Shown here: in pieces, positions 1 through 64,000 of the stretch
Layout of the letters: the number at the start of each line of letters is the position of its first letter
How positions within the stretch are numbered: the stretch's first letter is position 1
Made by a program: the position numbers and the translations under genes
Source: a methanotrophic endosymbiont of Bathymodiolus puteoserpentis (Logatchev)
GTDB lineage: Bacteria; Pseudomonadota; Gammaproteobacteria; Methylococcales; Methylomonadaceae
Length of the DNA: 64,000 nt
NCBI RefSeq assembly: GCF_900128525.1
Contig: NZ_FQTQ01000062.1
Coordinates: 62,001-126,000 of the forward strand
Reading direction: 5' to 3'
The notes under the pieces: model-generated
What the model was told of the DNA's origin: nothing
The model's input: the letters and a program-made list of their open reading frames with translations, nothing else
The model's database searches: none

Positions 1-578
1 CCCTATACGAATGGATTGATGACTTCGAGCGGTCAGGTGAGGTGGAAAACGTGATAGTCAATGAATGGACGGGGAAGAAAAAACTCAAAAAACACTACCG
101 CTTTGTCAATCGAGTTCCTTTACGCGATACGGATGATGCCTTATTTGTAAACTGGTGTGAATTAACCATCACCGATGACAAAAATAAGGTTATTTACCAC
201 AATGCCTTTGCAACAGATTACTTGCTGGATAGAAAAAACATCAAACAGATTATTGAGGCAGGTCGCACGAGGTGGAAAATCGAAAATGAAAACAACAATA
301 CTTTAAAAACAAAAGGCTACAATTTTAAACATAACTTTGGGCATGGCAAACAACACCTCTCATCTTTGTTAGCAAGCCTGAATATTTTAGCTTTTTTAGT
401 CCATACGGTACTTGAGTGGTTTGATCAATGCTATGCGCTGGTACGAAATGAACTGACCAGCAGGCAGACATTTTTTGATGATATAAGGGCGCTTACTCGT
501 TACATGCACTTTGATAGCTGGCAATCATTACTGGAATTTATGCTGAGAGGGCTAGAAATTCCGATACCAGAAATATGA
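1..578 (+). CDS. DDE-type transposase, C-terminal part (runs off left edge)
   Basis: The reading frame is open from the left edge of the window, so the N-terminal half lies outside; the first GTG at 42 is internal. The visible part contains the segments RWKIENENNN and GHGKQHLSSLLASLNILAF. This is the typical C-terminal core of a family of bacterial transposases often filed as unclassified (ISNCY-like), where the Glu of WKIENE would be the last catalytic acidic residue. The gene converges on an mshG-like gene that stops abruptly a few bases away, so the element's right end should lie near 600. The exact terminal repeats cannot be defined because only one end is visible. Identity as a transposase is fairly sure; the IS family is uncertain. 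Confidence 0.8.
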   Translation, partial: LYEWIDDFERSGEVENVIVNEWTGKKKLKKHYRFVNRVPLRDTDDALFVNWCELTITDDKNKVIYHNAFATDYLLDRKNIKQIIEAGRTRWKIENENNNTLKTKGYNFKHNFGHGKQHLSSLLASLNILAFLVHTVLEWFDQCYALVRNELTSRQTFFDDIRALTRYMHFDSWQSLLEFMLRGLEIPIPEI

Positions 579-584
579 GAAATC

Positions 585-1178
585 CTAAATTGAGAATTGC
601 TGATAAATATTAACAATTGCCAAGGCAACACCAATAGCACCGATAACCATAATCGGATAGCGTATCGCTGATTTTATGCGACTTTGGGTTTCTTTTTCAC
701 GCTCTAAGTATTGAGAAATCTGATAAAAAGCCTGGTCGACTGAACCTGATGACTCGCCCACAGCAATAATACTACGAAATAAAGTATCAAAAATACGTGG
801 ATGCTTACCAAAAGCTTGACTAAGTGACAGGCCAGATTCTAATGATTTAGTAATATCACCTAAAGCACTCGCTAATGCTTTATTTCGTGTCGATGTTTTT
901 AAGCTTTGGATAGCTCTGATAACTGGCACACCCGCCTTGCTTAAACTGTACATTTGCCGAGTGAATAAAATCAAATCCGTCAGGCCTAAAGCTTTAAGTG
1001 CCTGCCACTGATTAAAATCTTCCATAACATCGGTACTAATCACCGCTTTCTGTATCGATACGGGAATCATACCTCGACTCGCCAACATCTTCGCAGCAAG
1101 CACTTGAGACTCTGCCTCAACCAGACCTTCAATACTTTTTCCTAGCTCGTTACGTGCTTTATATGAAAATTGCGGCAT
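585..1178 (-). pseudogene. mshG: MshG/GspF-like inner-membrane protein, truncated by IS
   Basis: This encodes the first ~190 residues of a type II secretion system F / type IV pilus platform protein (GspF, PilC, MshG family, normally about 400 aa). The N-terminus MPQFSYKARNELGKSIEG and the first GspF domain (about residues 70-190, with GESSGSVDQAF and the start of a membrane segment IRYPIMVIGAIG) are intact. Family similarity ends at about residue 190, and five unrelated residues follow before the stop. The second GspF domain and its membrane helices are missing. The break coincides with the end of the transposase gene at 1-578, so an insertion most likely cut the gene. The nearby MSHA pilin genes favour MshG over GspF. 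It is unlikely to be functional. Confidence 0.75.
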
Positions 1179-1247
1179 AAGTCTAAATAAACTACATCAG
1201 AAAATATGGTTATTGAATATCTGGATTATACAGATAGCGTTTATAAA

Positions 1248-2627
1248 TTAATTTACCCCGCCTTCAGCAAGGTGTTTAGGTTCTAAAATCTTCTCTAACT
1301 CAGCACGTGGAATATCCGTCATTTCCTCGGCAACATCAATAATCGCTCGACCTTGTTGATAAGCTAATTTAGCAATTTTTGCAGCTTGCTCATAGCCAAT
1401 AATTGGATTTAACGCGGTCACTAAAATTGGATTTCTGGTTAATGCCTGTTGTAAATTATCCTCACGCACCTTGAAATCAGCAATGGCAGTATCAGCCAAT
1501 GCAAGGCTCACTTGACTGATAATTTCAATACTTTGTAAAATATTATAAGCAATCACTGGCAACATAACATTTAACTGAAAAGTACCTGATTGGCCGGCAA
1601 CCGTAATCGTCGCATCATTACCAATCACTTGTGCGGCAACCATGGCCGTCGCTTCAGGAATTACTGGATTTACTTTACCTGGCATAATGCTGCTACCTGG
1701 CTGTAATGCCGTTAGTTCAATCTCACCTAATCCCGCTAAGGGACCACTATTCATCCAGCGCAAATCATTGGCTATTTTCATCAAACTAACAGCAATAGTC
1801 TTTAATTGCCCTGATAATTCAACAACCGCATCCTGACAACTTAAGCTTTCAAAAAATGAATCATTCGGTGTAAAGGCCATATCAGTTGCCGCACTCATTG
1901 TTTGCGCAAATTTAACGGCAAATTCAGGATGGGCATTAATTCCCGTACCCACCGCTGTTCCGCCTTGTGCTAATTTTTGAATGCGGGGCAGGGTGCTTTG
2001 TATTCGAGCAATAGCATTGCGAATTTGTAATGCCCAAGCACCTAATTCCTGCGCTAAAGTCATCGGCATGGCATCCATTAAATGGGTGCGCCCTGTCTTA
2101 GTATAGTGCTGACAAGTCCCTGCTTTTGTTTCGATAGTTTCGGCTAAATGTGTCAAAGCAGGCAATAATTGACGGTGACACTCCAAAGCAGCACTGATAT
2201 GGATTGCCGTTGGAATCACATCATTACTACTTTGCCCCATATTAACGTGATCATTCGCACCCACTACTTCAGTACTAATAGCAGAAGCCAAATGCGCGAG
2301 TACCTCGTTGACATTCATATTAGTGCTTGTGCCAGAGCCCGTTTGAAATATATCTATGGGAAATTGCTCCGCATGTTGGCCTTGAATTATTTGCTCAGCC
2401 GCCTGAATAATTGCCTGCCCTCGCTTAGCATCCAAAACACCTAAATCACTATTTACTTTAGCGGCGGTTTGTTTAATTAGCGCGACTGTTTTAATAAAAG
2501 CAGGCGGCATTGTTAGACCGCTAATAGGAAAGTTATTAATTGCTCGCTGAGTTTGTGCGCCATATAAAGCATCTGCAGGCACTTGTAATTCACCCATGCT
2601 ATCTTTTTCTATTCTGTAGTTTGTCAT
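1248..2627 (-). CDS. fumC: Class II fumarate hydratase
   Basis: Fumarase C interconverts fumarate and L-malate in the TCA cycle and is the iron-free, homotetrameric cytosolic type. The 459-aa length matches the family. The TGRTHLMDA segment (about 178-186) carries the conserved His. The superfamily signature GSSIMPGKVNP (about 312-322) contains the catalytic Ser loop. The N-terminus MTNYRIEKDSMGELQVPADALYGAQTQ is typical of fumarases rather than of aspartase or argininosuccinate lyase. It is followed at once by a REP palindrome and a RAYT gene on the same strand and appears to be monocistronic. No anomalies were seen. Confidence 0.97.
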   Translation of the reverse strand: MTNYRIEKDSMGELQVPADALYGAQTQRAINNFPISGLTMPPAFIKTVALIKQTAAKVNSDLGVLDAKRGQAIIQAAEQIIQGQHAEQFPIDIFQTGSGTSTNMNVNEVLAHLASAISTEVVGANDHVNMGQSSNDVIPTAIHISAALECHRQLLPALTHLAETIETKAGTCQHYTKTGRTHLMDAMPMTLAQELGAWALQIRNAIARIQSTLPRIQKLAQGGTAVGTGINAHPEFAVKFAQTMSAATDMAFTPNDSFFESLSCQDAVVELSGQLKTIAVSLMKIANDLRWMNSGPLAGLGEIELTALQPGSSIMPGKVNPVIPEATAMVAAQVIGNDATITVAGQSGTFQLNVMLPVIAYNILQSIEIISQVSLALADTAIADFKVREDNLQQALTRNPILVTALNPIIGYEQAAKIAKLAYQQGRAIIDVAEEMTDIPRAELEKILEPKHLAEGGVN

Positions 2628-2658
2628 CGTTATTTCAGGTTTGTGGAAAGATTTTTAT

Positions 2659-2730
2659 GTAGGAGGGGCTTTTAGCCGCGATTATAATAATTACTTTTCG
2701 TTACAAGTCGCAGCTAAAAGCCTCTCCCAC
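2659..2730. repeat. REP palindrome pair downstream of fumC region
   Basis: The left arm GTAGGAGGGGCTTTTAGCCG (2659-2678) and the right arm ending AAAAGCCTCTCCCAC (2730) are inverted copies separated by about 30 AT-rich bases. The same unit recurs at 3228-3443, 11039-11096, 14016-14072 and 15001-15050. It abuts the stop codon of the RAYT transposase gene at 2733, the usual arrangement for REP/BIME sequences and their transposase. Confidence 0.85.
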
Positions 2731-2732
2731 TA

Positions 2733-3215
2733 TTAAAGCCATACTGCATCCCACAAAGGATAATCACCGATCTTTTTTACTAAACCAGCTCTTAATGGGT
2801 TGGCAACAATATAGCGAGCTAAATGCTGTAAATCTTCTTCCTTTCTTACTGCGTGGTCATGATAGCCATCTTGCCACAAAGCTTGGTTCTGATTTAATTT
2901 TCCACGCTTACGGCGAATTTTTTGTATTTGCGTAGCTGAAATCCCCTTAGCACTACGCATGACTTGTTCTAGTTTACAGTTATTTTGTAGAGCAATAAGC
3001 CAATGAAAATGATCTGGCATAACTACAAAAGCTAAGCTATTTACTTTTTGTTCTTGATGTTGCTGTCGCATAGCCTGTACTACTATTCTGGCTAAAATAA
3101 AATCTGTAAAAATATTTTGCCTTTGATATGTCACCGTAGTCAGTAAATAAATTCGATTATTCTCAGAATATCGACCTTTCCTTAAGTCTACACTGTGCGG
3201 ATTGATATTATTCAT
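2733..3215 (-). CDS. rayT: REP-associated tyrosine transposase (RAYT)
   Basis: A 160-aa Y1 (HUH) single-strand transposase of the IS200-like superfamily. The metal-binding HUH motif is seen in FVVMPDHFHWL (about residues 85-95, HFH). The likely nucleophile is the Tyr of ARYIVANPLRAGLV near residue 138, in the motif typical of REP-associated transposases. REP palindromes flank the gene on both sides (2659-2730 and 3228-3443), and matching palindromes lie elsewhere in the window. This supports the view that this enzyme or a relative spreads them. It is not a classical insertion sequence because it has no terminal repeats of its own. Members of this family bind and cleave REP DNA, so its substrate is probably the local REP type. 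Confidence 0.9.
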   Translation of the reverse strand: MNNINPHSVDLRKGRYSENNRIYLLTTVTYQRQNIFTDFILARIVVQAMRQQHQEQKVNSLAFVVMPDHFHWLIALQNNCKLEQVMRSAKGISATQIQKIRRKRGKLNQNQALWQDGYHDHAVRKEEDLQHLARYIVANPLRAGLVKKIGDYPLWDAVWL

Positions 3216-3227
3216 AGCAAGCTTTCT

Positions 3228-3443
3228 GTGGGAGGGGCTTTTAGCCGCGATTTAAAATAGGCACTTAAGTAGTCGCTCATAAGTTATTTAACATTTTATT
3301 ACTTGTCAGCCCTTAGCCAGAAATCCATGTAAGCGTAGAAGATCCCCGCTAAAAGCATGCGGGGATAATATATTTTTTCAGCTGATTTTGTTAAAAGACT
3401 TTAGGTCGATTACTTATAAGTCGCGGCTAAAAGCCCCTCCCAC
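3228..3443. repeat. REP/BIME cluster upstream of rayT
   Basis: GTGGGAGGGGCTTTTAGCCG begins at 3228 and its inverted copy ends GCTAAAAGCCCCTCCCAC at 3443. The two arms are perfectly complementary over 23 bases but about 170 bp apart. A separate hairpin (ATCCCCGC...GCGGGGAT, 3342-3366, followed by a T-rich run) lies between them. The cluster fills the gap between rayT and the glutaredoxin-like gene. Confidence 0.85.
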
Positions 3444-3444
3444 A

Positions 3445-3672
3445 CTATCTCTCCCACAAATGTAATATATCGGCACTCGAAAATGGCCAGCACAATTCTT
3501 TTTGTGACTCTAAATCCAATAATACCGGAATTTTAATCGCATAACGTTCTTGCCATTGCTCCTGCTCAGCAATATCGACTTTTGTAAAAGGAAGTTTTAA
3601 TTGTACAACTAAAGATTCTGCCTGTTCACATAAATGGCAAGCTGAGGTACCTAGCAACAATAACTGGCTCAA
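3445..3672 (-). CDS. Glutaredoxin-like thioredoxin-fold protein
   Basis: A 75-aa protein of the glutaredoxin-like DUF836 type, with a CHLC redox motif in [14 protein letters not shown] near the N-terminus and the cis-Pro region KIPVLLD. A longer ATG-initiated frame reaches 3747 but runs inside the upstream gene. I choose the TTG at 3670-3672 because a strong GAAGGAG ribosome site sits just before it, and the protein then begins at the conserved first strand ([14 protein letters not shown]). That TTG overlaps the TGA of the UPF0114 gene (TTGA), which indicates translational coupling. It is the last gene of the hcp-like operon. A thiol-disulfide or glutathione-linked role in that operon is plausible but is inference. 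Confidence 0.8.
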
Positions 3673-4160
3673 TGTTTCTCCTTCTTCTCTAATATCCCCA
3701 TCATAAAAGCAGAGAGTACAAAGGTTAAATGAATCACGACATACCAAAGTAATTTGTCATTCGCTATTTGCTCAGCATTCATAAATACCTTTAATAAATG
3801 TATGGATGAAATAGCCACAATCGATGAGGCAACTTTCATCTTCAAGGAACCATAATCATGCGTTCCTAGCCATGATAATTTTTCTGTTCCTTCAGCAATA
3901 TCTAAGCGTGAAACAAAATTATCGTAACCGCTAAACATGACAATAATGGTCAAGCTACTCACCAGCGTCAAATCAATAAAGGCAAGTAATTTCAACATTA
4001 ACGCCCCTTCACTCATATCTAAAATAGCAGGGATGAAATGGTATAACTCTTGAAAAAACTTAACGGTTAAAGCCATTAAAGCGATACTCATGCCTAAATA
4101 AATCGGTGCTAATAACCAGCGACAAGCATAAATCGAGCGTTCAATTATTCGTTCAATCAT
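3669..4160 (-). CDS. yqhA: UPF0114 (YqhA-like) membrane protein
   Basis: A 163-aa integral membrane protein of the UPF0114 family. It starts with the characteristic [28 protein letters not shown] segment. Predicted membrane helices lie near residues 12-34, 52-76, 107-125 and 134-155, with a conserved SGYDNFVSR loop after the second. The biochemical function of the family is not established. It starts 16 bp after the hcp-like gene and overlaps the glutaredoxin-like gene, so the three are almost certainly co-transcribed. The association suggests the membrane protein works with a redox pair; that is inference from gene order. Confidence 0.88.
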
Positions 4161-4176
4161 CTTTTTATTATTGAAT

Positions 4177-5883
4177 TTAACTATCCGCCTTAACTTCTAC
4201 GGCATCTTCAGAAACTATTTCAATACCTAACATTGCGGCAATATCATTTTCAGGCGTATCAATACCTTTAATCGCTAAAGATTGAGTTAATTTTTCTAAA
4301 ATCCCTGCGCTAAAAAATGGGGGTAAAGTTGGCCCAATGCGTACATCTTTAATACCCAGTGAAAATAGCGCCAACATCATTAAAATAGTTTGCTGCTCAT
4401 ACCAAGCGATATTAAAAGAAATAGGTAGTTCCGATAGATGACTTAATTGCATCGTTTTTTGCAAATGCCTTATAAATTCTAATATCGCATAAAAATCATA
4501 CGCCTGCCCAACATCGAGTAGACGTGGAATGCCATTAATCTCGCCTAAGTCTAAATCATGAAAACGATATTTAGTATCACCGGCGGTTAAAATAAGTGTA
4601 TCTTTCGGTAAAGCCTCAACTAATTGCGTGTAGTAACGGCGCTCTTTATGGCGACCATCACAACCTACCAAAACTATAATTTGCTGAATATCACCCGATT
4701 TAATTCCGCTGGTAATAGCTTCAGTTAACGTACAAAGCGCATGTAATCCATAGCCAACCGTCACCGCACCTTTGGTAAGCGGGGTAGGGGGGTCGCATTT
4801 TTTAGCTTGCTCAATAAGCGCCGAAAAATCTTTAGCCTCACTACTTCGACGCTTATCTATATGGGTCACATCCGGCCACCCGACCATACCAGAAGTATAA
4901 GCTTTATTAATATAGTCTTTTTTAGGTTGCTGCAAACTATTGCTGGTCACTAAAACAGGACCTTTAAATTTACTAAATTGAGTTTTTTGCTCCTGCCATG
5001 CACCGCCATAATTTGCGACTAAATTAAAATATTTCTTAAAAGCAGGGTAACTATGCGCAACAATCATTTCGCCATGGGTATAAATATCCACACCAGAGCC
5101 TGCGCTTTGCTCTAATAAGTCATATAAATCTTGTAAATCACTGCCAGTCACAAGAATACCGGGCTTATCCCAAGTATCTAGGTGTACTCGTGTTGGCTCA
5201 GGCTGGCCAAATTTTTGGATATTACTCTGCTCTAGCAAGCTCATCAACAATAAACTCTGCTCACCCGCCTTAAAGTTCATGGCTAAAAGATCATCTAAGT
5301 TCACATCTGTACGCAGAGTATAAGCAACAAGCTTATGCATAAAAGCATAATGTTCCACGTGAAACCTACCCAATACTTGAATATGTTCTAGCAAAGCACC
5401 TAGCCCTTTAGCTGCATAAATTAGCATTTCTCGCGCAGCATGTAGGTCAGCTTGCTCACTAGATAGCTCACCGCCTGCCATAACGCCAACGGTTTCACCC
5501 ATTTTAACAAAGGCTGCTTTATCACAAAGTTCATACTGCCATTGAGCTTCTTCAGGTATCGCCTCGTTTAATTCAACACCTTTTGCCAGCAATAAGCGTT
5601 TTAAATATTCACGGCGCTGTACAGTTTCAGCAATTAATTGTACGAAGACTGAAGCGTCAAAATTAACATTAGTGACCATTGAGTACAGCGCACGCGCCGT
5701 AAATTGATCAATATTTTGCGCATTAATTCCTACTTCTGCAGCTTTCACAGCATAAAAAGATAGGCCTTTTAGGGTATATGTCAATAAATCATGTAGACTA
5801 GAAACATCGGCTTTTTTCCCACAAATACCCGCAGTATCGCAAGCAACATTCTTTTTGGCTTCCTGGCAGTGATAACAAAACAT
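4177..5883 (-). CDS. Hybrid-cluster-protein (Hcp) family member lacking most hybrid-cluster ligands
   Basis: A 568-aa homologue of Hcp over its full length (hydroxylamine reductase / NO-responsive S-nitrosylase family). The N-terminal cluster cysteines are present as C3, C6, C15 and C21 (CX2CX8CX5C, the spacing of [4Fe-4S] Hcps). Of the seven ligands that hold the hybrid Fe-S-O cluster, I find the His (YTHGEM, H270), the persulfide Cys (VGCDG, C408) and the last Glu (WYEQ, E496). The others are replaced: Glu of the KxEF motif is Q302, Cys of TSNC is S316, Cys of AGCxKYR is D436 and Cys of GQCxD is A461. The surrounding motifs are well conserved, so the alignment is secure. A normal hybrid cluster cannot be expected, and the usual product name would mislead. 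It heads an operon with a UPF0114 protein and a glutaredoxin-like protein. The ribosome site AAGGAG lies 8 bp before the ATG. Confidence 0.88.
5351..5366. other. parS-like site inside the hcp-like gene
   Basis: TGTTCCACGTGAAACC matches the 16-bp parS consensus TGTTTCACGTGAAACA at 14 positions, with the central CACGTGAAAC intact. It lies within coding sequence (residues GRFHVEH of the Hcp-like protein), so it may be a weak ParB site or coincidence. The perfect sites are at 18419-18510. Confidence 0.4.
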
Positions 5884-5987
5884 GTTGACTCTCCTTGTTA
5901 ACTTATAAAAGATAAAGTCTTAGTAAAACCTGTATTAAGACATGAAAAAGCTTTCATTTTATCAGTAAAATTACAATACTGCTTAAG

Positions 5988-7928
5988 CTAATAAACTTCT
6001 CTAAAATAAATTTGTTTATTATTACCTTTGTAAAGTCCAAAATTAACCCGTGCCGTAGGTAAATCATCATGCACACCATTAGCATTCCAGTCGAACAATA
6101 ACCAAGAATCAATTGTATTTAATAAAGATAAATCAACATAACCATAGGCATTTGCAGTACTAAACGCCAAGCCTGCGTCACCACCAGAAAAAGGGCTATT
6201 CGTTAATGTCGCTGTGGTACTCCCTGTTGTTCCGATAGTTATCGCTTGATTTCCCGCTTTTGTCGTACTGCCATTATTTAAGCTAAGCTGTGTTGCTAAA
6301 TTTATTACCGTACTATTATCAGCAAGATTCTTTATAAAGTTACGCCCATCATAATACTCAGTATATAGTGGAACGCTAAGCGGCATTAATTCAGACCCGT
6401 AAGCGTTAGCTAAAGCAATTCTCCCCCAGCGCTGCTCTTTAGTGCCAGAAAAACCAATGCCATTGCCTGCAGAAGGCGCTCCAAAAACAACTGGGTTAGT
6501 TTGCGGCAAACCATTAACATTCGCCACCTCGACTCCATCCGTATCAACCAGCGTAAAACTCAATGCAATTTCAGCGTCAAAAGGTGCTGTTAAAGTACTT
6601 TTTGCAAGCGCCAAAATATTGCTACTGGTATCAGAAAAGTTGAGAGTACCACGACCCTCGCCATTATCCATTACTGCAGGCGCACTCGCATCAATAACCA
6701 TTAATGCATGGCTAGCTTCTGTATAAATAGGCGTAATGCCATAACTTGCATGTATTGGATTTATTTTCCAATAGCTTCCTGTGTAATTTTTAGTCGTTCC
6801 CCCCACTGCGTTTTTTGCCATTAATGTAGCAACGGGGCTGATTGTATACCTCACTGGCTGACCGAGATAAGTGAAGGTAGTATTGGCGGTGCTAAATTCA
6901 GGTGCATTCAACAAAACATCAAAATGGTCAGGAATAAATCGCCCTATCGTCAAAGTCGAATGATAAGCAAAATTACACCCGACCTTGCCACCAACCGGAG
7001 TATTCGTAAAACTCCCGACAATACAGTCACCTCCTGCTTGATCTACAGAGGTAAAACTATCATCATAAATATCATTAGCGGCAAATTTTACTAAACCGAC
7101 TTCATCATATTTAAAGTGTGAGCCGGCCGCTGCTCCGATATTTTTATCTGCACTTGCAAATACGCCTGATAATTTATTCACTTGGGCACTATTATTATGA
7201 TCGTGCAGAGTACTATTAATTTTTGGTGTGCCGCTATAGCCAGCCACGCCTGTACTTGCCGTGATAGTAAAAAAATCTCTGCCTGCTTTTGCCGTAATAC
7301 CTGTACCTAAGCTGATATTGTTCATATTAGACGTAACGGCTCTAAAGCGTGTAGGACGAATGGCAAAGCTATCTGTAGAACAGCCGACAACAGCAGCATC
7401 CGTGATTCGACATTTAACATACCTGTATGCACCGCTGGAACTTATTATGTTGCTTGTTTTTCTACCCGCATCACCTGCTGTAAAATTTATATGTTGTGAG
7501 CTAATAACCGGATAACTCGTACATGAGCCAATACTTGCATCCACCAATTCAAACTTAATATTGTGATCTATAAGATTCGCAAAATCAGTCTCTACCTGCG
7601 TTGCATCACGCAAAGCTATCACATCAAAGTTAAAAGATTGTGCCGTCGTTTTAGTATATAGCTTGCCATTAATGCCATTAGCCCCCGCTTCTACACAGTT
7701 AAAATTAGTTGCGGATCTATCATTGCTGCTGTCTTTATCATCTTCATCATCTTTATCGTCTTTATCGTCTTTATCGTCTTTATCATCTTTATCATCTTTA
7801 TCATCTTTATCGTCTTCATCGCCTTTATCGCCTTTATCAACTTCATAACTATCATCACTAGCATAACTTGGAACAGCTGCACTCGATAAAACAAAAGCCA
7901 CCAATAACTGCAATATTACTTTACTCAT
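5988..7928 (-). CDS. mshQ: MshQ-like (DUF6701) secreted protein
   Basis: A 646-aa exported protein. It has a signal peptide (about residues 1-23, cleavage after SYA) and a low-complexity acidic KDD repeat (about 31-66). A long beta-rich region follows with the features of the DUF6701 domain of MSHA biogenesis protein MshQ: FAIRPTRF near 190, IGRFIPDHFDV near 315, and the C-terminal run WLLFDWNANGVHDDLPTARVNFGLYKG. MshQ is encoded with MSHA pilin genes and is thought to be an accessory, surface-exposed part of the system. Canonical MshQ proteins are longer, so the N-terminal part is reduced here and replaced by the KDD stretch. In most MSHA loci mshQ follows mshP; here it is on the opposite strand on the other side of mshA, so the locus is rearranged. 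Confidence 0.82.
   Translation of the reverse strand: MSKVILQLLVAFVLSSAAVPSYASDDSYEVDKGDKGDEDDKDDKDDKDDKDDKDDKDDKDDEDDKDSSNDRSATNFNCVEAGANGINGKLYTKTTAQSFNFDVIALRDATQVETDFANLIDHNIKFELVDASIGSCTSYPVISSQHINFTAGDAGRKTSNIISSSGAYRYVKCRITDAAVVGCSTDSFAIRPTRFRAVTSNMNNISLGTGITAKAGRDFFTITASTGVAGYSGTPKINSTLHDHNNSAQVNKLSGVFASADKNIGAAAGSHFKYDEVGLVKFAANDIYDDSFTSVDQAGGDCIVGSFTNTPVGGKVGCNFAYHSTLTIGRFIPDHFDVLLNAPEFSTANTTFTYLGQPVRYTISPVATLMAKNAVGGTTKNYTGSYWKINPIHASYGITPIYTEASHALMVIDASAPAVMDNGEGRGTLNFSDTSSNILALAKSTLTAPFDAEIALSFTLVDTDGVEVANVNGLPQTNPVVFGAPSAGNGIGFSGTKEQRWGRIALANAYGSELMPLSVPLYTEYYDGRNFIKNLADNSTVINLATQLSLNNGSTTKAGNQAITIGTTGSTTATLTNSPFSGGDAGLAFSTANAYGYVDLSLLNTIDSWLLFDWNANGVHDDLPTARVNFGLYKGNNKQIYFREVY
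7731..7838. repeat. 9-bp tandem repeat encoding (KDD)n in mshQ
   Basis: Near-perfect units of TTTATCGTC/TTTATCATC on the plus strand encode Lys-Asp-Asp in the minus-strand mshQ gene, residues 31-66. The unit is a multiple of three, so slippage would change linker length without shifting frame. This is length-variable linker DNA, not a phase switch. Confidence 0.85.
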
Positions 7929-8080
7929 AAATACCTTAAATTATGTGTTTTTAAATGCTCTACGTATTTAACTAAATAGGAAAAATACATTATTTTATTA
8001 ACTCACAGCTGTATAAGCCTGTTTATTAAAAGAAACTCCGAGTTATCTTTGCGACTACCTGTTACTGCTTTATATTTTAA

Positions 8081-8305
8081 TTACTCTAGTTGCATGTGCT
8101 CTTTACACACAGGGCAGATATGCTTACCTTCACTATTTATACTCCAGCCATTTTCTACTGCAGCCGATATAGTACCTTCAATCCAAGATCGTCCATCCGA
8201 TAAACGCCGCCCTGTCCTATCATTCCTCGGACGGCGACGAAATTCTATAGACCTTAGCCCTTGAGGGTTACAAATATCACAAAAAATAAAAGTTCTTATA
8301 CTCAT
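8081..8305 (-). CDS. Small putative zinc-ribbon protein
   Basis: A 74-aa protein with two Cys pairs, CDICNPQG near residues 9-12 and CPVCKEH near 64-67, spaced as in a zinc-ribbon or treble-clef fold. The middle is rich in Arg (EFRRRPRNDRTGRRLSDGRSW). I cannot name a family. It lies between the divergent mshQ and mshA genes. The start (ATG at 8303-8305) has no clear Shine-Dalgarno sequence. The cysteine pattern and the absence of a better frame on the other strand support it as real, but a spurious frame cannot be excluded. Confidence 0.55.
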   Translation of the reverse strand: MSIRTFIFCDICNPQGLRSIEFRRRPRNDRTGRRLSDGRSWIEGTISAAVENGWSINSEGKHICPVCKEHMQLE

Positions 8306-8432
8306 AGTGGGTGTTTTTAACAGTTTAGTAAAATAAGAAAAATGATTAAGTTCACATAATTAACATAAATTCCCGATAAAGTATTTTTTAACTAGAATTA
8401 CTTAAAATTATAAGTTAATTTAGTCTTTACTC

Positions 8433-8438
8433 TATACT
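8433..8438 (+). promoter_or_regulatory. Candidate -10 element upstream of mshA
   Basis: TATACT lies 37 bp upstream of the pilin start in an AT-rich leader. The expected -35 position (around 8411-8416) is poor, so a stronger or alternative promoter could exist. The best-supported element before the start is the AAGGAAGGA ribosome site at 8463-8471. Confidence 0.3.
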
Positions 8439-8474
8439 CATTACTACAGTTTTTTATATTTTAAGGAAGGAAAA

Positions 8475-8912
8475 ATGATGGCAAAAAATAAGCAGCAAGG
8501 TTTTACATTAATTGAATTAATCATGGTTATTGTAATTTTAGGGATTTTAGCGGCTACGGCATTGCCGAAGTTTGCAGACCTAGGCAAAGATGCCCGCATT
8601 GCTGCACTAGAGAGTGCAGAAGCAGCCATGAAGTCGGCCATGGCGATGACACATGGGCAGTCGTTAATTAATGGTAACCCTAATGCCAATATAACAGTTG
8701 AAGGGGTAGCCGTTCGTATGATTAATGGATACCCAGCAAAAACAACAAATGGCATTGATAGAACACTTAATTTATCCGGAGATTTAAGTGTAAGAAACGG
8801 AGTCATTTCAATTGCAGGAGCAGCAACACCGACAAGATGCCTCGTTACTTATAACCAAGCAAGCTCAACTACTCGCCCAGCAACAACAAGCCTTATAACA
8901 ACCGGCTGTTAA
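8475..8912 (+). CDS. mshA: MshA-like major type IV prepilin
   Basis: A 145-aa type IVa prepilin. The short leader MMAKNKQQG ends in the G/F prepilin-peptidase site and is followed by FTLIELIMVIVILGILAATALPKF, with Glu at position +5 of the mature protein. The ALPKFADLGKDARIAALE segment after the hydrophobic helix is typical of MshA. Two Cys near the C-terminus (RCLVTYN and the final GC) would form the D-region disulfide. It has a good AAGGAAGGA ribosome site; two adjacent ATGs exist and the first (8475) is taken. It is the first gene of an mshA-C-D-O-P series and is probably the major subunit. Confidence 0.88.
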   Translation: MMAKNKQQGFTLIELIMVIVILGILAATALPKFADLGKDARIAALESAEAAMKSAMAMTHGQSLINGNPNANITVEGVAVRMINGYPAKTTNGIDRTLNLSGDLSVRNGVISIAGAATPTRCLVTYNQASSTTRPATTSLITTGC

Positions 8913-8998
8913 AATTACCTTTCAGAGCATCAAGCCTATTGCCAAGCTAAAAATAGATGCGAGCTATTCAGGTCGCGTCTATATAGGTTTCTATAACA

Positions 8999-9466
8999 AT
9001 GTTCCATAAAAAACAATTCGGCTTTACGCTAATTGAACTAATCATGGTTCTGGTTATGCTAGGCATTCTATCTGCGACAGCACTACCAAAATTCTTTACA
9101 AAAGATGTCTTTGCCGAACACGCTTTCTTTAGCGACACTCTAAACGCTATCCGCTACGCCCAAAAACTCGCAGTAACAACCGGCTGCAATGTCCAGGTTG
9201 CAATTAGTTCCAACAGCTACACCTTAACTCGACAAGGCACTTCCACTAGCACCTCTTGTGCTGGGTCAACTTATCAGTTAGCGATTCCTCATCCTAGCTC
9301 AGGCGCTAGTACATATTCGGGTAGTGAATCAGGTATTACCCTAACTAGCTCTGTCTCTCCTTTCTATTTTCACCCCTTAGGCACTGCATCAAATGATGTT
9401 ACTTTAACCATTAATGGTGCAAAAACTATTTATATAACAGCTGCCACAGGGTTTGTTTATGAATAA
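8999..9466 (+). CDS. mshC: MshC-like minor prepilin
   Basis: A 155-aa prepilin-like protein. The leader MFHKKQFG is followed by FTLIELIMVLVMLGILSATALPKFF and then by DTLNAIRYAQKLAVTTGCNVQV. This region is typical of MshC/FimT/GspH-like minor pilins. It lies 86 bp after mshA and overlaps the next gene by 8 bp. MshC-type minor pilins are needed for assembly of MSHA pili, probably at the tip. The position between mshA and mshD supports the name. Confidence 0.82.
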   Translation: MFHKKQFGFTLIELIMVLVMLGILSATALPKFFTKDVFAEHAFFSDTLNAIRYAQKLAVTTGCNVQVAISSNSYTLTRQGTSTSTSCAGSTYQLAIPHPSSGASTYSGSESGITLTSSVSPFYFHPLGTASNDVTLTINGAKTIYITAATGFVYE

Positions 9467-9818
9467 AAATCGAGCGCAATTAGGTATCACACTCATTGAG
9501 TTAATCATTTCTATGGTGATTATCAGTATTTCCTTAACCGGTATTTTTACCGTCATGAATTTAACGGTCAGCCATAGTGCTGATCCTGTTATATACCACC
9601 AAGCCCTTTCTATTGCTGAAGCGTGCTTAGAAGAAACCTTATTAGAGCCTTATACAAGTTTAAGCCCCTGTACATTAAGCAATATACCGGCAAACTATAA
9701 TGTTTCCTCAAATATTAGTCATGAGGTACTGTCAGGTATACCTGTAAAAAAGGTATTAGTCACTGCCACAAGTGGCAGTACAAGCATAGAACTGGCCGGC
9801 TATAGGGCGAATTACTAA
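9459..9818 (+). CDS. mshD: MshD-like minor prepilin
   Basis: A short prepilin with leader MNKNRAQLG, followed by ITLIELIISMVIISISLTGIFTVMNLT. Of the possible starts, the ATG at 9459 gives a normal prepilin leader; the TTG at 9453 would add only two residues. It is 119 aa, shorter than many MshD proteins (around 180-200 aa), so the C-terminal domain is reduced. It overlaps mshC by 8 bp and shares a TAATG junction with mshO, so translation is probably coupled. Confidence 0.75.
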   Translation: MNKNRAQLGITLIELIISMVIISISLTGIFTVMNLTVSHSADPVIYHQALSIAEACLEETLLEPYTSLSPCTLSNIPANYNVSSNISHEVLSGIPVKKVLVTATSGSTSIELAGYRANY

Positions 9819-10621
9819 TGCATAACCGACAGACAAAGGGCTTTACGCTTATTGAGCTGATTATGGTCATTGTTATTATCGGTATTTTATCGACCATAAC
9901 CACAGACCTTATCACCTTACCTGTTAAAAGTTATCTTGACCTAGAACGGCGCACGACTTTAGTTGATAGTGCAGAAATGAGTTTACGCCGTATGCAGCGC
10001 GATATTCGCCGCGCTTTACCGAATAGTATTATTGCCAATGGCGGCACAACGATTGAATTATTACATACCAGCGAAGGCGGACGTTATCGTGCTAATGTCT
10101 CTGACGCAGGTCTTGGAGATATTTTAGACTTCACCACAGCGGATGCTCAATTTGATGTTATTGGCCCATTAAGCACGACTCCAAGTGGTTATTTAGTTAT
10201 TTATAATACCGGCACACTCGGTGCAAATGCTTATGCCCATGATAATCTTGTCAGTATTAATAAGGGAGCATCGACACTCAATAGTATTCAATTAACAACG
10301 GCAAAGCGATTTCCTTATCGCTCGCCACAGCAGCGATTTTTTATTGTTGATACACCGATTACTTATAGTTGCACCAATGGTGAACTGCGTCGTTATGATA
10401 ATAAAATTGATAGTTCATATACTATTAGCAGTCCATCACCTTCCTTGTCACGATTAAGATATAAGCTCCAGGCTAAAGCCAAAATGCTCAGCTGCCAGTT
10501 TGATTATGATCCCGGAAGTGCAACACGTGCCGCTTTGGTTACAATTGAAATTAAACTTACGGATGATGCAGGAGAATCAGTTAAGCTAATTCATCAGGTG
10601 CATGTGGATAATATGCCATGA
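9818..10621 (+). CDS. mshO: MshO-like minor prepilin
   Basis: A 267-aa prepilin-like protein. Its leader MHNRQTKG precedes FTLIELIMVIVIIGILSTITTDLI, and the following LRRMQRDIRRALPNSI segment is the hallmark of MshO/PilW/GspJ-like minor pilins. The start overlaps the mshD stop (TAATG), and the stop overlaps the mshP start (ATGA). It is probably part of the pilus initiation complex; the function is inferred from the family. Confidence 0.82.
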   Translation: MHNRQTKGFTLIELIMVIVIIGILSTITTDLITLPVKSYLDLERRTTLVDSAEMSLRRMQRDIRRALPNSIIANGGTTIELLHTSEGGRYRANVSDAGLGDILDFTTADAQFDVIGPLSTTPSGYLVIYNTGTLGANAYAHDNLVSINKGASTLNSIQLTTAKRFPYRSPQQRFFIVDTPITYSCTNGELRRYDNKIDSSYTISSPSPSLSRLRYKLQAKAKMLSCQFDYDPGSATRAALVTIEIKLTDDAGESVKLIHQVHVDNMP

Positions 10622-11028
10622 ATAAACAGCAAGGATTTTCTATTATCATGGCTATTTTTATCTTAATAGTGCTTAGCCTATTAGGTAGTTATATGCTTAA
10701 ACTAAGTGGCGTACAACATGCAACCGCGGTGAGCGCAATACAAGGTGCGCGTGCATATTATGCGGCAAGAGCCGGAGTAGAATGGGGAGTGGCGAAATTA
10801 CTTAATAATGATAGCTGCGCTACTAGTTCGACATTGGCTATCAATAACTTTGCAGTCTCTGTAAGCTGTCGTAATCAAGGAATCAGTTATAACGAAGGGG
10901 ATTTGAATAGTAACGGCTTAGCGGATGATGATTTTTATATCTATAAAATCGAAAGCACAGCTAGTTATGGTCATTTTACTAGTCCTGATTATGTTTATCG
11001 GCACCTGGAAATAACGGTAAAAAAATAG
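10618..11028 (+). CDS. mshP: MshP-like minor pilin/PilX-type protein
   Basis: A 136-aa protein. The N-terminus MNKQQGFSIIMAIFILIVLSLLG is a class III-like signal/transmembrane helix of the PilX/GspK/MshP kind. The next segment, ARAYYAARAGVEWGVAKL, is the conserved AGxEW-type motif. It overlaps mshO by ATGA and is the last pilin gene before a REP palindrome that probably ends the transcript. mshQ, which normally follows, is not downstream here. Confidence 0.8.
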   Translation: MNKQQGFSIIMAIFILIVLSLLGSYMLKLSGVQHATAVSAIQGARAYYAARAGVEWGVAKLLNNDSCATSSTLAINNFAVSVSCRNQGISYNEGDLNSNGLADDDFYIYKIESTASYGHFTSPDYVYRHLEITVKK

Positions 11029-11038
11029 CTACCGTTCC

Positions 11039-11096
11039 GTGGGAGGGGCTTTTAGCCGCGATTTCAATATAAGTCGCGGCTAAAAGCCCCTCCCAC
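11039..11096. repeat. Perfect REP palindrome between mshP and apaH
   Basis: Two perfectly complementary 23-bp arms (11039-11061 starting GTGGGAGGGGCTTTTAG, 11074-11096 ending AAAGCCCCTCCCAC) surround a 12-base loop. It lies between convergent mshP and apaH, so it could act as a bidirectional terminator or mRNA-end structure for both. The arms match the REP units around rayT. Confidence 0.9.
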
Positions 11097-11104
11097 AAAT
11101 AATA

Positions 11105-11929
11105 CTATTTATGCGGCGTTCGATAAGCTTTACAGTCCACACTGAAGCGTTCCATTTTTCTACCTAGTTTTAATGCGGTCAATTGGCCACCCCACAAGCA
11201 GCCAGAATCAATCGCATAAGTATTTTGCGAATGGTGATAACCAATAGCCGACCAATGCCCAAAAATGATTTTCAAATGCGAATTTTTTCTATTTCGCAAA
11301 TCAAACCATGGCTGTAAATGTTTTGGCTGACTACCTAACTCACCACTATATTTGAAGTCTAAACGCCCTTGTGCATCACAAAAACGCATACGGGTAAAAC
11401 AGTTGACAGCAAAACGTAACTGCTCAATTCCCTTTAATTTATCACTCCAAATGTCAGGCTCATTGCCATACATGCTTTTAAAAAATTTTAAATAATGACT
11501 ACCGCATAATTCAGCTTCAATCTTAGCCGCCATTTTCTTAGCCGTAGCAAAATCCCATTGCGGAGGTAACCCAGCATGCAACATACAAAAATCATCACTG
11601 TAATGAAATAACGGCCGATGCCTCAACCAATCTAATAACTCCTTTTTATCTTTGGCCTCCAAAATCGGCTTTATAGTATCTTTTGCACGTACAGGAGACG
11701 CTTTATAAGCAACGGCCAATAAATGCAAATCATGATTACCTAATACGGTCACTGCAGCATCACCTAATGATTTAATAAACCGTAGTGTCTCTAAAGATTT
11801 TGGCCCACGATTAACTAAATCACCGACAAACCAAAGCTGATCAGTTTTTTTATCAAAGTTGATTTTTCTTAATAAACGCAGTAAATCGTCATAACAGCCT
11901 TGTATATCACCTATGGCATAAATAGACAT
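11105..11929 (-). CDS. apaH: Symmetrical bis(5'-nucleosyl)-tetraphosphatase
   Basis: ApaH hydrolyses Ap4A to two ADP and also removes Np4 caps from RNA. The 274-aa protein carries the metallophosphatase motifs GDIQGCYDDL (about 7-16), GDLVNRGPKS (about 36-45) and GNHDLHLL (about 65-72). A downstream HAGLPPQW and IFGHWSA segment completes the dimetal site. The length is normal. It starts 2 bp after the apaG stop, a conserved apaG-apaH pairing. Confidence 0.96.
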   Translation of the reverse strand: MSIYAIGDIQGCYDDLLRLLRKINFDKKTDQLWFVGDLVNRGPKSLETLRFIKSLGDAAVTVLGNHDLHLLAVAYKASPVRAKDTIKPILEAKDKKELLDWLRHRPLFHYSDDFCMLHAGLPPQWDFATAKKMAAKIEAELCGSHYLKFFKSMYGNEPDIWSDKLKGIEQLRFAVNCFTRMRFCDAQGRLDFKYSGELGSQPKHLQPWFDLRNRKNSHLKIIFGHWSAIGYHHSQNTYAIDSGCLWGGQLTALKLGRKMERFSVDCKAYRTPHK

Positions 11930-11931
11930 TG

Positions 11932-12309
11932 TTAGTGCAGTGTGCGTGGAATTGATAGCGTAAATTTTGGAATGACTGCATCAAATTGTTTGCCATCATC
12001 AGCTACCATCCTATATTTTCCTTGCATAACCCCTACCGCCGTATTAATTAGCGCACCACTCGTATAGGTAAATGTTTCACCTGGTTTTAAATAGGGTGTT
12101 TTACCGACCACACCAGCGCCACGCACCTCTTCAACCTTGCCATTAGAATCCGTAATTAACCAATAACGACTCAGCAGTTTCGCAGCTGTTGTGCCAATAT
12201 TAGCAATCGTTATAGTATAAGCAAAAGCATATTTATGCTCACTAGGTTTAGACTGATCTTCTATATAGCGAGCCTTAACCTCAACTAAAATTTTATTTTC
12301 TTCACTCAT
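11932..12309 (-). CDS. apaG: ApaG (Co2+/Mg2+ efflux-associated DUF525 protein)
   Basis: A 125-aa single-domain fibronectin-III-like protein with the ApaG core: YAFAYTITIANIG, LLSRYWLITDSNGK, VRGAGVVGKTPYLKPGETFTYTSG and MQGKYRMV. A frame extending upstream to 12396 exists, but the ATG at 12307-12309 gives the normal family length and begins MSEENKILVEV, so it is preferred. It lies directly upstream of apaH, as in many gammaproteobacteria. The exact molecular role of ApaG is not settled. Confidence 0.93.
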   Translation of the reverse strand: MSEENKILVEVKARYIEDQSKPSEHKYAFAYTITIANIGTTAAKLLSRYWLITDSNGKVEEVRGAGVVGKTPYLKPGETFTYTSGALINTAVGVMQGKYRMVADDGKQFDAVIPKFTLSIPRTLH

Positions 12310-12411
12310 GTAAAAATCTACTCTAAATATCAAGTTTAATATTTTAGCACTTATCGCCTTCAACTTAGATACAATTAATAAAAACCTAAAAGACAATAAA
12401 TCAGCCTAACT

Positions 12412-13248
12412 ATGAATCAAAAAAATATCATCCAAGAAATGAAAGTCCTTCCCACTATCAATGCAGAATTTGAAATACAGCGTCGAATTGATTTTATTAA
12501 GCAGCAACTTAAACAAGCAAAGTTAAAAACTTTAGTACTAGGTATTAGTGGTGGTATCGACTCTACAACTTGTGGTCGACTAGCACAATTAGCCATTGAT
12601 CAACTGAATACAGAAGAGGGCAGTCATGACTACCAATTTATAGCACTACGCTTGCCTTATAATATACAAGCCGATGAAAGCGATGCGCAGCTCGCCTTGC
12701 AGTTTATTCAGCCCAGCCAAAATATTGCAATTAATATACATTCGGGGGTAGAGGGTATTCATACAGAAACAGTCCGCGCATTAGAGCAACAGGGCTTGCT
12801 CAAGAACTCAGCCTCTAGCATAGACTTTCACAAAGGTAATGTTAAAGCGCGTATGCGCATGATAGCTCAGTATGAAGTCGCAGGATTACTGGAGGCTTTA
12901 GTCATAGGCACAGATCATTCCGCAGAAAATATAACTGGATTTTTTACTAAATGGGGCGATGGTGCCTGCGATCTTGCACCACTTTTTGGCTTGAATAAGC
13001 GCCAAGTGAGACAATTAGCAACAACATTGGGTGCGCCTGATACACTCATTAAAAAGGCCCCCACCGCTGACTTAGAAGATTTAGCCCCCAGTAAAACAGA
13101 TGAAGCCGCACTCGGTTTAAGCTATCATCATTTAGATGAGTTTCTTGAAGGTAACCCGATTCCTGAGCATGTCAGCCAATTAATCATTGATAATTTCCAT
13201 AAAACTCAGCATAAGCGTCAAGCTATACCGACACCTGACAATGAATGA
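12412..13248 (+). CDS. nadE: NH3-dependent NAD+ synthetase
   Basis: NadE adenylates nicotinic acid adenine dinucleotide and amidates it with ammonia to give NAD+. The 278-aa length matches the ammonia-using E. coli type with no glutaminase domain. The PP-loop is [15 protein letters not shown] (about 43-57). [26 protein letters not shown] and [18 protein letters not shown]-like segments (here [18 protein letters not shown]) are diagnostic. It is divergent from apaG across about 100 bp, which should hold both promoters. Confidence 0.96.
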
Positions 13249-13334
13249 TTGAGAATGAATAGCGCCTTATGAGAGCCACTTTAATTGTATTTTCCAAAGT
13301 TAAAGTCGCCCCCAGTAAGATTCAAACCAAGCTA

Positions 13335-13952
13335 TTACTTAATAGCTTTAATCAGCTTGACTAAGTGGGAGCTTGATGCCAATACTTCTACCGAACTGAA
13401 TCCACATGCTTGTACCGTTTTAACTGTTTGCCTATTAATATTTGCACCCACTAACCGTACCGTTAGTGGGTTAAGCAATTGCATGACAGATGCAATGAAT
13501 TTATTTGTACTCAACACATGCTCTAGCAATAAAACTTCACCGCCAGGCTTACAGACTCGCTTTAATTCTCGTAATCCTTGTTCAGGATCAGGTACTGAAC
13601 AAAACAAAAACGTCCCAATAACACAGTCGAAGTGATTATCAGAAAAATCTAATGCCTGTACATCCATCTCTAATAACTCAACATCCAAGCTTAAATTGAT
13701 GCGTTTTTTCTTAGCCTCTTGTATCATCACTGGGCTAAAATCTATCGCTGTTATAGTTTTATTAGCAGGGTAATAAGCAAAGTTTTTTCCTGTCCCGACC
13801 CCCACCTCGAGTATATTTTCTCCCTTCACTTGCTGCCAAATGCGCGCACGTAAATCACCAAACATCATTTTTTCCATCATGCTTTCAATGCGATCAAAGT
13901 AAGGAGCAATACGATCATAACGTTTTTTTATAATATCAGTTTGGGGTGTCAT
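13335..13952 (-). CDS. Class I SAM-dependent methyltransferase
   Basis: A 205-aa Rossmann-fold methyltransferase. Motif I is ILEVGVGTGKNFAYYP (about 47-62). An acidic residue for the SAM ribose follows in TAIDFSPVMIQEAKKK. Post-motif residues appear in FDCVIGTFLFCSVPDPEQGLRELKRVCKPGGEVLLLEH. The overall pattern resembles UbiE/PmtA-like enzymes acting on quinone or phospholipid head groups. The substrate cannot be read from the sequence. It stands alone between nadE (convergent) and thyA, followed upstream by a REP palindrome. Confidence 0.85.
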   Translation of the reverse strand: MTPQTDIIKKRYDRIAPYFDRIESMMEKMMFGDLRARIWQQVKGENILEVGVGTGKNFAYYPANKTITAIDFSPVMIQEAKKKRINLSLDVELLEMDVQALDFSDNHFDCVIGTFLFCSVPDPEQGLRELKRVCKPGGEVLLLEHVLSTNKFIASVMQLLNPLTVRLVGANINRQTVKTVQACGFSSVEVLASSSHLVKLIKAIK

Positions 13953-14015
13953 AAACTTTTAGGTTTAGAAGTAAGAGTAAATAATAGGTTCAAGTAATAT
14001 ACGAATTTTGTATTC

Positions 14016-14072
14016 TGTGGAAGTGGCTTTAGCCGCGACTTTATGCAAATCATGGCTAAAGCCACTCCTACA
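14016..14072. repeat. REP-like palindrome (variant)
   Basis: TGTGGAAGTGGCTTTAGCCG (14016-14035) is inverted as GGCTAAAGCCACTCCTACA (ending 14072). The unit is related to the main REP, but GGGG is replaced by AGTGG. A half-site of the same variant lies at 36901-36920. Confidence 0.75.
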
Positions 14073-14100
14073 ATAAAAAATCTAACCCGACCTATATTTT

Positions 14101-14934
14101 TTATACAGCAATAGGCGCAGCGATATGTGGGTGCGGATCATAACCAACAATTTCAAAGTCCTCAAAACGATAATCAAAAATACTACTAGGCTTACGCTTG
14201 ATAATCAATTGTGGTAAAGCCTTAGGTGCTCGCTGTAACTGAATTTTCGCTTGTGAAAAATGATTACTGTATAAATGACAATCACCAATTGAAATAATGA
14301 TTTCTCCCACATTTAAGTCACATTGTTGTGCAATCATATGGGTAAAAATTGCTAGGCTAGCGGTATTATACGGATTACCTAAAAATAGATCATTACTGCG
14401 TATATATAAAGATCCGCTTAGTTTTCCATCAGCAACATACCACTGATAAAGTAAATGACAGGGGGGAAGGGCCATTTTTCCGTTGGCTACATTTTCTTGA
14501 GGAGTTTGACTTTCATCGGGCAAATCAGCCACGTTCCAACCACTAATAATATGTCGGCGGCTGTCGGGGTTGTTTTTAATTCCGTCAATTAAAGCGCTAA
14601 CTTGATCATAACTTTTGCCATCTACACCTTGCCAATATCGCCATTGTGCACCATAAACAGGTCCTAGGTCACCGCTTTCTGTTGCCCATTCATTCCAGAT
14701 ACTCACGCCATTATCATTGAGGTATTTTATATTAGTATCTCCTTTTAAGAACCAAAGTAACTCATGAATAATGGATTTAGTATGTAGTCGTTTAGTTGTG
14801 ACTAAGGGTAGTCCTTCTTGCAAATTAAAGCGGATCTGGCGACCGAACAGTGATTTAGTTCCCGTTCCAGTACGATCACCTTTTAAATAGCCTGCAGTCA
14901 GCGTTTCTTCTAATAATTCAAGATATTGTTTCAT
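14101..14934 (-). CDS. thyA: Thymidylate synthase
   Basis: ThyA makes dTMP from dUMP using 5,10-methylene-tetrahydrofolate. The 277-aa protein shows the N-terminal [13 protein letters not shown], the [11 protein letters not shown] arginine pair, the catalytic Cys in [13 protein letters not shown] and the dUMP-contacting segment [12 protein letters not shown]. The C-terminus is [21 protein letters not shown]. It is slightly longer than the E. coli enzyme because of an insertion around residues 145-155. REP palindromes lie on either side. It reads toward lgt's downstream side in the same leftward gene series as lgt-gyrB-recF-dnaN, but spacing suggests a separate transcript. Confidence 0.97.
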
Positions 14935-15000
14935 TGTTCTGTTGTGTGTAATGCTTTACTTAGAAATGAGGGTACCCATTTAATACGAAATATTAATAAT

Positions 15001-15050
15001 ACAGGGCGGACTTTAGTCCGTATGAAATCGCAGCTAAAAGCCCTTCCCAC
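15001..15050. repeat. REP-like palindrome between thyA and lgt
   Basis: One arm ends GCAGCTAAAAGCCCTTCCCAC at 15050, matching the main REP. The other arm (ACAGGGCGGACTTTAGTCCG, 15001-15020) is degenerate. It fills most of the thyA-lgt gap. Confidence 0.65.
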
Positions 15051-15083
15051 GATACATTATTTTAAATAGTAATAACTCTTTAC

Positions 15084-15872
15084 CTAGCTAGCAGATTTTT
15101 GGCGATAGGCTAAGCCTAATAACACAACACCAATTACAATAAGTGGAATAGATAAAATTTGCCCCATAGTTAGCCAATCCAACGCTAAATAACCTAAATG
15201 CGCATCTGGGACACGGTAAAATTCAACGATAAAACGGAATAGCCCATAGAACAGTGCAAATAGCCCTGACACTGCCATGGCTGGCCTTGGTTTGCTAGAG
15301 TAAACCCATAAAATTAAAAATAACGCCACACCCTCTAAAGCGGCCTCATATAGTTGCGAAGGATGCCGAGCTAATGGTCCTCCACCTGGGAATACAAAAG
15401 CCCAATAAACATCAGTCGGTTTACCCCATAACTCTGCATTAATAAAGTTACCAATTCGACCTGCAAACAAACCAATTGGAACAACCGGAGCAATGAAATC
15501 CGTTAATGCCAATAAGGTACATTGATGCTTTTTAGCAAAGATCCACATAGCAGTCATCACACCTATTAAGCCACCATGAAACGACATACCTCCTTGCCAT
15601 ACTTTGAATAGCATCACAGGGTCCGCTAAAAAGTGATTAAAATTATAAAAAAGCACATAACCAAAACGCCCCCCTAAAATAACCCCCATCGCAGCATAAA
15701 AAATTAAATCTTCTAAAGCTTCGCCTTTAATAGGAGAGTGGGGATTATTTACTCGTTTACTTAATAAGTACCACGCCCCCGCGATACCGATTAAATACAT
15801 AAGCCCGTACCAATGAATCTTAATAGGACCAAGGCTAATTGCTACTGGATCTATAACAGGAAAAGTTAACAT
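15084..15872 (-). CDS. lgt: Prolipoprotein diacylglyceryl transferase
   Basis: Lgt transfers diacylglycerol from phosphatidylglycerol to the lipobox Cys of prolipoproteins in the inner membrane. The 262-aa polytopic protein carries SFHGGLIG (about 97-104) and the Lgt signature [17 protein letters not shown] (about 138-154). Seven membrane helices are plausible. It lies 114 bp from gyrB on the same strand. The many putative lipoproteins and exported proteins here (for example Cti) would be its substrates. Confidence 0.96.
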
Positions 15873-15954
15873 AATTATTTCGTTTTATTGTGCATAAAAA
15901 AGGGTGAATTAACATATTGCTAATCCACCCTATGATATCAAAACTTGGGATAAA

Positions 15955-15976
15955 ACCTAGAGAGTTCACCCTAGGT
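15955..15976 (-). terminator. Stem-loop downstream of gyrB
   Basis: ACCTAG (15955-15960) pairs with CTAGGT (15971-15976). A second inverted pair, AGGGTG/CCACCCT, lies at 15901-15931. Together they could end the dnaN-recF-gyrB transcript before lgt. There is no strong T-run. Confidence 0.4.
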
Positions 15977-15986
15977 CATAATATCC

Positions 15987-18434
<2,448 letters not shown>

Positions 18435-18456
18435 TCTTTATTTACCTTTTGTTTAA

Positions 18457-18472
18457 TGTTTCACGTGAAACA
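18457..18472. other. parS site (perfect 16-mer)
   Basis: A second exact TGTTTCACGTGAAACA, immediately after the recF stop codon. Spacing from the first and to the third copy is 38 bp each, roughly equal helical phasing. Confidence 0.93.
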
Positions 18473-19549
18473 TTAAACTTCTGTGACCTCACCATGTTTC
18501 ACGTGAAACATTTTGTATTGCCCAATTTGGCTTAAATCACCAAATTCATTCCGCTCAGTTGCAGTCATAAATACTTGTATATCCATACCCGCTAAAAATT
18601 CTAATAATTTTGTACGGCTAGAAAAATCTAACTCTGCCACAGCATCATCAATCAATATACAACCCGATTGAAACCCATTATTAAGTAGGTGTTCAATTTG
18701 GGCTAATTTTAAAGCAAGCACTAATAGCTTTAATTGCCCTCGCGAAACAAAGTCTTTTGCTTTTCTTGAATTAATCAATAATTGAAAGTCTGCTCTATGT
18801 GGCCCACTATGAGTAAATCCATAGCGGAGGTCTTTTTCTAAATCATTTTTTAACTTATCGATCAATAAAGACTCAGCATCCCAACCTTGAGATAACAAAA
18901 GTTCAACCGACTCTAAATCTAAAAACTGCTCGGCTGTCTTTAAAAAAAATGGCGTTAGTTCTGCTAAATATTGCTTTCGATAATTAGCTACTATTGTACC
19001 GTATTGCTGCAATTCATGGTTCCAAACATTTAACTCATTAACACGCCGAATTTTTAATAAAGCATTGCGCTGGCTTAAAGCTTTCTTAAAATTTCTCCAG
19101 GCACTAAGAAATTCTGTATGTTGATTAAAAATGCCCCAGTCGATAAATTCTCGACGTAACTGTGGCCCTGCATCTAACAGTTGATAACTCTTCGGATGAA
19201 TAAGTTGCAAGGGTAGGGCATAAGCTAAATCAGCGCGCGCATGTTTAGTTTCTTGGTCAATGCGTATTTGCATATTTTTACCGTCATGCTGAATACCCAG
19301 AGTGGATACATGCCCACTGGTAAAAAGAACTTTACCGGAGATAATTAAATCATTATGGGCAAAGTGAATCACATTTTTAACGGTCGTAGAGCGAAATGAA
19401 TTTGCTCTTCCTAAGAGGTGAATTGCTTCAAGTATTGAACTTTTACCACTTGCATTATTGCCATAAATTAAATTGATTTTTGCAGCTGGTGCTAAAGAAA
19501 CCTGCACTAAATTACGCACATGATAAATATCCAGCTTTTGTAAACTCAT
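18473..19549 (-). CDS. recF: DNA recombination/repair protein RecF
   Basis: RecF is an SMC-like ATPase that, with RecO and RecR, loads RecA at single-strand gaps. The 358-aa protein has Walker A YGNNASGKSSILEAI (about 29-43), the signature region VSRGQLKLL (about 270-278) and Walker B CILIDDAVAELD (about 297-308). The last ten residues (MFHVKHGEVTEV region) are partly encoded by a parS site, which probably fixed this tail. It starts 9 bp after dnaN ends, so it is co-transcribed. Confidence 0.96.
   Translation of the reverse strand: MSLQKLDIYHVRNLVQVSLAPAAKINLIYGNNASGKSSILEAIHLLGRANSFRSTTVKNVIHFAHNDLIISGKVLFTSGHVSTLGIQHDGKNMQIRIDQETKHARADLAYALPLQLIHPKSYQLLDAGPQLRREFIDWGIFNQHTEFLSAWRNFKKALSQRNALLKIRRVNELNVWNHELQQYGTIVANYRKQYLAELTPFFLKTAEQFLDLESVELLLSQGWDAESLLIDKLKNDLEKDLRYGFTHSGPHRADFQLLINSRKAKDFVSRGQLKLLVLALKLAQIEHLLNNGFQSGCILIDDAVAELDFSSRTKLLEFLAGMDIQVFMTATERNEFGDLSQIGQYKMFHVKHGEVTEV
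18495..18510. other. parS site inside the 3' end of recF
   Basis: A third exact TGTTTCACGTGAAACA. It encodes the residues MFHVKH near the C-terminus of RecF, so the DNA is read both as protein and as a segregation site. Confidence 0.92.
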
Positions 19550-19558
19550 AAGCTCAAA

Positions 19559-20662
19559 CTATAAACGCATCGGCATAACGATAAACTTATAATTCTGCTC
19601 GCTAGATTCTTCAATAAAGCAGCTACTCAAATTTTCAGCAATAGTTAATACGGCCATTTCCGAATCCAAATTAGAAACAGCATCTAAAATATACTGAGAA
19701 TTAAATGCTATCGAAAGTGCTTCCCCTTGGTACTCAATGGCTATTTCTTCATCTGCTTCTTCATGCTCAGGGTTGTTAGTGCTAATTTGTAAACTATTAC
19801 CCTCAATCACAAATTCAACCCCTCTAAATTTCTCGTTAGATAAAATAGACACTCGTGTTAAAGCATCTTTTAAAACCTGCTTTTGTACATGAACAGGACT
19901 GTTAAAGCTTTGTTCAAAGACTTTACTAAAATCAGGATATTTAGAATCCACTAATTTTGCAGAAAAAGTTAAGTTTTCAATCACGACACGAATATTATTT
20001 TTTGAAAACTCGACCTGTATTTCTTGCTCTGGATCATTATCTAGTAAACGTGTTAATTCCAATACGCCTTTACGCGGAATGATAATACGCGATTCTATGC
20101 CCGTTTCTGTCTCAATTTCTCCTTCATAAATCGAAAGTCTATGCCCATCAGAGCCGACCAGTTTTAACTGTCGATTAAAAATACCCAGCATAATACCATT
20201 TAAGTAATAGCGTATATCCTGATTCGCCATACAAAAAGCGGTTTTATCCAAAGCTGTTTTGAACTGCGCTGTTTTGATCGTAAACTGACAATCCATTGCT
20301 GTCATCTCAAAGTCAGGATAATCATGTGCTTCTAAAGTGCTTAAGGAAAAGCGACTACGACCTGACTGTACTTTTAATTTATCTTTTACTAATTCAAATT
20401 TAATATCTACGGCACTAGGCAGTGATTTGCAAATATCTAACAGTTTACGTGCAGGGACAGTAATACTACCTTGCTCGTCATTATCAAACGCAATATTCAC
20501 AACAATTTGTACTTCTAAGTCAGTTCCTGTTAGGGTCAATAGATTGTTATCCAGCTTAAATAATACATTAGCAAGAATCGGCATCGTTTGCCTTTTCTCT
20601 ATAACACTAACAATTTGTTGCAGAGGCGTTAAAATTAGTTCTCTGTTAATTATAAATTTCAT
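19559..20662 (-). CDS. dnaN: DNA polymerase III beta sliding clamp
   Basis: The beta clamp tethers replicative polymerase to DNA. The 367-aa length and three repeated clamp domains fit the family: N-terminal MKFIINRELILTPLQQIVSVIEKRQTMPIL, middle SDGHRLSIYEGEIE near 173, C-terminal SSEQNYKFIVMPMRL. The MPMRL tail is characteristic. It leads the dnaN-recF-gyrB series. The expected upstream dnaA is absent; a 300-bp gap and a different conserved gene are found instead. Confidence 0.97.
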   Translation of the reverse strand: MKFIINRELILTPLQQIVSVIEKRQTMPILANVLFKLDNNLLTLTGTDLEVQIVVNIAFDNDEQGSITVPARKLLDICKSLPSAVDIKFELVKDKLKVQSGRSRFSLSTLEAHDYPDFEMTAMDCQFTIKTAQFKTALDKTAFCMANQDIRYYLNGIMLGIFNRQLKLVGSDGHRLSIYEGEIETETGIESRIIIPRKGVLELTRLLDNDPEQEIQVEFSKNNIRVVIENLTFSAKLVDSKYPDFSKVFEQSFNSPVHVQKQVLKDALTRVSILSNEKFRGVEFVIEGNSLQISTNNPEHEEADEEIAIEYQGEALSIAFNSQYILDAVSNLDSEMAVLTIAENLSSCFIEESSEQNYKFIVMPMRL

Positions 20663-20895
20663 AAAAGAATCTACTATCTTAAATACGATGGTGAGTAAGG
20701 ATAAAAAGCTGCTGAATAATCGTTTTTTTAAACACTAAATCAGTATTTTACCCTGTTTTTAAGATTGTGACTAAGATTGAAAAGAAGAGTTGCTAAAGCA
20801 CAGTTAATTGCGCGCTTTAAGTGGAGCTATTAAGCAAAGGAGAAAGATAAGACTGGCGGAGAAATTGATAGAGCGATGCAGGTTTATGGAGCCTT

Positions 20896-20945
20896 GGTAA
20901 GAATGGTGAACAAAAAATCCAATCCCATTCTTACCCATGCCACTA
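20896..20945 (-). terminator. Stem-loop downstream of 20962-22383 gene
   Basis: GGTAAGAATGG (20896-20906) and CCATTCTTACC (20935-20945) form an 11-bp perfect stem. It lies just beyond the stop codon of the leftward gene and upstream of the dnaN promoter region. The rest of 20663-20895 holds no gene that I can support. Confidence 0.5.
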
Positions 20946-20961
20946 CAATAGATTTTTTAAA

Positions 20962-22383
20962 CTACCGGCTGGACCCGAAACCAAATAATCTATTATTAAT
21001 AATCATTTCAGCAATAGATTCTGGAACTTGAGCTTCCCATTCACCTCGACCTTTTTTAATATCTAACAAAACTTGGTGCGGGTTAATATCCAGTACACCT
21101 TCATCAACATTGTCCAGTCCTACTAAATAGCCGTTATCTTTACAGTGTTCATATAGATGGCTTAATTTTTTAGGCGGCTGAAAAGTATCAACAGTCACTA
21201 ATTCATCTTGTTCAATACTATGAACTGGGTAAATATATAAACGCGTATTATCTGGGAACAATTTAGCAAAAGCTTCTAAAATCCCCCCCTCTAATCCGTT
21301 GTAATATTCTTCTCTAAAAATTAAATCCAAATTAGAAATGCCTAGAATCATTCCCAGTTGCTGCTGAGTATAACGACGGAAATACTGGCGTAAACGAAAG
21401 TAACGTAAATAATTCGAGATAAGTACTGTATATCCCTGGGTATTGAGCATGTCTACCCGTGCTAGGAAATCAGCATCATCAATTCTATCCCCAACGGTTA
21501 AACTCGCCATGGTAATTTCAGCTAAAACAACAGTTCTATCTGAATCAATATTTTCCACTTGATTGAAGTGGCGTTGGCCACATTGCACCATATCTTGATG
21601 GGTATTAGTTAATGGCGTAAAGGTACCTCGAATCACTAAAATGTTTTTCTTATACAATAATTCACTAGGAACTTGAACCTCACCTTCAGGGCTAAACATG
21701 ATCGCATGGGTTAAGTTACTGTGGACTAAGTGTAAGTTCATTAATCTATTTTCTACTTCTTCAAAATAGGGCCCTGAAAAATGAATACTATCCACTTCTA
21801 TACGACAAGGGTCTAAATCATCGACTATAGATTCAATAATTTTCTTCGGTTGAATAAAATAATGAAAAGCTGCATGAATTAAATTAACACCGACTACACC
21901 TAAAGCTTCTTGTTGAGAACCGCCATCATTATCTAACATACGTACATGTACGATAATATCACTTGGCTCAGCGCCAGGATATAGTTGTAAACGAATACCT
22001 AACCAGCCATGACACTCATTTTTTTGTAAATAACTTTTAGCTGTTACTGTTGCTGCATAAGAGAAAAAAGTCGTATTTTTAGGACGGCTTTCAGCCAATA
22101 AATTAGTCACCGCAGTATATTCTCTGTCCAACATCTTCATTAAGCGGCTGCGTGTCACATAGCGCTTTGACTCTTCAGCGCCATAAATACTGTCACTGAC
22201 TTGCATATCATAAGCAGACAAAGTTTTAGCTATCGTTCCTGCAGCCCCTCCAGCTTGAAAGAAGTTTCTTGCTACTTCTTGGCCAGCTCCAATTTCAACA
22301 ATCGATCCATACTGGCAATTATTCAAATTTATCTCTAAAGCTTTTTGTAAAGTCTTCTGTGTCTTTTCGTTATTCGATGCCAT
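20962..22383 (-). CDS. Conserved protein of unknown function next to dnaN
   Basis: A 473-aa cytosolic protein without a signal peptide or membrane segment. Distinctive stretches are YGSIVEIGAGQEVARNFFQAGGAAGTIAKTLSAYDM (about 26-61), NECHGWLGIRLQ near 122 and NLEGG-like GLEGGILEAFAKLF near 371. I recognise the type from other bacteria, where it is sometimes labelled nicotinate-nucleotide adenylyltransferase. I see no HxGH nucleotidyltransferase motif and do not accept that label. The gene occupies the place where dnaA would be expected beside dnaN, and the oriC-like region A lies directly upstream of it. Function unknown. Confidence 0.75.
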   Translation of the reverse strand: MASNNEKTQKTLQKALEINLNNCQYGSIVEIGAGQEVARNFFQAGGAAGTIAKTLSAYDMQVSDSIYGAEESKRYVTRSRLMKMLDREYTAVTNLLAESRPKNTTFFSYAATVTAKSYLQKNECHGWLGIRLQLYPGAEPSDIIVHVRMLDNDGGSQQEALGVVGVNLIHAAFHYFIQPKKIIESIVDDLDPCRIEVDSIHFSGPYFEEVENRLMNLHLVHSNLTHAIMFSPEGEVQVPSELLYKKNILVIRGTFTPLTNTHQDMVQCGQRHFNQVENIDSDRTVVLAEITMASLTVGDRIDDADFLARVDMLNTQGYTVLISNYLRYFRLRQYFRRYTQQQLGMILGISNLDLIFREEYYNGLEGGILEAFAKLFPDNTRLYIYPVHSIEQDELVTVDTFQPPKKLSHLYEHCKDNGYLVGLDNVDEGVLDINPHQVLLDIKKGRGEWEAQVPESIAEMIINNRLFGFGSSR

Positions 22384-22439
22384 CTAAGTAAATCCTATAA
22401 ATGTTGCTGGTTCTGGTTATTTCAAGAATCTATGCTATT

Positions 22440-22675
22440 GCTAATAAAAATTAAAGTAACTTATATATAAGCTTATTATTACTATTAGGGAAACAAAAAC
22501 CTGTGGATAAGTCATTTTTCAAAATAAAAATCATTCGCTTAGTTTATCAGTAATTGTGTGTCTTAGTTTAGTCTAAAATGTAGTTAAGCTGTGCTTAAAA
22601 TACAGCTTAAAAATTAGCTACAAGTTAACAACAACAAACTCATTGTATAATACACAGACTTATCCACAGGTTTTA
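22440..22675. other. oriC-like region, copy A
   Basis: An AT-rich segment with TTATTATTACTATTAG-type sequence (from 22473) is followed by the DnaA box TGTGGATAA (22502-22510). The far end has TAATACACA (22648-22656) and a consensus DnaA box TTATCCACA (22660-22668). This mirrors the arrangement of enterobacterial oriC (AT-rich unwinding part, inverted box R1, distal box R4). It lies near dnaN-recF-gyrB and parS sites, and gene orientation changes from leftward to rightward at 23273. This makes it the best candidate for the functional chromosome origin in the window. Confidence 0.65.
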
Positions 22676-23272
22676 GAGTAATTTTATTAGATAGGGATAA
22701 ATATGTTCCGTAATAATAGGCTGGGCTAACACATTGGGATGTAGACCATCGCGTTGCATATAACTTTTGTTCAAAGCAACACTTGCTAAGATAAAGGGAA
22801 CGACAGGAATATCGTGCTGTGTGGATAACTTTTTATAAATGCCATAAAACATGTCGGTAAAGCGTCGGCCATAATTACTAGGAATGCGCATACTTAATAA
22901 CAAAATCTGAGCACCTGATTTTTTTGACTTTTCAATAATGGCAGATAGGTTATTCTGCATCACAGCTAAGGACATACCACGTAAGCCATCATTAGCGCCT
23001 AATTCAAGCATAATAATATCTGGCTGATATTTCTTTAAAATCTTAGGCAAACGCGCCACCCCCCCCGCCGTTGTATCACCACTAATACTTTCGTTATATA
23101 TCGTATAGCCTGGGTAATCCGCTTGAATTTTTTTTTGCATTAATGCAACCCAGCCCTGTTGTGCTTCAAATCCGTAACTAGCACTGATACTATCTCCTAG
23201 AACGACAATTGATTTTGCCTGCGTTAATGATGAAAAACACAGGACGATCCCAAGCAAAAAAAATTTAAACAT
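22673..23272 (-). CDS. tesA: SGNH-family lysophospholipase/thioesterase (TesA-like)
   Basis: A 199-aa periplasmic esterase. The signal peptide is MFKFFLLGIVLCFSSLTQA. Block I is VVLGDSISASYG (catalytic Ser), block III is ELGANDGLRG, and the Asp-His pair lies in DGLHPN. The frame remains open upstream to 23515 inside ybbA, but the ATG at 23270-23272 gives the signal peptide and standard TesA length. It is divergent from ybbA with only one base between the two start codons, as in other gammaproteobacteria, so promoters and ribosome sites lie inside the opposing coding sequences. Acts on acyl-CoA and lysophospholipid-type esters by family. Confidence 0.92.
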   Translation of the reverse strand: MFKFFLLGIVLCFSSLTQAKSIVVLGDSISASYGFEAQQGWVALMQKKIQADYPGYTIYNESISGDTTAGGVARLPKILKKYQPDIIMLELGANDGLRGMSLAVMQNNLSAIIEKSKKSGAQILLLSMRIPSNYGRRFTDMFYGIYKKLSTQHDIPVVPFILASVALNKSYMQRDGLHPNVLAQPIITEHIYPYLIKLL

Positions 23273-23273
23273 A

Positions 23274-23963
23274 ATGAACTCCCTATTAGATGAAAATAAA
23301 TCATATATTATTACAGTCAAAAACCTGTATAAAACCGTTAATAGTATAGAAGGTTCTTTAACTATCTTGTCAGATGTTGGATTCAAGGTTAAACCTGCAG
23401 AAAGTATCGCCATAATTGGCGCATCAGGTTCAGGTAAATCTACTCTGCTCAGCTTATTGGCAGGTTTAGATAGGTCAACGTCAGGAACGATCGAAATATT
23501 CGGGCAATCTCTCAATAAACTAAATGAAGATCAACGTGCGTCATTACGCAATAAAATGATTGGTTTCGTTTTCCAATCTTTTCAATTATTACCCAATCTC
23601 AATGCACTGGAAAATGTCATGTTGCCTTTAGAATTGGTTGGTGACAAGCAAGCTAAATCACTTGCCACTCAGTTGTTGGATCGCGTGGGATTAAGCCATA
23701 GACTAAAACATATCCCTAATCAATTATCTGGAGGCGAACAGCAGCGCGTCGCTTTAGCTCGTGCTTTTGTGACCCACCCAAAAATTTTATTTGCTGATGA
23801 ACCAACAGGGAATTTGGATAGTAATACAGGTGAACATATTATTGATTTATTGTTTGAATTAAATAAAGAAAACCGAACCACACTGGTTTTAGTGACACAC
23901 GATCAACGCTTGGCTAATCGTTGTGTACGTACTATAAAATTAAGTGGGGGACGTATCGTATGA
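23274..23963 (+). CDS. ybbA: ABC transporter ATPase, YbbA/LolD type
   Basis: A 229-aa ABC ATPase with Walker A GASGSGKST (about 49-57), Q-loop FVFQSFQLLP, signature LSGGEQQRVALARA (about 145-158) and Walker B ILFADEPTGNLDS (about 166-178). It is paired with a YbbP-like permease whose start overlaps its stop (ATGA), and is divergent from tesA. No Shine-Dalgarno sequence precedes the ATG, which is one base from the tesA start. The family moves hydrophobic or lipid-linked molecules; the substrate is not proven. With the permease broken (next entry), the ATPase may now be without its partner. Confidence 0.93.
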   Translation: MNSLLDENKSYIITVKNLYKTVNSIEGSLTILSDVGFKVKPAESIAIIGASGSGKSTLLSLLAGLDRSTSGTIEIFGQSLNKLNEDQRASLRNKMIGFVFQSFQLLPNLNALENVMLPLELVGDKQAKSLATQLLDRVGLSHRLKHIPNQLSGGEQQRVALARAFVTHPKILFADEPTGNLDSNTGEHIIDLLFELNKENRTTLVLVTHDQRLANRCVRTIKLSGGRIV

Positions 23964-26417
23964 ATAGATTAATATTAGCTATGCGCTTTTTGCGCCGCGA
24001 TAGCCGCTCTGGGGAATTAACTTTATTAATGTTGGCGCTGATTATTGCTGTCGCCAGTTCCACTGCGATTAGTCTATTTGCTAACCGCATGAATAGAACT
24101 ATGAATTTTCAAGCCGCAGAATTTTTGGCTGCCGATATGGTGGTCAGTAGTCCGGAATTAATTCATACACACTATCTGCAACAAGCAAAAAAACTTAATT
24201 TAAAGCAATCACAGACCAGTGAATTTTCAAGTATGCTTATTGAAAATGAACAGTTTTTATTAGCAGGGATTAAAGTTGTTAGCGACAACTACCCACTACA
24301 TGGCACTCTAAAAGTACGCCAAGAAACTTATACACAAGAACAAACGCTCAAGCATGGCCCCAAAAAAGGTGAAGTATGGATAGAGTCGCGCATTTTATCG
24401 GCATTACAGCTTAAATTAGGGGATCCACTACAAATAGGTGAAATCCCTTTATTAGTCAGTCATATTATTACTTATGAGCCTGATAAGCGCGGTGACTTAT
24501 ATAGCCTGTCACCACGAGTTATGATGAATGCAGCTGATTTATCCGCGACCAAAATATTACAACCGGGGAGTCATGTGCATCATTTCTATCAATTTTCTGG
24601 AGCAGAAGCAGATATTGTTAAGTTTAAGGAGTGGCTTAAACCTCAGTTAACAGCTTCGCAGCGTTTAATGGATATTTATGACGATCGACCTAAAATAGGA
24701 TCTGCGCTACAAAAAGCAGAGCGCTATTTAGGCCTCTCTAGTATTGTCGTTGTTTTAATTGCCGGTGTTGCCATTGCTATGGCAACGCGCCGTTTTAGTG
24801 AGCGCCATTTTAATAGTACAGCGATTTTGCGCTGTTTAGGTTATAAACAAAATGAAGTATTGCAGCTATTTTTATGGCAATTTTTATTTATCGGGCTGAT
24901 TGCCAGTTTTATCGGTTGTATTTTAGGCTGGATCAGCCAAGAATTATTATTTCAATTTTTACGCGACTTGTTACCCGCGCAAGTGGCAGATCCGAGTTTT
25001 TTAGCCGTGTTATTCGGCATGATTATTGGCATTGTGGTGTTATTTGGTTTTGCACTGCCACCCTTATTACGCCTTAAACAAGTTTCTCCACTGCGTATAT
25101 TACAACGTGATTTAACACCATTACCGAGTAGTGCTTGGTTAGTTTATGGCTTAGCCATCAGTTTATTGGTTTTATTAATTAGCCAATATACTCAAGACGT
25201 TAAAATGACATTGAGTATCCTTATTGTTGGAATGCTCAGTTTATCCGTTTTAGGAGGCCTTAGCTATGGCTTGCTAGGGCTTACTCGCTTATTATTACCC
25301 CATGTTAATTTAACTTGGCGTTTTGGCCTACAAGGGCTATCAAAGCACCAAAAAAGCAATATAACTCAAATTCTGGCTTTTAGTATGACTTTGCTAGCAA
25401 TTATTCTCAGTTTTACTGTGCGCACTGATTTAATTAGGGACTGGCAAAAACAATTACCCATAAATGCCCCGAACCATTTCGCGCTAAACGTCTTTGCTGA
25501 GCAAAAAGACCAATTGGCACTCGATTTAAAAGAGCAGGGCATCACTATTGAAAATTTTTACCCTGTGGTCAGGGGGCGTTTAGGAATGAGCACAAATTAA
25601 TTTAGGCAAGTTCAATTTAAGAATTATAATGATGCAACTCATAAACTTTATTTGATGAGCACCTGAGGCAATGGAATTATACTGCCATTCCTGACGCAAC
25701 AACTTTATAAGTTGCCTAAGTTATTTCATGCACATTCCTAAAAGTCTAAAAGTGGTTATCGGAGATCGACTCACTTTTACCATTGGTAATGAGCAAATTG
25801 AAGCGCAGGTCGATAGTATTAGAAAAGTCGATTGGGATACTATGCAACCCAATTTTTATATGTTTTTTTCCAGCGGCACGATAGAGCAATTTGCACATAC
25901 TTATATCACTAGCTTTTATTTACCGGCTGAGAAAAAACTTATCCTTAATCAGTTGCTAAAGAATTACCCCGCAATGACAATATTAGATGTGGACTTTATT
26001 TTGCAACAGTTAACCCGAATTTTAGCGCAACTGACTGCAGCCATTAATTACTTATTATACTTTGCTTTAGTTGCTGGTTTTTTAGTGCTATTTTCTGCCG
26101 TATATTCAACTTTAGATATGCGTATTTATGAAGGTGTATTAATGCGTACTTTAGGTGCTAAACGAAGTTTTTTACAAAAAATTCAATGGATAGAATTTAG
26201 TGCTTTAGGTTTTATTTCAGGATTTTTAGCAGTCTTAATGGCTCAAATTATTATTTATGGTTTATATGTTTGGATATTAAAAATGGATTTTAATCCTAAC
26301 TTAACGTTATGTTTGCTATTTCCTATTGCTTCAGCTTTATTTATTGGTTTAGCAGGATTTTGGGGAACTCGTGCGGTAACTAATCAATCGCCTATGCAAG
26401 TTTTAAGGCAGTTGTAA
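23960..26417 (+). pseudogene. ybbP: YbbP-like ABC permease, interrupted
   Basis: The first part (ATG 23960 to stop 25600, 546 aa) is a FtsX/YbbP permease: N-terminal membrane segment near 20-40, periplasmic domain, then FtsX helices near 265, 320 and 360. It ends normally at YPVVRGRL and then leaves the family. The second part (about 25742-26417) resumes with LKVVIGDRLTFTIGNEQIEAQVDSIRKVDWDTMQPNFYMFF and the C-terminal FtsX domain. Between them lies a palindrome-ended insert (25580-25741) in place of roughly 70 residues expected in the family. This is an insertion with deletion, not a simple frameshift, so a full-length permease cannot be made. Two separate polypeptides are conceivable but unlikely to work. 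Confidence 0.82.
25580..25741. mobile_element. MITE-like element in ybbP
   Basis: The left end TTAGGAATGAGCACAAATTA (from 25580) and the inverted right end TTAGGAATGTGCATGAAATA (reading back from 25741) match at 25 of the first 30 positions, including the inner TTAGGCAA. No gene lies inside the 160 bp. A related element with the same terminal motif is at 48517-48621. Confidence 0.65.
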
Positions 26418-26543
26418 CCTTATTTAATCTAATTATTTGGCGACTATTCATTCACAGTGTAGTATTGATAAATAACAAGAATATCCCCATCTTAATTGTT
26501 CTCTCTTACTTATATATTTTTATACCCTACCTACAAATAAACC

Positions 26544-27371
26544 ATGAAAACAAATAAAATAGGATTTATCGGCGGCGGTAACATGGCAACCAGCTTAATT
26601 AGTGGACTTATTGCCAGCGGTCACTCACCTCAACAAATTTGGGTTTCTGATACGGATCAGAATAAATTATCTAGCTTAAAAACTAACCTAAAGGTCAATA
26701 CTACGACAACAAATGATGCCCTAATTAGCAGTGTTGATGTTGTGGTATTAGCAATTAAACCACAAGCAATTGCTCAAGTGATTAAAGAGTCTTTATCTAC
26801 TTTTAATCAATCTAATGCTTTAATTGTTTCTATTGCAGCAGGTATTAATCAAACCAACTTAAGTAAATGGTTAGGTGAAAAAGCAGCGATTGTGCGCTGT
26901 ATGCCAAACACGCCTGCTCTAGTTAAAACAGGAGCTTCAGGTCTGCATGCCAATGTAAATGTTAGCGAAGAACAACGTGATTTGGCGGAAAATATTATGC
27001 GTTCCGTGGGCATTTTAGTTTGGGTTGAAAAAGAAAATGAAATGGATGCTGTTACTGCTGTATCAGGTAGTGGCCCTGCGTATTTCTTTTTATTAATGGA
27101 AGCGATGGAAAAAGCAGCGGTTGATTTGGGGCTAAGCAAACATACCGCCCAGTTATTAATTGAGCAAACGGCCTTAGGCGCTGCCAAAATAGCCTTAGAA
27201 TCCAATGAGTCACCCGGTGAACTAAGAGCAAGAGTGACTTCACCTGGTGGCACAACCGAGCAAGCGATCAAAACCTTTAATGAAGGTAATTTTAGTGCCT
27301 TAGTTAAACAGGCAATACAAGCAGCACATGACCGCTCTATTTCCCTTTCTAAAGAATTAGGAGCAGACTAA
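26544..27371 (+). CDS. proC: Pyrroline-5-carboxylate reductase
   Basis: ProC reduces 1-pyrroline-5-carboxylate to proline with NAD(P)H, the last step of proline synthesis. The 275-aa protein has the Rossmann motif IGFIGGGNMATSLI (about 6-19) and the family signature near the C-terminus, here LRARVTSPGGTTEQAIKTFNEGNF, plus AVSGSGPAYFFLLMEAM near 170. It is coupled to the next gene by a TAATG overlap; proC-yggT pairing is common in gammaproteobacteria. Confidence 0.97.
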   Translation: MKTNKIGFIGGGNMATSLISGLIASGHSPQQIWVSDTDQNKLSSLKTNLKVNTTTTNDALISSVDVVVLAIKPQAIAQVIKESLSTFNQSNALIVSIAAGINQTNLSKWLGEKAAIVRCMPNTPALVKTGASGLHANVNVSEEQRDLAENIMRSVGILVWVEKENEMDAVTAVSGSGPAYFFLLMEAMEKAAVDLGLSKHTAQLLIEQTALGAAKIALESNESPGELRARVTSPGGTTEQAIKTFNEGNFSALVKQAIQAAHDRSISLSKELGAD

Positions 27372-27946
27372 TGAGCTCTAATTACTTAAGTGATCCGATT
27401 ATTTTTTTATTAGATACGGTTTTTTCTTTTTATATTTTAGCGGTATTAATTCGTTTTCTTTTGCAGTGGGTCGGCGGCGATTTTTATAATCCTATTTCAC
27501 AATTTTTAGTCAAAATCACGCACCCAATATTGCGAGTTTTACGCCGGTATATTCCCGCTATAGGAAAAATTGATACGTCTTCTGTCGTGCTACTTTTAGT
27601 ATTACAAATGATCTCTGACTCGATCGTTTTAACCTTAAAAGGCTTAAGCTTTAGTTTTGCGGCATTGGCTTTATTATCTTTTAGCCAGCTCATCTCATTA
27701 TTAATTAATGTATTTGTTTTTGCTATCTTTGCGCGTGCCATTTTAAGCTGGTTAAATCCGGGCACTTTTAATGCAGCTTCAAATTTACTTTATAGTTTAA
27801 CTGAGCCTTTATTAGCCACTTGTAGACGTATAGTTCCTGATTTAGGGGGGATCGATTTATCCCCCCTGATTGTGTTAGTAGGTTTACAACTAGCAAAAAT
27901 GCTAATCATCCCACCGCTACAACAATTAATCAGCCTTGTAGGTTAA
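27371..27946 (+). CDS. yggT: YggT family membrane protein
   Basis: A 191-aa protein with two YGGT repeats: each has a membrane pair, followed by NPISQFLVKITHPILRVLRRYIP (first) and NAASNLLYSLTEPLLATCRRIVPDLGGIDLSPLI (second). The family is associated with membrane or division functions, but its role is not defined. It overlaps proC and is followed by a perfect 15-bp stem-loop. Confidence 0.92.
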   Translation: MSSNYLSDPIIFLLDTVFSFYILAVLIRFLLQWVGGDFYNPISQFLVKITHPILRVLRRYIPAIGKIDTSSVVLLLVLQMISDSIVLTLKGLSFSFAALALLSFSQLISLLINVFVFAIFARAILSWLNPGTFNAASNLLYSLTEPLLATCRRIVPDLGGIDLSPLIVLVGLQLAKMLIIPPLQQLISLVG

Positions 27947-27959
27947 TATTTGCATAATA

Positions 27960-27991
27960 AATAGCAGTATTTTTTTAAAAATACTGCTATT
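27960..27991 (+). terminator. Terminator after proC-yggT
   Basis: AATAGCAGTATTTTT (27960-27974) and AAAAATACTGCTATT (27977-27991) are perfect inverted arms with a 2-base loop. The stem itself carries the U-run on the 5' arm. Confidence 0.6.
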
Positions 27992-28048
27992 CTACAAAAA
28001 TAAATCTCTTTTCATTTCTCGTATTTTACATTACCAGCTCAGCTACTT

Positions 28049-29044
28049 ATGAATTATCGCCGTGTATTTTTTTGTTCAATAGTGCTTGCCAGCTACATTG
28101 CTGTGCCATCACTTGTTGCTGCAAAAATGTATCGTTGGGTAGATAGCAATGGCAATATTTATTATTCAGATAAAGTTCCCCCACAACAGTCAAAATTAGC
28201 ACGCAAAGTTCTTAATCAACAAGGCCGTGTTATTAAAACTATTGGTGCAGCAAAAACAGATGAACAATTCGCTTTAGAAAAAAGATTAAAATTATTACGG
28301 CAAGAACAAGAAAAGATTATTGCTAAACAAAAGTCCAATGATAAAGTGCTACTGAGTACATTCCGAAATATTGATGATTTACGTTTAACTTTAAAAGGAA
28401 AATTAAGTTCAGTTAATGCGCATAAACTGATGCTTGAAGCCGCACTAGTCAGCTTAAATGACACTTTATCTAGTGCACGCAATAGAGCGGCTCAAGCAGA
28501 AAGAAAAGGTCAACGTGTGCCAGTCGCTATTTTAAAGCTTATCTCTGATACCGAAGACGAAATTAATAGTACTTATGAGCAAATCGCTAAGGTTGAAAAA
28601 CAATACCAAGAAATACAAAGAAAATTTGATAAAGATATAGAGCGCTTTATATTTTTAACTCAAGGCAGTAGAGCCAATACACAAACCTTAATTGATGAAA
28701 CTGCCGAAACTCAAGCAGCTAATGTCTTAGGCTTATTTAATTGTTTTGACCACAAAACTTGTGATCAAGCTTGGGAAATAGCACGGCAATTTGTTAATTT
28801 GTATTCAACAACGCCCATCAACTTTAATACCAATACACTTATTATGAGTAGTGATCCTATGATTGGCTCAGATTTAAGTTTATCAGTTTCCAAATCTAAA
28901 CGTGCTAACAATAAAACCAGTATCTTTTTAGATATTCGTTGTCATCATTCAACGAGAGGCGCTGAGTTATGTAAAAGTGAACGAGTTAATCATATTCGTC
29001 ACTCATTTATGTCTTATATTGAAAGTAAATTACCTAAAAAGTAA
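28049..29044 (+). CDS. DUF4124-domain exported coiled-coil protein
   Basis: A 331-aa exported protein with a signal peptide (about 1-24, VAA cleavage). An N-terminal DUF4124 domain follows (KMYRWVDSNGNIYYSDKVPPQQS, about 25-47), then a long charged coiled-coil region (about 75-205). The C-terminal domain has four Cys (FNCFDHKTCDQAW near 230, IRCHHSTRGAELC near 300) that may form disulfides. DUF4124 proteins are common in aquatic proteobacteria and have no assigned function. It is probably monocistronic. Confidence 0.82.
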   Translation: MNYRRVFFCSIVLASYIAVPSLVAAKMYRWVDSNGNIYYSDKVPPQQSKLARKVLNQQGRVIKTIGAAKTDEQFALEKRLKLLRQEQEKIIAKQKSNDKVLLSTFRNIDDLRLTLKGKLSSVNAHKLMLEAALVSLNDTLSSARNRAAQAERKGQRVPVAILKLISDTEDEINSTYEQIAKVEKQYQEIQRKFDKDIERFIFLTQGSRANTQTLIDETAETQAANVLGLFNCFDHKTCDQAWEIARQFVNLYSTTPINFNTNTLIMSSDPMIGSDLSLSVSKSKRANNKTSIFLDIRCHHSTRGAELCKSERVNHIRHSFMSYIESKLPKK

Positions 29045-29113
29045 CGCCCCAGTGAATCAGCTTGGTTTTAGTTGATATAATAGCCGCACACTTTAGTTAA
29101 GTTCCCACTTTTT

Positions 29114-30205
29114 ATGTCTGATATAACACTTGTTGGCGGAGGCATTACCGGCCTATTATGCGCACGTCTATTTGCTTTAGCCGGAGCCAGCGTAACCCTT
29201 ATAGAGAAAAATCAGATAGGCCAAGAATCATCTTGGGCGGGGGGTGGAATTTTATTACCTTTGTATCCTTGGCGCCAAGCCGATGCCATTAGTCAATTAG
29301 TTATTCCAAGTATTGAAGCTTACCCCAAATTATCTCAAGCCTTGATTGACACGACTGGAATAGATCCAGAATATATCGTTAGTGGCTTATTAATGAATGC
29401 CTTACCTGATTTAGACAAGGCTCATGCTTGGAGTAATAAACATGCCATAAAGACTAGCCTTACCAGCAGCGAACAGCGTCAACAATTCCCCCATATAAAT
29501 AACGCTTCTTTATATTTACCTAATATTGCCCAAGTTCGAAACCCCCGCTTACTCAAGTCACTTAAGCAGGACTTATTACAACGAGGGGTTAAAATTATCG
29601 AAAACTGTGCCATTGAAAAAATGACGATTAAAGATAATCGTATTATTAAAATAGCAAGTCAAACTAAGATTTTAGCCGTTAAACAATTGGTTATTAGTGC
29701 CGGTGCTTGGACAGGAAAGTTATGGACCCAGTTATTAGGTAAAGCCGAAGAGACTCCCGCTAAAATTTTCCCAGTAAAAGGGCAAATGCTTATTTTTGAT
29801 GCACCTATAGGCACATTAGATACCATGGTGTTAGAAAATAACCGTTATTTAATACCTCGCCGAGATGGCAAAATTTTATGTGGTAGCACAGTTGAATATG
29901 CAGATTTTGATAAAACAACCTCAGTACAAGCTAAACAATCACTCGTTAATTTTGCGCATAACTTATTCCCTGTTTTACAATCTGCTCCCGTCATTCATCA
30001 TTGGTCAGGTTTACGGCCTGGCACTGAACAAGGCATACCTTATATTGATCTGCATCCTGAAATACAAAATTTAGCCATCAATGCAGGACATTTTAGAAAT
30101 GGTTTTGCTATGGGGCCAGCTTCTGCACAGTTACTTTATGACTTAGTAACAAAACAAGCTCCCCAAATTAATCCAACTCCCTACCAACTTTCTGCTCAGC
30201 ATTGA
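29114..30205 (+). CDS. thiO: Glycine oxidase-like FAD amine oxidase
   Basis: A 363-aa DAAO-fold flavoenzyme. The FAD-binding motif VGGGITGLLCARLFALAG (about 6-23) is followed by the ThiO-type segment SSWAGGGILLPLYPW (about 41-55). RRDGKILCGSTVE and GLRPGTEQGIPYI, with GHFRNGFAMGPASAQLL at the C-terminus, are the expected substrate and FAD contacts. ThiO oxidises glycine to iminoglycine for the thiazole part of thiamine. No other thi gene is adjacent. It is followed after 11 bp by pyrD. Confidence 0.9.
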   Translation: MSDITLVGGGITGLLCARLFALAGASVTLIEKNQIGQESSWAGGGILLPLYPWRQADAISQLVIPSIEAYPKLSQALIDTTGIDPEYIVSGLLMNALPDLDKAHAWSNKHAIKTSLTSSEQRQQFPHINNASLYLPNIAQVRNPRLLKSLKQDLLQRGVKIIENCAIEKMTIKDNRIIKIASQTKILAVKQLVISAGAWTGKLWTQLLGKAEETPAKIFPVKGQMLIFDAPIGTLDTMVLENNRYLIPRRDGKILCGSTVEYADFDKTTSVQAKQSLVNFAHNLFPVLQSAPVIHHWSGLRPGTEQGIPYIDLHPEIQNLAINAGHFRNGFAMGPASAQLLYDLVTKQAPQINPTPYQLSAQH

Positions 30206-30216
30206 GGTCCTAGTTT

Positions 30217-31236
30217 ATGAATTATTACCCACTAGTAAAGCCCTTCCTTTTTCAGTTAGATGCAGAAAATGCCCATTACCTAACCTTAAAATTACTTAAA
30301 CTTGCACATAGTAGCGGTATAGATCGTTTATTAAACCCTGCCATCATTGCACAACCTGTTACTGTAATGGGCTTAGATTTTAAAAATCCAGTAGGTCTAG
30401 CCGCAGGGCTAGATAAAAATGGTGATTATATCGATGCTCTAGCGGCAATAGGCTTCGGATCGGTAGAAATAGGTACTGTTACCCCACGTCCACAGCCGGG
30501 CAACCCTAAACCGCGTTTATTTCGATTACCTGAGCACCAGGCGATTATCAATCGTATGGGCTTTAATAACCAAGGGGTAGATTATTTATTAAAACAAGTA
30601 GAGCGTAGCCAATATAAAGGTGTTTTAGGTATTAATATTGGTAAAAATTTTGATACACCAATTGACCAAGCTACCGAAGATTATTTAATTAGTTTACGTA
30701 AAGCGTATCTGGCGGCGAGTTACATTACGATTAATATTTCTTCACCAAACACGAAAAACTTACGTCAATTACAGCAAGGCGATGAAATTAAAAAACTACT
30801 GTCTGCGCTAAAAGAAGAACAAGGAAAGTTACAAACACTGCACAATAAATATACACCTATCGTAGTAAAAATAGCGCCTGATTTGAATGATGAAGAAATT
30901 CAACATATTGCTAAATTATTAATAGAATTTTCAATGGATGGTGTTATTGCCACCAATACCACGATAGATCGTAGCGCAATACAAGACCATCCTCTCGCAC
31001 ATGAAGTGGGTGGTTTAAGTGGCTCGCCAGTTAAACAAAAATCAACTTATGTAGTCTCGCGTTTAGCCAATGAATTACAAGGACAACTGCCCATTATCGC
31101 AGCGGGAGGAATTTTATGTTATGCCGATGCGCAAGAAAAACTCGATGCAGGAGCGAGTTTAGTACAAATTTATAGTGGCTTAATTTATACAGGACCACAA
31201 TTAGTGCACGATATTATGCAAGGTTTATCGAAGTAA
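30217..31236 (+). CDS. pyrD: Dihydroorotate dehydrogenase (quinone)
   Basis: Class 2 membrane-associated DHODH passes electrons from dihydroorotate to quinone in pyrimidine synthesis. The 339-aa protein has the N-terminal helical extension typical of class 2. GLAAGLDKNGDYIDAL (about 60-75), the catalytic Ser in INISSPNTKNLRQLQ (about 173-187) and GGLSGSPVKQKS with AAGGILCYADAQEKLDAGASLVQIYSGLIY are present. It is probably co-transcribed with thiO. The 156-bp gap that follows contains only a degenerate half-REP (TGTGGGAGCTTTTTAA near 31366). Confidence 0.97.
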   Translation: MNYYPLVKPFLFQLDAENAHYLTLKLLKLAHSSGIDRLLNPAIIAQPVTVMGLDFKNPVGLAAGLDKNGDYIDALAAIGFGSVEIGTVTPRPQPGNPKPRLFRLPEHQAIINRMGFNNQGVDYLLKQVERSQYKGVLGINIGKNFDTPIDQATEDYLISLRKAYLAASYITINISSPNTKNLRQLQQGDEIKKLLSALKEEQGKLQTLHNKYTPIVVKIAPDLNDEEIQHIAKLLIEFSMDGVIATNTTIDRSAIQDHPLAHEVGGLSGSPVKQKSTYVVSRLANELQGQLPIIAAGGILCYADAQEKLDAGASLVQIYSGLIYTGPQLVHDIMQGLSK

Positions 31237-31392
31237 TTGTGAGCCTTATAAACTGAAATATGCAGTTTTTAGCGAACCCTCACCCAGTACAAAACTTCAG
31301 CAATGATAAGGGCCTCCACAATTGCAAGATAGACTCGCTTTAGGATAATCAACTTCCACTATTCTGTGGGAGCTTTTTAACACTTTATAAAG

Positions 31393-32697
31393 TCATTTAT
31401 TGATAATCAGCCAAGCACTTACGCCACCGCCTCGCCGATTTTTAATCGCAACATGCCAGCCATGGGTTTCTGCTAATTGCCGAGTAATGGCAAGCCCCAA
31501 ACCATAGCCTCCTGTTGACCGGTTACGTGAAGATTCAATCCGATAAAAAGGGCGAAATATATTTTCAATAAGATCTTTCGGAATTCCTGGGCCTCGGTCC
31601 CGGACACTGATACAGATTACATTGTGATACTGCTTACAAACGACTTCAACTTGCTCGTTTCCACTATAGCGCAAAGCGTTAGTCATTAAATTATCTAAGC
31701 AACGACGTAATGATACCTGAGCCACATTGATTGTTCCTTGGGTACAAAGACGCAGCTTTAACCGCCCTGGCTCACGCGCTTCTGCAGCATCAATAAGGTC
31801 AGTTAATAATTGTTTAATATTCGTTTTTTTAGCGACTTCTTTCTCTTGAGCCCGCGCCAACTCCAGCTGCGCTCCAATCAATAAATCTATTTCTGCAATA
31901 TCTCTCTCCATGCGCTGAATCATAGGAGATGATTGCTCTTCGGCAAGCACACCTAAAGCCATTTTCATGCGCGCCAATGGGCTGCGTAAATCATGAGAAA
32001 TACCCGCTAATAATGTCGTTTGGTTCTCACGCCTAGCTTGCAACTGTTTAGAGCTGTTATTAAAAGCCTGTGCTAGTTCAGCTAACTCCAAACCTCCCGT
32101 TTCTGGAAGTTTGGGGGGCTGTTCACCTTGACCTATACGCCTAACTGCTTTAACTAATCGCGCAATAGGTGCAGTAATTCTTCCTGCCAAAAACCAAGTA
32201 ATAATAAGTGTTGCTAAAAATCCAGAAAATAAAGTCCAAGCTAATGCAATAACTGGCCTTGGTCCTAATGCCAATTTTGAAAAATCAAAGCGAATTAACT
32301 CATGCTGTTGCTGAAATTCCACCTGAAAATTTTCATTAGCATCATGTATTAATCGTAAAGACTTATTGTTAGCTAAGTGTTTATTGAGAGCCTTGCGCAA
32401 AAAATAAAGATAAGGATAATGGCTGGCAATTTCTTGTAGTGGCTGAGTCACTGAACTTATCTTTAAGCCATGACTTTTATACAGGTATTGCTCAAGATTT
32501 TGACGTTTTTCTGCTGAAGATTCTTGCCAAGTACGCGCGGACAAAACTAATATAATTGCCAGATCATTAGCAGACCGCTGCGCAAGAGGAAAAACGATAT
32601 TCATTGCAATCGCTAAGCCAGAGACTATTTGAAAGATAATCAATCCCGTTGCTACTGTTGCCGCAGTATGGCTAAATAAAGAATACTTCCGTTTCAC
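31393..32697 (-). CDS. EnvZ-like sensor histidine kinase
   Basis: A 434-aa inner-membrane kinase. TM1 is near 12-34, a periplasmic sensor lies at about 35-150, TM2 near 152-172 and a HAMP domain at 173-228. The H-box is LLAGISHDLRSPLARMKMAL (His near 236). The ATPase domain has N-box NLMTNALRYS, G1 VRDRGPGIP and G2 GGYGLGLAI. Domain order and H-box match EnvZ. It overlaps the response regulator gene by ATGA, so the pair is co-translated. Osmotic or envelope sensing is inferred from the family only. Confidence 0.9.
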   Translation of the reverse strand: MKRKYSLFSHTAATVATGLIIFQIVSGLAIAMNIVFPLAQRSANDLAIILVLSARTWQESSAEKRQNLEQYLYKSHGLKISSVTQPLQEIASHYPYLYFLRKALNKHLANNKSLRLIHDANENFQVEFQQQHELIRFDFSKLALGPRPVIALAWTLFSGFLATLIITWFLAGRITAPIARLVKAVRRIGQGEQPPKLPETGGLELAELAQAFNNSSKQLQARRENQTTLLAGISHDLRSPLARMKMALGVLAEEQSSPMIQRMERDIAEIDLLIGAQLELARAQEKEVAKKTNIKQLLTDLIDAAEAREPGRLKLRLCTQGTINVAQVSLRRCLDNLMTNALRYSGNEQVEVVCKQYHNVICISVRDRGPGIPKDLIENIFRPFYRIESSRNRSTGGYGLGLAITRQLAETHGWHVAIKNRRGGGVSAWLIINK

Positions 32698-33425
32698 TCA
32701 GCCTCCTTAGTTCCTGTTGCAAATAAATAACCCTCGCCCCAAATAGTACGGAGATACCTTGGCTTATCGGTTTGAGGTTCTATTTTACGACGTAAACGAG
32801 TCACTCTTATATCGATACTTCGGTCATAAGGCGAACGTTCATAGCCTTTTAATAAGCTAATTAAATGATCTCGAGATAACACTTTATTCGGATGTTCCAA
32901 GAAGACGCGTAATAAATTATATTCCCCTGCTGTTAATGAAATCTCATCAGCCCCCCGGGTCAAGCTATGGTTATCCAAATGTAAACGAAAAGGGCCAAAG
33001 CCTAAAATTGACGCATCAGCCTGGGATGCCAATTCATTTCCTTGTGAGCGACGTAACACTGCACCCACACGAGCTAATAATTCACGCGGCGAAAAGGGTT
33101 TCGCCAAATAATCATCAGCACCCATTTCTAAGCCTACTATGCGGTCTGTTTCATCACCTCTTGCCGAAACGATAATCACGGGAGGGCCGTTCTGTTCCCG
33201 AATCCAACGCAATAAACTTAAACCATCTTCGTTAGGTAACATTAAATCAAGTGTTAATAAATCAATAGTCTGTTCTGCTAAAGCCTCTCGCATCTCATGA
33301 CCATCACCTGCAACAGTGATTTCATAGCCACTATCTCTCAAGTAATCGGCCATTAAAGCGCGTAAGTCTAGGTCATCATCAACAATAAGAATATGCTTTG
33401 AAGCATCATGAGTGTCATTTTTCAA
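32694..33425 (-). CDS. ompR: OmpR-family response regulator
   Basis: A 243-aa OmpR/PhoB-type regulator. Receiver residues are the acidic pair in ILIVDDDLDLRALM, the phospho-acceptor in LLTLDLMLPNEDG, and Lys in DDYLAKPFSPRELLARV. The winged-helix DNA-binding domain follows (about 140-238), with LTAGEYNLLRVFLEHPNKVLSRDHL and RSIDIRVTRLRRKIEP. The protein is closest in pattern to OmpR. It is divergent from a cytochrome c'-like gene across 134 bp, which it may regulate. Confidence 0.92.
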   Translation of the reverse strand: MKNDTHDASKHILIVDDDLDLRALMADYLRDSGYEITVAGDGHEMREALAEQTIDLLTLDLMLPNEDGLSLLRWIREQNGPPVIIVSARGDETDRIVGLEMGADDYLAKPFSPRELLARVGAVLRRSQGNELASQADASILGFGPFRLHLDNHSLTRGADEISLTAGEYNLLRVFLEHPNKVLSRDHLISLLKGYERSPYDRSIDIRVTRLRRKIEPQTDKPRYLRTIWGEGYLFATGTKEAE

Positions 33426-33473
33426 GGTGGCGATCCTGTTCTGTAATTTTCATATTAATAAAACGAAGCAAAT

Positions 33474-33512
33474 TGAAACAAATTGTTACCGTTTAGAAAA
33501 GAAAATGAAACA
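33474..33512. promoter_or_regulatory. Candidate OmpR-type boxes and -10 in divergent promoter
   Basis: Two TGAAACA words (33474-33480 and 33506-33512) lie 32 bp apart, about three helical turns. They resemble the TGAAAC core of OmpR sites. A perfect -10 TATAAT follows at 33522-33527, oriented toward the cytochrome gene, with a good AAGGA ribosome site before its ATG. The binding assignment is inference. Confidence 0.35.
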
Positions 33513-33559
33513 TCTAAATACTATAATAAAATCGAAATATACTAATAAAGGAATAAATC

Positions 33560-34111
33560 ATGTATCAGCTATCTAATGAACAGTCTACCAGTAAGTCTTT
33601 TTTTAAACACTCAATCTTAGTGTCTGTTTTGGCATTAAGCTTAATCAACTTCAGTGCTATGGCCAATGAATTTGACCCACGCCAAGCAATAGAACTTAGT
33701 GAGGAGCATAAAGCTCAGCTTCTATCCAATATGCGTGGGGCACTAGCAACTACTCAATCTATTGTAAGTGCATTAGCGGCAGATGATATGCAAGCGGTTG
33801 CTGATTATGCTAGGCCTTTAGGTTTTAAAGCGAGACGTCAAAAACCAAAGAATGGATTACATGATGCGCTGCCTAGATCGTTCAAAATGCAAGGTAAAGT
33901 AATGCATCAAAATTTCGATAAAATTGCAGACGATGCGGAAACCCTTAAAAATCCAAAGCATACCTTACAGCAACTAGCAGAAGTCATGAATAGTTGCCAA
34001 GGATGCCATGCAAGCTTCCGAATTGAATCTATTGATTCGGCTAATTTAACTGATTCCGAGACTATTGAGGTCGAGAAATCATTCTTTCAAAAACTATTTA
34101 TGATGGAGTAA
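33560..34111 (+). CDS. Cytochrome c'-like exported monoheme protein
   Basis: A 183-aa protein with an N-terminal signal segment (about 16-36, AMA cleavage). A helical domain follows, ending in the heme motif CQGCH in MNSCQGCHASFRIES (about 146-160). A C-terminal CxxCH followed by F/Y-R is the pattern of class II cytochromes c', which bind NO or O2 or act in electron transfer. The tail after the heme is unusually long (about 25 residues). It is followed 5 bp later by a small exported protein and, before IS insertion, by the DUF2202 gene. Role inferred from family only. Confidence 0.8.
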   Translation: MYQLSNEQSTSKSFFKHSILVSVLALSLINFSAMANEFDPRQAIELSEEHKAQLLSNMRGALATTQSIVSALAADDMQAVADYARPLGFKARRQKPKNGLHDALPRSFKMQGKVMHQNFDKIADDAETLKNPKHTLQQLAEVMNSCQGCHASFRIESIDSANLTDSETIEVEKSFFQKLFMME

Positions 34112-34116
34112 ATATC

Positions 34117-34392
34117 ATGAAAAAGTCATTAATCAGTATCGTTATTATCTTAGTAACACTTAGCTATTTTCCAGTTCAGGCAGGAGGAAAAGGTCAAGGT
34201 AATAGGCAAGGCTCAGGGCAGAGACAAGGAAATGGTTCAGCGAATATGAAGCGCGAACAATCACGGACTCATCAACAAAATTCAGAACAATATCAACAGA
34301 ATGCGACACAAGATCAACGTCGTACGATGAATCGGAACCGGAATAGTTCAGCTACATCAACTAATGCGTCCCCTTTCAACAATAATTTTTAA
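34117..34392 (+). CDS. Small exported Gln/Asn/Arg-rich protein
   Basis: A 91-aa protein with a clear signal peptide (MKKSLISIVIILVTLSYFPVQA, about 1-22). The mature part is low-complexity and rich in Gly, Gln, Asn, Arg and Ser, without Cys. I do not recognise a family. It starts 5 bp after the cytochrome c'-like gene, with which it is surely co-transcribed. Before the IS256 element inserted, the DUF2202 gene followed after about 40 bp. Confidence 0.7.
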   Translation: MKKSLISIVIILVTLSYFPVQAGGKGQGNRQGSGQRQGNGSANMKREQSRTHQQNSEQYQQNATQDQRRTMNRNRNSSATSTNASPFNNNF

Positions 34393-34421
34393 TTTAATAC
34401 TATTTTTACATATAAATTAAG

Positions 34422-35805
34422 GAGGTATAGTCATTTCTGGTGTATGAATAAATAAGATAGCGGTGTATCCTGTTGGAAAAAATCTGCCCAGATTACTAAC
34501 CAACAAAAGAGTACACCACCATGAAAGAGAATAATGTTACCACCCTTAATAAGCAAGTAGAAATAGAACCGGATCCGTTACAAACGGTATTGAGAGATGG
34601 CGCTCGTAAAATGCTTGCTGCTGCCATTGAAGCCGAAGTAGAAGTTTTTATTGAGCAGCACCACTCTTTACAAACAGAAACCAATAAAGCGGCTATTGTA
34701 CGTAATGGTTACTTGCCTGAGCGTACGATTCAAACAGGGCTGGGCGATATCACTATTAAAGTGCCTAAAGTAAGAGATCGTACTCATTCAGGTTTAAAAT
34801 TTAACAGCCAATTGGTTCCGCCTTATTTGAAGCGGGCAAAAGCGATTGAAGAATTGTTGCCTTGGTTGTATTTGCGCGGTATTTCGACAGGTGATTTCCC
34901 GGAAGCTTTGCAGCATTTGCTTGGTGTTGATGCCAAGGGCTTATCGGCTAACACCATTAGTCGCTTAAAAAGTAGTTGGGAAGATGATTATAAAGCCTGG
35001 ACCCAGCGTGACCTATCAAAAAAACGTTATGTCTATATTTGGGCAGATGGCGTACATTGTAATGTCAGACTCGATGATCGCTTATGTCTGCTGGTTGTCA
35101 TAGGCTCTGATGAGCACGGCAATAAAGAGCTCTTGGCCGTATCCGATGGTTACAGAGAATCGTCGGCTAGCTGGGAAGATGTTTTAATGGACTTGACACA
35201 ACGAGGATTAACAACAGCGCCTAAACTTGCTATTGGCGATGGTGCAATGGGCTTTGGGAATGCCGTCGGTAAAGTCTGGCCTACGACAGATCAGCAACGT
35301 TGTTGGGTACACAAGATGGCGAACGTGATGGAAAAGCTACCCAAAACAATGCAACCTAAGGTAAAAGAAGCTTTACACAACATATGGCAAGCCGAAATGC
35401 GAGAAGAGGCCTATAAAGCCTTCGATAACTGTATTGAACGTTTTGAAGCTAAATACCCTAAAGCGATGGCATGCTTAGAAAAAGACAAAACTGAAATGCT
35501 GGTTTTCTACGATTACCCCGCTGAAAACTGGCAGCATATCAGGACGACCAATCCGATAGAGTCAGTTTTTGCGACAGTGCGCTTACGGACGAATAAAATA
35601 AAGAATTGCGGCAGCCGCATAACGACACTCACGATGGCGTTTAAATTAATGGAAACGGCACAGAAAACATGGCAAAGGTTAAGAGGCTATAAGCATTTGG
35701 CTGATGTTATAACAGGTGTTGAGTTTATCGACGGAATTAAACAAACGGGCGATCAAAAACAGGAAGCTGCTTGATTAAGCCATACACCAGATTTGACCAT
35801 AGCTC
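34422..35805 (+). mobile_element. Intact IS256-family insertion sequence
   Basis: The 1384-bp element has 25-bp imperfect terminal repeats: left GAGGTATAGTCATTTCTGGT, right (inverted) GAGCTATGGTCAAATCTGGT, both continuing GTATG, with 4 mismatches. A 9-bp target duplication TAAATTAAG flanks it at 34413-34421 and 35806-35814. Ends, duplication and transposase are all complete, which suggests a recent insertion. It separates the small exported gene from the DUF2202 gene. Confidence 0.92.
34521..35774 (+). CDS. IS256-family transposase
   Basis: A 417-aa mutator-type DDE transposase. Catalytic residues appear in YIWADGVHC (first Asp), LAIGDGAMGFGNAV (second Asp) and RTTNPIESVFATVRLRT (Glu). CWVHKMANVM is the C/D(2)H-like segment of the family. 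It fills the element at 34422-35805 and looks intact. Confidence 0.96.
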   Translation: MKENNVTTLNKQVEIEPDPLQTVLRDGARKMLAAAIEAEVEVFIEQHHSLQTETNKAAIVRNGYLPERTIQTGLGDITIKVPKVRDRTHSGLKFNSQLVPPYLKRAKAIEELLPWLYLRGISTGDFPEALQHLLGVDAKGLSANTISRLKSSWEDDYKAWTQRDLSKKRYVYIWADGVHCNVRLDDRLCLLVVIGSDEHGNKELLAVSDGYRESSASWEDVLMDLTQRGLTTAPKLAIGDGAMGFGNAVGKVWPTTDQQRCWVHKMANVMEKLPKTMQPKVKEALHNIWQAEMREEAYKAFDNCIERFEAKYPKAMACLEKDKTEMLVFYDYPAENWQHIRTTNPIESVFATVRLRTNKIKNCGSRITTLTMAFKLMETAQKTWQRLRGYKHLADVITGVEFIDGIKQTGDQKQEAA

Positions 35806-35823
35806 TAAATTAAGGTGACCATC

Positions 35824-36441
35824 ATGAAATCAATCAATAAAATAATTGTATTATTCTTGACGTTAACTTTATTAACGCCCATTTTATCCACAGCAAAAGG
35901 TAGACAAGACAATGGAGGAAATAATCGTCAATCTGTTGCTACTGAGCTATATCCAGAGGAAGAAAGTACTTTACTGTGGATGCGTGAAGAGGAAAAATTA
36001 GCTAGAGATGTTTATTTAGCGATGGACGATCAATGGAATAAGCAAGTGTTTAGAAATATTGCTAGTTCTGAACAAAGCCATATGAATGCAGTACTAAGAA
36101 AAATTAACTTATTTGGCTTATCTGATCCCGTACTACCAGATAGAGGAGAATTTTATTCTGATGAATTACAGTTTTTATATGATAGTCTAGTTATAAAAGG
36201 CCAGCAGTCTTATATTGATGCGCTAGAAGTAGGTGCAACGATTGAGGATTTGGATATTGCTGATTTGATAAGAGCAATTACTGCAACTGATAATCTAGCA
36301 CTTAAAACGACCTATGAAAGATTGCTAGAAGGATCAAAAAATCATTTACGTGCATTTATCGGCCTATTGCAACAACAAGGAATAGACTATCAACCAGAAT
36401 ATATAAGTCAGGAATTATTTGATGCCATTATAGACGCATAA
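35824..36441 (+). CDS. DUF2202 ferritin-like exported protein
   Basis: A 205-aa protein with a signal peptide (about 1-25) and a DUF2202 domain of ferritin-like helices. Motifs are EEESTLLWMREEEKLARDVYL (about 43-63), IASSEQSHMNAVL (about 80-92), ALEVGATIEDLDIADL (about 135-150) and a C-terminal SKNHLRAFIGLL. The Glu/His spacing fits a di-iron site, but metal binding is not shown. Starts at GTG 35815 or ATG 35824 are possible; I take the ATG because AAGGTG (35812-35817) is then its ribosome site. That site is partly supplied by the IS target duplication, so translation could survive, though the transcript from the cytochrome operon is now interrupted. Confidence 0.88.
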   Translation: MKSINKIIVLFLTLTLLTPILSTAKGRQDNGGNNRQSVATELYPEEESTLLWMREEEKLARDVYLAMDDQWNKQVFRNIASSEQSHMNAVLRKINLFGLSDPVLPDRGEFYSDELQFLYDSLVIKGQQSYIDALEVGATIEDLDIADLIRAITATDNLALKTTYERLLEGSKNHLRAFIGLLQQQGIDYQPEYISQELFDAIIDA

Positions 36442-36461
36442 AATAAGCCATTAAATTCTAC

Positions 36462-36487
36462 CCCTGCCAACAGATAAGTTGGCAGGG
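36462..36487 (+). terminator. Stem-loop after DUF2202 gene
   Basis: CCCTGCCAAC (36462-36471) and GTTGGCAGGG (36478-36487) form a perfect 10-bp stem with a 6-base loop, 21 bp after the stop codon. There is no long T-run. Confidence 0.6.
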
Positions 36488-37015
36488 TATTAGCACAATT
36501 AACCCCCCTTAGTTCTTCTAAATTCTGTCCTATAACCCCTGCTTTATTTTCAGCCAGCCCTATCAAAACTCAAGCTTATAAATCATAATATTATAGTATT
36601 CTTAACTTTATTAATACTTATCTATTCCTTCATTACAGGCTATATAATGAAAATTATCTTCTTCATATTAACTACGCCATGTTCGAGTTTTTAAACCTCA
36701 ACTAAGCCTTCGAACTGTATAGCTTCTTGGCCTAATAGCTTATTTAAAAAAACGCTCATAGTATGGCTTAATAATTTTCAGGCGATACGATTTGAATAAA
36801 TGAAACAAATCGCGAGCCCAATTAGTAATAGTTAATAAAGTCGTTTTGCACCGTTAACTAGTTAATATGAGAGAATGAGTTAGTAAGGGTGTGAGAAATC
36901 GTGACTAAAGCCACTCCCACAGTATGTAATATTTCATATATTATTTACCTTTCACTCCTAAAGTACTTGAGCAGAGACTAAGTCACTTGATATAAATAAT
37001 CATAGGTTGAACATA
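36488..37015. other. Intergenic region before cti
   Basis: About 530 bp without a supportable gene. A half-REP (GTGACTAAAGCCACTCCCAC, 36901-36920) matches the variant unit at 14016. An AGG ribosome site lies just before the cti start. The remainder is AT-rich and unexplained. Confidence 0.6.
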
Positions 37016-39370
37016 ATGAACAAGATAATAATTTGGTGTAGTTTTATTATTTTTATCGCTGGCTGTGCGACCACTTATCAAGTAAAAGATTACCAGCAAC
37101 TTTATGGTTCAGAACAGACTAAAGATAGATCAATTAAGCAACTTCCTGAAGAGAAAATCTCTTATAGCAAACAAATTAAACCGATACTCGATGCACGCTG
37201 CATTGCTTGTCACGCTTGTTATGATGCACCTTGCCAATTAAAACTGAGTTCTTTTTCAGGACTAGATCGGGGAGGTAGTAAGCTCCCCGTTTATGATGGA
37301 GCGCGTTTAACACCTGCGCCTCCTACTCGTTTATTTATTGATGCAACAGATACTCAACAATGGCGTGATAAACAGTTTTTTCCAATACTTAATGAGCGCC
37401 AAGAGTCCGCTGTCGCTAATATTGATAATTCCGTGCTAGCGCAAATGCTATTGCTAAAACGTCGCTACCCTTTAAGCATACAAGGAAAACTCGAAGAAGA
37501 TCAGTTCCGCTTCAATCTGAATGATAAATTTGAGTGCCCTAGCATGAATGAGTATGCTAAATTTTCCAATCAGCATCCACAGTGGGGTATGCCTTATGCA
37601 TTACCTGGCCTAAGTTTAAAACAAGAAAATACTGTTTTAACTTGGTTAGAGCAGGGGGCTAAAAATGATCAGCAGTTCCATTTATCCACAGCTGCAAAAC
37701 AAGCGATTAACCAGTGGGAAAGTTTTTTTAATGCCAAATCATTAAAACAACAGTTAGTTTCACGCTATATTTATGAACATTTATTTATTGGTCATATTCA
37801 TTTTAAAGATCATGCAGGTAATCAATTCTATCGACTTGTTCGCTCTAAAACACCTCCAGGGCATGCTATTGAAGAAATTAAAACTATCCGACCGTATGAC
37901 GATCCACAAGTAACTCACTTTTATTATCGCCTGCGGCCTGTACTGCATACGATTGCCGATAAAACCCATTTCGTTTATGAATTAAGCCCACAGCGACGCC
38001 AACGTTATGAGAAGTTATTTTTTTCTAATCAGTTTAAAGTTACTCAATTACCTACATATAGTCCTAAAATAGGAGCCAACCCACTTAACACTTTTGCTGC
38101 AATTCCCAACCCAATTAAATATCAATTTCTATTAGATGATGCACAATACTTTGTTTCTGGTTTTATTAAAGGCCCAGTATGCCGTGGACAGTTGGCTTTA
38201 AATGTTATTCAAGATCATTTCTGGGTATTATTTTTTAATCCCATACATGATTATCAGGATATCGCTAAAAAATACTATGCCAAAAATAATCAAATTTTAT
38301 ATTTACCTGGAAAAGATGGAGACCAAATAAGTTTGTTGGGCTGGACAAATTATGATGCTTATGCCAAAGATTATCTAAGAAAAAAATCTCAATTTATCCA
38401 AGAAACCTTTCAAAAAGACGGTGGATTTACCTTAGATAATATATGGAATGGCGATGGCTGGAATCAAAATTCAGCGCTTACTGTCTTTCGTCATTTTGAT
38501 AGTGCAACCGTTGCACAAGGCTTAATTGGGGATATCCCTAAAACTGCTTGGATTATAGATTACCCTTTATTTGAACGCATTCATTATTTATTAGTCGCAG
38601 GCTTTAATGTATATGGATCAGCAGGACATCAATTAGCCTCGCGTACCTATATGGATTTTTTACGTCGTGATGGTGAATATAATTTATTACGCTTTTTACC
38701 ACGCGATCAACGATTAGCAATTTATAACAGTTGGTATCAAGGCTTAATAAATGGTCGAATGGACACTGATTTATTAAATTTAGATTTCAAAACTGCGGTT
38801 CAATTTACCAAAATAGACTCTAAAACTGACTTTTTTACACAAGTTAAAACGTACTTAGGAAAAGCATTAGTTCCTTCACGTTGGCCAGAAGGATGTTTGC
38901 AAGAAGCCTGTATTAGTCTCACTGATAAAATTATGTACCAATTAGGACAATTTAAAGGTAAACAAATTAGTGTACTTCCTGAATTAGCCTTCCTAAGAGT
39001 GGAAATGAACGACTCAAATGACCGAGTTTATAGCTTAATTCGCAACAAAGACCTGAGTAATGTTGCTTATATCATTGGCGAAAATTATCGTTCTGTGCCT
39101 AAAAAAGACACATTAACAATTGTACCTGGATTTATCGGCAGTTATCCTAATTTCTTTTTTAGTGTTGCTGAACAAGAATTAAGTATTTTCATAAGCGACT
39201 TGAAAAATGCACAAACAAAAGAAGCTAAAACTGAATTTTATGCACAATTTGGAATACGCCGTAATAATCCAGAAATTTGGGAAATCTTGGATTGGTTTAA
39301 TGCCGAACATAAAAAAATGCGTGGCTTAGAAGCAGGGTTATTTGATATGAATCGTTACCAAAACTTATAG
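37016..39370 (+). CDS. cti: Fatty acid cis/trans isomerase
   Basis: Cti converts cis to trans unsaturated fatty acids in membrane phospholipids, lowering fluidity under solvent or heat stress. It is a heme c protein of the periplasm. The ATG at 37016 gives a lipoprotein-type leader (MNKIIIWCSFIIFIAGC, lipobox IAGC). The heme motif CIACH lies near residue 60, inside a segment that also has CYDAPCQL. The 784-aa length and conserved YWLLVAGFNVYG-like segment (here IHYLLVAGFNVYGSAGHQLASRTYMDFLR near 523) fit the family. An alternative TTG start lies three codons upstream. An IS4-family element begins 17 bp after its stop. Confidence 0.93.
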   Translation: MNKIIIWCSFIIFIAGCATTYQVKDYQQLYGSEQTKDRSIKQLPEEKISYSKQIKPILDARCIACHACYDAPCQLKLSSFSGLDRGGSKLPVYDGARLTPAPPTRLFIDATDTQQWRDKQFFPILNERQESAVANIDNSVLAQMLLLKRRYPLSIQGKLEEDQFRFNLNDKFECPSMNEYAKFSNQHPQWGMPYALPGLSLKQENTVLTWLEQGAKNDQQFHLSTAAKQAINQWESFFNAKSLKQQLVSRYIYEHLFIGHIHFKDHAGNQFYRLVRSKTPPGHAIEEIKTIRPYDDPQVTHFYYRLRPVLHTIADKTHFVYELSPQRRQRYEKLFFSNQFKVTQLPTYSPKIGANPLNTFAAIPNPIKYQFLLDDAQYFVSGFIKGPVCRGQLALNVIQDHFWVLFFNPIHDYQDIAKKYYAKNNQILYLPGKDGDQISLLGWTNYDAYAKDYLRKKSQFIQETFQKDGGFTLDNIWNGDGWNQNSALTVFRHFDSATVAQGLIGDIPKTAWIIDYPLFERIHYLLVAGFNVYGSAGHQLASRTYMDFLRRDGEYNLLRFLPRDQRLAIYNSWYQGLINGRMDTDLLNLDFKTAVQFTKIDSKTDFFTQVKTYLGKALVPSRWPEGCLQEACISLTDKIMYQLGQFKGKQISVLPELAFLRVEMNDSNDRVYSLIRNKDLSNVAYIIGENYRSVPKKDTLTIVPGFIGSYPNFFFSVAEQELSIFISDLKNAQTKEAKTEFYAQFGIRRNNPEIWEILDWFNAEHKKMRGLEAGLFDMNRYQNL

Positions 39371-39386
39371 TTTTTATAAAAATTAT

Positions 39387-40609
39387 CTCTGTACACGACA
39401 AAAAATCTAAAAAGGTGGCATAGTTCGTTGAAATGTAATCAAATATCCTATTTTTGTTTTGGCAAAACATGAATAGCGGACAATTACAAATCAACGAACT
39501 AACGACTATATTAAACGAGCATTTCCATTGGAACAAGGCAAGAATGAATTGTTTTGTGGGAATGCTAATCGCATTAATGACTGTAGGTACGGTGAATCTG
39601 ACTCAGCTTGCTTTATTTTTTCCCAGTCGGGCATTAATTGCGTCGCGCTATAGGCGGATACAACGATTTTTTAGTCACCATTGGCTAGATTACAATGAAG
39701 TGGCCAGCTTTGTCATGAAACTTTTTGGCTTTACAGAAAATGACTTCTATCTCTCACTGGATCGAACCAACTGGAAGTGGGGGAAAATCAATATCAATTT
39801 ATTGGTTCTTGCTGTTGTTTACAAAGGAGCGGCTATTCCTGTGTATTGGTTGCCCTTGAATAAACGAGGCAATTCTAACTGGCGAGAACGTATCGCGTTA
39901 ATGAAACGATTTATCGGTCAGTTTGGGCAAAACCATATAAAAGGATTGTTGGCTGACCGTGAATTTATTGGCGACAAATGGATAGGGTGGCTGATTCAGG
40001 AAGAAATTCCTTTCACTATTCGGATTCGTAACAATAGCTATACATTTAATAGCCGGGGGGAGAAAATCCGAGTCGATCGCTTGTTTCAATCGCTGAAAGT
40101 GGGTGAAACACTCACTTTAACTGATTCAAGATTATTAGGTGTATGCCCCGTATATCTTAGCGGTCTTCGTTTGAGTGATGGTCAGTTATTGATAGTGGCT
40201 ACCTCAAGCTTCCACCAGAATGCAATTGAAGTGTATGGTTTACGCTGGGAAATTGAAACTTTATTTGGGTGTTTAAAAGGGCGAGGGTTTAATCTTGAAG
40301 AGACACGCGTTGTGGGTTATCTTCGTATCAAGAAATTATTGGTTTTACCTGTGATTGCGTTTTGTTGGTCTCATAAAGTCGGTGAGTGGAAAAATAATTC
40401 TGTATTACCCATCAAAACAAAAACACACCAACGACCCGCACAAAGTATCTTTAGGTATGGTTTAGATTGTATTCGTTCCGAATTATTTAATACGTTTTCT
40501 CAGTCCAAGAAATTGAGGAAGAAGTTGATTTCTTTACTGCGCCCTAGCTCGGAGAACAAGGGCTTTTATAGTGAACAGAGTACTTGATAATTTTTTGTCG
40601 TGTACAGAG
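39387..40609 (+). mobile_element. Intact IS4-family insertion sequence
   Basis: The 1223-bp element has perfect terminal inverted repeats CTCTGTACACGACAAAAAAT at both ends. A 9-bp target duplication AAAAATTAT lies at 39378-39386 and 40610-40618. The right-hand duplication contains the stop codon of the Wzz-like gene, so that gene keeps its full length. Both ends are intact, which suggests recent insertion. Confidence 0.92.
39469..40587 (+). CDS. IS4-family transposase
   Basis: A 372-aa DDE transposase. The first Asp is in LSLDRTNWKWG, the second in LLADREFIGDKW, and the Glu lies in the YREK-type motif YGLRWEIETLFGCLKGRGFNLEETR, which is diagnostic of the IS4 group. The ATG at 39469 is preferred to a TTG five codons upstream. 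It appears functional. Confidence 0.94.
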   Translation: MNSGQLQINELTTILNEHFHWNKARMNCFVGMLIALMTVGTVNLTQLALFFPSRALIASRYRRIQRFFSHHWLDYNEVASFVMKLFGFTENDFYLSLDRTNWKWGKININLLVLAVVYKGAAIPVYWLPLNKRGNSNWRERIALMKRFIGQFGQNHIKGLLADREFIGDKWIGWLIQEEIPFTIRIRNNSYTFNSRGEKIRVDRLFQSLKVGETLTLTDSRLLGVCPVYLSGLRLSDGQLLIVATSSFHQNAIEVYGLRWEIETLFGCLKGRGFNLEETRVVGYLRIKKLLVLPVIAFCWSHKVGEWKNNSVLPIKTKTHQRPAQSIFRYGLDCIRSELFNTFSQSKKLRKKLISLLRPSSENKGFYSEQST

Positions 40610-40614
40610 AAAAA

Positions 40615-42624
40615 TTATTCAATATATACAGCTAAAGCAGGGTGTAATCGATTAATATCAGAGATGGGTAATCCTCTTTTTTCGGGTGAGTAGCGGCTAT
40701 ATTTAGATAGGTCAGTAGGATCTATATACCCTGTAATTTTCTCTAATTCTGACAAGCGGATACCTTGTTTTACAAGATAAAGAATATAAGCATTCGAGAT
40801 ACATGTAGCCGTAATTTCTTGTGCTTCAGTTAAGCCTGAGTCAACCACAGCATAAACCAAAATAGCTTCAAGAGTTGCGATAGATACTGCTTGGTTTTTA
40901 TCCCAAGTAGGACAAGGCTCTATATGCTCAAACAACGCCCTCAAAGCTTTATTCATTGGAATTATGCGCTGATTCTCTCCCGTAACAGTGATGCTCTCTT
41001 GTGCAAAATCAATATGCTCTCTTCTTAATTTGCTAATTTCATCTAACGTCAGCCCACTTAATAGTAAAGCAACCAACTGTTTTGCTTTAATATCTGACGC
41101 TTCCAACAAAATACGTAACTCTTCATCACTTAGCTCTCTATCATTATCACTTTCACGATTGTTCCGTTCATACTGCAAAGATTGGACTGAATTTTGGGTT
41201 AACTGCTCATTACCTTGTTGATAACTTTTGAGTAAATCTGGAGTAGTATCATTGTACATATTGATACCAGATATTGTAATCGAGGCATTTTGCCCTTCTT
41301 TTCGAGTCAGAAATTCTATAATCCAGACACACAAAAGTCCAAAAATAATTGAACTAACAACAGCAATAATTGCATCTCTCGTATAATCAGGGCTAAAAGG
41401 TTCACGAGGAAGAAACGCACGTTCAATCACCTTAACTTGTGGAAATTTTTCCGCTTGCTTTGCTTCAATTTTCGCCAATCTTTCTTGAGTTGTACGCTGC
41501 AATAATTCAAGCCCTTCTACATCACTAAGTAAAGCTTCATGTTCAGCAAATCTTGAACTAAATTCAGTGGCTGCACGTTTATGCTTTTCTAGTTGTTTTT
41601 TTATTTCATATAATGATTCCTTTGCTGCTTCATAGTTTTGTTCAGCATCACTTAGAACAATGCTTTTTCCATAATTGCGTTTTATTTTTATTTCTTTTTC
41701 AAGTTCTTTAATTTGCTTTGGCAAAGTATTCAATGTTGGATTTAAAGCTAAATATTCGCGCGTATACTTCTTATCAAACGCCGCTAACTGTTCACGTAAT
41801 TTTTGTAATCGCAACTCTAAAACACGCATTCCGCGCTTATCTTCATCAGGTACAAGCATTTTTCCTTCAGCTATTGCTTTATTTACAGCATTAAGTCTGG
41901 CTTTGGTTTTAACCGCATTTTCGCTGGCATCACTCAGCGATTTATTTAAACCTTTAAAGCGTGCAAGAGATTGGTTTTCAAAAAGATTTTCACGACCTAG
42001 TGAAGTAATACCATTAACTTCTCTAAAATGCTCTAATTCACTCCTTTTCATTAAAATTTGATTATTAAGTCCTGACAGTTCTTCTTGTAATTTTTCTATG
42101 GTTAAACCTGTGGTTTGTCTAATTTCTTCGGCACGACTCTCTAAATAGACATCAATCCATGTATTAATAAGGGGAAATAAAACTTCTGCTTGAAACCCAA
42201 TGGCAGCTAACTCAACTAAATTAGTTTCAGGCACTGCTTCAACTGTTAATAAGCGCCGTAATTCTGAGGGAGTTAAATCTGTTATATTAAGTTGACTACC
42301 CGTATTAACAAGGTGTTGATTTAAGCGTTCTAAGGTTTTTTCTAATAATTCTTGGCCAGTAAGAATTTGCCTTTGAATAGCAACATGCTGGATATCAGCT
42401 TCACTACTTTTTTGGTCTATAGCGGTTTGAGCAACAGTTAATAAAGTAGCATAACTTCGATAAAGTGCAGGACGACTATAAACATAAGTAAGACTAATGC
42501 TGACACTTAATAGAAAGCTAAGACCAAAAATCAATAACCTGCGTGATTTATACCAAGGCTTAGGAACAGCTTCATGGCGGCTAAGGTCAGGCACGATGTC
42601 GATTTGAGGAAAAGAATTATTCAT
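40615..42624 (-). CDS. Wzz/GumC-like polysaccharide co-polymerase fused to a degenerate integrase-like domain
   Basis: A 669-aa protein. Residues 1-440 are a polysaccharide chain-length regulator: TM1 near 30-50, a long periplasmic coiled coil (about 160-395), the Pro-rich FLPREPFSPDYTRDA before TM2, and TM2 near 417-438. A hydrophilic linker (440-495) leads to a cytosolic domain at 498-646 resembling the catalytic core of tyrosine recombinases: LSDEELRILLEAS, LLLSGLTLDEISKLRREHIDF, ITVTGENQRIIPMNKALRALF, NAYILYLVKQGIRLSELEKITGYIDPTDLSKYSRYSP. The catalytic Arg of GLR is Thr, and the HxLRHT motif is replaced by TATCISNAY, so recombinase activity is not expected. There is no Walker kinase domain. 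The neighbouring IS4 element inserted at its stop codon. Role in polysaccharide export is family knowledge; the C-terminal role is unknown. Confidence 0.85.
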   Translation of the reverse strand: MNNSFPQIDIVPDLSRHEAVPKPWYKSRRLLIFGLSFLLSVSISLTYVYSRPALYRSYATLLTVAQTAIDQKSSEADIQHVAIQRQILTGQELLEKTLERLNQHLVNTGSQLNITDLTPSELRRLLTVEAVPETNLVELAAIGFQAEVLFPLINTWIDVYLESRAEEIRQTTGLTIEKLQEELSGLNNQILMKRSELEHFREVNGITSLGRENLFENQSLARFKGLNKSLSDASENAVKTKARLNAVNKAIAEGKMLVPDEDKRGMRVLELRLQKLREQLAAFDKKYTREYLALNPTLNTLPKQIKELEKEIKIKRNYGKSIVLSDAEQNYEAAKESLYEIKKQLEKHKRAATEFSSRFAEHEALLSDVEGLELLQRTTQERLAKIEAKQAEKFPQVKVIERAFLPREPFSPDYTRDAIIAVVSSIIFGLLCVWIIEFLTRKEGQNASITISGINMYNDTTPDLLKSYQQGNEQLTQNSVQSLQYERNNRESDNDRELSDEELRILLEASDIKAKQLVALLLSGLTLDEISKLRREHIDFAQESITVTGENQRIIPMNKALRALFEHIEPCPTWDKNQAVSIATLEAILVYAVVDSGLTEAQEITATCISNAYILYLVKQGIRLSELEKITGYIDPTDLSKYSRYSPEKRGLPISDINRLHPALAVYIE

Positions 42625-42945
42625 AAGCTAAACACTCAAGTTAATTGAATTAGACTAAGGAGTTTTTAAAATCATTGTCGTATGAATCTGTACACGCTGC
42701 TTTCATAAAGACAATATAAAAAATGATCTATTAATATATGACTAAGTGTAAAATAAAAGCAAGCTTTTCCTAACATAGGCTATCAGTTATAGGGAAGGGG
42801 ATTTAATGAGAGGAGACTGAATAAGAACAAAACAGTCATTATTTAAGTTACCGAAAGGACTAGCAGTGCTACTTTAGCTAAAGTTTCGGACTTTATACAA
42901 TATGTACTTCTTAAAAAATATCTCGAATAAATAATAGGAAAAAAT
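42625..42945. other. Intergenic region between wzz-like gene and rpiA
   Basis: About 320 bp. CCGAAA (42851-42856) and TTTCGG (42884-42889) enclose a possible hairpin in the rpiA leader. ATAGGAAAAA supplies the rpiA ribosome site. The 5' leader of the leftward wzz-like gene lies at 42625-42680. No gene seen. Confidence 0.5.
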
Positions 42946-43620
42946 ATGAATGATAAACAAATGGTTGCTGAATATGCGCTGAACTATGCTCAAAATGGTA
43001 TGACTATTGGCTTAGGTACTGGTTCTACGGCAAATTACTTTATCGAAGCGTTAGCACAACGCTGTCAACAGGAAAATCTGCAAATAAAAACCGTGGCTAG
43101 CTCACTTATCAGTCAATTAAAGGCGCAGCAATTAGGTCTGCCTATTATTGCTATTGAGCATATTGAAAGCTTAGATATTTATGTTGATGGAGCGGATGAA
43201 GTAGCGCCGGATATGACTTTACTTAAAGGTCGTGGCTCGGATTTAGTAAAAGAGAAATTACTTGTTGAAGCTGCCGAAAAATTTATCGTCTTAATTGATT
43301 CCTCTAAGCAAGTAAATCATATTGGAGATAACTTTCCTATCCCTGCTGAAGTACTGCCGTTTGCGTGGCAATTAGTACAACAAAAAATGCGCTACGCCGG
43401 CGCGCAAGTCAATTTACGCAAGACTGATTCTGGTCTTGCAGTGACTTCCTGCGGTAATTTGGTGCTTGATTTAGTTTTTACTTCTGAGTTATCAACAACA
43501 CTTAATAAGTTACTTGATGCTACGCCAGGTATTGTTGAGCATGGCATTTTTCAGGATTTAGCAAATATTATTTTGCTAGCTGATAAAGGCGAGGTGACAA
43601 AAATAACGAGTGAAAAATAA
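42946..43620 (+). CDS. rpiA: Ribose-5-phosphate isomerase A
   Basis: RpiA interconverts ribose 5-phosphate and ribulose 5-phosphate in the pentose phosphate and, in methylotrophs, ribulose monophosphate routes. The 224-aa protein shows GLGTGSTANYFIEAL (about 24-38), DGADEVAPDMTLLKGRGSDLVKEKLLVEAA (about 82-111) and the final GIVEHGIFQDLANIILLA. The second motif has KGRG where KGGG is usual; the catalytic acid residues DGADE and the Lys before GRG are kept. It stands alone. Confidence 0.95.
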   Translation: MNDKQMVAEYALNYAQNGMTIGLGTGSTANYFIEALAQRCQQENLQIKTVASSLISQLKAQQLGLPIIAIEHIESLDIYVDGADEVAPDMTLLKGRGSDLVKEKLLVEAAEKFIVLIDSSKQVNHIGDNFPIPAEVLPFAWQLVQQKMRYAGAQVNLRKTDSGLAVTSCGNLVLDLVFTSELSTTLNKLLDATPGIVEHGIFQDLANIILLADKGEVTKITSEK

Positions 43621-43630
43621 CTGTCATTTT

Positions 43631-44026
43631 TTAATAAATTTTCCCATTAATCACCAAGTGTGAAACAGAAAAATCATCCTCACTATGCATGATCTGGTCG
43701 ATTAAATCATGCTGCTTATGATCAAAAGTAACTCCAAACTCTTGATGATCATATAGTCTCATTATTTTTGCTGGAGTCTCCCAGGTCAAACCGCCTTTTA
43801 TTTTTATTTTAAAAATAATTTTTGTCTTTCTTTTAAATTTATATTTGGAAGAAATACGGGCGCCTTGAGAGCTAATATCAATGACTTTAATATTGATAAA
43901 TTTAGTGGGCATAAAGAACTTTTTGAGAATCACAATTGCCTTATTACAGCTCGAGGTATAACGTACTGCAGTTCGCTGATTATCAGTCTTACTTTTTTTA
44001 GTTGGAGAAAAAATATCATCAGTCAT
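43631..44026 (-). CDS. PilZ-domain protein
   Basis: A 131-aa single PilZ domain. The c-di-GMP-binding motifs are visible as RTAVR in NQRTAVRYTSS (RxxxR) and DISSQGARI (DxSxxG). The rest is a beta-barrel ending in FGVTFDHKQHDLIDQI. It converges on rpiA. Single-domain PilZ proteins act as c-di-GMP adaptors; its partner is unknown. A diguanylate cyclase/phosphodiesterase gene lies 5 kb away, without operon linkage. Confidence 0.85.
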   Translation of the reverse strand: MTDDIFSPTKKSKTDNQRTAVRYTSSCNKAIVILKKFFMPTKFINIKVIDISSQGARISSKYKFKRKTKIIFKIKIKGGLTWETPAKIMRLYDHQEFGVTFDHKQHDLIDQIMHSEDDFSVSHLVINGKIY

Positions 44027-44047
44027 AAAAATACATTAAGTCAAATA

Positions 44048-44662
44048 CCTCCGGCAAAGCCGGAGGCTTGAAAACCGTGAACCGCTCGAAGCGGGTTAAT
44101 TCATTTACCACCTAAAGGTAGCGGTGCTTTAAAATAGATCCAGTTGCTCTATTCGCTTATCTTCATCTTCTTGATGCTTAATATAATTTCTCACGGTCTC
44201 CTCATCTCTACCCACGGTTGAAACATAATATCCTCTGGCCCAAAAACTCTGCCCCGTAAAATTCTTTCTTCGCCCCATATAAGTTCGAGCTATAGATATG
44301 GCGCTCTTTCCTTTAATAAACCCCACAACCTGTGACACCGAGTATTTTGGAGGGATCGATATTAGAATATGCACATGATCCGACATCAAATGTCCTTCTT
44401 CAATTTTACATTCTTTCTGACGGGCTAAATCCTTGAGAGTAGCACCCAGATACTGCCTCAAATCCTTATACAGGCTTTTCTTTCTATATTTGGGTATCCA
44501 GACTATATGATACTTACATTCCCATTTAGTATGATTTAAACTATTTTCTGTATTCATCGTTTGTTTCCTTATCTTTTGAACTTTCGGCGGTTCACAGATA
44601 GGGAGACTCACGATGATTCCCGTAATTGTCAAACTTTATGAGTCCCCCAGCAAAGCTGGGGG
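44048..44662 (-). mobile_element. IS200-like insertion sequence
   Basis: Hairpins lie at both ends: CCTCCGGC-AAA-GCCGGAGG (44048-44066, downstream end) and CCCCCAGC-AAA-GCTGGGGG (44644-44662, upstream end). Between them is a single tnpA gene. There are no inverted terminal repeats, as expected for Y1 elements that recognise subterminal hairpins. A further hairpin around ACCGCTCGAAGCGGGT (44081-44096) may belong to the right-end recognition structure. Exact ends are not determined. Confidence 0.8.
44129..44557 (-). CDS. tnpA: IS200/IS605-family TnpA transposase
   Basis: A 142-aa Y1 HUH transposase. The HUH motif is in LMSDHVHILISIPP (HVH) and the catalytic Tyr in EETVRNYIKHQEDED. WECKYHIVWIPKYRKK is the usual start. 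The frame extends upstream to 44632, but the ATG at 44557 starts the conserved protein (MNTENSLNHTKWECKYH). It looks intact. Confidence 0.92.
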   Translation of the reverse strand: MNTENSLNHTKWECKYHIVWIPKYRKKSLYKDLRQYLGATLKDLARQKECKIEEGHLMSDHVHILISIPPKYSVSQVVGFIKGKSAISIARTYMGRRKNFTGQSFWARGYYVSTVGRDEETVRNYIKHQEDEDKRIEQLDLF

Positions 44663-45113
44663 TTTACTTATTAGAAATTAAAGTTGAACAATATAGTGTT
44701 AAAGCCACTTATGTAGAGTCTCTTCTCAGAATCTCTATACACAGCTTTATACTGCAAAAATAGCTTACAACTATGGTAATTCCTAGTGAGTTATTTTTGT
44801 AATTAAAAATCAGTAGGTTAAAAAATACTTTTTTAAAAAAATCTACTATGTCATACTCACAAAACTACCTTTACAAGTATAATATACTTTCAAAAAAATA
44901 CCGGTTCATATCAAAACGGTAATTTACTTAGCTTCTTTTTAACTGAATTTTCTCAGTAATAATCAATAAATGAGAAATTATTACTATTCATTCCCTCTCA
45001 GCCTCTCCCGCTGAAATAGGAAAAATGGCACTAAAATACATATATATCAATTAGTTAAGTTTAATTAGAGCATAGCGTACTTTACATCTATTATTTACTT
45101 TGAGTAATTGATC

Positions 45114-45641
45114 ATGACAATCAGTTTAAACAACAAATCAAAAAGCAAGTTAACTAACAAAGATCAAGCAACCATAGGTAAAACTTCAGACGCTAAAAAA
45201 ATCGAAACAGATACAGAAATGTTGATACGAATCAGTAAAAAATTCGCCATCATATTTGTTGTTATTTTAATGTTTGATTCGATTTTAGATCTACTAGCAG
45301 CGCTACTTGACCTAATGACTGGATTATTACATTTAGTCATTGAATTTTTTGAATATTCATTTGAAGTACTGCTTGAGCATATTTTTAATACTCATCATCA
45401 TGAAAGTGAAGTTATTCTTGCTAATGTAACGATATTGTTAATTATCTTTATATTCATTAAATTTTGTTTAAAGCTCCCTGAACTACTGATGATAATAAAA
45501 CTCAAGATACAATCTGCTTGCTTAGAATACAGACATCAACAAGCCTGTCATTGGCAGTCCTTAACATTAGAGAGAAAAATTAAAACCAGCGCGGTTTATT
45601 CGCTGGGAGTTTTTAGCGTATTATTTTTTCTTACTCTTTAA
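45114..45641 (+). CDS. Hypothetical membrane protein
   Basis: A 175-aa protein, starting at ATG 45114 (a TTG two codons earlier is possible). The N-terminus is hydrophilic (1-40). Hydrophobic helices are near 45-70, 76-95 (amphipathic), 103-125 and 156-175. A His-rich HHH sits in FNTHHHESEV. I do not recognise a family. The surroundings (IS200 element upstream, MITE-like repeat downstream) are variable DNA. The stretch 44670-45113 before it holds nothing I can name. Confidence 0.6.
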   Translation: MTISLNNKSKSKLTNKDQATIGKTSDAKKIETDTEMLIRISKKFAIIFVVILMFDSILDLLAALLDLMTGLLHLVIEFFEYSFEVLLEHIFNTHHHESEVILANVTILLIIFIFIKFCLKLPELLMIIKLKIQSACLEYRHQQACHWQSLTLERKIKTSAVYSLGVFSVLFFLTL

Positions 45642-45874
45642 CAAACAAATACCTTCACCAAAATTGTCCACCTCTTTAACATCCAAGGTCTATCTTATTG
45701 CCAACCATTATTGTTTATTAACTGAATACCAATAATGGCAACGTGAGCACTAGAAAATATTATCTCCAAAAAAGTAAATATAATTCTTTTTAATAAGGTT
45801 ATTTATTTTCCCCATTAAAATCATAAACACTTAATAATAAAGGGTAAAATACGCTTTTCGATAACCTTTTTCAC

Positions 45875-45946
45875 AGCTTCTCATTATCTACAGGTATTTG
45901 GGGTATTCACACTCTAAAAAACTTATAAGTCATTGAAAAATAAAAT
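45875..45946. repeat. MITE-like repeat upstream of sulP (short form)
   Basis: CTTCTCATTATCTACAGGTA (from 45877) and TATAAGTCATTGAAAAATAA (from 45923) match, in the same order, the reverse complement of the longer element at 49111-49240. This copy lacks the inner palindrome and the second inverted end. The rest of the 45642-46023 gap is AT-rich with no gene. Confidence 0.6.
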
Positions 45947-46023
45947 TATAAATTACCCTTTTTTACTTTAACTCTTTGACTTTTCACAAGCTTACATCAT
46001 GCTCTTTTATAAACAGGAAAATT

Positions 46024-47520
46024 ATGCTCTTACTCTCTAAAAAACAAGATTGGCTCGGTAATATTCGAGGCGATTTATTAGCTGGAACGGTCGTAGCCTT
46101 AGCGCTTATTCCAGAAGCCATTGCCTTCTCCATTATTGCTGGGGTTGATCCAAAAGTAGGTTTATATGCCTCATTTTGTATTGCTGTTATCACTGCTCTG
46201 ATTGGTGGTCGACCGGGAATGATCAGTGCCGCTACCGGTGCTATGGCTCTATTAATGGTAACATTAGTTAAAGAACACGGACTACAATATTTATTAGCAG
46301 CAACTTTATTAACAGGTCTATTGCAGATTATTGCCGGTTATTTAAAACTCGGTAGTTTAATGAGTTTTATCTCTCGCTCGGTGGTTACCGGTTTTGTAAA
46401 TGCTTTGGCTATTCTGATTTTTATGGCGCAATTACCGGAATTGACCAATGTTTCATGGCATGTTTATGCCATGACAGCAGGGGGCTTGGGAATTATTTAT
46501 TTATTTCCGTACCTTCCTGTTATTGGTAAAACTATCCCATCCCCCTTAGTCTGTATTACGGTATTATCAGTGATCGCTATTTACTGGCAACTCGATATTC
46601 GTACGGTTGGCGATATGGGTGAATTACCTGATACCTTACCTATTTTTCTCTGGCCTGAAGTCCCTCTAAACCTAGAAACACTGCAAATTATTTTGCCATA
46701 TTCTTTACCTTTAGCGGTTGTGGGGTTATTAGAATCACTAATGACGGCAACGATTATTGATGATTTAACCGACACTAGCAGTGATAAAAATCGCGAATGC
46801 AAAGGTCAAGGGATTGCTAATATCGGTGCAGGGTTATTAGGTGGTATGGCAGGTTGTGCGATGATTGGCCAATCCGTTATTAATATAAAATCAGGAGGCC
46901 GTGGACGTTTATCGACTATGGTTGCCGGTGTATTTTTATTAATTATGGTGGTTTTTTTGGATCAATGGATTAAACAAATCCCAATGGCAGCTTTAGTGGC
47001 TGTCATGATTATGGTATCGATTGGAACGTTTAGTTGGAGTTCAATTATTGACCTAAAACATCACCCACTCTCAACCAATATCATTATGTTATCGACAGTG
47101 ACAGTTGTCGTCTGGACGCATAATCTCGCTTTAGGTGTCTTAGTTGGAGTATTGTTAGGTGCTTTATTCTTCGCTAACAAAATCAGCCATTTTATGTATG
47201 TAAAATCTAACTTTGATGAGCATACTGATACGCGTCACTATGAAGTGATTGGCCAAGTATTCTTTAATTCTGCCGATAAATTTACCAATAGCTTTGATTT
47301 TAAAGAAGCAGTGAGAAAAGTCGTTATTGATTTACAACGCGCGCATTTTTGGGATATCTCTTCGGTTGCAGCCTTAGATAAGGTGGTGCTTAAATTTCGC
47401 CGCGAAGGAGCCGAAGTAGATGTTATAGGTTTAAATGAAGCCAGTGCTACGATTATTGATCGTTTTGGTGTACATGATAAGCCTGAAGAAATTGAAAAAA
47501 TAATGGGAGGACACTCATGA
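46024..47520 (+). CDS. SulP-family anion transporter with STAS domain
   Basis: A 498-aa SulP transporter. The ATG at 46024 is chosen because AGGA lies 5 bp before it and the protein then starts just ahead of the conserved [33 protein letters not shown]. About 10-11 membrane helices follow, including [11 protein letters not shown] and [26 protein letters not shown]-terminal STAS domain starts near 405 ([37 protein letters not shown]). Family members carry bicarbonate or sulfate, usually with Na+. Substrate is not readable here. It is translationally coupled (ATGA) to a universal stress protein, a pairing seen with candidate bicarbonate transporters. Confidence 0.9.
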
Positions 47521-48380
47521 GTAATAAAAATATAGTATTAGCATGTATTGATGGCTCAGCTTTAACTCAGGCTGTTTGTGATTACGCTGCATGGATCGCA
47601 CAACGTATTAATATACCTTTGAAATTACTCCATACCATTGACCATCACCATGAGAAATCAACAAACACTGATTTATCAGGTAATATCGGTTTAGATACCC
47701 AAGAGCACTTGCTTCAAGATATGGTAGATCAAGAACAAGAGCACAGTAAAATACGCTTACAGCAAGGTAAAGCCGTCTTAACTGAAGCTAAAGAACGAGT
47801 TATTCAAGCAGGTATCACTGACCCTTTAACTCGCTTACAACATGGCAGTTTATTAGAAGCATTAGCAGATATAGAGCAAGATATTCGTGTTTTAGTCATT
47901 GGTGCACGCGGTAAACAACATGAAAACCAGGAAAATGAAGTCGGTGCCAAAATTGACTCATTGATTCGTTCATTACATCGGCCTATTCTAGTCGCTTATG
48001 AAGCCTTTAAAGCACCAGAGCAGATTATGATTGCTTATGATGGCAGTGAAGCGGCAGATAAAGCGGTCGATATGGTTGCTACTAGCCTTTTATATAAAGG
48101 GTTAGTCTGCCATTTAGTCTGTGTCAGTAAAAAAGATAGTGCAGCAATGCTATTAGAACAAGCAGCAAGCAAACTACGGGCTGCTAGTGATATTAAAATT
48201 ATTACTGCGAGTTTACAAGGCGAAGCAGAAAAAGAACTGTGCGCTTATCAAATCACTCATAGTATTGATATGACTATTATGGGCGCGTTTAGTCATACAC
48301 GTTTACACGATATTGTCTTAGGCAGTTTTACCCATAAGATGTTATTAAAAACGAAAAAACCGTTACTTTTACTTAGATAA
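47517..48380 (+). CDS. Tandem-domain universal stress protein
   Basis: A 287-aa protein with two UspA folds (about 5-152 and 158-287). The second ends in the nucleotide-binding pattern [35 protein letters not shown] (G-2x-G-9x-G-S/T type). The first has a comparable [12 protein letters not shown] segment. It overlaps sulP by 4 bp and probably modulates or reports on that transporter. A hairpin at 48428-48460 follows. Confidence 0.88.
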
Positions 48381-48427
48381 AAACTCATTCGTTCAAATTA
48401 TCTTAACATTTTTGTTTAAAGTTTTAC

Positions 48428-48460
48428 GGATGGGTAGAGCCTCTTTTTGCGAACCCATCC
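48428..48460 (+). terminator. Stem-loop after sulP-uspA
   Basis: GGATGGGT (48428-48435) pairs with ACCCATCC (48453-48460); the loop contains a short T-run. It lies 48 bp after the universal stress gene. Confidence 0.5.
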
Positions 48461-48516
48461 TTCGTAGATATTCAGAGACTCCACCAAAAAATTGATAGTT
48501 CTGTTCCAAAACTATT

Positions 48517-48621
48517 CTAAGGAACATGCATGAAATAACATCCTAAAATTATAACGCTGGATTTCAGCTGAAGTAAAAAGACAAGTTAGAAACTGGGAGT
48601 TTGTTTCATGCACGCTCCTAA
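48517..48621. mobile_element. MITE-like element, second copy of ybbP type
   Basis: The left end GGAACATGCATGAAATAAC (48521-48539) and the inverted right end GGAGCGTGCATGAAACAAAC (reading back from 48618) match at most positions. The same terminal word, GGAATGTGCATGAAATAAC, ends the element in ybbP (25580-25741). The 105-bp interior has no gene. Confidence 0.55.
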
Positions 48622-48724
48622 ATTATTGATAGTTAATTTCTGGGCTGTCTGAATACTTACCATCCTTTAACTTGATTAACAGATAATTATTGATTTTTAT
48701 AGTGTTACATATGGAGATTAGTTA

Positions 48725-48962
48725 CCTAATATATAAATAAAGTTAAGTATCTTATATAAACTTATTATTACTATTAGTGAGCTGAATATCTGTGGATAAG
48801 TCATTTTTTATTTTTAGTATCAATATAATATGATGATTTTAAGTTTGTTATCAAGCTTAGACTTAAGTGTACTAAAGCTGAGTGAAAAAATGGGGTTAAA
48901 ATTAAGCAACAGGCTATACACAGTATGCTACTAAAATAATCCACAAAGTTATCCACAACTTG
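48725..48962. other. oriC-like region, copy B
   Basis: AATATATAAATAA and CTTATTATTACTATTAG (48764-48777) are followed by TGTGGATAA (48791-48799). Distal boxes are CTATACACA (48914-48922), TAATCCACA (48937-48945) and TTATCCACA (48949-48957). It is nearly identical in layout and sequence to copy C (52340-52580) and shares its first 90 bp and end with copy A. No gene lies inside. Confidence 0.6.
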
Positions 48963-49110
48963 GTTTGTTATTTTAGGTATACTTTAGAAATTAAACAATT
49001 TAGGTACTTAAACTATATGATAAGTATAGATATTGAGCACTAGTAAATAACGATTTCTTATCCTTCTTACTAGCTATATAACTGAACTTTATGAAGTTAT
49101 CTACTTTTAC

Positions 49111-49240
49111 GTAACTTCTCATTATCCACCGGAACTTTATTTTTCAATGACTTATAGTGTTGTAGAATGTGCTGAAGCATGAAGCGCATCCTACGCAATG
49201 AGGTGAATGTCTTAAATACCTGTGGATAATGAGAAGTTAC
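49111..49240. mobile_element. MITE-like element with nested palindrome
   Basis: GTAACTTCTCATTATCCAC (49111-49129) is perfectly inverted at 49222-49240. Inside is a second palindrome, GTAGAATGTGCTGAAGC against GTAGGATGCGCTTCATGC read in reverse, of REP type. A shorter relative without the inner palindrome lies upstream of sulP (45875-45946) in the opposite orientation. Confidence 0.65.
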
Positions 49241-49269
49241 CTTTTTACTCAGGTTAAAGGTCAACTGGT

Positions 49270-52142
49270 ATGATTTCAACGACAGAATTAGAAATTTTGC
49301 TGAGCACTCTACGCGCTAACGAAGAACGGTATCGTAATTTAGTCGAAAACTCTTCTGATTGGATCTGGGAAATTGACCAAAATAGCATATATACTTATTG
49401 CAGCCCTAAATGTATTGATTTACTTGGCTATCAAACTGAAGAACTCATAGGTAAAACACCTTTTGATTTGATGCCGGCCGCTGAAGCACAACGCGTTGGA
49501 GTTTTTTTCCATAATATCGTCTTAACAAAGCGTGCTTTTAAGTGTCTGGAAAATATTAATCTACATAAAGGCGGACATCAGGTCATTATGGAAACCAGTG
49601 GCACACCATTTTTTGATAAGCAAGGTGGGTTACTTGGATATCGAGGTATTACCCGAGATATAACAGATCGAAAAACGGTGGAAGATCAAATTCATGACTC
49701 AGTAGTAGCAACAGACCTAGAAGGTTATGTTACTAGTTGGAATAAAGGTGCGGAACAACTATTTGGCTTTAATAATAGTGAGGCAATCGGACAACATATT
49801 AGCTTTGTTTACCCAAATAAAAAACACGAGTTCTTAAAAAACAAAGTCATAGCCTTACTTCAGGCTAAAGGTTTTCACAAGATGCATGCTCGTATGCTAA
49901 GAAAAAATGGCGACAATTTTTACGTTCACTTATCTTTATCTTTACAATATGATTGTCAGCATAAGCCAATAGGTATGATTGGCTACTTAATTGATATTAG
50001 CGAACAATATAAAATTCAACGCGATTTAGCCGAAAGTAACCAAAAGTTCTCAGATTTTGTTTCTGCAATGCCCGATATTGCATTTGTACTTGATGAAAAA
50101 GGAACCTATATAGAGATTTATGGCTCTGAACAGCAACTACTTATCCAAGATGCTAAAAAATTATTGCATCAGAATATTATGGATATTCTACCTATCCCTT
50201 TAGCGCTACAAATTATAAGTACTATACAAACGACTTGTCGTACTAATAGCGCTCAAGTCTTAGAGTATGAGTTAGAGTTAGAGTTAGCGCAAGGGAAATG
50301 TTATTTTGAGGGGCGAACTGCACCTATGCAGCATAAGTCCGGAGAATCGCAACGAGTTATTTGGGTATCACGAGACATTTCGACAACTAAACGGGCATTA
50401 AAAGCATTGCAAACCAGCGAGCAGCGGTTTCGACAAATTTTTGAAAAAATGCCTAATATTGCCGTACAAGGTTATAACCATGCCCGAGATGTTATTTTTT
50501 GGAATAAAACCAGTGAAGCTATTTATGGTTATACTAAAGAAGAAGCGATAGGAAAAAAGTTAGAGGATCTTATTATTCCTCCAGAATTCAAAGATATGGT
50601 GGTTACTGCAACTGATAACCTGCTGCATTACAATAGCGAAATTCCTGCAGGGGAACTACGCTTACAACGCAAAGATGGCTCATATATTCCTGTCTATTCT
50701 AGTCATATCAAATTAGGTGAAACTAAAGAAAGTGCTGAGATGTTTTGTATTGATATTGATCTTACAGATGATAAAAAAGCCAAAGAGGCCATTGAAAGAC
50801 TTGCCTATTATGACCCATTAACCAGTCTGCCTAATCGACGTTTATTTTTGGATCGATTAGATCAGGAACAAAAAATTTCTAAACGGCATCTAACTTTTTC
50901 CGCTATTTTATTTCTTGATTTAGATAATTTTAAATACCTTAATGATTCATTAGGCCACTCAGTCGGTGATATGTTTTTAATAGAGGTAGGGCAACGCATG
51001 AAAGCTTTATTGCGTGCAGAAGATACGGTTGCACGCTTAGGTGGTGATGAATTTGTTATATTACTAAAAGAATTAGCCTGCGAAAAAGATACCGCAGTAA
51101 AACAGACACAGGACATTGCTGAAAAGGTCATTCAGGCATTAGCTAATCCTGTTAATATTCAACAACATAAACATATAATCACCACGAGCATTGGTATTAC
51201 CTTGTTTTCTGGTGATTGTGAAACAGCTGACACGTTACTAAAACAGGCTGATACAGCAATGTATCGTGCTAAAGATGCTGGTCGAAATACGTTTCATTTT
51301 TTTCACCCAAGCATGCAAATGGCAACTGATTTACGTTTAGTATTAGAAAATGATTTGCGCCAAGCTTTGCAGAATAATGAACTAGAACTGTATTACCAAC
51401 CTCAGTTTGGAAGGCACGCTAATATTATTGGTGCTGAAGCTTTAATACGTTGGAAGCACCCAGTACGGGGAATGATTTCACCAGCTGAATTTATTCCGCT
51501 TGCTGAAGAGACGGGGCTTATTATAGCTATTGGTGACTGGGTACTTGTTACTGCTTGTCATCAACTCAAGCTATGGGAGCAATATAACTTACCTGAACAT
51601 TTTCATTTAGCAGTAAATGTTAGTTCTAAGCAATTTCGTAAACAGGAATTTTCGCCTCATTTACAAGAATTAATTACGGCTTCAAAAATTAACCCACATT
51701 ATTTAATGTTAGAGTTAACTGAAAGTATTGTTATAGATAATATTCAACAAACGATAGATAAAATGTGGGCGTTAAGTTTTCTATTGATGATTTTGGTACT
51801 GGCTATTCTTCTTTAGTTTATTTAAAAAAACTTCCTCTTGATCAATTGAAAATTGATCAAGCCTTTGTACATGATATTCCGGCCGATAAAAATGATGCTG
51901 CTATTGTAGAAATTATTATTTCAATGGCTAAATTACTTGGTTTTCAAGTGATTGCCGAAGGGGTTGAAACTTTTGAGCAATTGGAATTTTTACAATCTGT
52001 CCAATGTCAGCAATACCAAGGTTATTACTTTAGTAAACCGATACCGGGAAAAGAATTTACTCATCAACTAAAAGCTTTGGCTACAGATAAAAACAAGCAA
52101 GCAACTTCATTACAGCTTCCGACTGAAGCTAATCATATTTAA
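49270..52142 (+). pseudogene. PAS-GGDEF-EAL c-di-GMP enzyme, frameshifted in EAL
   Basis: The first frame (49270-51816) encodes four PAS domains (about residues 8-132, 135-255, 258-375, 385-505). A GGDEF domain follows with ARLGGDEFVIL near 590, intact, and then the start of an EAL domain with GAEALIRWKHP near 721. After TESIVIDNIQQTIDKMWAL it shifts frame and stops. The second frame (from GTG 51765) continues GVKFSIDDFGTGYSSLVYLKKLPLDQLKIDQAF to the EAL end at 52142. About five residues expected between the two parts are also missing, so a small deletion not divisible by three is likely rather than a plain single-base error. The cyclase half may still work; phosphodiesterase activity should be lost. 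Confidence 0.82.
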
Positions 52143-52339
52143 ATATACAAATAGTGGCTCTTGTATTGGGCTGTACACTGCTTATAAAAGCTATTCTTAA
52201 CCCAGCTTCCGAGTTTAAATTTGTAAGGCATTAGAATAATCTATAGGTAGGTGTTATGGCATAATTCTTACTTTTCAATTTGTTACGAAGATTAATCACT
52301 ATTTTTGATAGTCTAAATTAAGTCTTTAATGTTTAAAAT

Positions 52340-52580
52340 ACTTGCTTAATATATAAATAAGATTGAATATCTTATATAAACTTATTATTACTATTAGTAA
52401 GCTGAATATCTGTGGATAAGTCATTTTTTATATTAACTATCAACATAGTATGATCATTTTAAGTTTGTTATCAAGTTTGGACTTAAGTGTACTGAACCTG
52501 AGTGAAAAAACGGGGTTAAAATCAAGCAACAGATTACGCACAGTGTGTTACTAACATAATCCACAGAGTTATCCACAATG
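52340..52580. other. oriC-like region, copy C
   Basis: Same order as copy B: AATATATAAATAA, CTTATTATTACTATTAG (52381-52397), TGTGGATAA (52411-52419), TTACGCACA (52534-52542), TAATCCACA (52557-52565) and TTATCCACA (52569-52577). TCCACAGAGTTATCCACA at its end is very like the R4 end of enterobacterial oriC. It lies in the 540-bp gap before the phosphorylase gene. Confidence 0.6.
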
Positions 52581-52684
52581 AACGTGAGTGTTAACTACTT
52601 TTTCTGATAATGTAGGTGAAAGAGCCTCTGTAAATTTCATCGCTATATTATTCGTTACTCTTAAAACACAATAATAAAAAAACT

Positions 52685-54220
52685 ATGAGCATTGATACTT
52701 TAAAAGTTCGTCAGGTGGGAATTGATACTTACCATGAAAATGTCGCTTATTTAAACCGTGAATGTAGTGTTTATCGGGCTGAAGGTTTTCAGGCCTTATC
52801 CAAAATTCAGGTCAGTAATGATGGTTCAAAGCTATTAGCTGTATTGAATGTTGTAGATGACAATTCAATTGTGCTGCCAGGAGAATTAGGATTATCACAA
52901 CAAGCCTTTAATTACTTAAAGGTTAAAGAAGGTACTTTAGTTACGGTGAATCATGCAGAACCCCCTAAATCTATGGATGCTGTGCGTCGTAAGATTAATG
53001 GTGAGCGTTTGAATCAGGCAGATTTTAATGACATTGCGCATGATATTGTACAAACGCGTTATTCAAAAATGGAAATGGCTGCATTTTTAGTGGCAACAGG
53101 GCAAAATAACCTCGATCGAGATGAGATATTGTATTTAACTCAAGCGATGCTGGAGTCCGGTGAAAAAATGGATTGGCATGAGCCACTTGTTGCTGATAAA
53201 CATTGTATTGGTGGTATTCCAGGTAATCGTACTTCGATGTTAGTTGTCCCTATTGTTGCGGCACATGGTATGTTAATGCCTAAAACCTCGAGTAGAGCGA
53301 TTACTTCACCAGCTGGTACGGCAGATACTATGGAGGTTTTAGCTAATGTAAATATCGAACCTAGTCAGATGCTGGATATTGTGCGTCAAGAGCGGGGATG
53401 TTTATCATGGGGGGGAACGGCAAAATTGGCTCCTGTAGATGATTTGCTAATTTCTGTAGAAAGGCCCTTAGGTATAGATTCTCAAGGACAAATGGTTGCT
53501 TCTATTTTGTCCAAAAAATTAGCGGCTGGATCAACTCATTTAATTATTGATATTCCTGTAGGGCCAACGGCTAAAGTGCGTCATATGCGTCAAGCCTTGG
53601 CTCTACGTAAATTATTTGAATTTGTGGGTGATCATTTAAATATTCATTTAGAAGTGATGATTACTGATGGTAGACAACCTATAGGTAAAGGTATTGGTCC
53701 TGTATTGGAAGCGCGCGATGTTATGCAGGTATTGAATAATGATCCTAGTGCACCCGCTGACCTACGTCAGAAATCTTTATTATTAGCAGGTAGAATTATT
53801 GAGTTTGACCCTGATGTACGCGGTGGGCAAGGCTATGCAATTGCTCGAGATATTTTAGATTCGGGACGTGCTTATGCAAAAATGCACGATATTATCAAAG
53901 CTCAAGGTGAGAGTGAGATTGATTTACAGCTTGGAGAATTATGCTATCAAGTGTGTGCAGAGCGCGATGGAGTTGTTATTAGTATTGATAATTTTCAAAT
54001 GTCAAAAGTTGCCCGCTTAGCAGGTGCGCCAATGGATAAAAAAGCAGGTGTGGATTTATTGAAAAAATTAGGAGATGAAGTGAAAAAAGGTGAGGCTCTA
54101 TATAAAATTTATGCAGAATTCCCTGCCGATTTTAATTTTTCTACCAGTCTAGCACAACAGAACAGTGGCTATGTAATAGGAGAGAAAGAACAAATATTAA
54201 AACCATTGGTTGATTTTTAA
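52685..54220 (+). CDS. Thymidine/AMP phosphorylase-family protein
   Basis: A 511-aa nucleoside phosphorylase of the long type that includes archaeal AMP phosphorylases. An N-terminal ~85-residue extension is followed by the core: [12 protein letters not shown] (about 120-131), [25 protein letters not shown] (about 171-195), [23 protein letters not shown] (about 200-222) and the C-terminal alpha/beta domain. It is 15 bp from a PRPP-synthetase-like gene. In archaea AMP phosphorylase gives ribose 1,5-bisphosphate; whether this bacterial relative prefers nucleosides or NMPs cannot be read. Pairing with a ribose-phosphate enzyme favours salvage of the sugar phosphate. Confidence 0.88.
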
Positions 54221-54235
54221 GTAGGAATACTCATT

Positions 54236-55111
54236 ATGTTAATGCTCATATTTCCTGATTATCAACTTCAGGCTGAACGCTTAGCGGCACGCTTAGCAAT
54301 ACCAACAGAAAATGTTCATATACATCATTTTCCTGATGGTGAAAGCTTAGTCCGATTACCCCCCTCATTGCCAGAGCATGTGCTTATTTGTCGTAGCCTG
54401 AATCAACCGAATGATAAATTAATTGAATTATTATTTTGTGCCAGAACTGCGCGACAATTAGGCGCAAAACGACTGACGCTGATTGCTCCATATCTCAGTT
54501 ATATGCGTCAGGATATTGCTAATCAACCAGGTGAAGCAGTAAGTCAACGGATTATGGGGCAGATGCTAGCAGAGTTATTTGATGATGTTATTACCGTTGA
54601 CCCCCATTTACATCGTATTAATTCCTTAGATCAGGCAATACCGATTAAAAATGCGATAAGTTTAACCGCTGCTAATGAGGTTGCTAAGTTTCTTCAGAAA
54701 AAATTAGACTATGCCTTATTGTTAGGCCCTGATAGTGAGTCAGAACAATGGGTCTCAGCTATTGCCAATAAAATTGGTTTTGATTTTGCTGTGGCGACAA
54801 AAATACGTCGGGGTGATAAACAAGTAGAAGTAAGTTTGCCTGATTTTGATTTTAGCAATCAGCCGGTGGTTATTATTGATGATATGGCTAGCACTGGTAG
54901 AACCCTATCTAAGGCAACTGAGCTACTACTAGAGGCTGGTGCGCAGAAAATTGATGCTGTGATAACCCACCCGCTATTTTGCGGTGATGCCGAAGCTCAT
55001 ATTTTGCAGGCAGGGGTGAAAAACATTTGGAGTACCGATAGTATTAGTCATTCGACGGCTTGTATTTATCTGGATAATTTATTGGCTGGAGCAGTTTGGG
55101 ATATTTTGTAG
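54236..55111 (+). CDS. Ribose-phosphate pyrophosphokinase-like protein
   Basis: A 291-aa PRPP synthetase relative. HHFPDGESLVRLP (about 24-36), APYLSYMRQDIANQPGEAVSQR (about 84-105), DPHLHR and the PRPP loop VVIIDDMASTGRTL (about 208-221) are present. It is shorter than the housekeeping Prs and resembles the ATP-loop and PRPP-loop pattern of the divergent, archaeal-like group (RQDI instead of RQDRR). It is the partner of the upstream phosphorylase. Together they could connect nucleotide breakdown to PRPP. Probably not the only Prs of the cell. Confidence 0.87.
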   Translation: MLMLIFPDYQLQAERLAARLAIPTENVHIHHFPDGESLVRLPPSLPEHVLICRSLNQPNDKLIELLFCARTARQLGAKRLTLIAPYLSYMRQDIANQPGEAVSQRIMGQMLAELFDDVITVDPHLHRINSLDQAIPIKNAISLTAANEVAKFLQKKLDYALLLGPDSESEQWVSAIANKIGFDFAVATKIRRGDKQVEVSLPDFDFSNQPVVIIDDMASTGRTLSKATELLLEAGAQKIDAVITHPLFCGDAEAHILQAGVKNIWSTDSISHSTACIYLDNLLAGAVWDIL

Positions 55112-55203
55112 TATTTAATTTGTTTGTTACCTCAACGATAGGAGAGGTCTTAGGTATTGTGGCCGAATGCAAATTAGAGTGTTGCAAGGACAAAATAGGG
55201 AAA

Positions 55204-55932
55204 CTAATAACTGTGTCGTTTTTTTAGCATCAGATATACACAGTATGTCGCTGCTGCAGCTAGTAAATGTTTGATTGTATGACCGCTTAATAAGTGAGCT
55301 GTCAGCTCAAAGATAAAGCTATCATTGAGTTCAAAAACTTTGGCAAGCAGGTAGAAAAGTAAACCATAAAGCAGATAATAATTGTGGCTATACTGGCTTT
55401 TATATAAACTCAATATAAGGGGTATAGAAAGCAAAGCACCGAATTGAATAAGTGCATAAAATCGTAAATCATCCGTGTAGTACCAGTAGATGACACTAGA
55501 TAAACCTAAGGAAATAGCTATAGGTAGAATAAATTTTTCATAATGGGAAGAAATGTTCTCTGCACATAAGGCTGAGAATAAACTCATAAAACAAATTGTC
55601 ATCGGCAAACGATCCCAAAGCAGTGTTTGATTATTGGGCTGTAAATGGTAATAGCTTGAGCCGGGTGCAACCAAAAAAAGACCGATAAAGAATAGGTACC
55701 AAGAGATAGATATTTCTTTATTTTTCAAGACAAGAAATAAGCCTGATAGCCCAATAGTAGCGAAGGGTAGATTGCTGATAATATTGGCGAAGTTAGGTAC
55801 TATAAACCACTTTCGTTGGTCAATTAAAAGGTGGTAAACAAGGTCCTGAGGAATAGGATCTGTGCTGATAACAAAAACTAGAAGGCCAGCGATAATAGTA
55901 AACAGTATAAGGCGTGGGATAGTAGATAACAT
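55204..55932 (-). CDS. Alkaline-ceramidase-like membrane protein
   Basis: A 242-aa integral membrane protein with about seven helices. Motifs SSYYHLQPNNQTLLWDRLPMT (about 87-107) and SGHTIKHLLAAAATY near the C-terminus (His residues in both) match the CREST/alkaline ceramidase superfamily. The ATG at 55930-55932 has AAGAAGGGA upstream and is preferred to a more upstream start. The superfamily hydrolyses amide bonds of lipids using metal; this bacterial member has no proven substrate. It stands alone between divergent neighbours. Confidence 0.82.
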   Translation of the reverse strand: MLSTIPRLILFTIIAGLLVFVISTDPIPQDLVYHLLIDQRKWFIVPNFANIISNLPFATIGLSGLFLVLKNKEISISWYLFFIGLFLVAPGSSYYHLQPNNQTLLWDRLPMTICFMSLFSALCAENISSHYEKFILPIAISLGLSSVIYWYYTDDLRFYALIQFGALLSIPLILSLYKSQYSHNYYLLYGLLFYLLAKVFELNDSFIFELTAHLLSGHTIKHLLAAAATYCVYLMLKKRHSY

Positions 55933-56123
55933 TTTATAATCCCTTCTTAAGACTGAGGATGAAATAACCCCCGGAATTGGACAAAAAGACAAGTCAGTTT
56001 CGGGGGTATAAAAGTCTCAGTCCTTAGTAGTTGAATAGCGCTAGCAACTGATATTTGATAGTATTAGAAAGCACGGCCTGTCTCCAGAGGAAGGCTAGTG
56101 CTACATCAACTAAAGTGTTGCGC

Positions 56124-56618
56124 TTATTCATCCAAAGGAATTCTAATTTTTTGTCCTGGATAAATAAGACCAGGATCTTTAATAACTTCTTTATTAGCCT
56201 CAAAAATACGCGGGTATTCTGCCGCATTGTTATAATATTTTTTAGCAATTTTAGATAAAGAATCACCGCTTTGAATAATATAGTATTCGATATTAGCAGG
56301 CTCTAACGCGGCAACTATATCGACTTCAGTGGTAGCTTCTTCTCCTTCCTCTGTATCGGTGGTAACGTCGTTAATTTGAAATTTTGGTATGACTTTAGTA
56401 ACGCCTTCAACATTTCCTGCCATTAATACGGCTATTTGTGCAGCCTCAAAAGTATTGGATTCAGCAATTAGAGTTGCTTCGCCATCTTTAAAGATGACAC
56501 TAAGATTCTCTACTCCAGGATTGTTCGATAAGATATGATCGGTAATATTTTTAGCGGCATCTGCATCACTAGTAAAAAGTTTACTACCTATGTTTTTTGC
56601 AAAATCAAAAAGTCCCAT
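56124..56618 (-). CDS. kbp: BON-LysM protein (Kbp/YgaU-like)
   Basis: A 164-aa cytosolic protein: N-terminal BON domain (about 18-82, ITDHILSNNPGVENLSVIFKDGEATL), an acidic linker (85-108) and a C-terminal LysM (about 112-161, YYIIQSGDSLSKIAKKYYNN and PGLIYPGQKIRIP). Layout equals E. coli Kbp, a K+-binding protein, with a longer acidic linker. It has no signal peptide. It starts 21 bp after a DUF937 gene and is likely in one operon with it. Confidence 0.88.
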   Translation of the reverse strand: MGLFDFAKNIGSKLFTSDADAAKNITDHILSNNPGVENLSVIFKDGEATLIAESNTFEAAQIAVLMAGNVEGVTKVIPKFQINDVTTDTEEGEEATTEVDIVAALEPANIEYYIIQSGDSLSKIAKKYYNNAAEYPRIFEANKEVIKDPGLIYPGQKIRIPLDE

Positions 56619-56639
56619 ATGTATCTCCGTGATAATAAA

Positions 56640-57209
56640 TTAAAAGAATTTTTTAGCTAAATTTAGTAAATCATCAGTCACATCACCATCGTTATTTGAA
56701 TCTAAAAATGAAGTGATCATACCGACAACAGGACTAGAATTACTACCCAGTAAGCTACTTAAATCTAAATTGCCTACGCCTCCGATAGAACTGTTACTGG
56801 TTTCTTTACTCAACGCCCCCATCATAGCGGTTGCGACTAAAGGTAATAATTGCTTAACGATGTCAGTACTCACTCCAGTAGATTGTGCAGTTTGAGTGGC
56901 AATATTTCGACTAACTTCTTTGCTGCCTAAGACATGTCCTAAAATTGCATTACCTTCATTGATAGCAGAAGCATCTGCTAAAGCTTGGGGGTCATCAATA
57001 TACTGTTGATGGTTACCTTTACTTAAAGCACCGATTAACTGATCAATACCACCTGGTTGGCTAACATTAGCTTTAACTCCCTGAGAAAGAGCAGGTAATA
57101 ATTGACCCATAACATTCTGCACATCAGTACTATTAATACCGCTATTTTTGGCTAGCTGAGCCACAAGTTGAGCACTTTGACCGCTTAAAAGTGTATCTAA
57201 AAGTCCCAT
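56640..57209 (-). CDS. DUF937 (YidB-like) protein
   Basis: A 189-aa DUF937 protein. MGLLDTLLSGQSAQLVAQLAKNSGINSTDVQNVMGQLLPALSQGVK is the typical first repeat, followed by a second repeat near 95-140 and a C-terminal FLDSNNDGDVTDDLLNLA with an EF-hand-like DSNNDGDVTDD loop. Function not established. It leads an operon with kbp. GAGGAGATTC supplies its ribosome site. Confidence 0.85.
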   Translation of the reverse strand: MGLLDTLLSGQSAQLVAQLAKNSGINSTDVQNVMGQLLPALSQGVKANVSQPGGIDQLIGALSKGNHQQYIDDPQALADASAINEGNAILGHVLGSKEVSRNIATQTAQSTGVSTDIVKQLLPLVATAMMGALSKETSNSSIGGVGNLDLSSLLGSNSSPVVGMITSFLDSNNDGDVTDDLLNLAKKFF

Positions 57210-57414
57210 TGAATCTCCTCAATATAAAAAATTTCTAGGTTATAGTCATTTACAGTGTTTTATAATTATTAAATTTAGCTTAAATCAAGAAAACACATTA
57301 TTTGAATATAAAGCATTTAAGCTGTTTATACTAGCGCTATACTCAGGGGATACTGTAAAATTTTATTTATCCTAAGGGCTACCTCACTGTCATTAAGCTA
57401 AGAGCAATAGAATA

Positions 57415-57477
57415 TGGGGCGCAGTGCTTTAGCCTGCTTTCATAGCTGAAAATAGCAGGCTAAAGCACTGCGCCCCA
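57415..57477. repeat. Perfect 24-bp-arm palindrome (second REP type)
   Basis: TGGGGCGCAGTGCTTTAGCC begins at 57415 and its inverted copy GGCTAAAGCACTGCGCCCCA ends at 57477; the arms pair over 24 bp around a 15-base loop. Its GCTTTAGCC core recalls the main REP, but the outer part differs. It lies in the 350-bp gap between the divergent DUF937 and DUF3754 genes; nothing else is evident in that gap. Confidence 0.8.
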
Positions 57478-57560
57478 ATGAGTTAATTCCTTAACTTAAT
57501 GGCAGTGAAGGGCTACCTAGGTAGATAATAGCTTAATAAATGCACAAAATGAGGAAATTT

Positions 57561-58829
57561 ATGCAGAATAACACCCAATATCAAGCTGATGTGTTGGAGC
57601 GCTTTATCCCGATTAGTTTAGATAGGTTGATTAGTGACTTATTAACTTCCGATTTACTACCCTTAGAGCAGCATCTTGAATTTAAACAATTCTGCTCAAC
57701 TTATACCTCGTTATTCCATGCTCAATCTCACGCATATTTACAGGATTTAAAGCAACTGTATTTACCGTTTAATCCGGATCGAGATACTTTAATAAACCCT
57801 CAAGAAAATTCTGGTAAAAAGTTAGCGTACTTAAAAGATAAGCTGTACGCTATTTTAGAAGATGCTAATTATGAGCGAATTTCAGAGGATGATTTGAATG
57901 AGGCTCTAAATAAAATTTCGCCTTATGGTGTACAGGTTTCTGTTGATTTTGATGATTTCGCTGAAGTTGCTTTGTTTTATCGTGGCTCGGCAATACAGCA
58001 AAAATTGTATCGAAACTGGAAAAAACTCAGTTTTAAAAAACAGCCCATTGATATTCTAATTTATAAGCGTTTATTTGTTTTTCTACAGCCTAAAAATCGC
58101 CAACAGTGGGTAGAATATTTTATAAACAATAAAAAAATGTCGGCACAAAAAGCTGAAAAAGAAGCCGACAAAGCTTTAAAAAAATTTGCTATTAACAATG
58201 ACAATGATGTCGTCTATTTAAAATTATTTAAAGATATTCCACGTGCAGATTTGGAAATGCAATTTCCTAACACACGAATAAAAATGCGTCTTTTCGATAA
58301 AATTAAATTAGCCGTAACGGGAGGAGGGGGGACAGCGGGGGGTGTCATGGCTACTATTGGCAAACTTAGTGCTACCATCGATCCCGTTTCGGCATTAATT
58401 GCTATTGGGGGGTTATTGGGTTTGTTATGGCGACAAATATCTAAAATTTTTTCACAACGCGCTAAATATAGTGCCACTTTAACTAAGAATCTGTATTTTT
58501 ATAGCTTAGATAATAATATGGGGGCGCTGACTTATTTAGTTGATACGGCAGAAGCAGAAGAGTGTAAAGAAGCGATACTGGCGTATTTCTTTTTGTTGAT
58601 CAAGGGTGAGACGAGCCGCGCTAGTTTAGATCAATGCATTGAAAATTATATTTACGAAAAATATGAGATTCCTATGGATTTTGAAATTGATGATGGCTTG
58701 GATAAATTACAAAAATCATCGTTATTATCACGTTTTGATCAACTGATTAAGACTATTCCCTTAGCTGAAGCAAATAGTCGATTAAGGCAACAGTGGGATC
58801 AGATCATTGATAGTAAAGAGATAGTTTAA
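57561..58829 (+). CDS. DUF3754/TMEM143-like membrane protein
   Basis: A 422-aa protein. The ATG at 57561 is chosen because GAGGA (57551-57555) is properly spaced; an ATG at 57540 lies upstream of that site. Hallmarks are EVALFYRGSAIQQKLYRNW (about 135-153), IYKRLFVFLQPK, VVYLKLFKDIPRADLEMQFPNTRIKM (about 215-240) and a Gly-rich membrane segment (VTGGGGTAGGVMATIG, about 251-266) followed by a second (LIAIGGLLGLLW). Similar proteins occur in mitochondria (TMEM143) and bacteria without a known role. It is followed after 13 bp by another membrane protein, a conserved pair in my experience. Confidence 0.75.
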   Translation: MQNNTQYQADVLERFIPISLDRLISDLLTSDLLPLEQHLEFKQFCSTYTSLFHAQSHAYLQDLKQLYLPFNPDRDTLINPQENSGKKLAYLKDKLYAILEDANYERISEDDLNEALNKISPYGVQVSVDFDDFAEVALFYRGSAIQQKLYRNWKKLSFKKQPIDILIYKRLFVFLQPKNRQQWVEYFINNKKMSAQKAEKEADKALKKFAINNDNDVVYLKLFKDIPRADLEMQFPNTRIKMRLFDKIKLAVTGGGGTAGGVMATIGKLSATIDPVSALIAIGGLLGLLWRQISKIFSQRAKYSATLTKNLYFYSLDNNMGALTYLVDTAEAEECKEAILAYFFLLIKGETSRASLDQCIENYIYEKYEIPMDFEIDDGLDKLQKSSLLSRFDQLIKTIPLAEANSRLRQQWDQIIDSKEIV

Positions 58830-58842
58830 ATAAGGATAAAAA

Positions 58843-60027
58843 ATGTCTGAAGTGAATAAACAAGCAAAAAAAGCGGCTTATAGTCGTGAAGAGGAAGCAG
58901 GGTTTTTAGAAAAAATAGGTGTTAGATATTACCGCTATTTGGCTAAAAAATCAGGCACTGCGGATATGGAAAATATCAGTATTGATGATTTGGCACCAGA
59001 TATTACTTTAAAAACGCTGGCTGCCAATATTACTGCTTTTGCCGCAGTTATTGCGTTTGCCATTGGTGCTTTAACCACTTTTGTTACCATTTGGGTCGAA
59101 TGGACTTATATGGATACCATGGATAGCACCTCTTATTATTTACTGTATGGTAGTGTGCTTATAGTGATGCTAGTTTTGGAAATGTCAGTATTATTTTGGC
59201 TCGGCATGAAAATAGTTTATAGCTTAGCCTGTTTAACGGGACATAATCAGGCAGTAAAAGGTTCGTGTTTACCTGGTGATGATGCCGTGCCAAATATTTT
59301 AGCGCGTGCGGCTTTGGAAGTTCCTGATCCTATTATTCATTACTTGGGAATTGATCCACTTAAACATTTATCTAAATCAAAACTATTGATGGTTGCTTTT
59401 TTATATAAAGCGAAAGTTATTTTAAGTAGTATGCTAGTGAAATTTATCTGTATTCGTCTTTTTGGTAAAGGTGAAGTACGACTTACTTTTAGCTGGGTTG
59501 CTATTCCTATTACCGGTATATGGGATGCGTTTACTTTATATAAAGTGGCTAGAGAAGCGCGTTTAAGACTGTTTGGTAATAAATTGGCGGAGCATATTAT
59601 TAGAGATATCTTAACCGATGAATTGATTGAGAAGCTTGGGCCTAAAGCGCGCGAAGGCTCAGTGCGAGCAATTGCGACTATGATGGTATTAGCGCAGAAT
59701 TATCATCCGAATATGTTGGTGCTATTAATTCGTTTATGTGACAAATTTAATATTGAAGAAAATAAAGAATACGATAATTGGGAAGACTTTCTTGTCCTTT
59801 TAGATGAGGTTTCAGAACAAGAGCGATATTTTTTACTTGATTTACTCAGTGTTTCAGCTGCTTTTGATGGTCACTTATCGCAACTAGAGCGTTTTCATTT
59901 GCCGCAAGCATTTAAAGAACACACCGAAGTGTATATGGTGCGTACAGAAAAGCTTAAAGACTTATTATTAAACGGCGAGCTACATGCAGCGAAAGAATTA
60001 TGTGTTTTAGATTTTAAAGCAGGGTAG
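58843..60027 (+). CDS. Membrane protein paired with DUF3754 gene (LBF_2804-like)
   Basis: A 394-aa protein. Membrane helices are near 58-84, 98-124 and possibly 180-205 and 215-232. The C-terminal half (about 240-380) is helical and soluble, with LLDLLSVSAAFDGHLSQLERFHLPQAF, resembling a TerB-like acidic helical domain. I connect it with the LBF_2804-type family with limited certainty. Function unknown. The close spacing to the DUF3754 gene suggests a two-protein membrane system. Confidence 0.6.
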   Translation: MSEVNKQAKKAAYSREEEAGFLEKIGVRYYRYLAKKSGTADMENISIDDLAPDITLKTLAANITAFAAVIAFAIGALTTFVTIWVEWTYMDTMDSTSYYLLYGSVLIVMLVLEMSVLFWLGMKIVYSLACLTGHNQAVKGSCLPGDDAVPNILARAALEVPDPIIHYLGIDPLKHLSKSKLLMVAFLYKAKVILSSMLVKFICIRLFGKGEVRLTFSWVAIPITGIWDAFTLYKVAREARLRLFGNKLAEHIIRDILTDELIEKLGPKAREGSVRAIATMMVLAQNYHPNMLVLLIRLCDKFNIEENKEYDNWEDFLVLLDEVSEQERYFLLDLLSVSAAFDGHLSQLERFHLPQAFKEHTEVYMVRTEKLKDLLLNGELHAAKELCVLDFKAG

Positions 60028-60146
60028 AAGAGTAACGGTAGGGACCTTAGTCTGTGAATATTTTCTCGGTCATAAACTCTGCTTACTGAGAAAGTCACAG
60101 CAGAGTTTTGTTGTATGTATTCCCAAGCAAGGGTTTGAGAATAAAA

Positions 60147-60707
60147 TTAAAGCATAAAATCTTTCTGTATAGCTAAGATAACGTCTCTAGCATTTTCCAA
60201 TTGTCGAACACGCTTCCATAATCGGTCTGGCTCAGATGCATAAATAGTAAGTAACTTATCAGCTCCAATCCAAACTAATTCACGTCGTTTTTTAAATCGT
60301 CCAGTCTGGTCATTTTTCCATACATAATTTAGGTCAGTAATATCTCGATAGGGAAATTTGATAAAGAAGCTTTGCCAATCTTTCGGTTTCAGCTGATTGA
60401 CAGTGGCGCGTTTGCAGTAGTAATCAGGGTGTTCTACGAGAGTTTTATCAAACAATGCTTTAACAATAGGTATTTGGGCATTAACGCTTTCAATAGATCG
60501 TTTTGCAAGCTGTAGATCATTTGAGAAATACATCGTTTCAGTTTCTTCGACAAACTCCCTAATCGCAGCTTCTTGGTAATTTTCACCCGCACCAAGACCA
60601 CCACCGAAATCAATTAGATAACCCGTTTTTCGACCGGAAAATACGGTTTGAAATAAAAAATAGATATTTTTATCGTGTACAGAAAAAGGTATGACTCCAG
60701 CGCCCAT
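60147..60707 (-). CDS. Nudix-family hydrolase
   Basis: A 186-aa protein with a Nudix box in FGGGLGAGENYQEAAIREFVEETET (about 34-58): G-x5-E-x7-REFVEET matches the consensus. The substrate is not readable. It is leftward, monocistronic, with a GGGGAAGAATAA leader. Confidence 0.85.
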   Translation of the reverse strand: MGAGVIPFSVHDKNIYFLFQTVFSGRKTGYLIDFGGGLGAGENYQEAAIREFVEETETMYFSNDLQLAKRSIESVNAQIPIVKALFDKTLVEHPDYYCKRATVNQLKPKDWQSFFIKFPYRDITDLNYVWKNDQTGRFKKRRELVWIGADKLLTIYASEPDRLWKRVRQLENARDVILAIQKDFML

Positions 60708-60812
60708 TGTTATTCTTCCCCTTGTGAATTCGTATAGTCAGTGTATAAGTTCTGAAAATAACGAGTAGTGACAATAAATAAGCGGATAAAAGTTTGTCTT
60801 GTTTTTATTTAT

Positions 60813-60828
60813 TGTTCCACGTGAAACA
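60813..60828. other. parS-like site
   Basis: TGTTCCACGTGAAACA matches parS at 15 of 16 positions and is intergenic, between the Nudix and lysine-rich genes, about 42 kb from the main parS cluster. Confidence 0.6.
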
Positions 60829-60951
60829 ATAATCCAGTTTTCGAAAATAGTGATTAAACTCGATATTCTGCATAGCTTAGAGATATAAGCCTATATAATG
60901 ATAATAGAAATACAACCAGAAAAGTAAAAGGTAGATGGGGGGTGTTTTATC

Positions 60952-60982
60952 CTTATGCTCTTTTTTAAAGGAAGAGCATAAG
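60952..60982. terminator. Stem-loop in 60708-61097 gap
   Basis: CTTATGCTCTT (60952-60962) and AAGAGCATAAG (60972-60982) form an 11-bp stem. No gene is evident between the Nudix gene and the lysine-rich gene apart from this, the parS-like site and the next hairpin. Confidence 0.45.
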
Positions 60983-61027
60983 TTAAGGAATACTTATTTT
61001 ATAATATCTAAAACTTTGGTTATACAG

Positions 61028-61060
61028 AGCAGCACTAGCCCTTTGAGAACTAGTGCTGCT
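61028..61060. terminator. Stem-loop near end of lysine-rich gene
   Basis: AGCAGCACTAG (61028-61038) and CTAGTGCTGCT (61050-61060) pair perfectly; TTTTAG follows on the plus strand. It lies 38 bp beyond the stop codon of the leftward lysine-rich gene. Confidence 0.5.
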
Positions 61061-61097
61061 TTTAGATATTCGATTCCTAAAGAGCAGCTTTAAAGGG

Positions 61098-61298
61098 TTA
61101 AGCTACTTTTTTTAAGGCTTTTTTAGCTACTTTTAGAGCAGATTTTTTGTTAGATGGTTTTTTCTTTAAAGTAATTTTAGTTACTTTTTTTAGTACTGAT
61201 TTAGCATTTTTTTTAGCAATAACTTTTTTAGAAACTGCTTTTTTAGTGATTTTATTAGCTACTTTTTTTACTGATTTTTTCTTAATCATTTTTGACAT
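61098..61298 (-). CDS. Small lysine-rich histone H1-like protein
   Basis: A 66-aa protein that is almost entirely Lys, Ala, Val and Ser (for example KKSVKKVANKITKKAVSKK), resembling bacterial H1-like nucleoid proteins (HctB/AlgP-type tails). AAGGTG before the ATG at 61298 is a good ribosome site. DNA binding by charge is likely; a specific role is not known. Low complexity makes homology weak evidence. Confidence 0.65.
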   Translation of the reverse strand: MSKMIKKKSVKKVANKITKKAVSKKVIAKKNAKSVLKKVTKITLKKKPSNKKSALKVAKKALKKVA

Positions 61299-61703
61299 AA
61301 TTTACACCTTTGAAATAGTTGTCTATAGAAATAAACTATTACATATAGTAATAATTTATGGTGATAGTATATCTTTTATTGGTATTGGTCAATAAAAATA
61401 GATATAAGCTATAATAAGCCTTTCCTTTATCCTAATAAAATAAGTTGAATCGCGAATTTATAGTGCAAGATGCTGGTTTCAAAGTACTTGTAAAAAATCT
61501 TAGTTTAATCCACAGGATAAGCTAAGATTTTTTGAAGGCATTAAGAGCTTGTGCTAGAAGCCGTAAGCAACTGATTTTCTAGGTTTATAAAATGTAGCTG
61601 TTCAAGTGCCTTAATTTAATAGTCATGGCTAACCCAATGCCATTACCTTCTTTTATTAGGAGAACCTGAACGGTTATTACAAAACTGCTTAAGGTAATTG
61701 CTT

Positions 61704-62003
61704 ATGACCTTTATAGAATTTAAAAAACAGTTACTTGATGCTGAAATAAGCCTGCCAAAATTTAGTAAACTGATAAAAGTCAGTGAAAAAAATATTCAGG
61801 CTTATAAAAAAAAAGGCGAGGTACCAAATACCATTGCAGCCATAGTCACTTGTTTTGTGGCTATGCATAAATCAGGGCTTGATTACCGTAAAGTAATTAA
61901 TGACCTAGAGCTTGAAGCCAAAGTTAAAAAGGGAGCAGGGTTCGCAAAAAATATTAAAAGTGACCAGGCAAAGGAGGGTAAAGTTGATAATTTTAGCGAG
62001 TGA
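61704..62003 (+). CDS. Small putative HTH protein
   Basis: A 99-aa protein. Residues 1-45 (FIEFKKQLLDAEISLPKFSKLIKVSEKNIQAYKKKGEVPNTIA) have the helix-turn-helix pattern of XRE-like regulators. The C-terminus is charged. The ATG at 61704 suits the upstream TAAGG better than a TTG at 61698. No target or partner is visible. The 400-bp stretch before it has a possible TTGGTC-19-TATAAT promoter (61385-61415) but no gene. Confidence 0.6.
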   Translation: MTFIEFKKQLLDAEISLPKFSKLIKVSEKNIQAYKKKGEVPNTIAAIVTCFVAMHKSGLDYRKVINDLELEAKVKKGAGFAKNIKSDQAKEGKVDNFSE

Positions 62004-62045
62004 AAGCCTTTTTCTAATTTGAAGAGGTAGGCTCAATATTTACAT

Positions 62046-64000
62046 TTATGATGCTGTCAGGATTGCGACTAATTCATTCAGGCGTGTTTGATCAGGTAGA
62101 TCGCTAAACACACCACTCATTGCTTGGTTGGCTTGCATACCACGCAGGAATAAATAGCGCACACCACCAAAATGCTTATCAAACTGATAATTAGGTAAAC
62201 GCTTTTGTAAATAAATATGTAAAACAACACTATAAATCCAGTATTGCAAGCCGTAATTATGCTCGCGCATGGCATGTATTAAAGTTTCTGGGTGATAGTC
62301 TGGCAAGGCATTACTTTTATAATCCAGAACATAATAGCGCCCTTGGTAAACGAAGATTAAATCAATAAACCCAGTGAGATAGCCTTGCATTTGTTTTTCT
62401 GACAAGCTTTTATACGTAGGGCTATCTTGCAGAAGATAATTAATTGCTTCAGTGGAAAAATCAGCGAGTGTTAAATAGAACGGCATTTCCTTTAGGCAAT
62501 GTCGGTCATTAAGGTTGGCTAGGGTAAATTTTGTATCATCAAATGCAAGTGGAGTCGTCACTGCTTGATAAAGTAGTTCATCAATGATTTCTGGTTGCTC
62601 TACTTTTAGACCGTAACGCTTACAGGTATTATCGCGTCGCTCACTAATGTCTTCGCGTAAGGCTAGTTTGCTAAAGGCAATATTTTCTAATAAGTCATGT
62701 AAGACATTACCGGTATGCGCGCCTTTGGCTAAGGCTAAAGGTTCTTGCTGTGTACCTTGGTGAGTAGGGTCGCTGGTTTCTTCAGCCTTATCTAAAGGTA
62801 ATTCAGGCGCATCATGTAGGCTTAAATAGGATAAAGCGGTATAACTGCTCATTTGCCAAGTGCTATATAAATAGCGTTTTTGTTGGTGTGCGGATAAATC
62901 TTGTTCCGCTTTGCTTACTTGGTAACTGCCTTGTAAGGTGTTGTCTTTATCGATTAGTTGGTAACTAAAACTCGCAGGGTAGTCGTTGCTTAATTGCTTT
63001 AAGCTTGCTTGTTGTTCGGCAAAACTCATGTCAGCAAAGGCTTTTTCACCGCTTAATAAATACGCGAAGGCAGATTGATTAGGCTTTTTTTCAGAACGCT
63101 CATTAACCCAGGGTAGATAGCAACGATATTTAGCACGGGTCAGTGCTACATATAAAATGCGTAAATCTTCGGCGAGTTCTTCTTGTATGGCAATTTTTCG
63201 GTGTAGCTCAAATTGATCAGAGCCTAAATCGGCAATCATTTCACCTTGCGCATGACAGGTAATTAAATGTTTTTCGCTGGCTAATGTATTGCGCTTATAC
63301 CAAAGGTAAGGGCAGAATACGATAGGGTATTCCAAGCCTTTTGAGCGATGCATAGTAATAATTTTCACCGCATCGGCATCACTTTCTAAACGCAATTGTT
63401 GTTCATCACCGGCATTTTCTGCGGTAATTTCTGTACGTAGCCATGCGATAGTTTTATGGATACCTAAATGATCATCGAGGCTGGCTTGTTGAATTAGCTC
63501 CAATAAATGATGCAGGTTGGTGATTTGTCTTTCGGCATTCTGCGTTTTGGCGATATGTACGCGTACATTTTCTTGGCTCAATAAGCGCAACATCATTGCC
63601 ATAAAGCCATTTTTTTGCCACAGTAAATGGTAATCTTGAAAGCGATTCAGCCAAGACCCTAGTTGTACTTCGTCACTCAGTAATTTATGTAGGGCTTGCC
63701 CATCTAAGGCAAACCACGATAAAGTCAGTGCTTGTCTGAGTAAAGCCATATCGCTGGGTTGTGCTAAAGCCTGCATCAGGATATGTAAATAACTCGCTTC
63801 ATCACTTTTAAAAACCGACTCGGTACTATTTAAAACAGCAGGAATGCCAGCCTCTTTTAAGCATTGTTGATACTGTTTTGCATGGCTATTTGTGCGTACT
63901 AAAATGGCAATATCGGCGGGTTTTAAAGCGCGTGATTTATCTTTTATTTTTAATTGAGTTGGCCCTGTTAGTAGTTCAACAATTTCATTGGTAATGGCGA
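62046..64000 (-). CDS. recB: Exodeoxyribonuclease V beta subunit RecB (5' end beyond window)
   Basis: The frame is open to the right edge, so this is the C-terminal ~650 residues of RecB. Helicase domain motifs visible are ALKPADIAILVRTNSHA near the edge, TMHRSKGLEYPIVFCPYLW (motif V) and DLRILYVALTRAKYRCYLPW (motif VI). The nuclease domain carries GFIDLIFVYQGRYYVLDYKSNAL, with the catalytic Asp and DYK triad. It ends with GVRYLFLRGM. RecBCD repairs double-strand breaks and degrades foreign DNA. recC and recD would be sought outside the window. Confidence 0.93.
   Translation of the reverse strand, partial: AITNEIVELLTGPTQLKIKDKSRALKPADIAILVRTNSHAKQYQQCLKEAGIPAVLNSTESVFKSDEASYLHILMQALAQPSDMALLRQALTLSWFALDGQALHKLLSDEVQLGSWLNRFQDYHLLWQKNGFMAMMLRLLSQENVRVHIAKTQNAERQITNLHHLLELIQQASLDDHLGIHKTIAWLRTEITAENAGDEQQLRLESDADAVKIITMHRSKGLEYPIVFCPYLWYKRNTLASEKHLITCHAQGEMIADLGSDQFELHRKIAIQEELAEDLRILYVALTRAKYRCYLPWVNERSEKKPNQSAFAYLLSGEKAFADMSFAEQQASLKQLSNDYPASFSYQLIDKDNTLQGSYQVSKAEQDLSAHQQKRYLYSTWQMSSYTALSYLSLHDAPELPLDKAEETSDPTHQGTQQEPLALAKGAHTGNVLHDLLENIAFSKLALREDISERRDNTCKRYGLKVEQPEIIDELLYQAVTTPLAFDDTKFTLANLNDRHCLKEMPFYLTLADFSTEAINYLLQDSPTYKSLSEKQMQGYLTGFIDLIFVYQGRYYVLDYKSNALPDYHPETLIHAMREHNYGLQYWIYSVVLHIYLQKRLPNYQFDKHFGGVRYLFLRGMQANQAMSGVFSDLPDQTRLNELVAILTAS

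Follow-up and report, generated by a model that had tools for sequence, protein, structure and literature searches.

The locus raises the question of whether a protein that curated models score as a hydroxylamine reductase still carries the ligands of the hybrid-cluster protein (Hcp) family and, if not, what it might do instead. The gene lies in the window (the whole stretch of 64,000 nucleotides that was analysed, part of contig C62 of genome G000, which is 99.99% complete), and its product, for which we use the name HcpX, is the sole Hcp-family match in that genome. As an earlier sequence-only reading of ORF 4177-5883 had proposed, the product belongs to the Hcp family: it scored 562.7 bits against NCBIfam TIGR01703 (cut-off 360.8) and 608.1 bits against NF003658 (hydroxylamine reductase; cut-off 367), and it matched Pfam Prismane. 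The closest named protein, among the matches listed, was from a Methyloprofundus sp. MAG (85%).

An HcpX with an altered hybrid-cluster site

An AlphaFold2 model of HcpX, built from a 43-row alignment, had a mean pLDDT of 88.7 and a pTM of 0.90, with weaker parts in the first 20 residues (the cubane region, pLDDT 50-58) and the last 12 (<50). Its top Foldseek match in the PDB was D. vulgaris Hcp (1e2u; TM 0.90, E 4.5e-54), followed by other Hcp and then by CO dehydrogenases at TM ~0.54 (13% identity); the alignment with 1e2u spans residues 1 to 552. By Prismane membership and Hcp fold, HcpX of the window belongs with class I Hcp (D. vulgaris, D. desulfuricans, Methanothermococcus), with which it shares the full-length fold (41% identity in the structural alignment), the cubane spacing and the two ligand Glu. 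It differs from these proteins in lacking the His and three Cys of the hybrid-cluster set, and is a class I Hcp-fold protein without four of the seven ligands. The gene and the relevant codons are as follows.

4177..5883, minus strand: HcpX, class I Hcp homologue without most hybrid-cluster ligands, 568 aa (ORF, profile matches, AlphaFold, Foldseek)
5821..5877, minus strand: cubane motif of a putative [4Fe-4S] cluster, C3-x2-C6-x8-C15-x5-C21, four of four Cys present (sequence)
5140..5142, minus strand: codon 248, AGT, Ser where the family has its ligand His (34 of the 38 clade members keep His; alignment)
5068..5070, minus strand: codon 272, GAA, ligand Glu retained (38 of 38; alignment)
4936..4938, minus strand: codon 316, AGT, Ser in place of a ligand Cys (Ser in 37, Asn in 1 of 38; alignment)
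4660..4662, minus strand: codon 408, TGT, Cys retained in the persulfide-Cys column (alignment)
4576..4578, minus strand: codon 436, GAT, Asp in place of a ligand Cys (Asp in 32, Glu in 6 of 38; alignment)
4501..4503, minus strand: codon 461, GCG, Ala in place of a ligand Cys (alignment)
4396..4398, minus strand: codon 496, GAG, ligand Glu retained (38 of 38; alignment)

The seven ligand columns read H, E, C, C, C, C, E in the family, at what we take to be residues 244, 268, 312, 406, 434, 459 and 494 of D. vulgaris Hcp. In the window protein they read SESCDAE (S248, E272, S316, C408, D436, A461, E496), the changes being His to Ser248 and Cys to Ser316, Asp436 and Ala461. The sequence-only reading had also arrived at four losses, and its count stands, but its membership does not, as the true set is the His and three Cys. 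It had taken Q302 for a lost ligand Glu and H270 for the surviving ligand His, and both residues fall in different columns. The ligand Glu is retained as E272, because its column reads THGEM in the 1e2u alignment, and the ligand His is lost, because the same alignment places TGSDL opposite SGHDL; the S248 codon (5140-5142) falls outside the interval of 4396-5076 that had been singled out. Column 270 is His in 33/34 canonical proteins and 38/38 clade members, while column 302 is Glu in 30, Asp in 3 and Gln in 1 of the 34 canonical proteins and Gln in 26, Glu in 7 and Asp in 5 of the 38. The remaining parts of that reading agree with ours, namely the intact cubane cysteines C3, C6, C15 and C21, the replacements at 316, 436 and 461 with their codons (agt, gat, gcg), and the persistence of C408 and E496, which follows from the 1e2u alignment and from Methanothermococcus Hcp, whose Cys402 and Glu490, named as Fe8 ligands in the available part of PMC10210160, align with these two residues. 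For class III Hcp, the part of PMC10502027 available names His193 and Glu217 as ligands; the offset of the 7e0l match (query 201 = chain 146), rather than a residue-by-residue comparison, places these on columns 248 and 272. The window HcpX also lacks the Cys set of the Ni,Fe-CO dehydrogenase C-cluster: C408 is the only Cys in the four ligand-Cys columns common to Hcp and that enzyme.

A constrained clade within Methylococcales

We scanned genome contigs with six exact peptide patterns from the window HcpX, retaining the best 80 matches, and separately searched 311 genomes of the order. Together these gave an HcpX group (52-85% identity to the window protein) that was separated from canonical Hcp (at most 45%). 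HcpX is carried by 41/311 genomes, distributed over six genus codes (g1, 17; g3, 7; g9, 6; g17, 6; g33, 4; g20, 1). By score, a second, canonical Hcp occurs in 20 of the 41 and was not detected in 21, some of which are incomplete genomes; in the five second copies whose ligands were read (L027-L030 and L134), each set is HECCCCE. Two HcpX copies (G005, G012) are broken by contig ends. Six of the 41 rows were flagged for a stop, which we attribute to the terminal stop because their frames run 548-560 aa.

Residues were compared in 38 non-redundant HcpX proteins of at least 480 aa, so that ligands were read in these copies rather than in each of the 41 genomes; shorter fragments (L018/L050, L021/L053) and copies identical over the first 540 aa were set aside. 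Six canonical rows (L060, L069, L078, L080, L085, L093) were removed from the 49 initially offered for alignment, and the 34 canonical rows of the residue comparison exclude L192, which has a very long branch and was kept in the tree.

None of the 38 has the full seven-ligand set, and both ligand glutamates (272 and 496) are present in all. The His column is the least altered (H 34, S 2, Q 1, N 1), column 408 holds C 22, T 8, Y 4, A 3 and G 1, and column 461 holds S 17, T 14, A 2, N 2, V 1, I 1 and G 1, with Cys in 0/38. All four ligand-Cys columns are without Cys in 16/38 proteins. We looked for substitute Cys elsewhere in the 38, which would have supplied the missing ligands, but outside the cubane no Cys is conserved well enough; the most frequent are those at 206 in 29/38, 363 in 25/38 and 408 in 22/38. 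Nor do close relatives retain the replaced ligands: they share the changes seen in the window, except at position 248, where His is absent in just 4/38.

The class I cubane spacing, with all four Cys, is found in the window protein and in 37/38 members of the clade, and between C3 and C6 the clade has its own His5, where 65/66 canonical proteins have Gln. The exception is the copy in G001 (L012/L144), whose match begins at residue 20. It retains C21 only and cannot have a normal cubane because residues 1-19, with three cubane Cys, are missing. The truncation is far from contig ends, a second piece of HcpX occurs on a different contig, and the copy, with its N-terminus missing or replaced (L144 1520-3148), may be a damaged gene.

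In a tree of 73 proteins from which the seven ligand columns had been removed (short search, SH-aLRT support, no bootstrap, every third canonical protein of L055-L110 sampled), HcpX proteins form one clade with a support of 100. Its sister (support 96) is L134, from a Methylococcales genome (G305) that also has an HcpX; L134 is 45% identical to the window protein and, unlike it, has all seven ligands (HECCCCE). The usual canonical Hcp of the order sits on the other side of the tree. As a separate observation, L134 (7961-9640), fully liganded and of class I, is of a different type from the canonical Hcp usual in Methylococcales, and by eye it has no reductase gene among its surrounding ORFs. 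The simplest history is that a class I Hcp already present in the order lost the site once, with duplication and transfer not distinguishable.

No second case was found outside Methylococcales among the loci read in a class sample of 369 genomes, of which 16, counting the window's own, had a match, or in a phylum sample of 398 genomes, where 38 did on the same count. These loci were canonical in every column covered; L159 covers the cubane only, L193 begins after the His, and eight weaker-match genomes of the phylum sample gave no locus. A distant HcpX outside the order could be missed, because the scan used six exact patterns and retained the best 80 matches.

Several measures indicate that the gene is under constraint. 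For 10 HcpX pairs dN/dS (Nei-Gojobori) was 0.056-0.212, ratios that are rough because dS is near or above 1 in most pairs, and synonymous codon variation is present at conserved sites. Fitch counts inside the clade were 0 for E272 and E496, 1 for D436 and S316, 4 for H248, 7 for C408 and 8 for A461, compared with an average of 5.7 across 552 columns, 115 of which have zero changes; the carboxylate positions are frozen and two former sulfur positions are drifting. Sites within 4 residues of the seven ligand positions changed 2.57 times on average versus 5.18 for random sites (p 0.0016; 20,000 draws of seven random sites between 205 and 547), which shows that the region is still constrained and not why, because Hcp motifs are generally conserved and neither burial nor motif content was matched. 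Of 130 columns near-invariant in the 34 canonical proteins, 70 are retained in at least 95% of the 38 HcpX proteins, including H270, N315, D409, G410, Q460, W494 and Q497 near the ligands in sequence, and 60 are not, K498, P275 and N462 among them. Clade-specific changes include His for Gln5, Thr for Ala499, Phe for Ser464 and, in most members, Leu for Ala471, where the window protein has Ile. Overall, HcpX is a conserved, constrained, single-clade Hcp paralogue without the family ligand set. Its single clade, strong constraint and fully liganded sister fit our preferred reading of it as a neofunctionalised class I Hcp paralogue of Methylococcales, and the suggestion of a distinct subfamily is supported, its second site being altered yet still constrained. 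We found no description of the altered clade in the titles and abstract openings of the open-access papers that our searches listed.

Partner reductase and neighbouring genes

Canonical Hcp of methanotrophs provides the closest comparison. It is documented in Methylobacter, where Hcp/Hcr is a NO-stress system supported by mutants (available part of PMC6977074), and in Crenothrix D3, where the authors checked the ligands (available part of PMC5563964). It occurs in the same order and family as HcpX, often in the same genome, but forms a separate clade with 36-40% identity to HcpX and carries HECCCCE in the nine loci read (L022-L030). The canonical Hcp of the genus (L030) adjoins a 2Fe-2S/FAD/NAD reductase, whose best NCBIfam match is MmoC (407.5 bits, below the cut-off of 500). 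We considered this reductase as an Hcr, but it scored only 82 bits against the E. coli Hcr model (cut-off 383) and is termed MmoC-like here.

With the MmoC-like reductase as query, matches above 360 bits were found in 12/61 genomes: 11 of the 13 genomes with canonical Hcp (not G053 or G056), in which it accompanies that protein in contrast to HcpX, and G012 (71% complete), in which HcpX alone was detected. Of the 13 HcpX-only genomes in the sample, 11, including that of the window, had no MmoC-like match at E 1e-40; the other two were G014, with a weak match (38% identity), and G012, with the strong one. The NADH reductase Hcr, a common though not universal partner of class I Hcp, was likewise not found, as its E. 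coli-type model (NF007964) had no match at E 1e-20 in the window genome and none above cut-off in any of the 61 genomes, while the E. coli control was detected. Weaker NF007964 matches to other reductases occurred in 36/61 genomes.

Two genes follow HcpX in the window.

3669..4160, minus strand: UPF0114/TIGR00645 protein, 16-base gap downstream of HcpX (profile matches)
3445..3747, minus strand: glutaredoxin-like protein (DUF836, CHLC motif), overlapping the UPF0114 gene (profile match)

The UPF0114 gene is probably co-transcribed with HcpX. The neighbour scan covered 15 of the 17 HcpX genomes in the window's genus and 22 of the 24 in other genera, with gaps taken between BLAST matches and not gene ends. 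The order HcpX-UPF0114-glutaredoxin was found in 13/15 same-genus loci, the exceptions being L004 (24 bases of flank before a contig end) and L007 (1.5 kb without either gene), and in 0/22 loci of other genera. The idea that these neighbours mark the whole clade failed on this comparison, and both genes were ruled out as obligate partners, being seen inside the window's genus only.

In other genera, metG lies within 270 bases upstream of HcpX in 17/22 loci (not in L040, with 154 bases of flank, L043, 1.7 kb away, L048, L051 or L133), and an RnfB-like gene (Fer4_21 and FeS domains) lies within 50 bases downstream or overlaps HcpX in 15/22 (not in those five, L042 or L047, the last with 67 bases of flank). 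A partnership between RnfB and HcpX is suggestive only. The link may be positional, because metG and rnfB also adjoin without HcpX in other genera (L205, L211) and HcpX of the window's genus is not adjacent to rnfB.

Some further features of these loci were recorded. In genus g9, an AAA_15/DUF3696 ATPase can follow HcpX by ~15 bases, in place of rnfB (L043 4669-6003, L133 6748-7956). In Methylobacter-like genomes (L127 4467-6638), metG-hcpX-rnfB-nth is followed by a small Cys-rich, secreted-looking peptide (no Pfam match) and an MbnB/TglH/ChrH-family enzyme (PF05114), apparently a RiPP cluster. In the window, a REP-associated tyrosine transposase (NF047646) occupies 2733-3215, between the glutaredoxin-like gene and fumarase; fumarase lies 1.55 kb after the Hcp gene here versus 0.77-0.91 kb in seven related loci. 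At 42-1178, a 178-aa ORF without Pfam or NCBIfam match (transposase-like by eye) abuts a 197-aa T2SSF ORF that looks like a shortened gene. On the other side, a DUF6701 protein (5988-7928) has a low-complexity Asp/Lys repeat after a signal-like N-terminus, and adjoins pilin-like genes at 8475-11028, the first matching N_methyl and the others assigned by eye.

Proposed function and alternatives

The first shell has changed from four Cys, His and two Glu, and for this reason HcpX should not build the normal Fe-S-O hybrid cluster with its persulfide chemistry, judging from known Hcp structures; the four N-terminal Cys predict a [4Fe-4S] cubane. Our preferred reading, to which we give a probability of roughly 0.4, is that HcpX is a neofunctionalised redox protein that would combine this [4Fe-4S] with a carboxylate-rich pocket, perhaps a small O/N-ligated metal site. 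In this reading the hybrid-cluster pocket persists, with a first shell that now consists of two glutamates and the acid at 436 (Asp or Glu), all three invariant, of His248 in most members, and otherwise largely of residues that are small or carry a hydroxyl. Its three carboxylates, with His248 where present, would hold a putative O/N-ligated metal, probably iron, as a mono- or dinuclear centre. This centre may be reduced via the cubane by a ferredoxin-type donor, for which the RnfB-like protein encoded beside HcpX in several genera is a candidate, and a small oxidant (O2, peroxide or NO) is the natural guess at its substrate.

The ligand columns in the 38, the Fitch counts, the flank test, the retained residues beside the ligands, dN/dS, the tree, the model, the missing reductase and the RnfB-like gene all speak for this reading. 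His248 is weakened as an essential ligand because four members, including the window protein with Ser, lack it, and bulkier residues near the site in sequence (Phe464 and Leu471; Ile471 in the window) could occupy an empty pocket, which speaks against a metal there. The wider proposal, which we hold to be conceivable yet doubtful, is that in aerobic methanotrophs the Prismane/Hcp fold exchanged its Fe-S-O hybrid cluster for a metal centre free of sulfur and held by carboxylates, with His as an optional ligand, and that electrons still enter by the [4Fe-4S] cluster.

The alternative that survives best, a serious contender though short of probable, is a pseudo-enzyme whose second site is metal-free, so that only the [4Fe-4S] would work (as an electron carrier, an O2/NO sensor or a scaffold) and the acids would serve folding or hydrogen bonding. 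The 7 and 8 changes in two of the four former Cys columns, the four changes in the His column, the bulkier clade-specific F464, L471 and T499 near the site in sequence, and the cubane Cys with clade-specific His5 in 37/38 are all consistent with such a protein. Three invariant acids would be costly without a cation in a pocket that is buried in known Hcp structures, however, and the stretches flanking the sites vary less than randomly drawn positions do.

A residual or altered Fe-S-O cluster, held by Glu272, Glu496, Asp436, C408 and O donors and keeping weak NO or hydroxylamine chemistry, appears improbable. It has a precedent in variants of Ni,Fe-CO dehydrogenase, of the same superfamily as HcpX, in which an acid (Asp or Glu) replaces some Cys at the catalytic cluster (available part of PMC6344411), and C408 is present in the window and in 22/38. 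In the dehydrogenases as described there, however, it is the second Cys that varies and the three C-terminal Cys are highly conserved, whereas the same three columns are replaced or drifting in HcpX; the HcpX proteins without any ligand-column Cys, and the absence of the canonical reductase in 11/13 HcpX-only genomes, also argue against it. The view that HcpX is an ordinary Hcp gene altered by decay, mis-assembly or sequencing error was rejected for the clade: the window member is among the more altered ones (no His, Ala at 461) and its G001 relative has a cut N-terminus with a second fragment elsewhere, but close relatives share the replacements across six genus codes, the clade occurs in 41/311 genomes of the order, and dN/dS is at most 0.21 in the pairs computed.

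Returning to the proposed redox protein, HcpX belongs to the Hcp family by fold and cubane and should nevertheless be classed neither as Hcp nor as hydroxylamine reductase, since it lacks the defining ligand set; the automatic label 'hydroxylamine reductase' is probably wrong. Genome papers can count HcpX as NO or hydroxylamine chemistry because it scores far above the cut-offs of curated models. In the available part of PMC8788690, hcp is scored present in four Methyloprofundus genomes, and INp10 has two hcp homologues, one of them highly transcribed; in our set, genome G008 has one HcpX and one canonical Hcp. If the metal site is confirmed, the clade would represent a stepwise replacement of an Fe-S-O cluster and would serve as a natural control in finding which ligands Hcp needs to act as an NO reductase. 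An iron-sulfur catalyst would then have been converted naturally, in aerobic methanotrophs, to a non-haem metal catalyst with O/N ligands.
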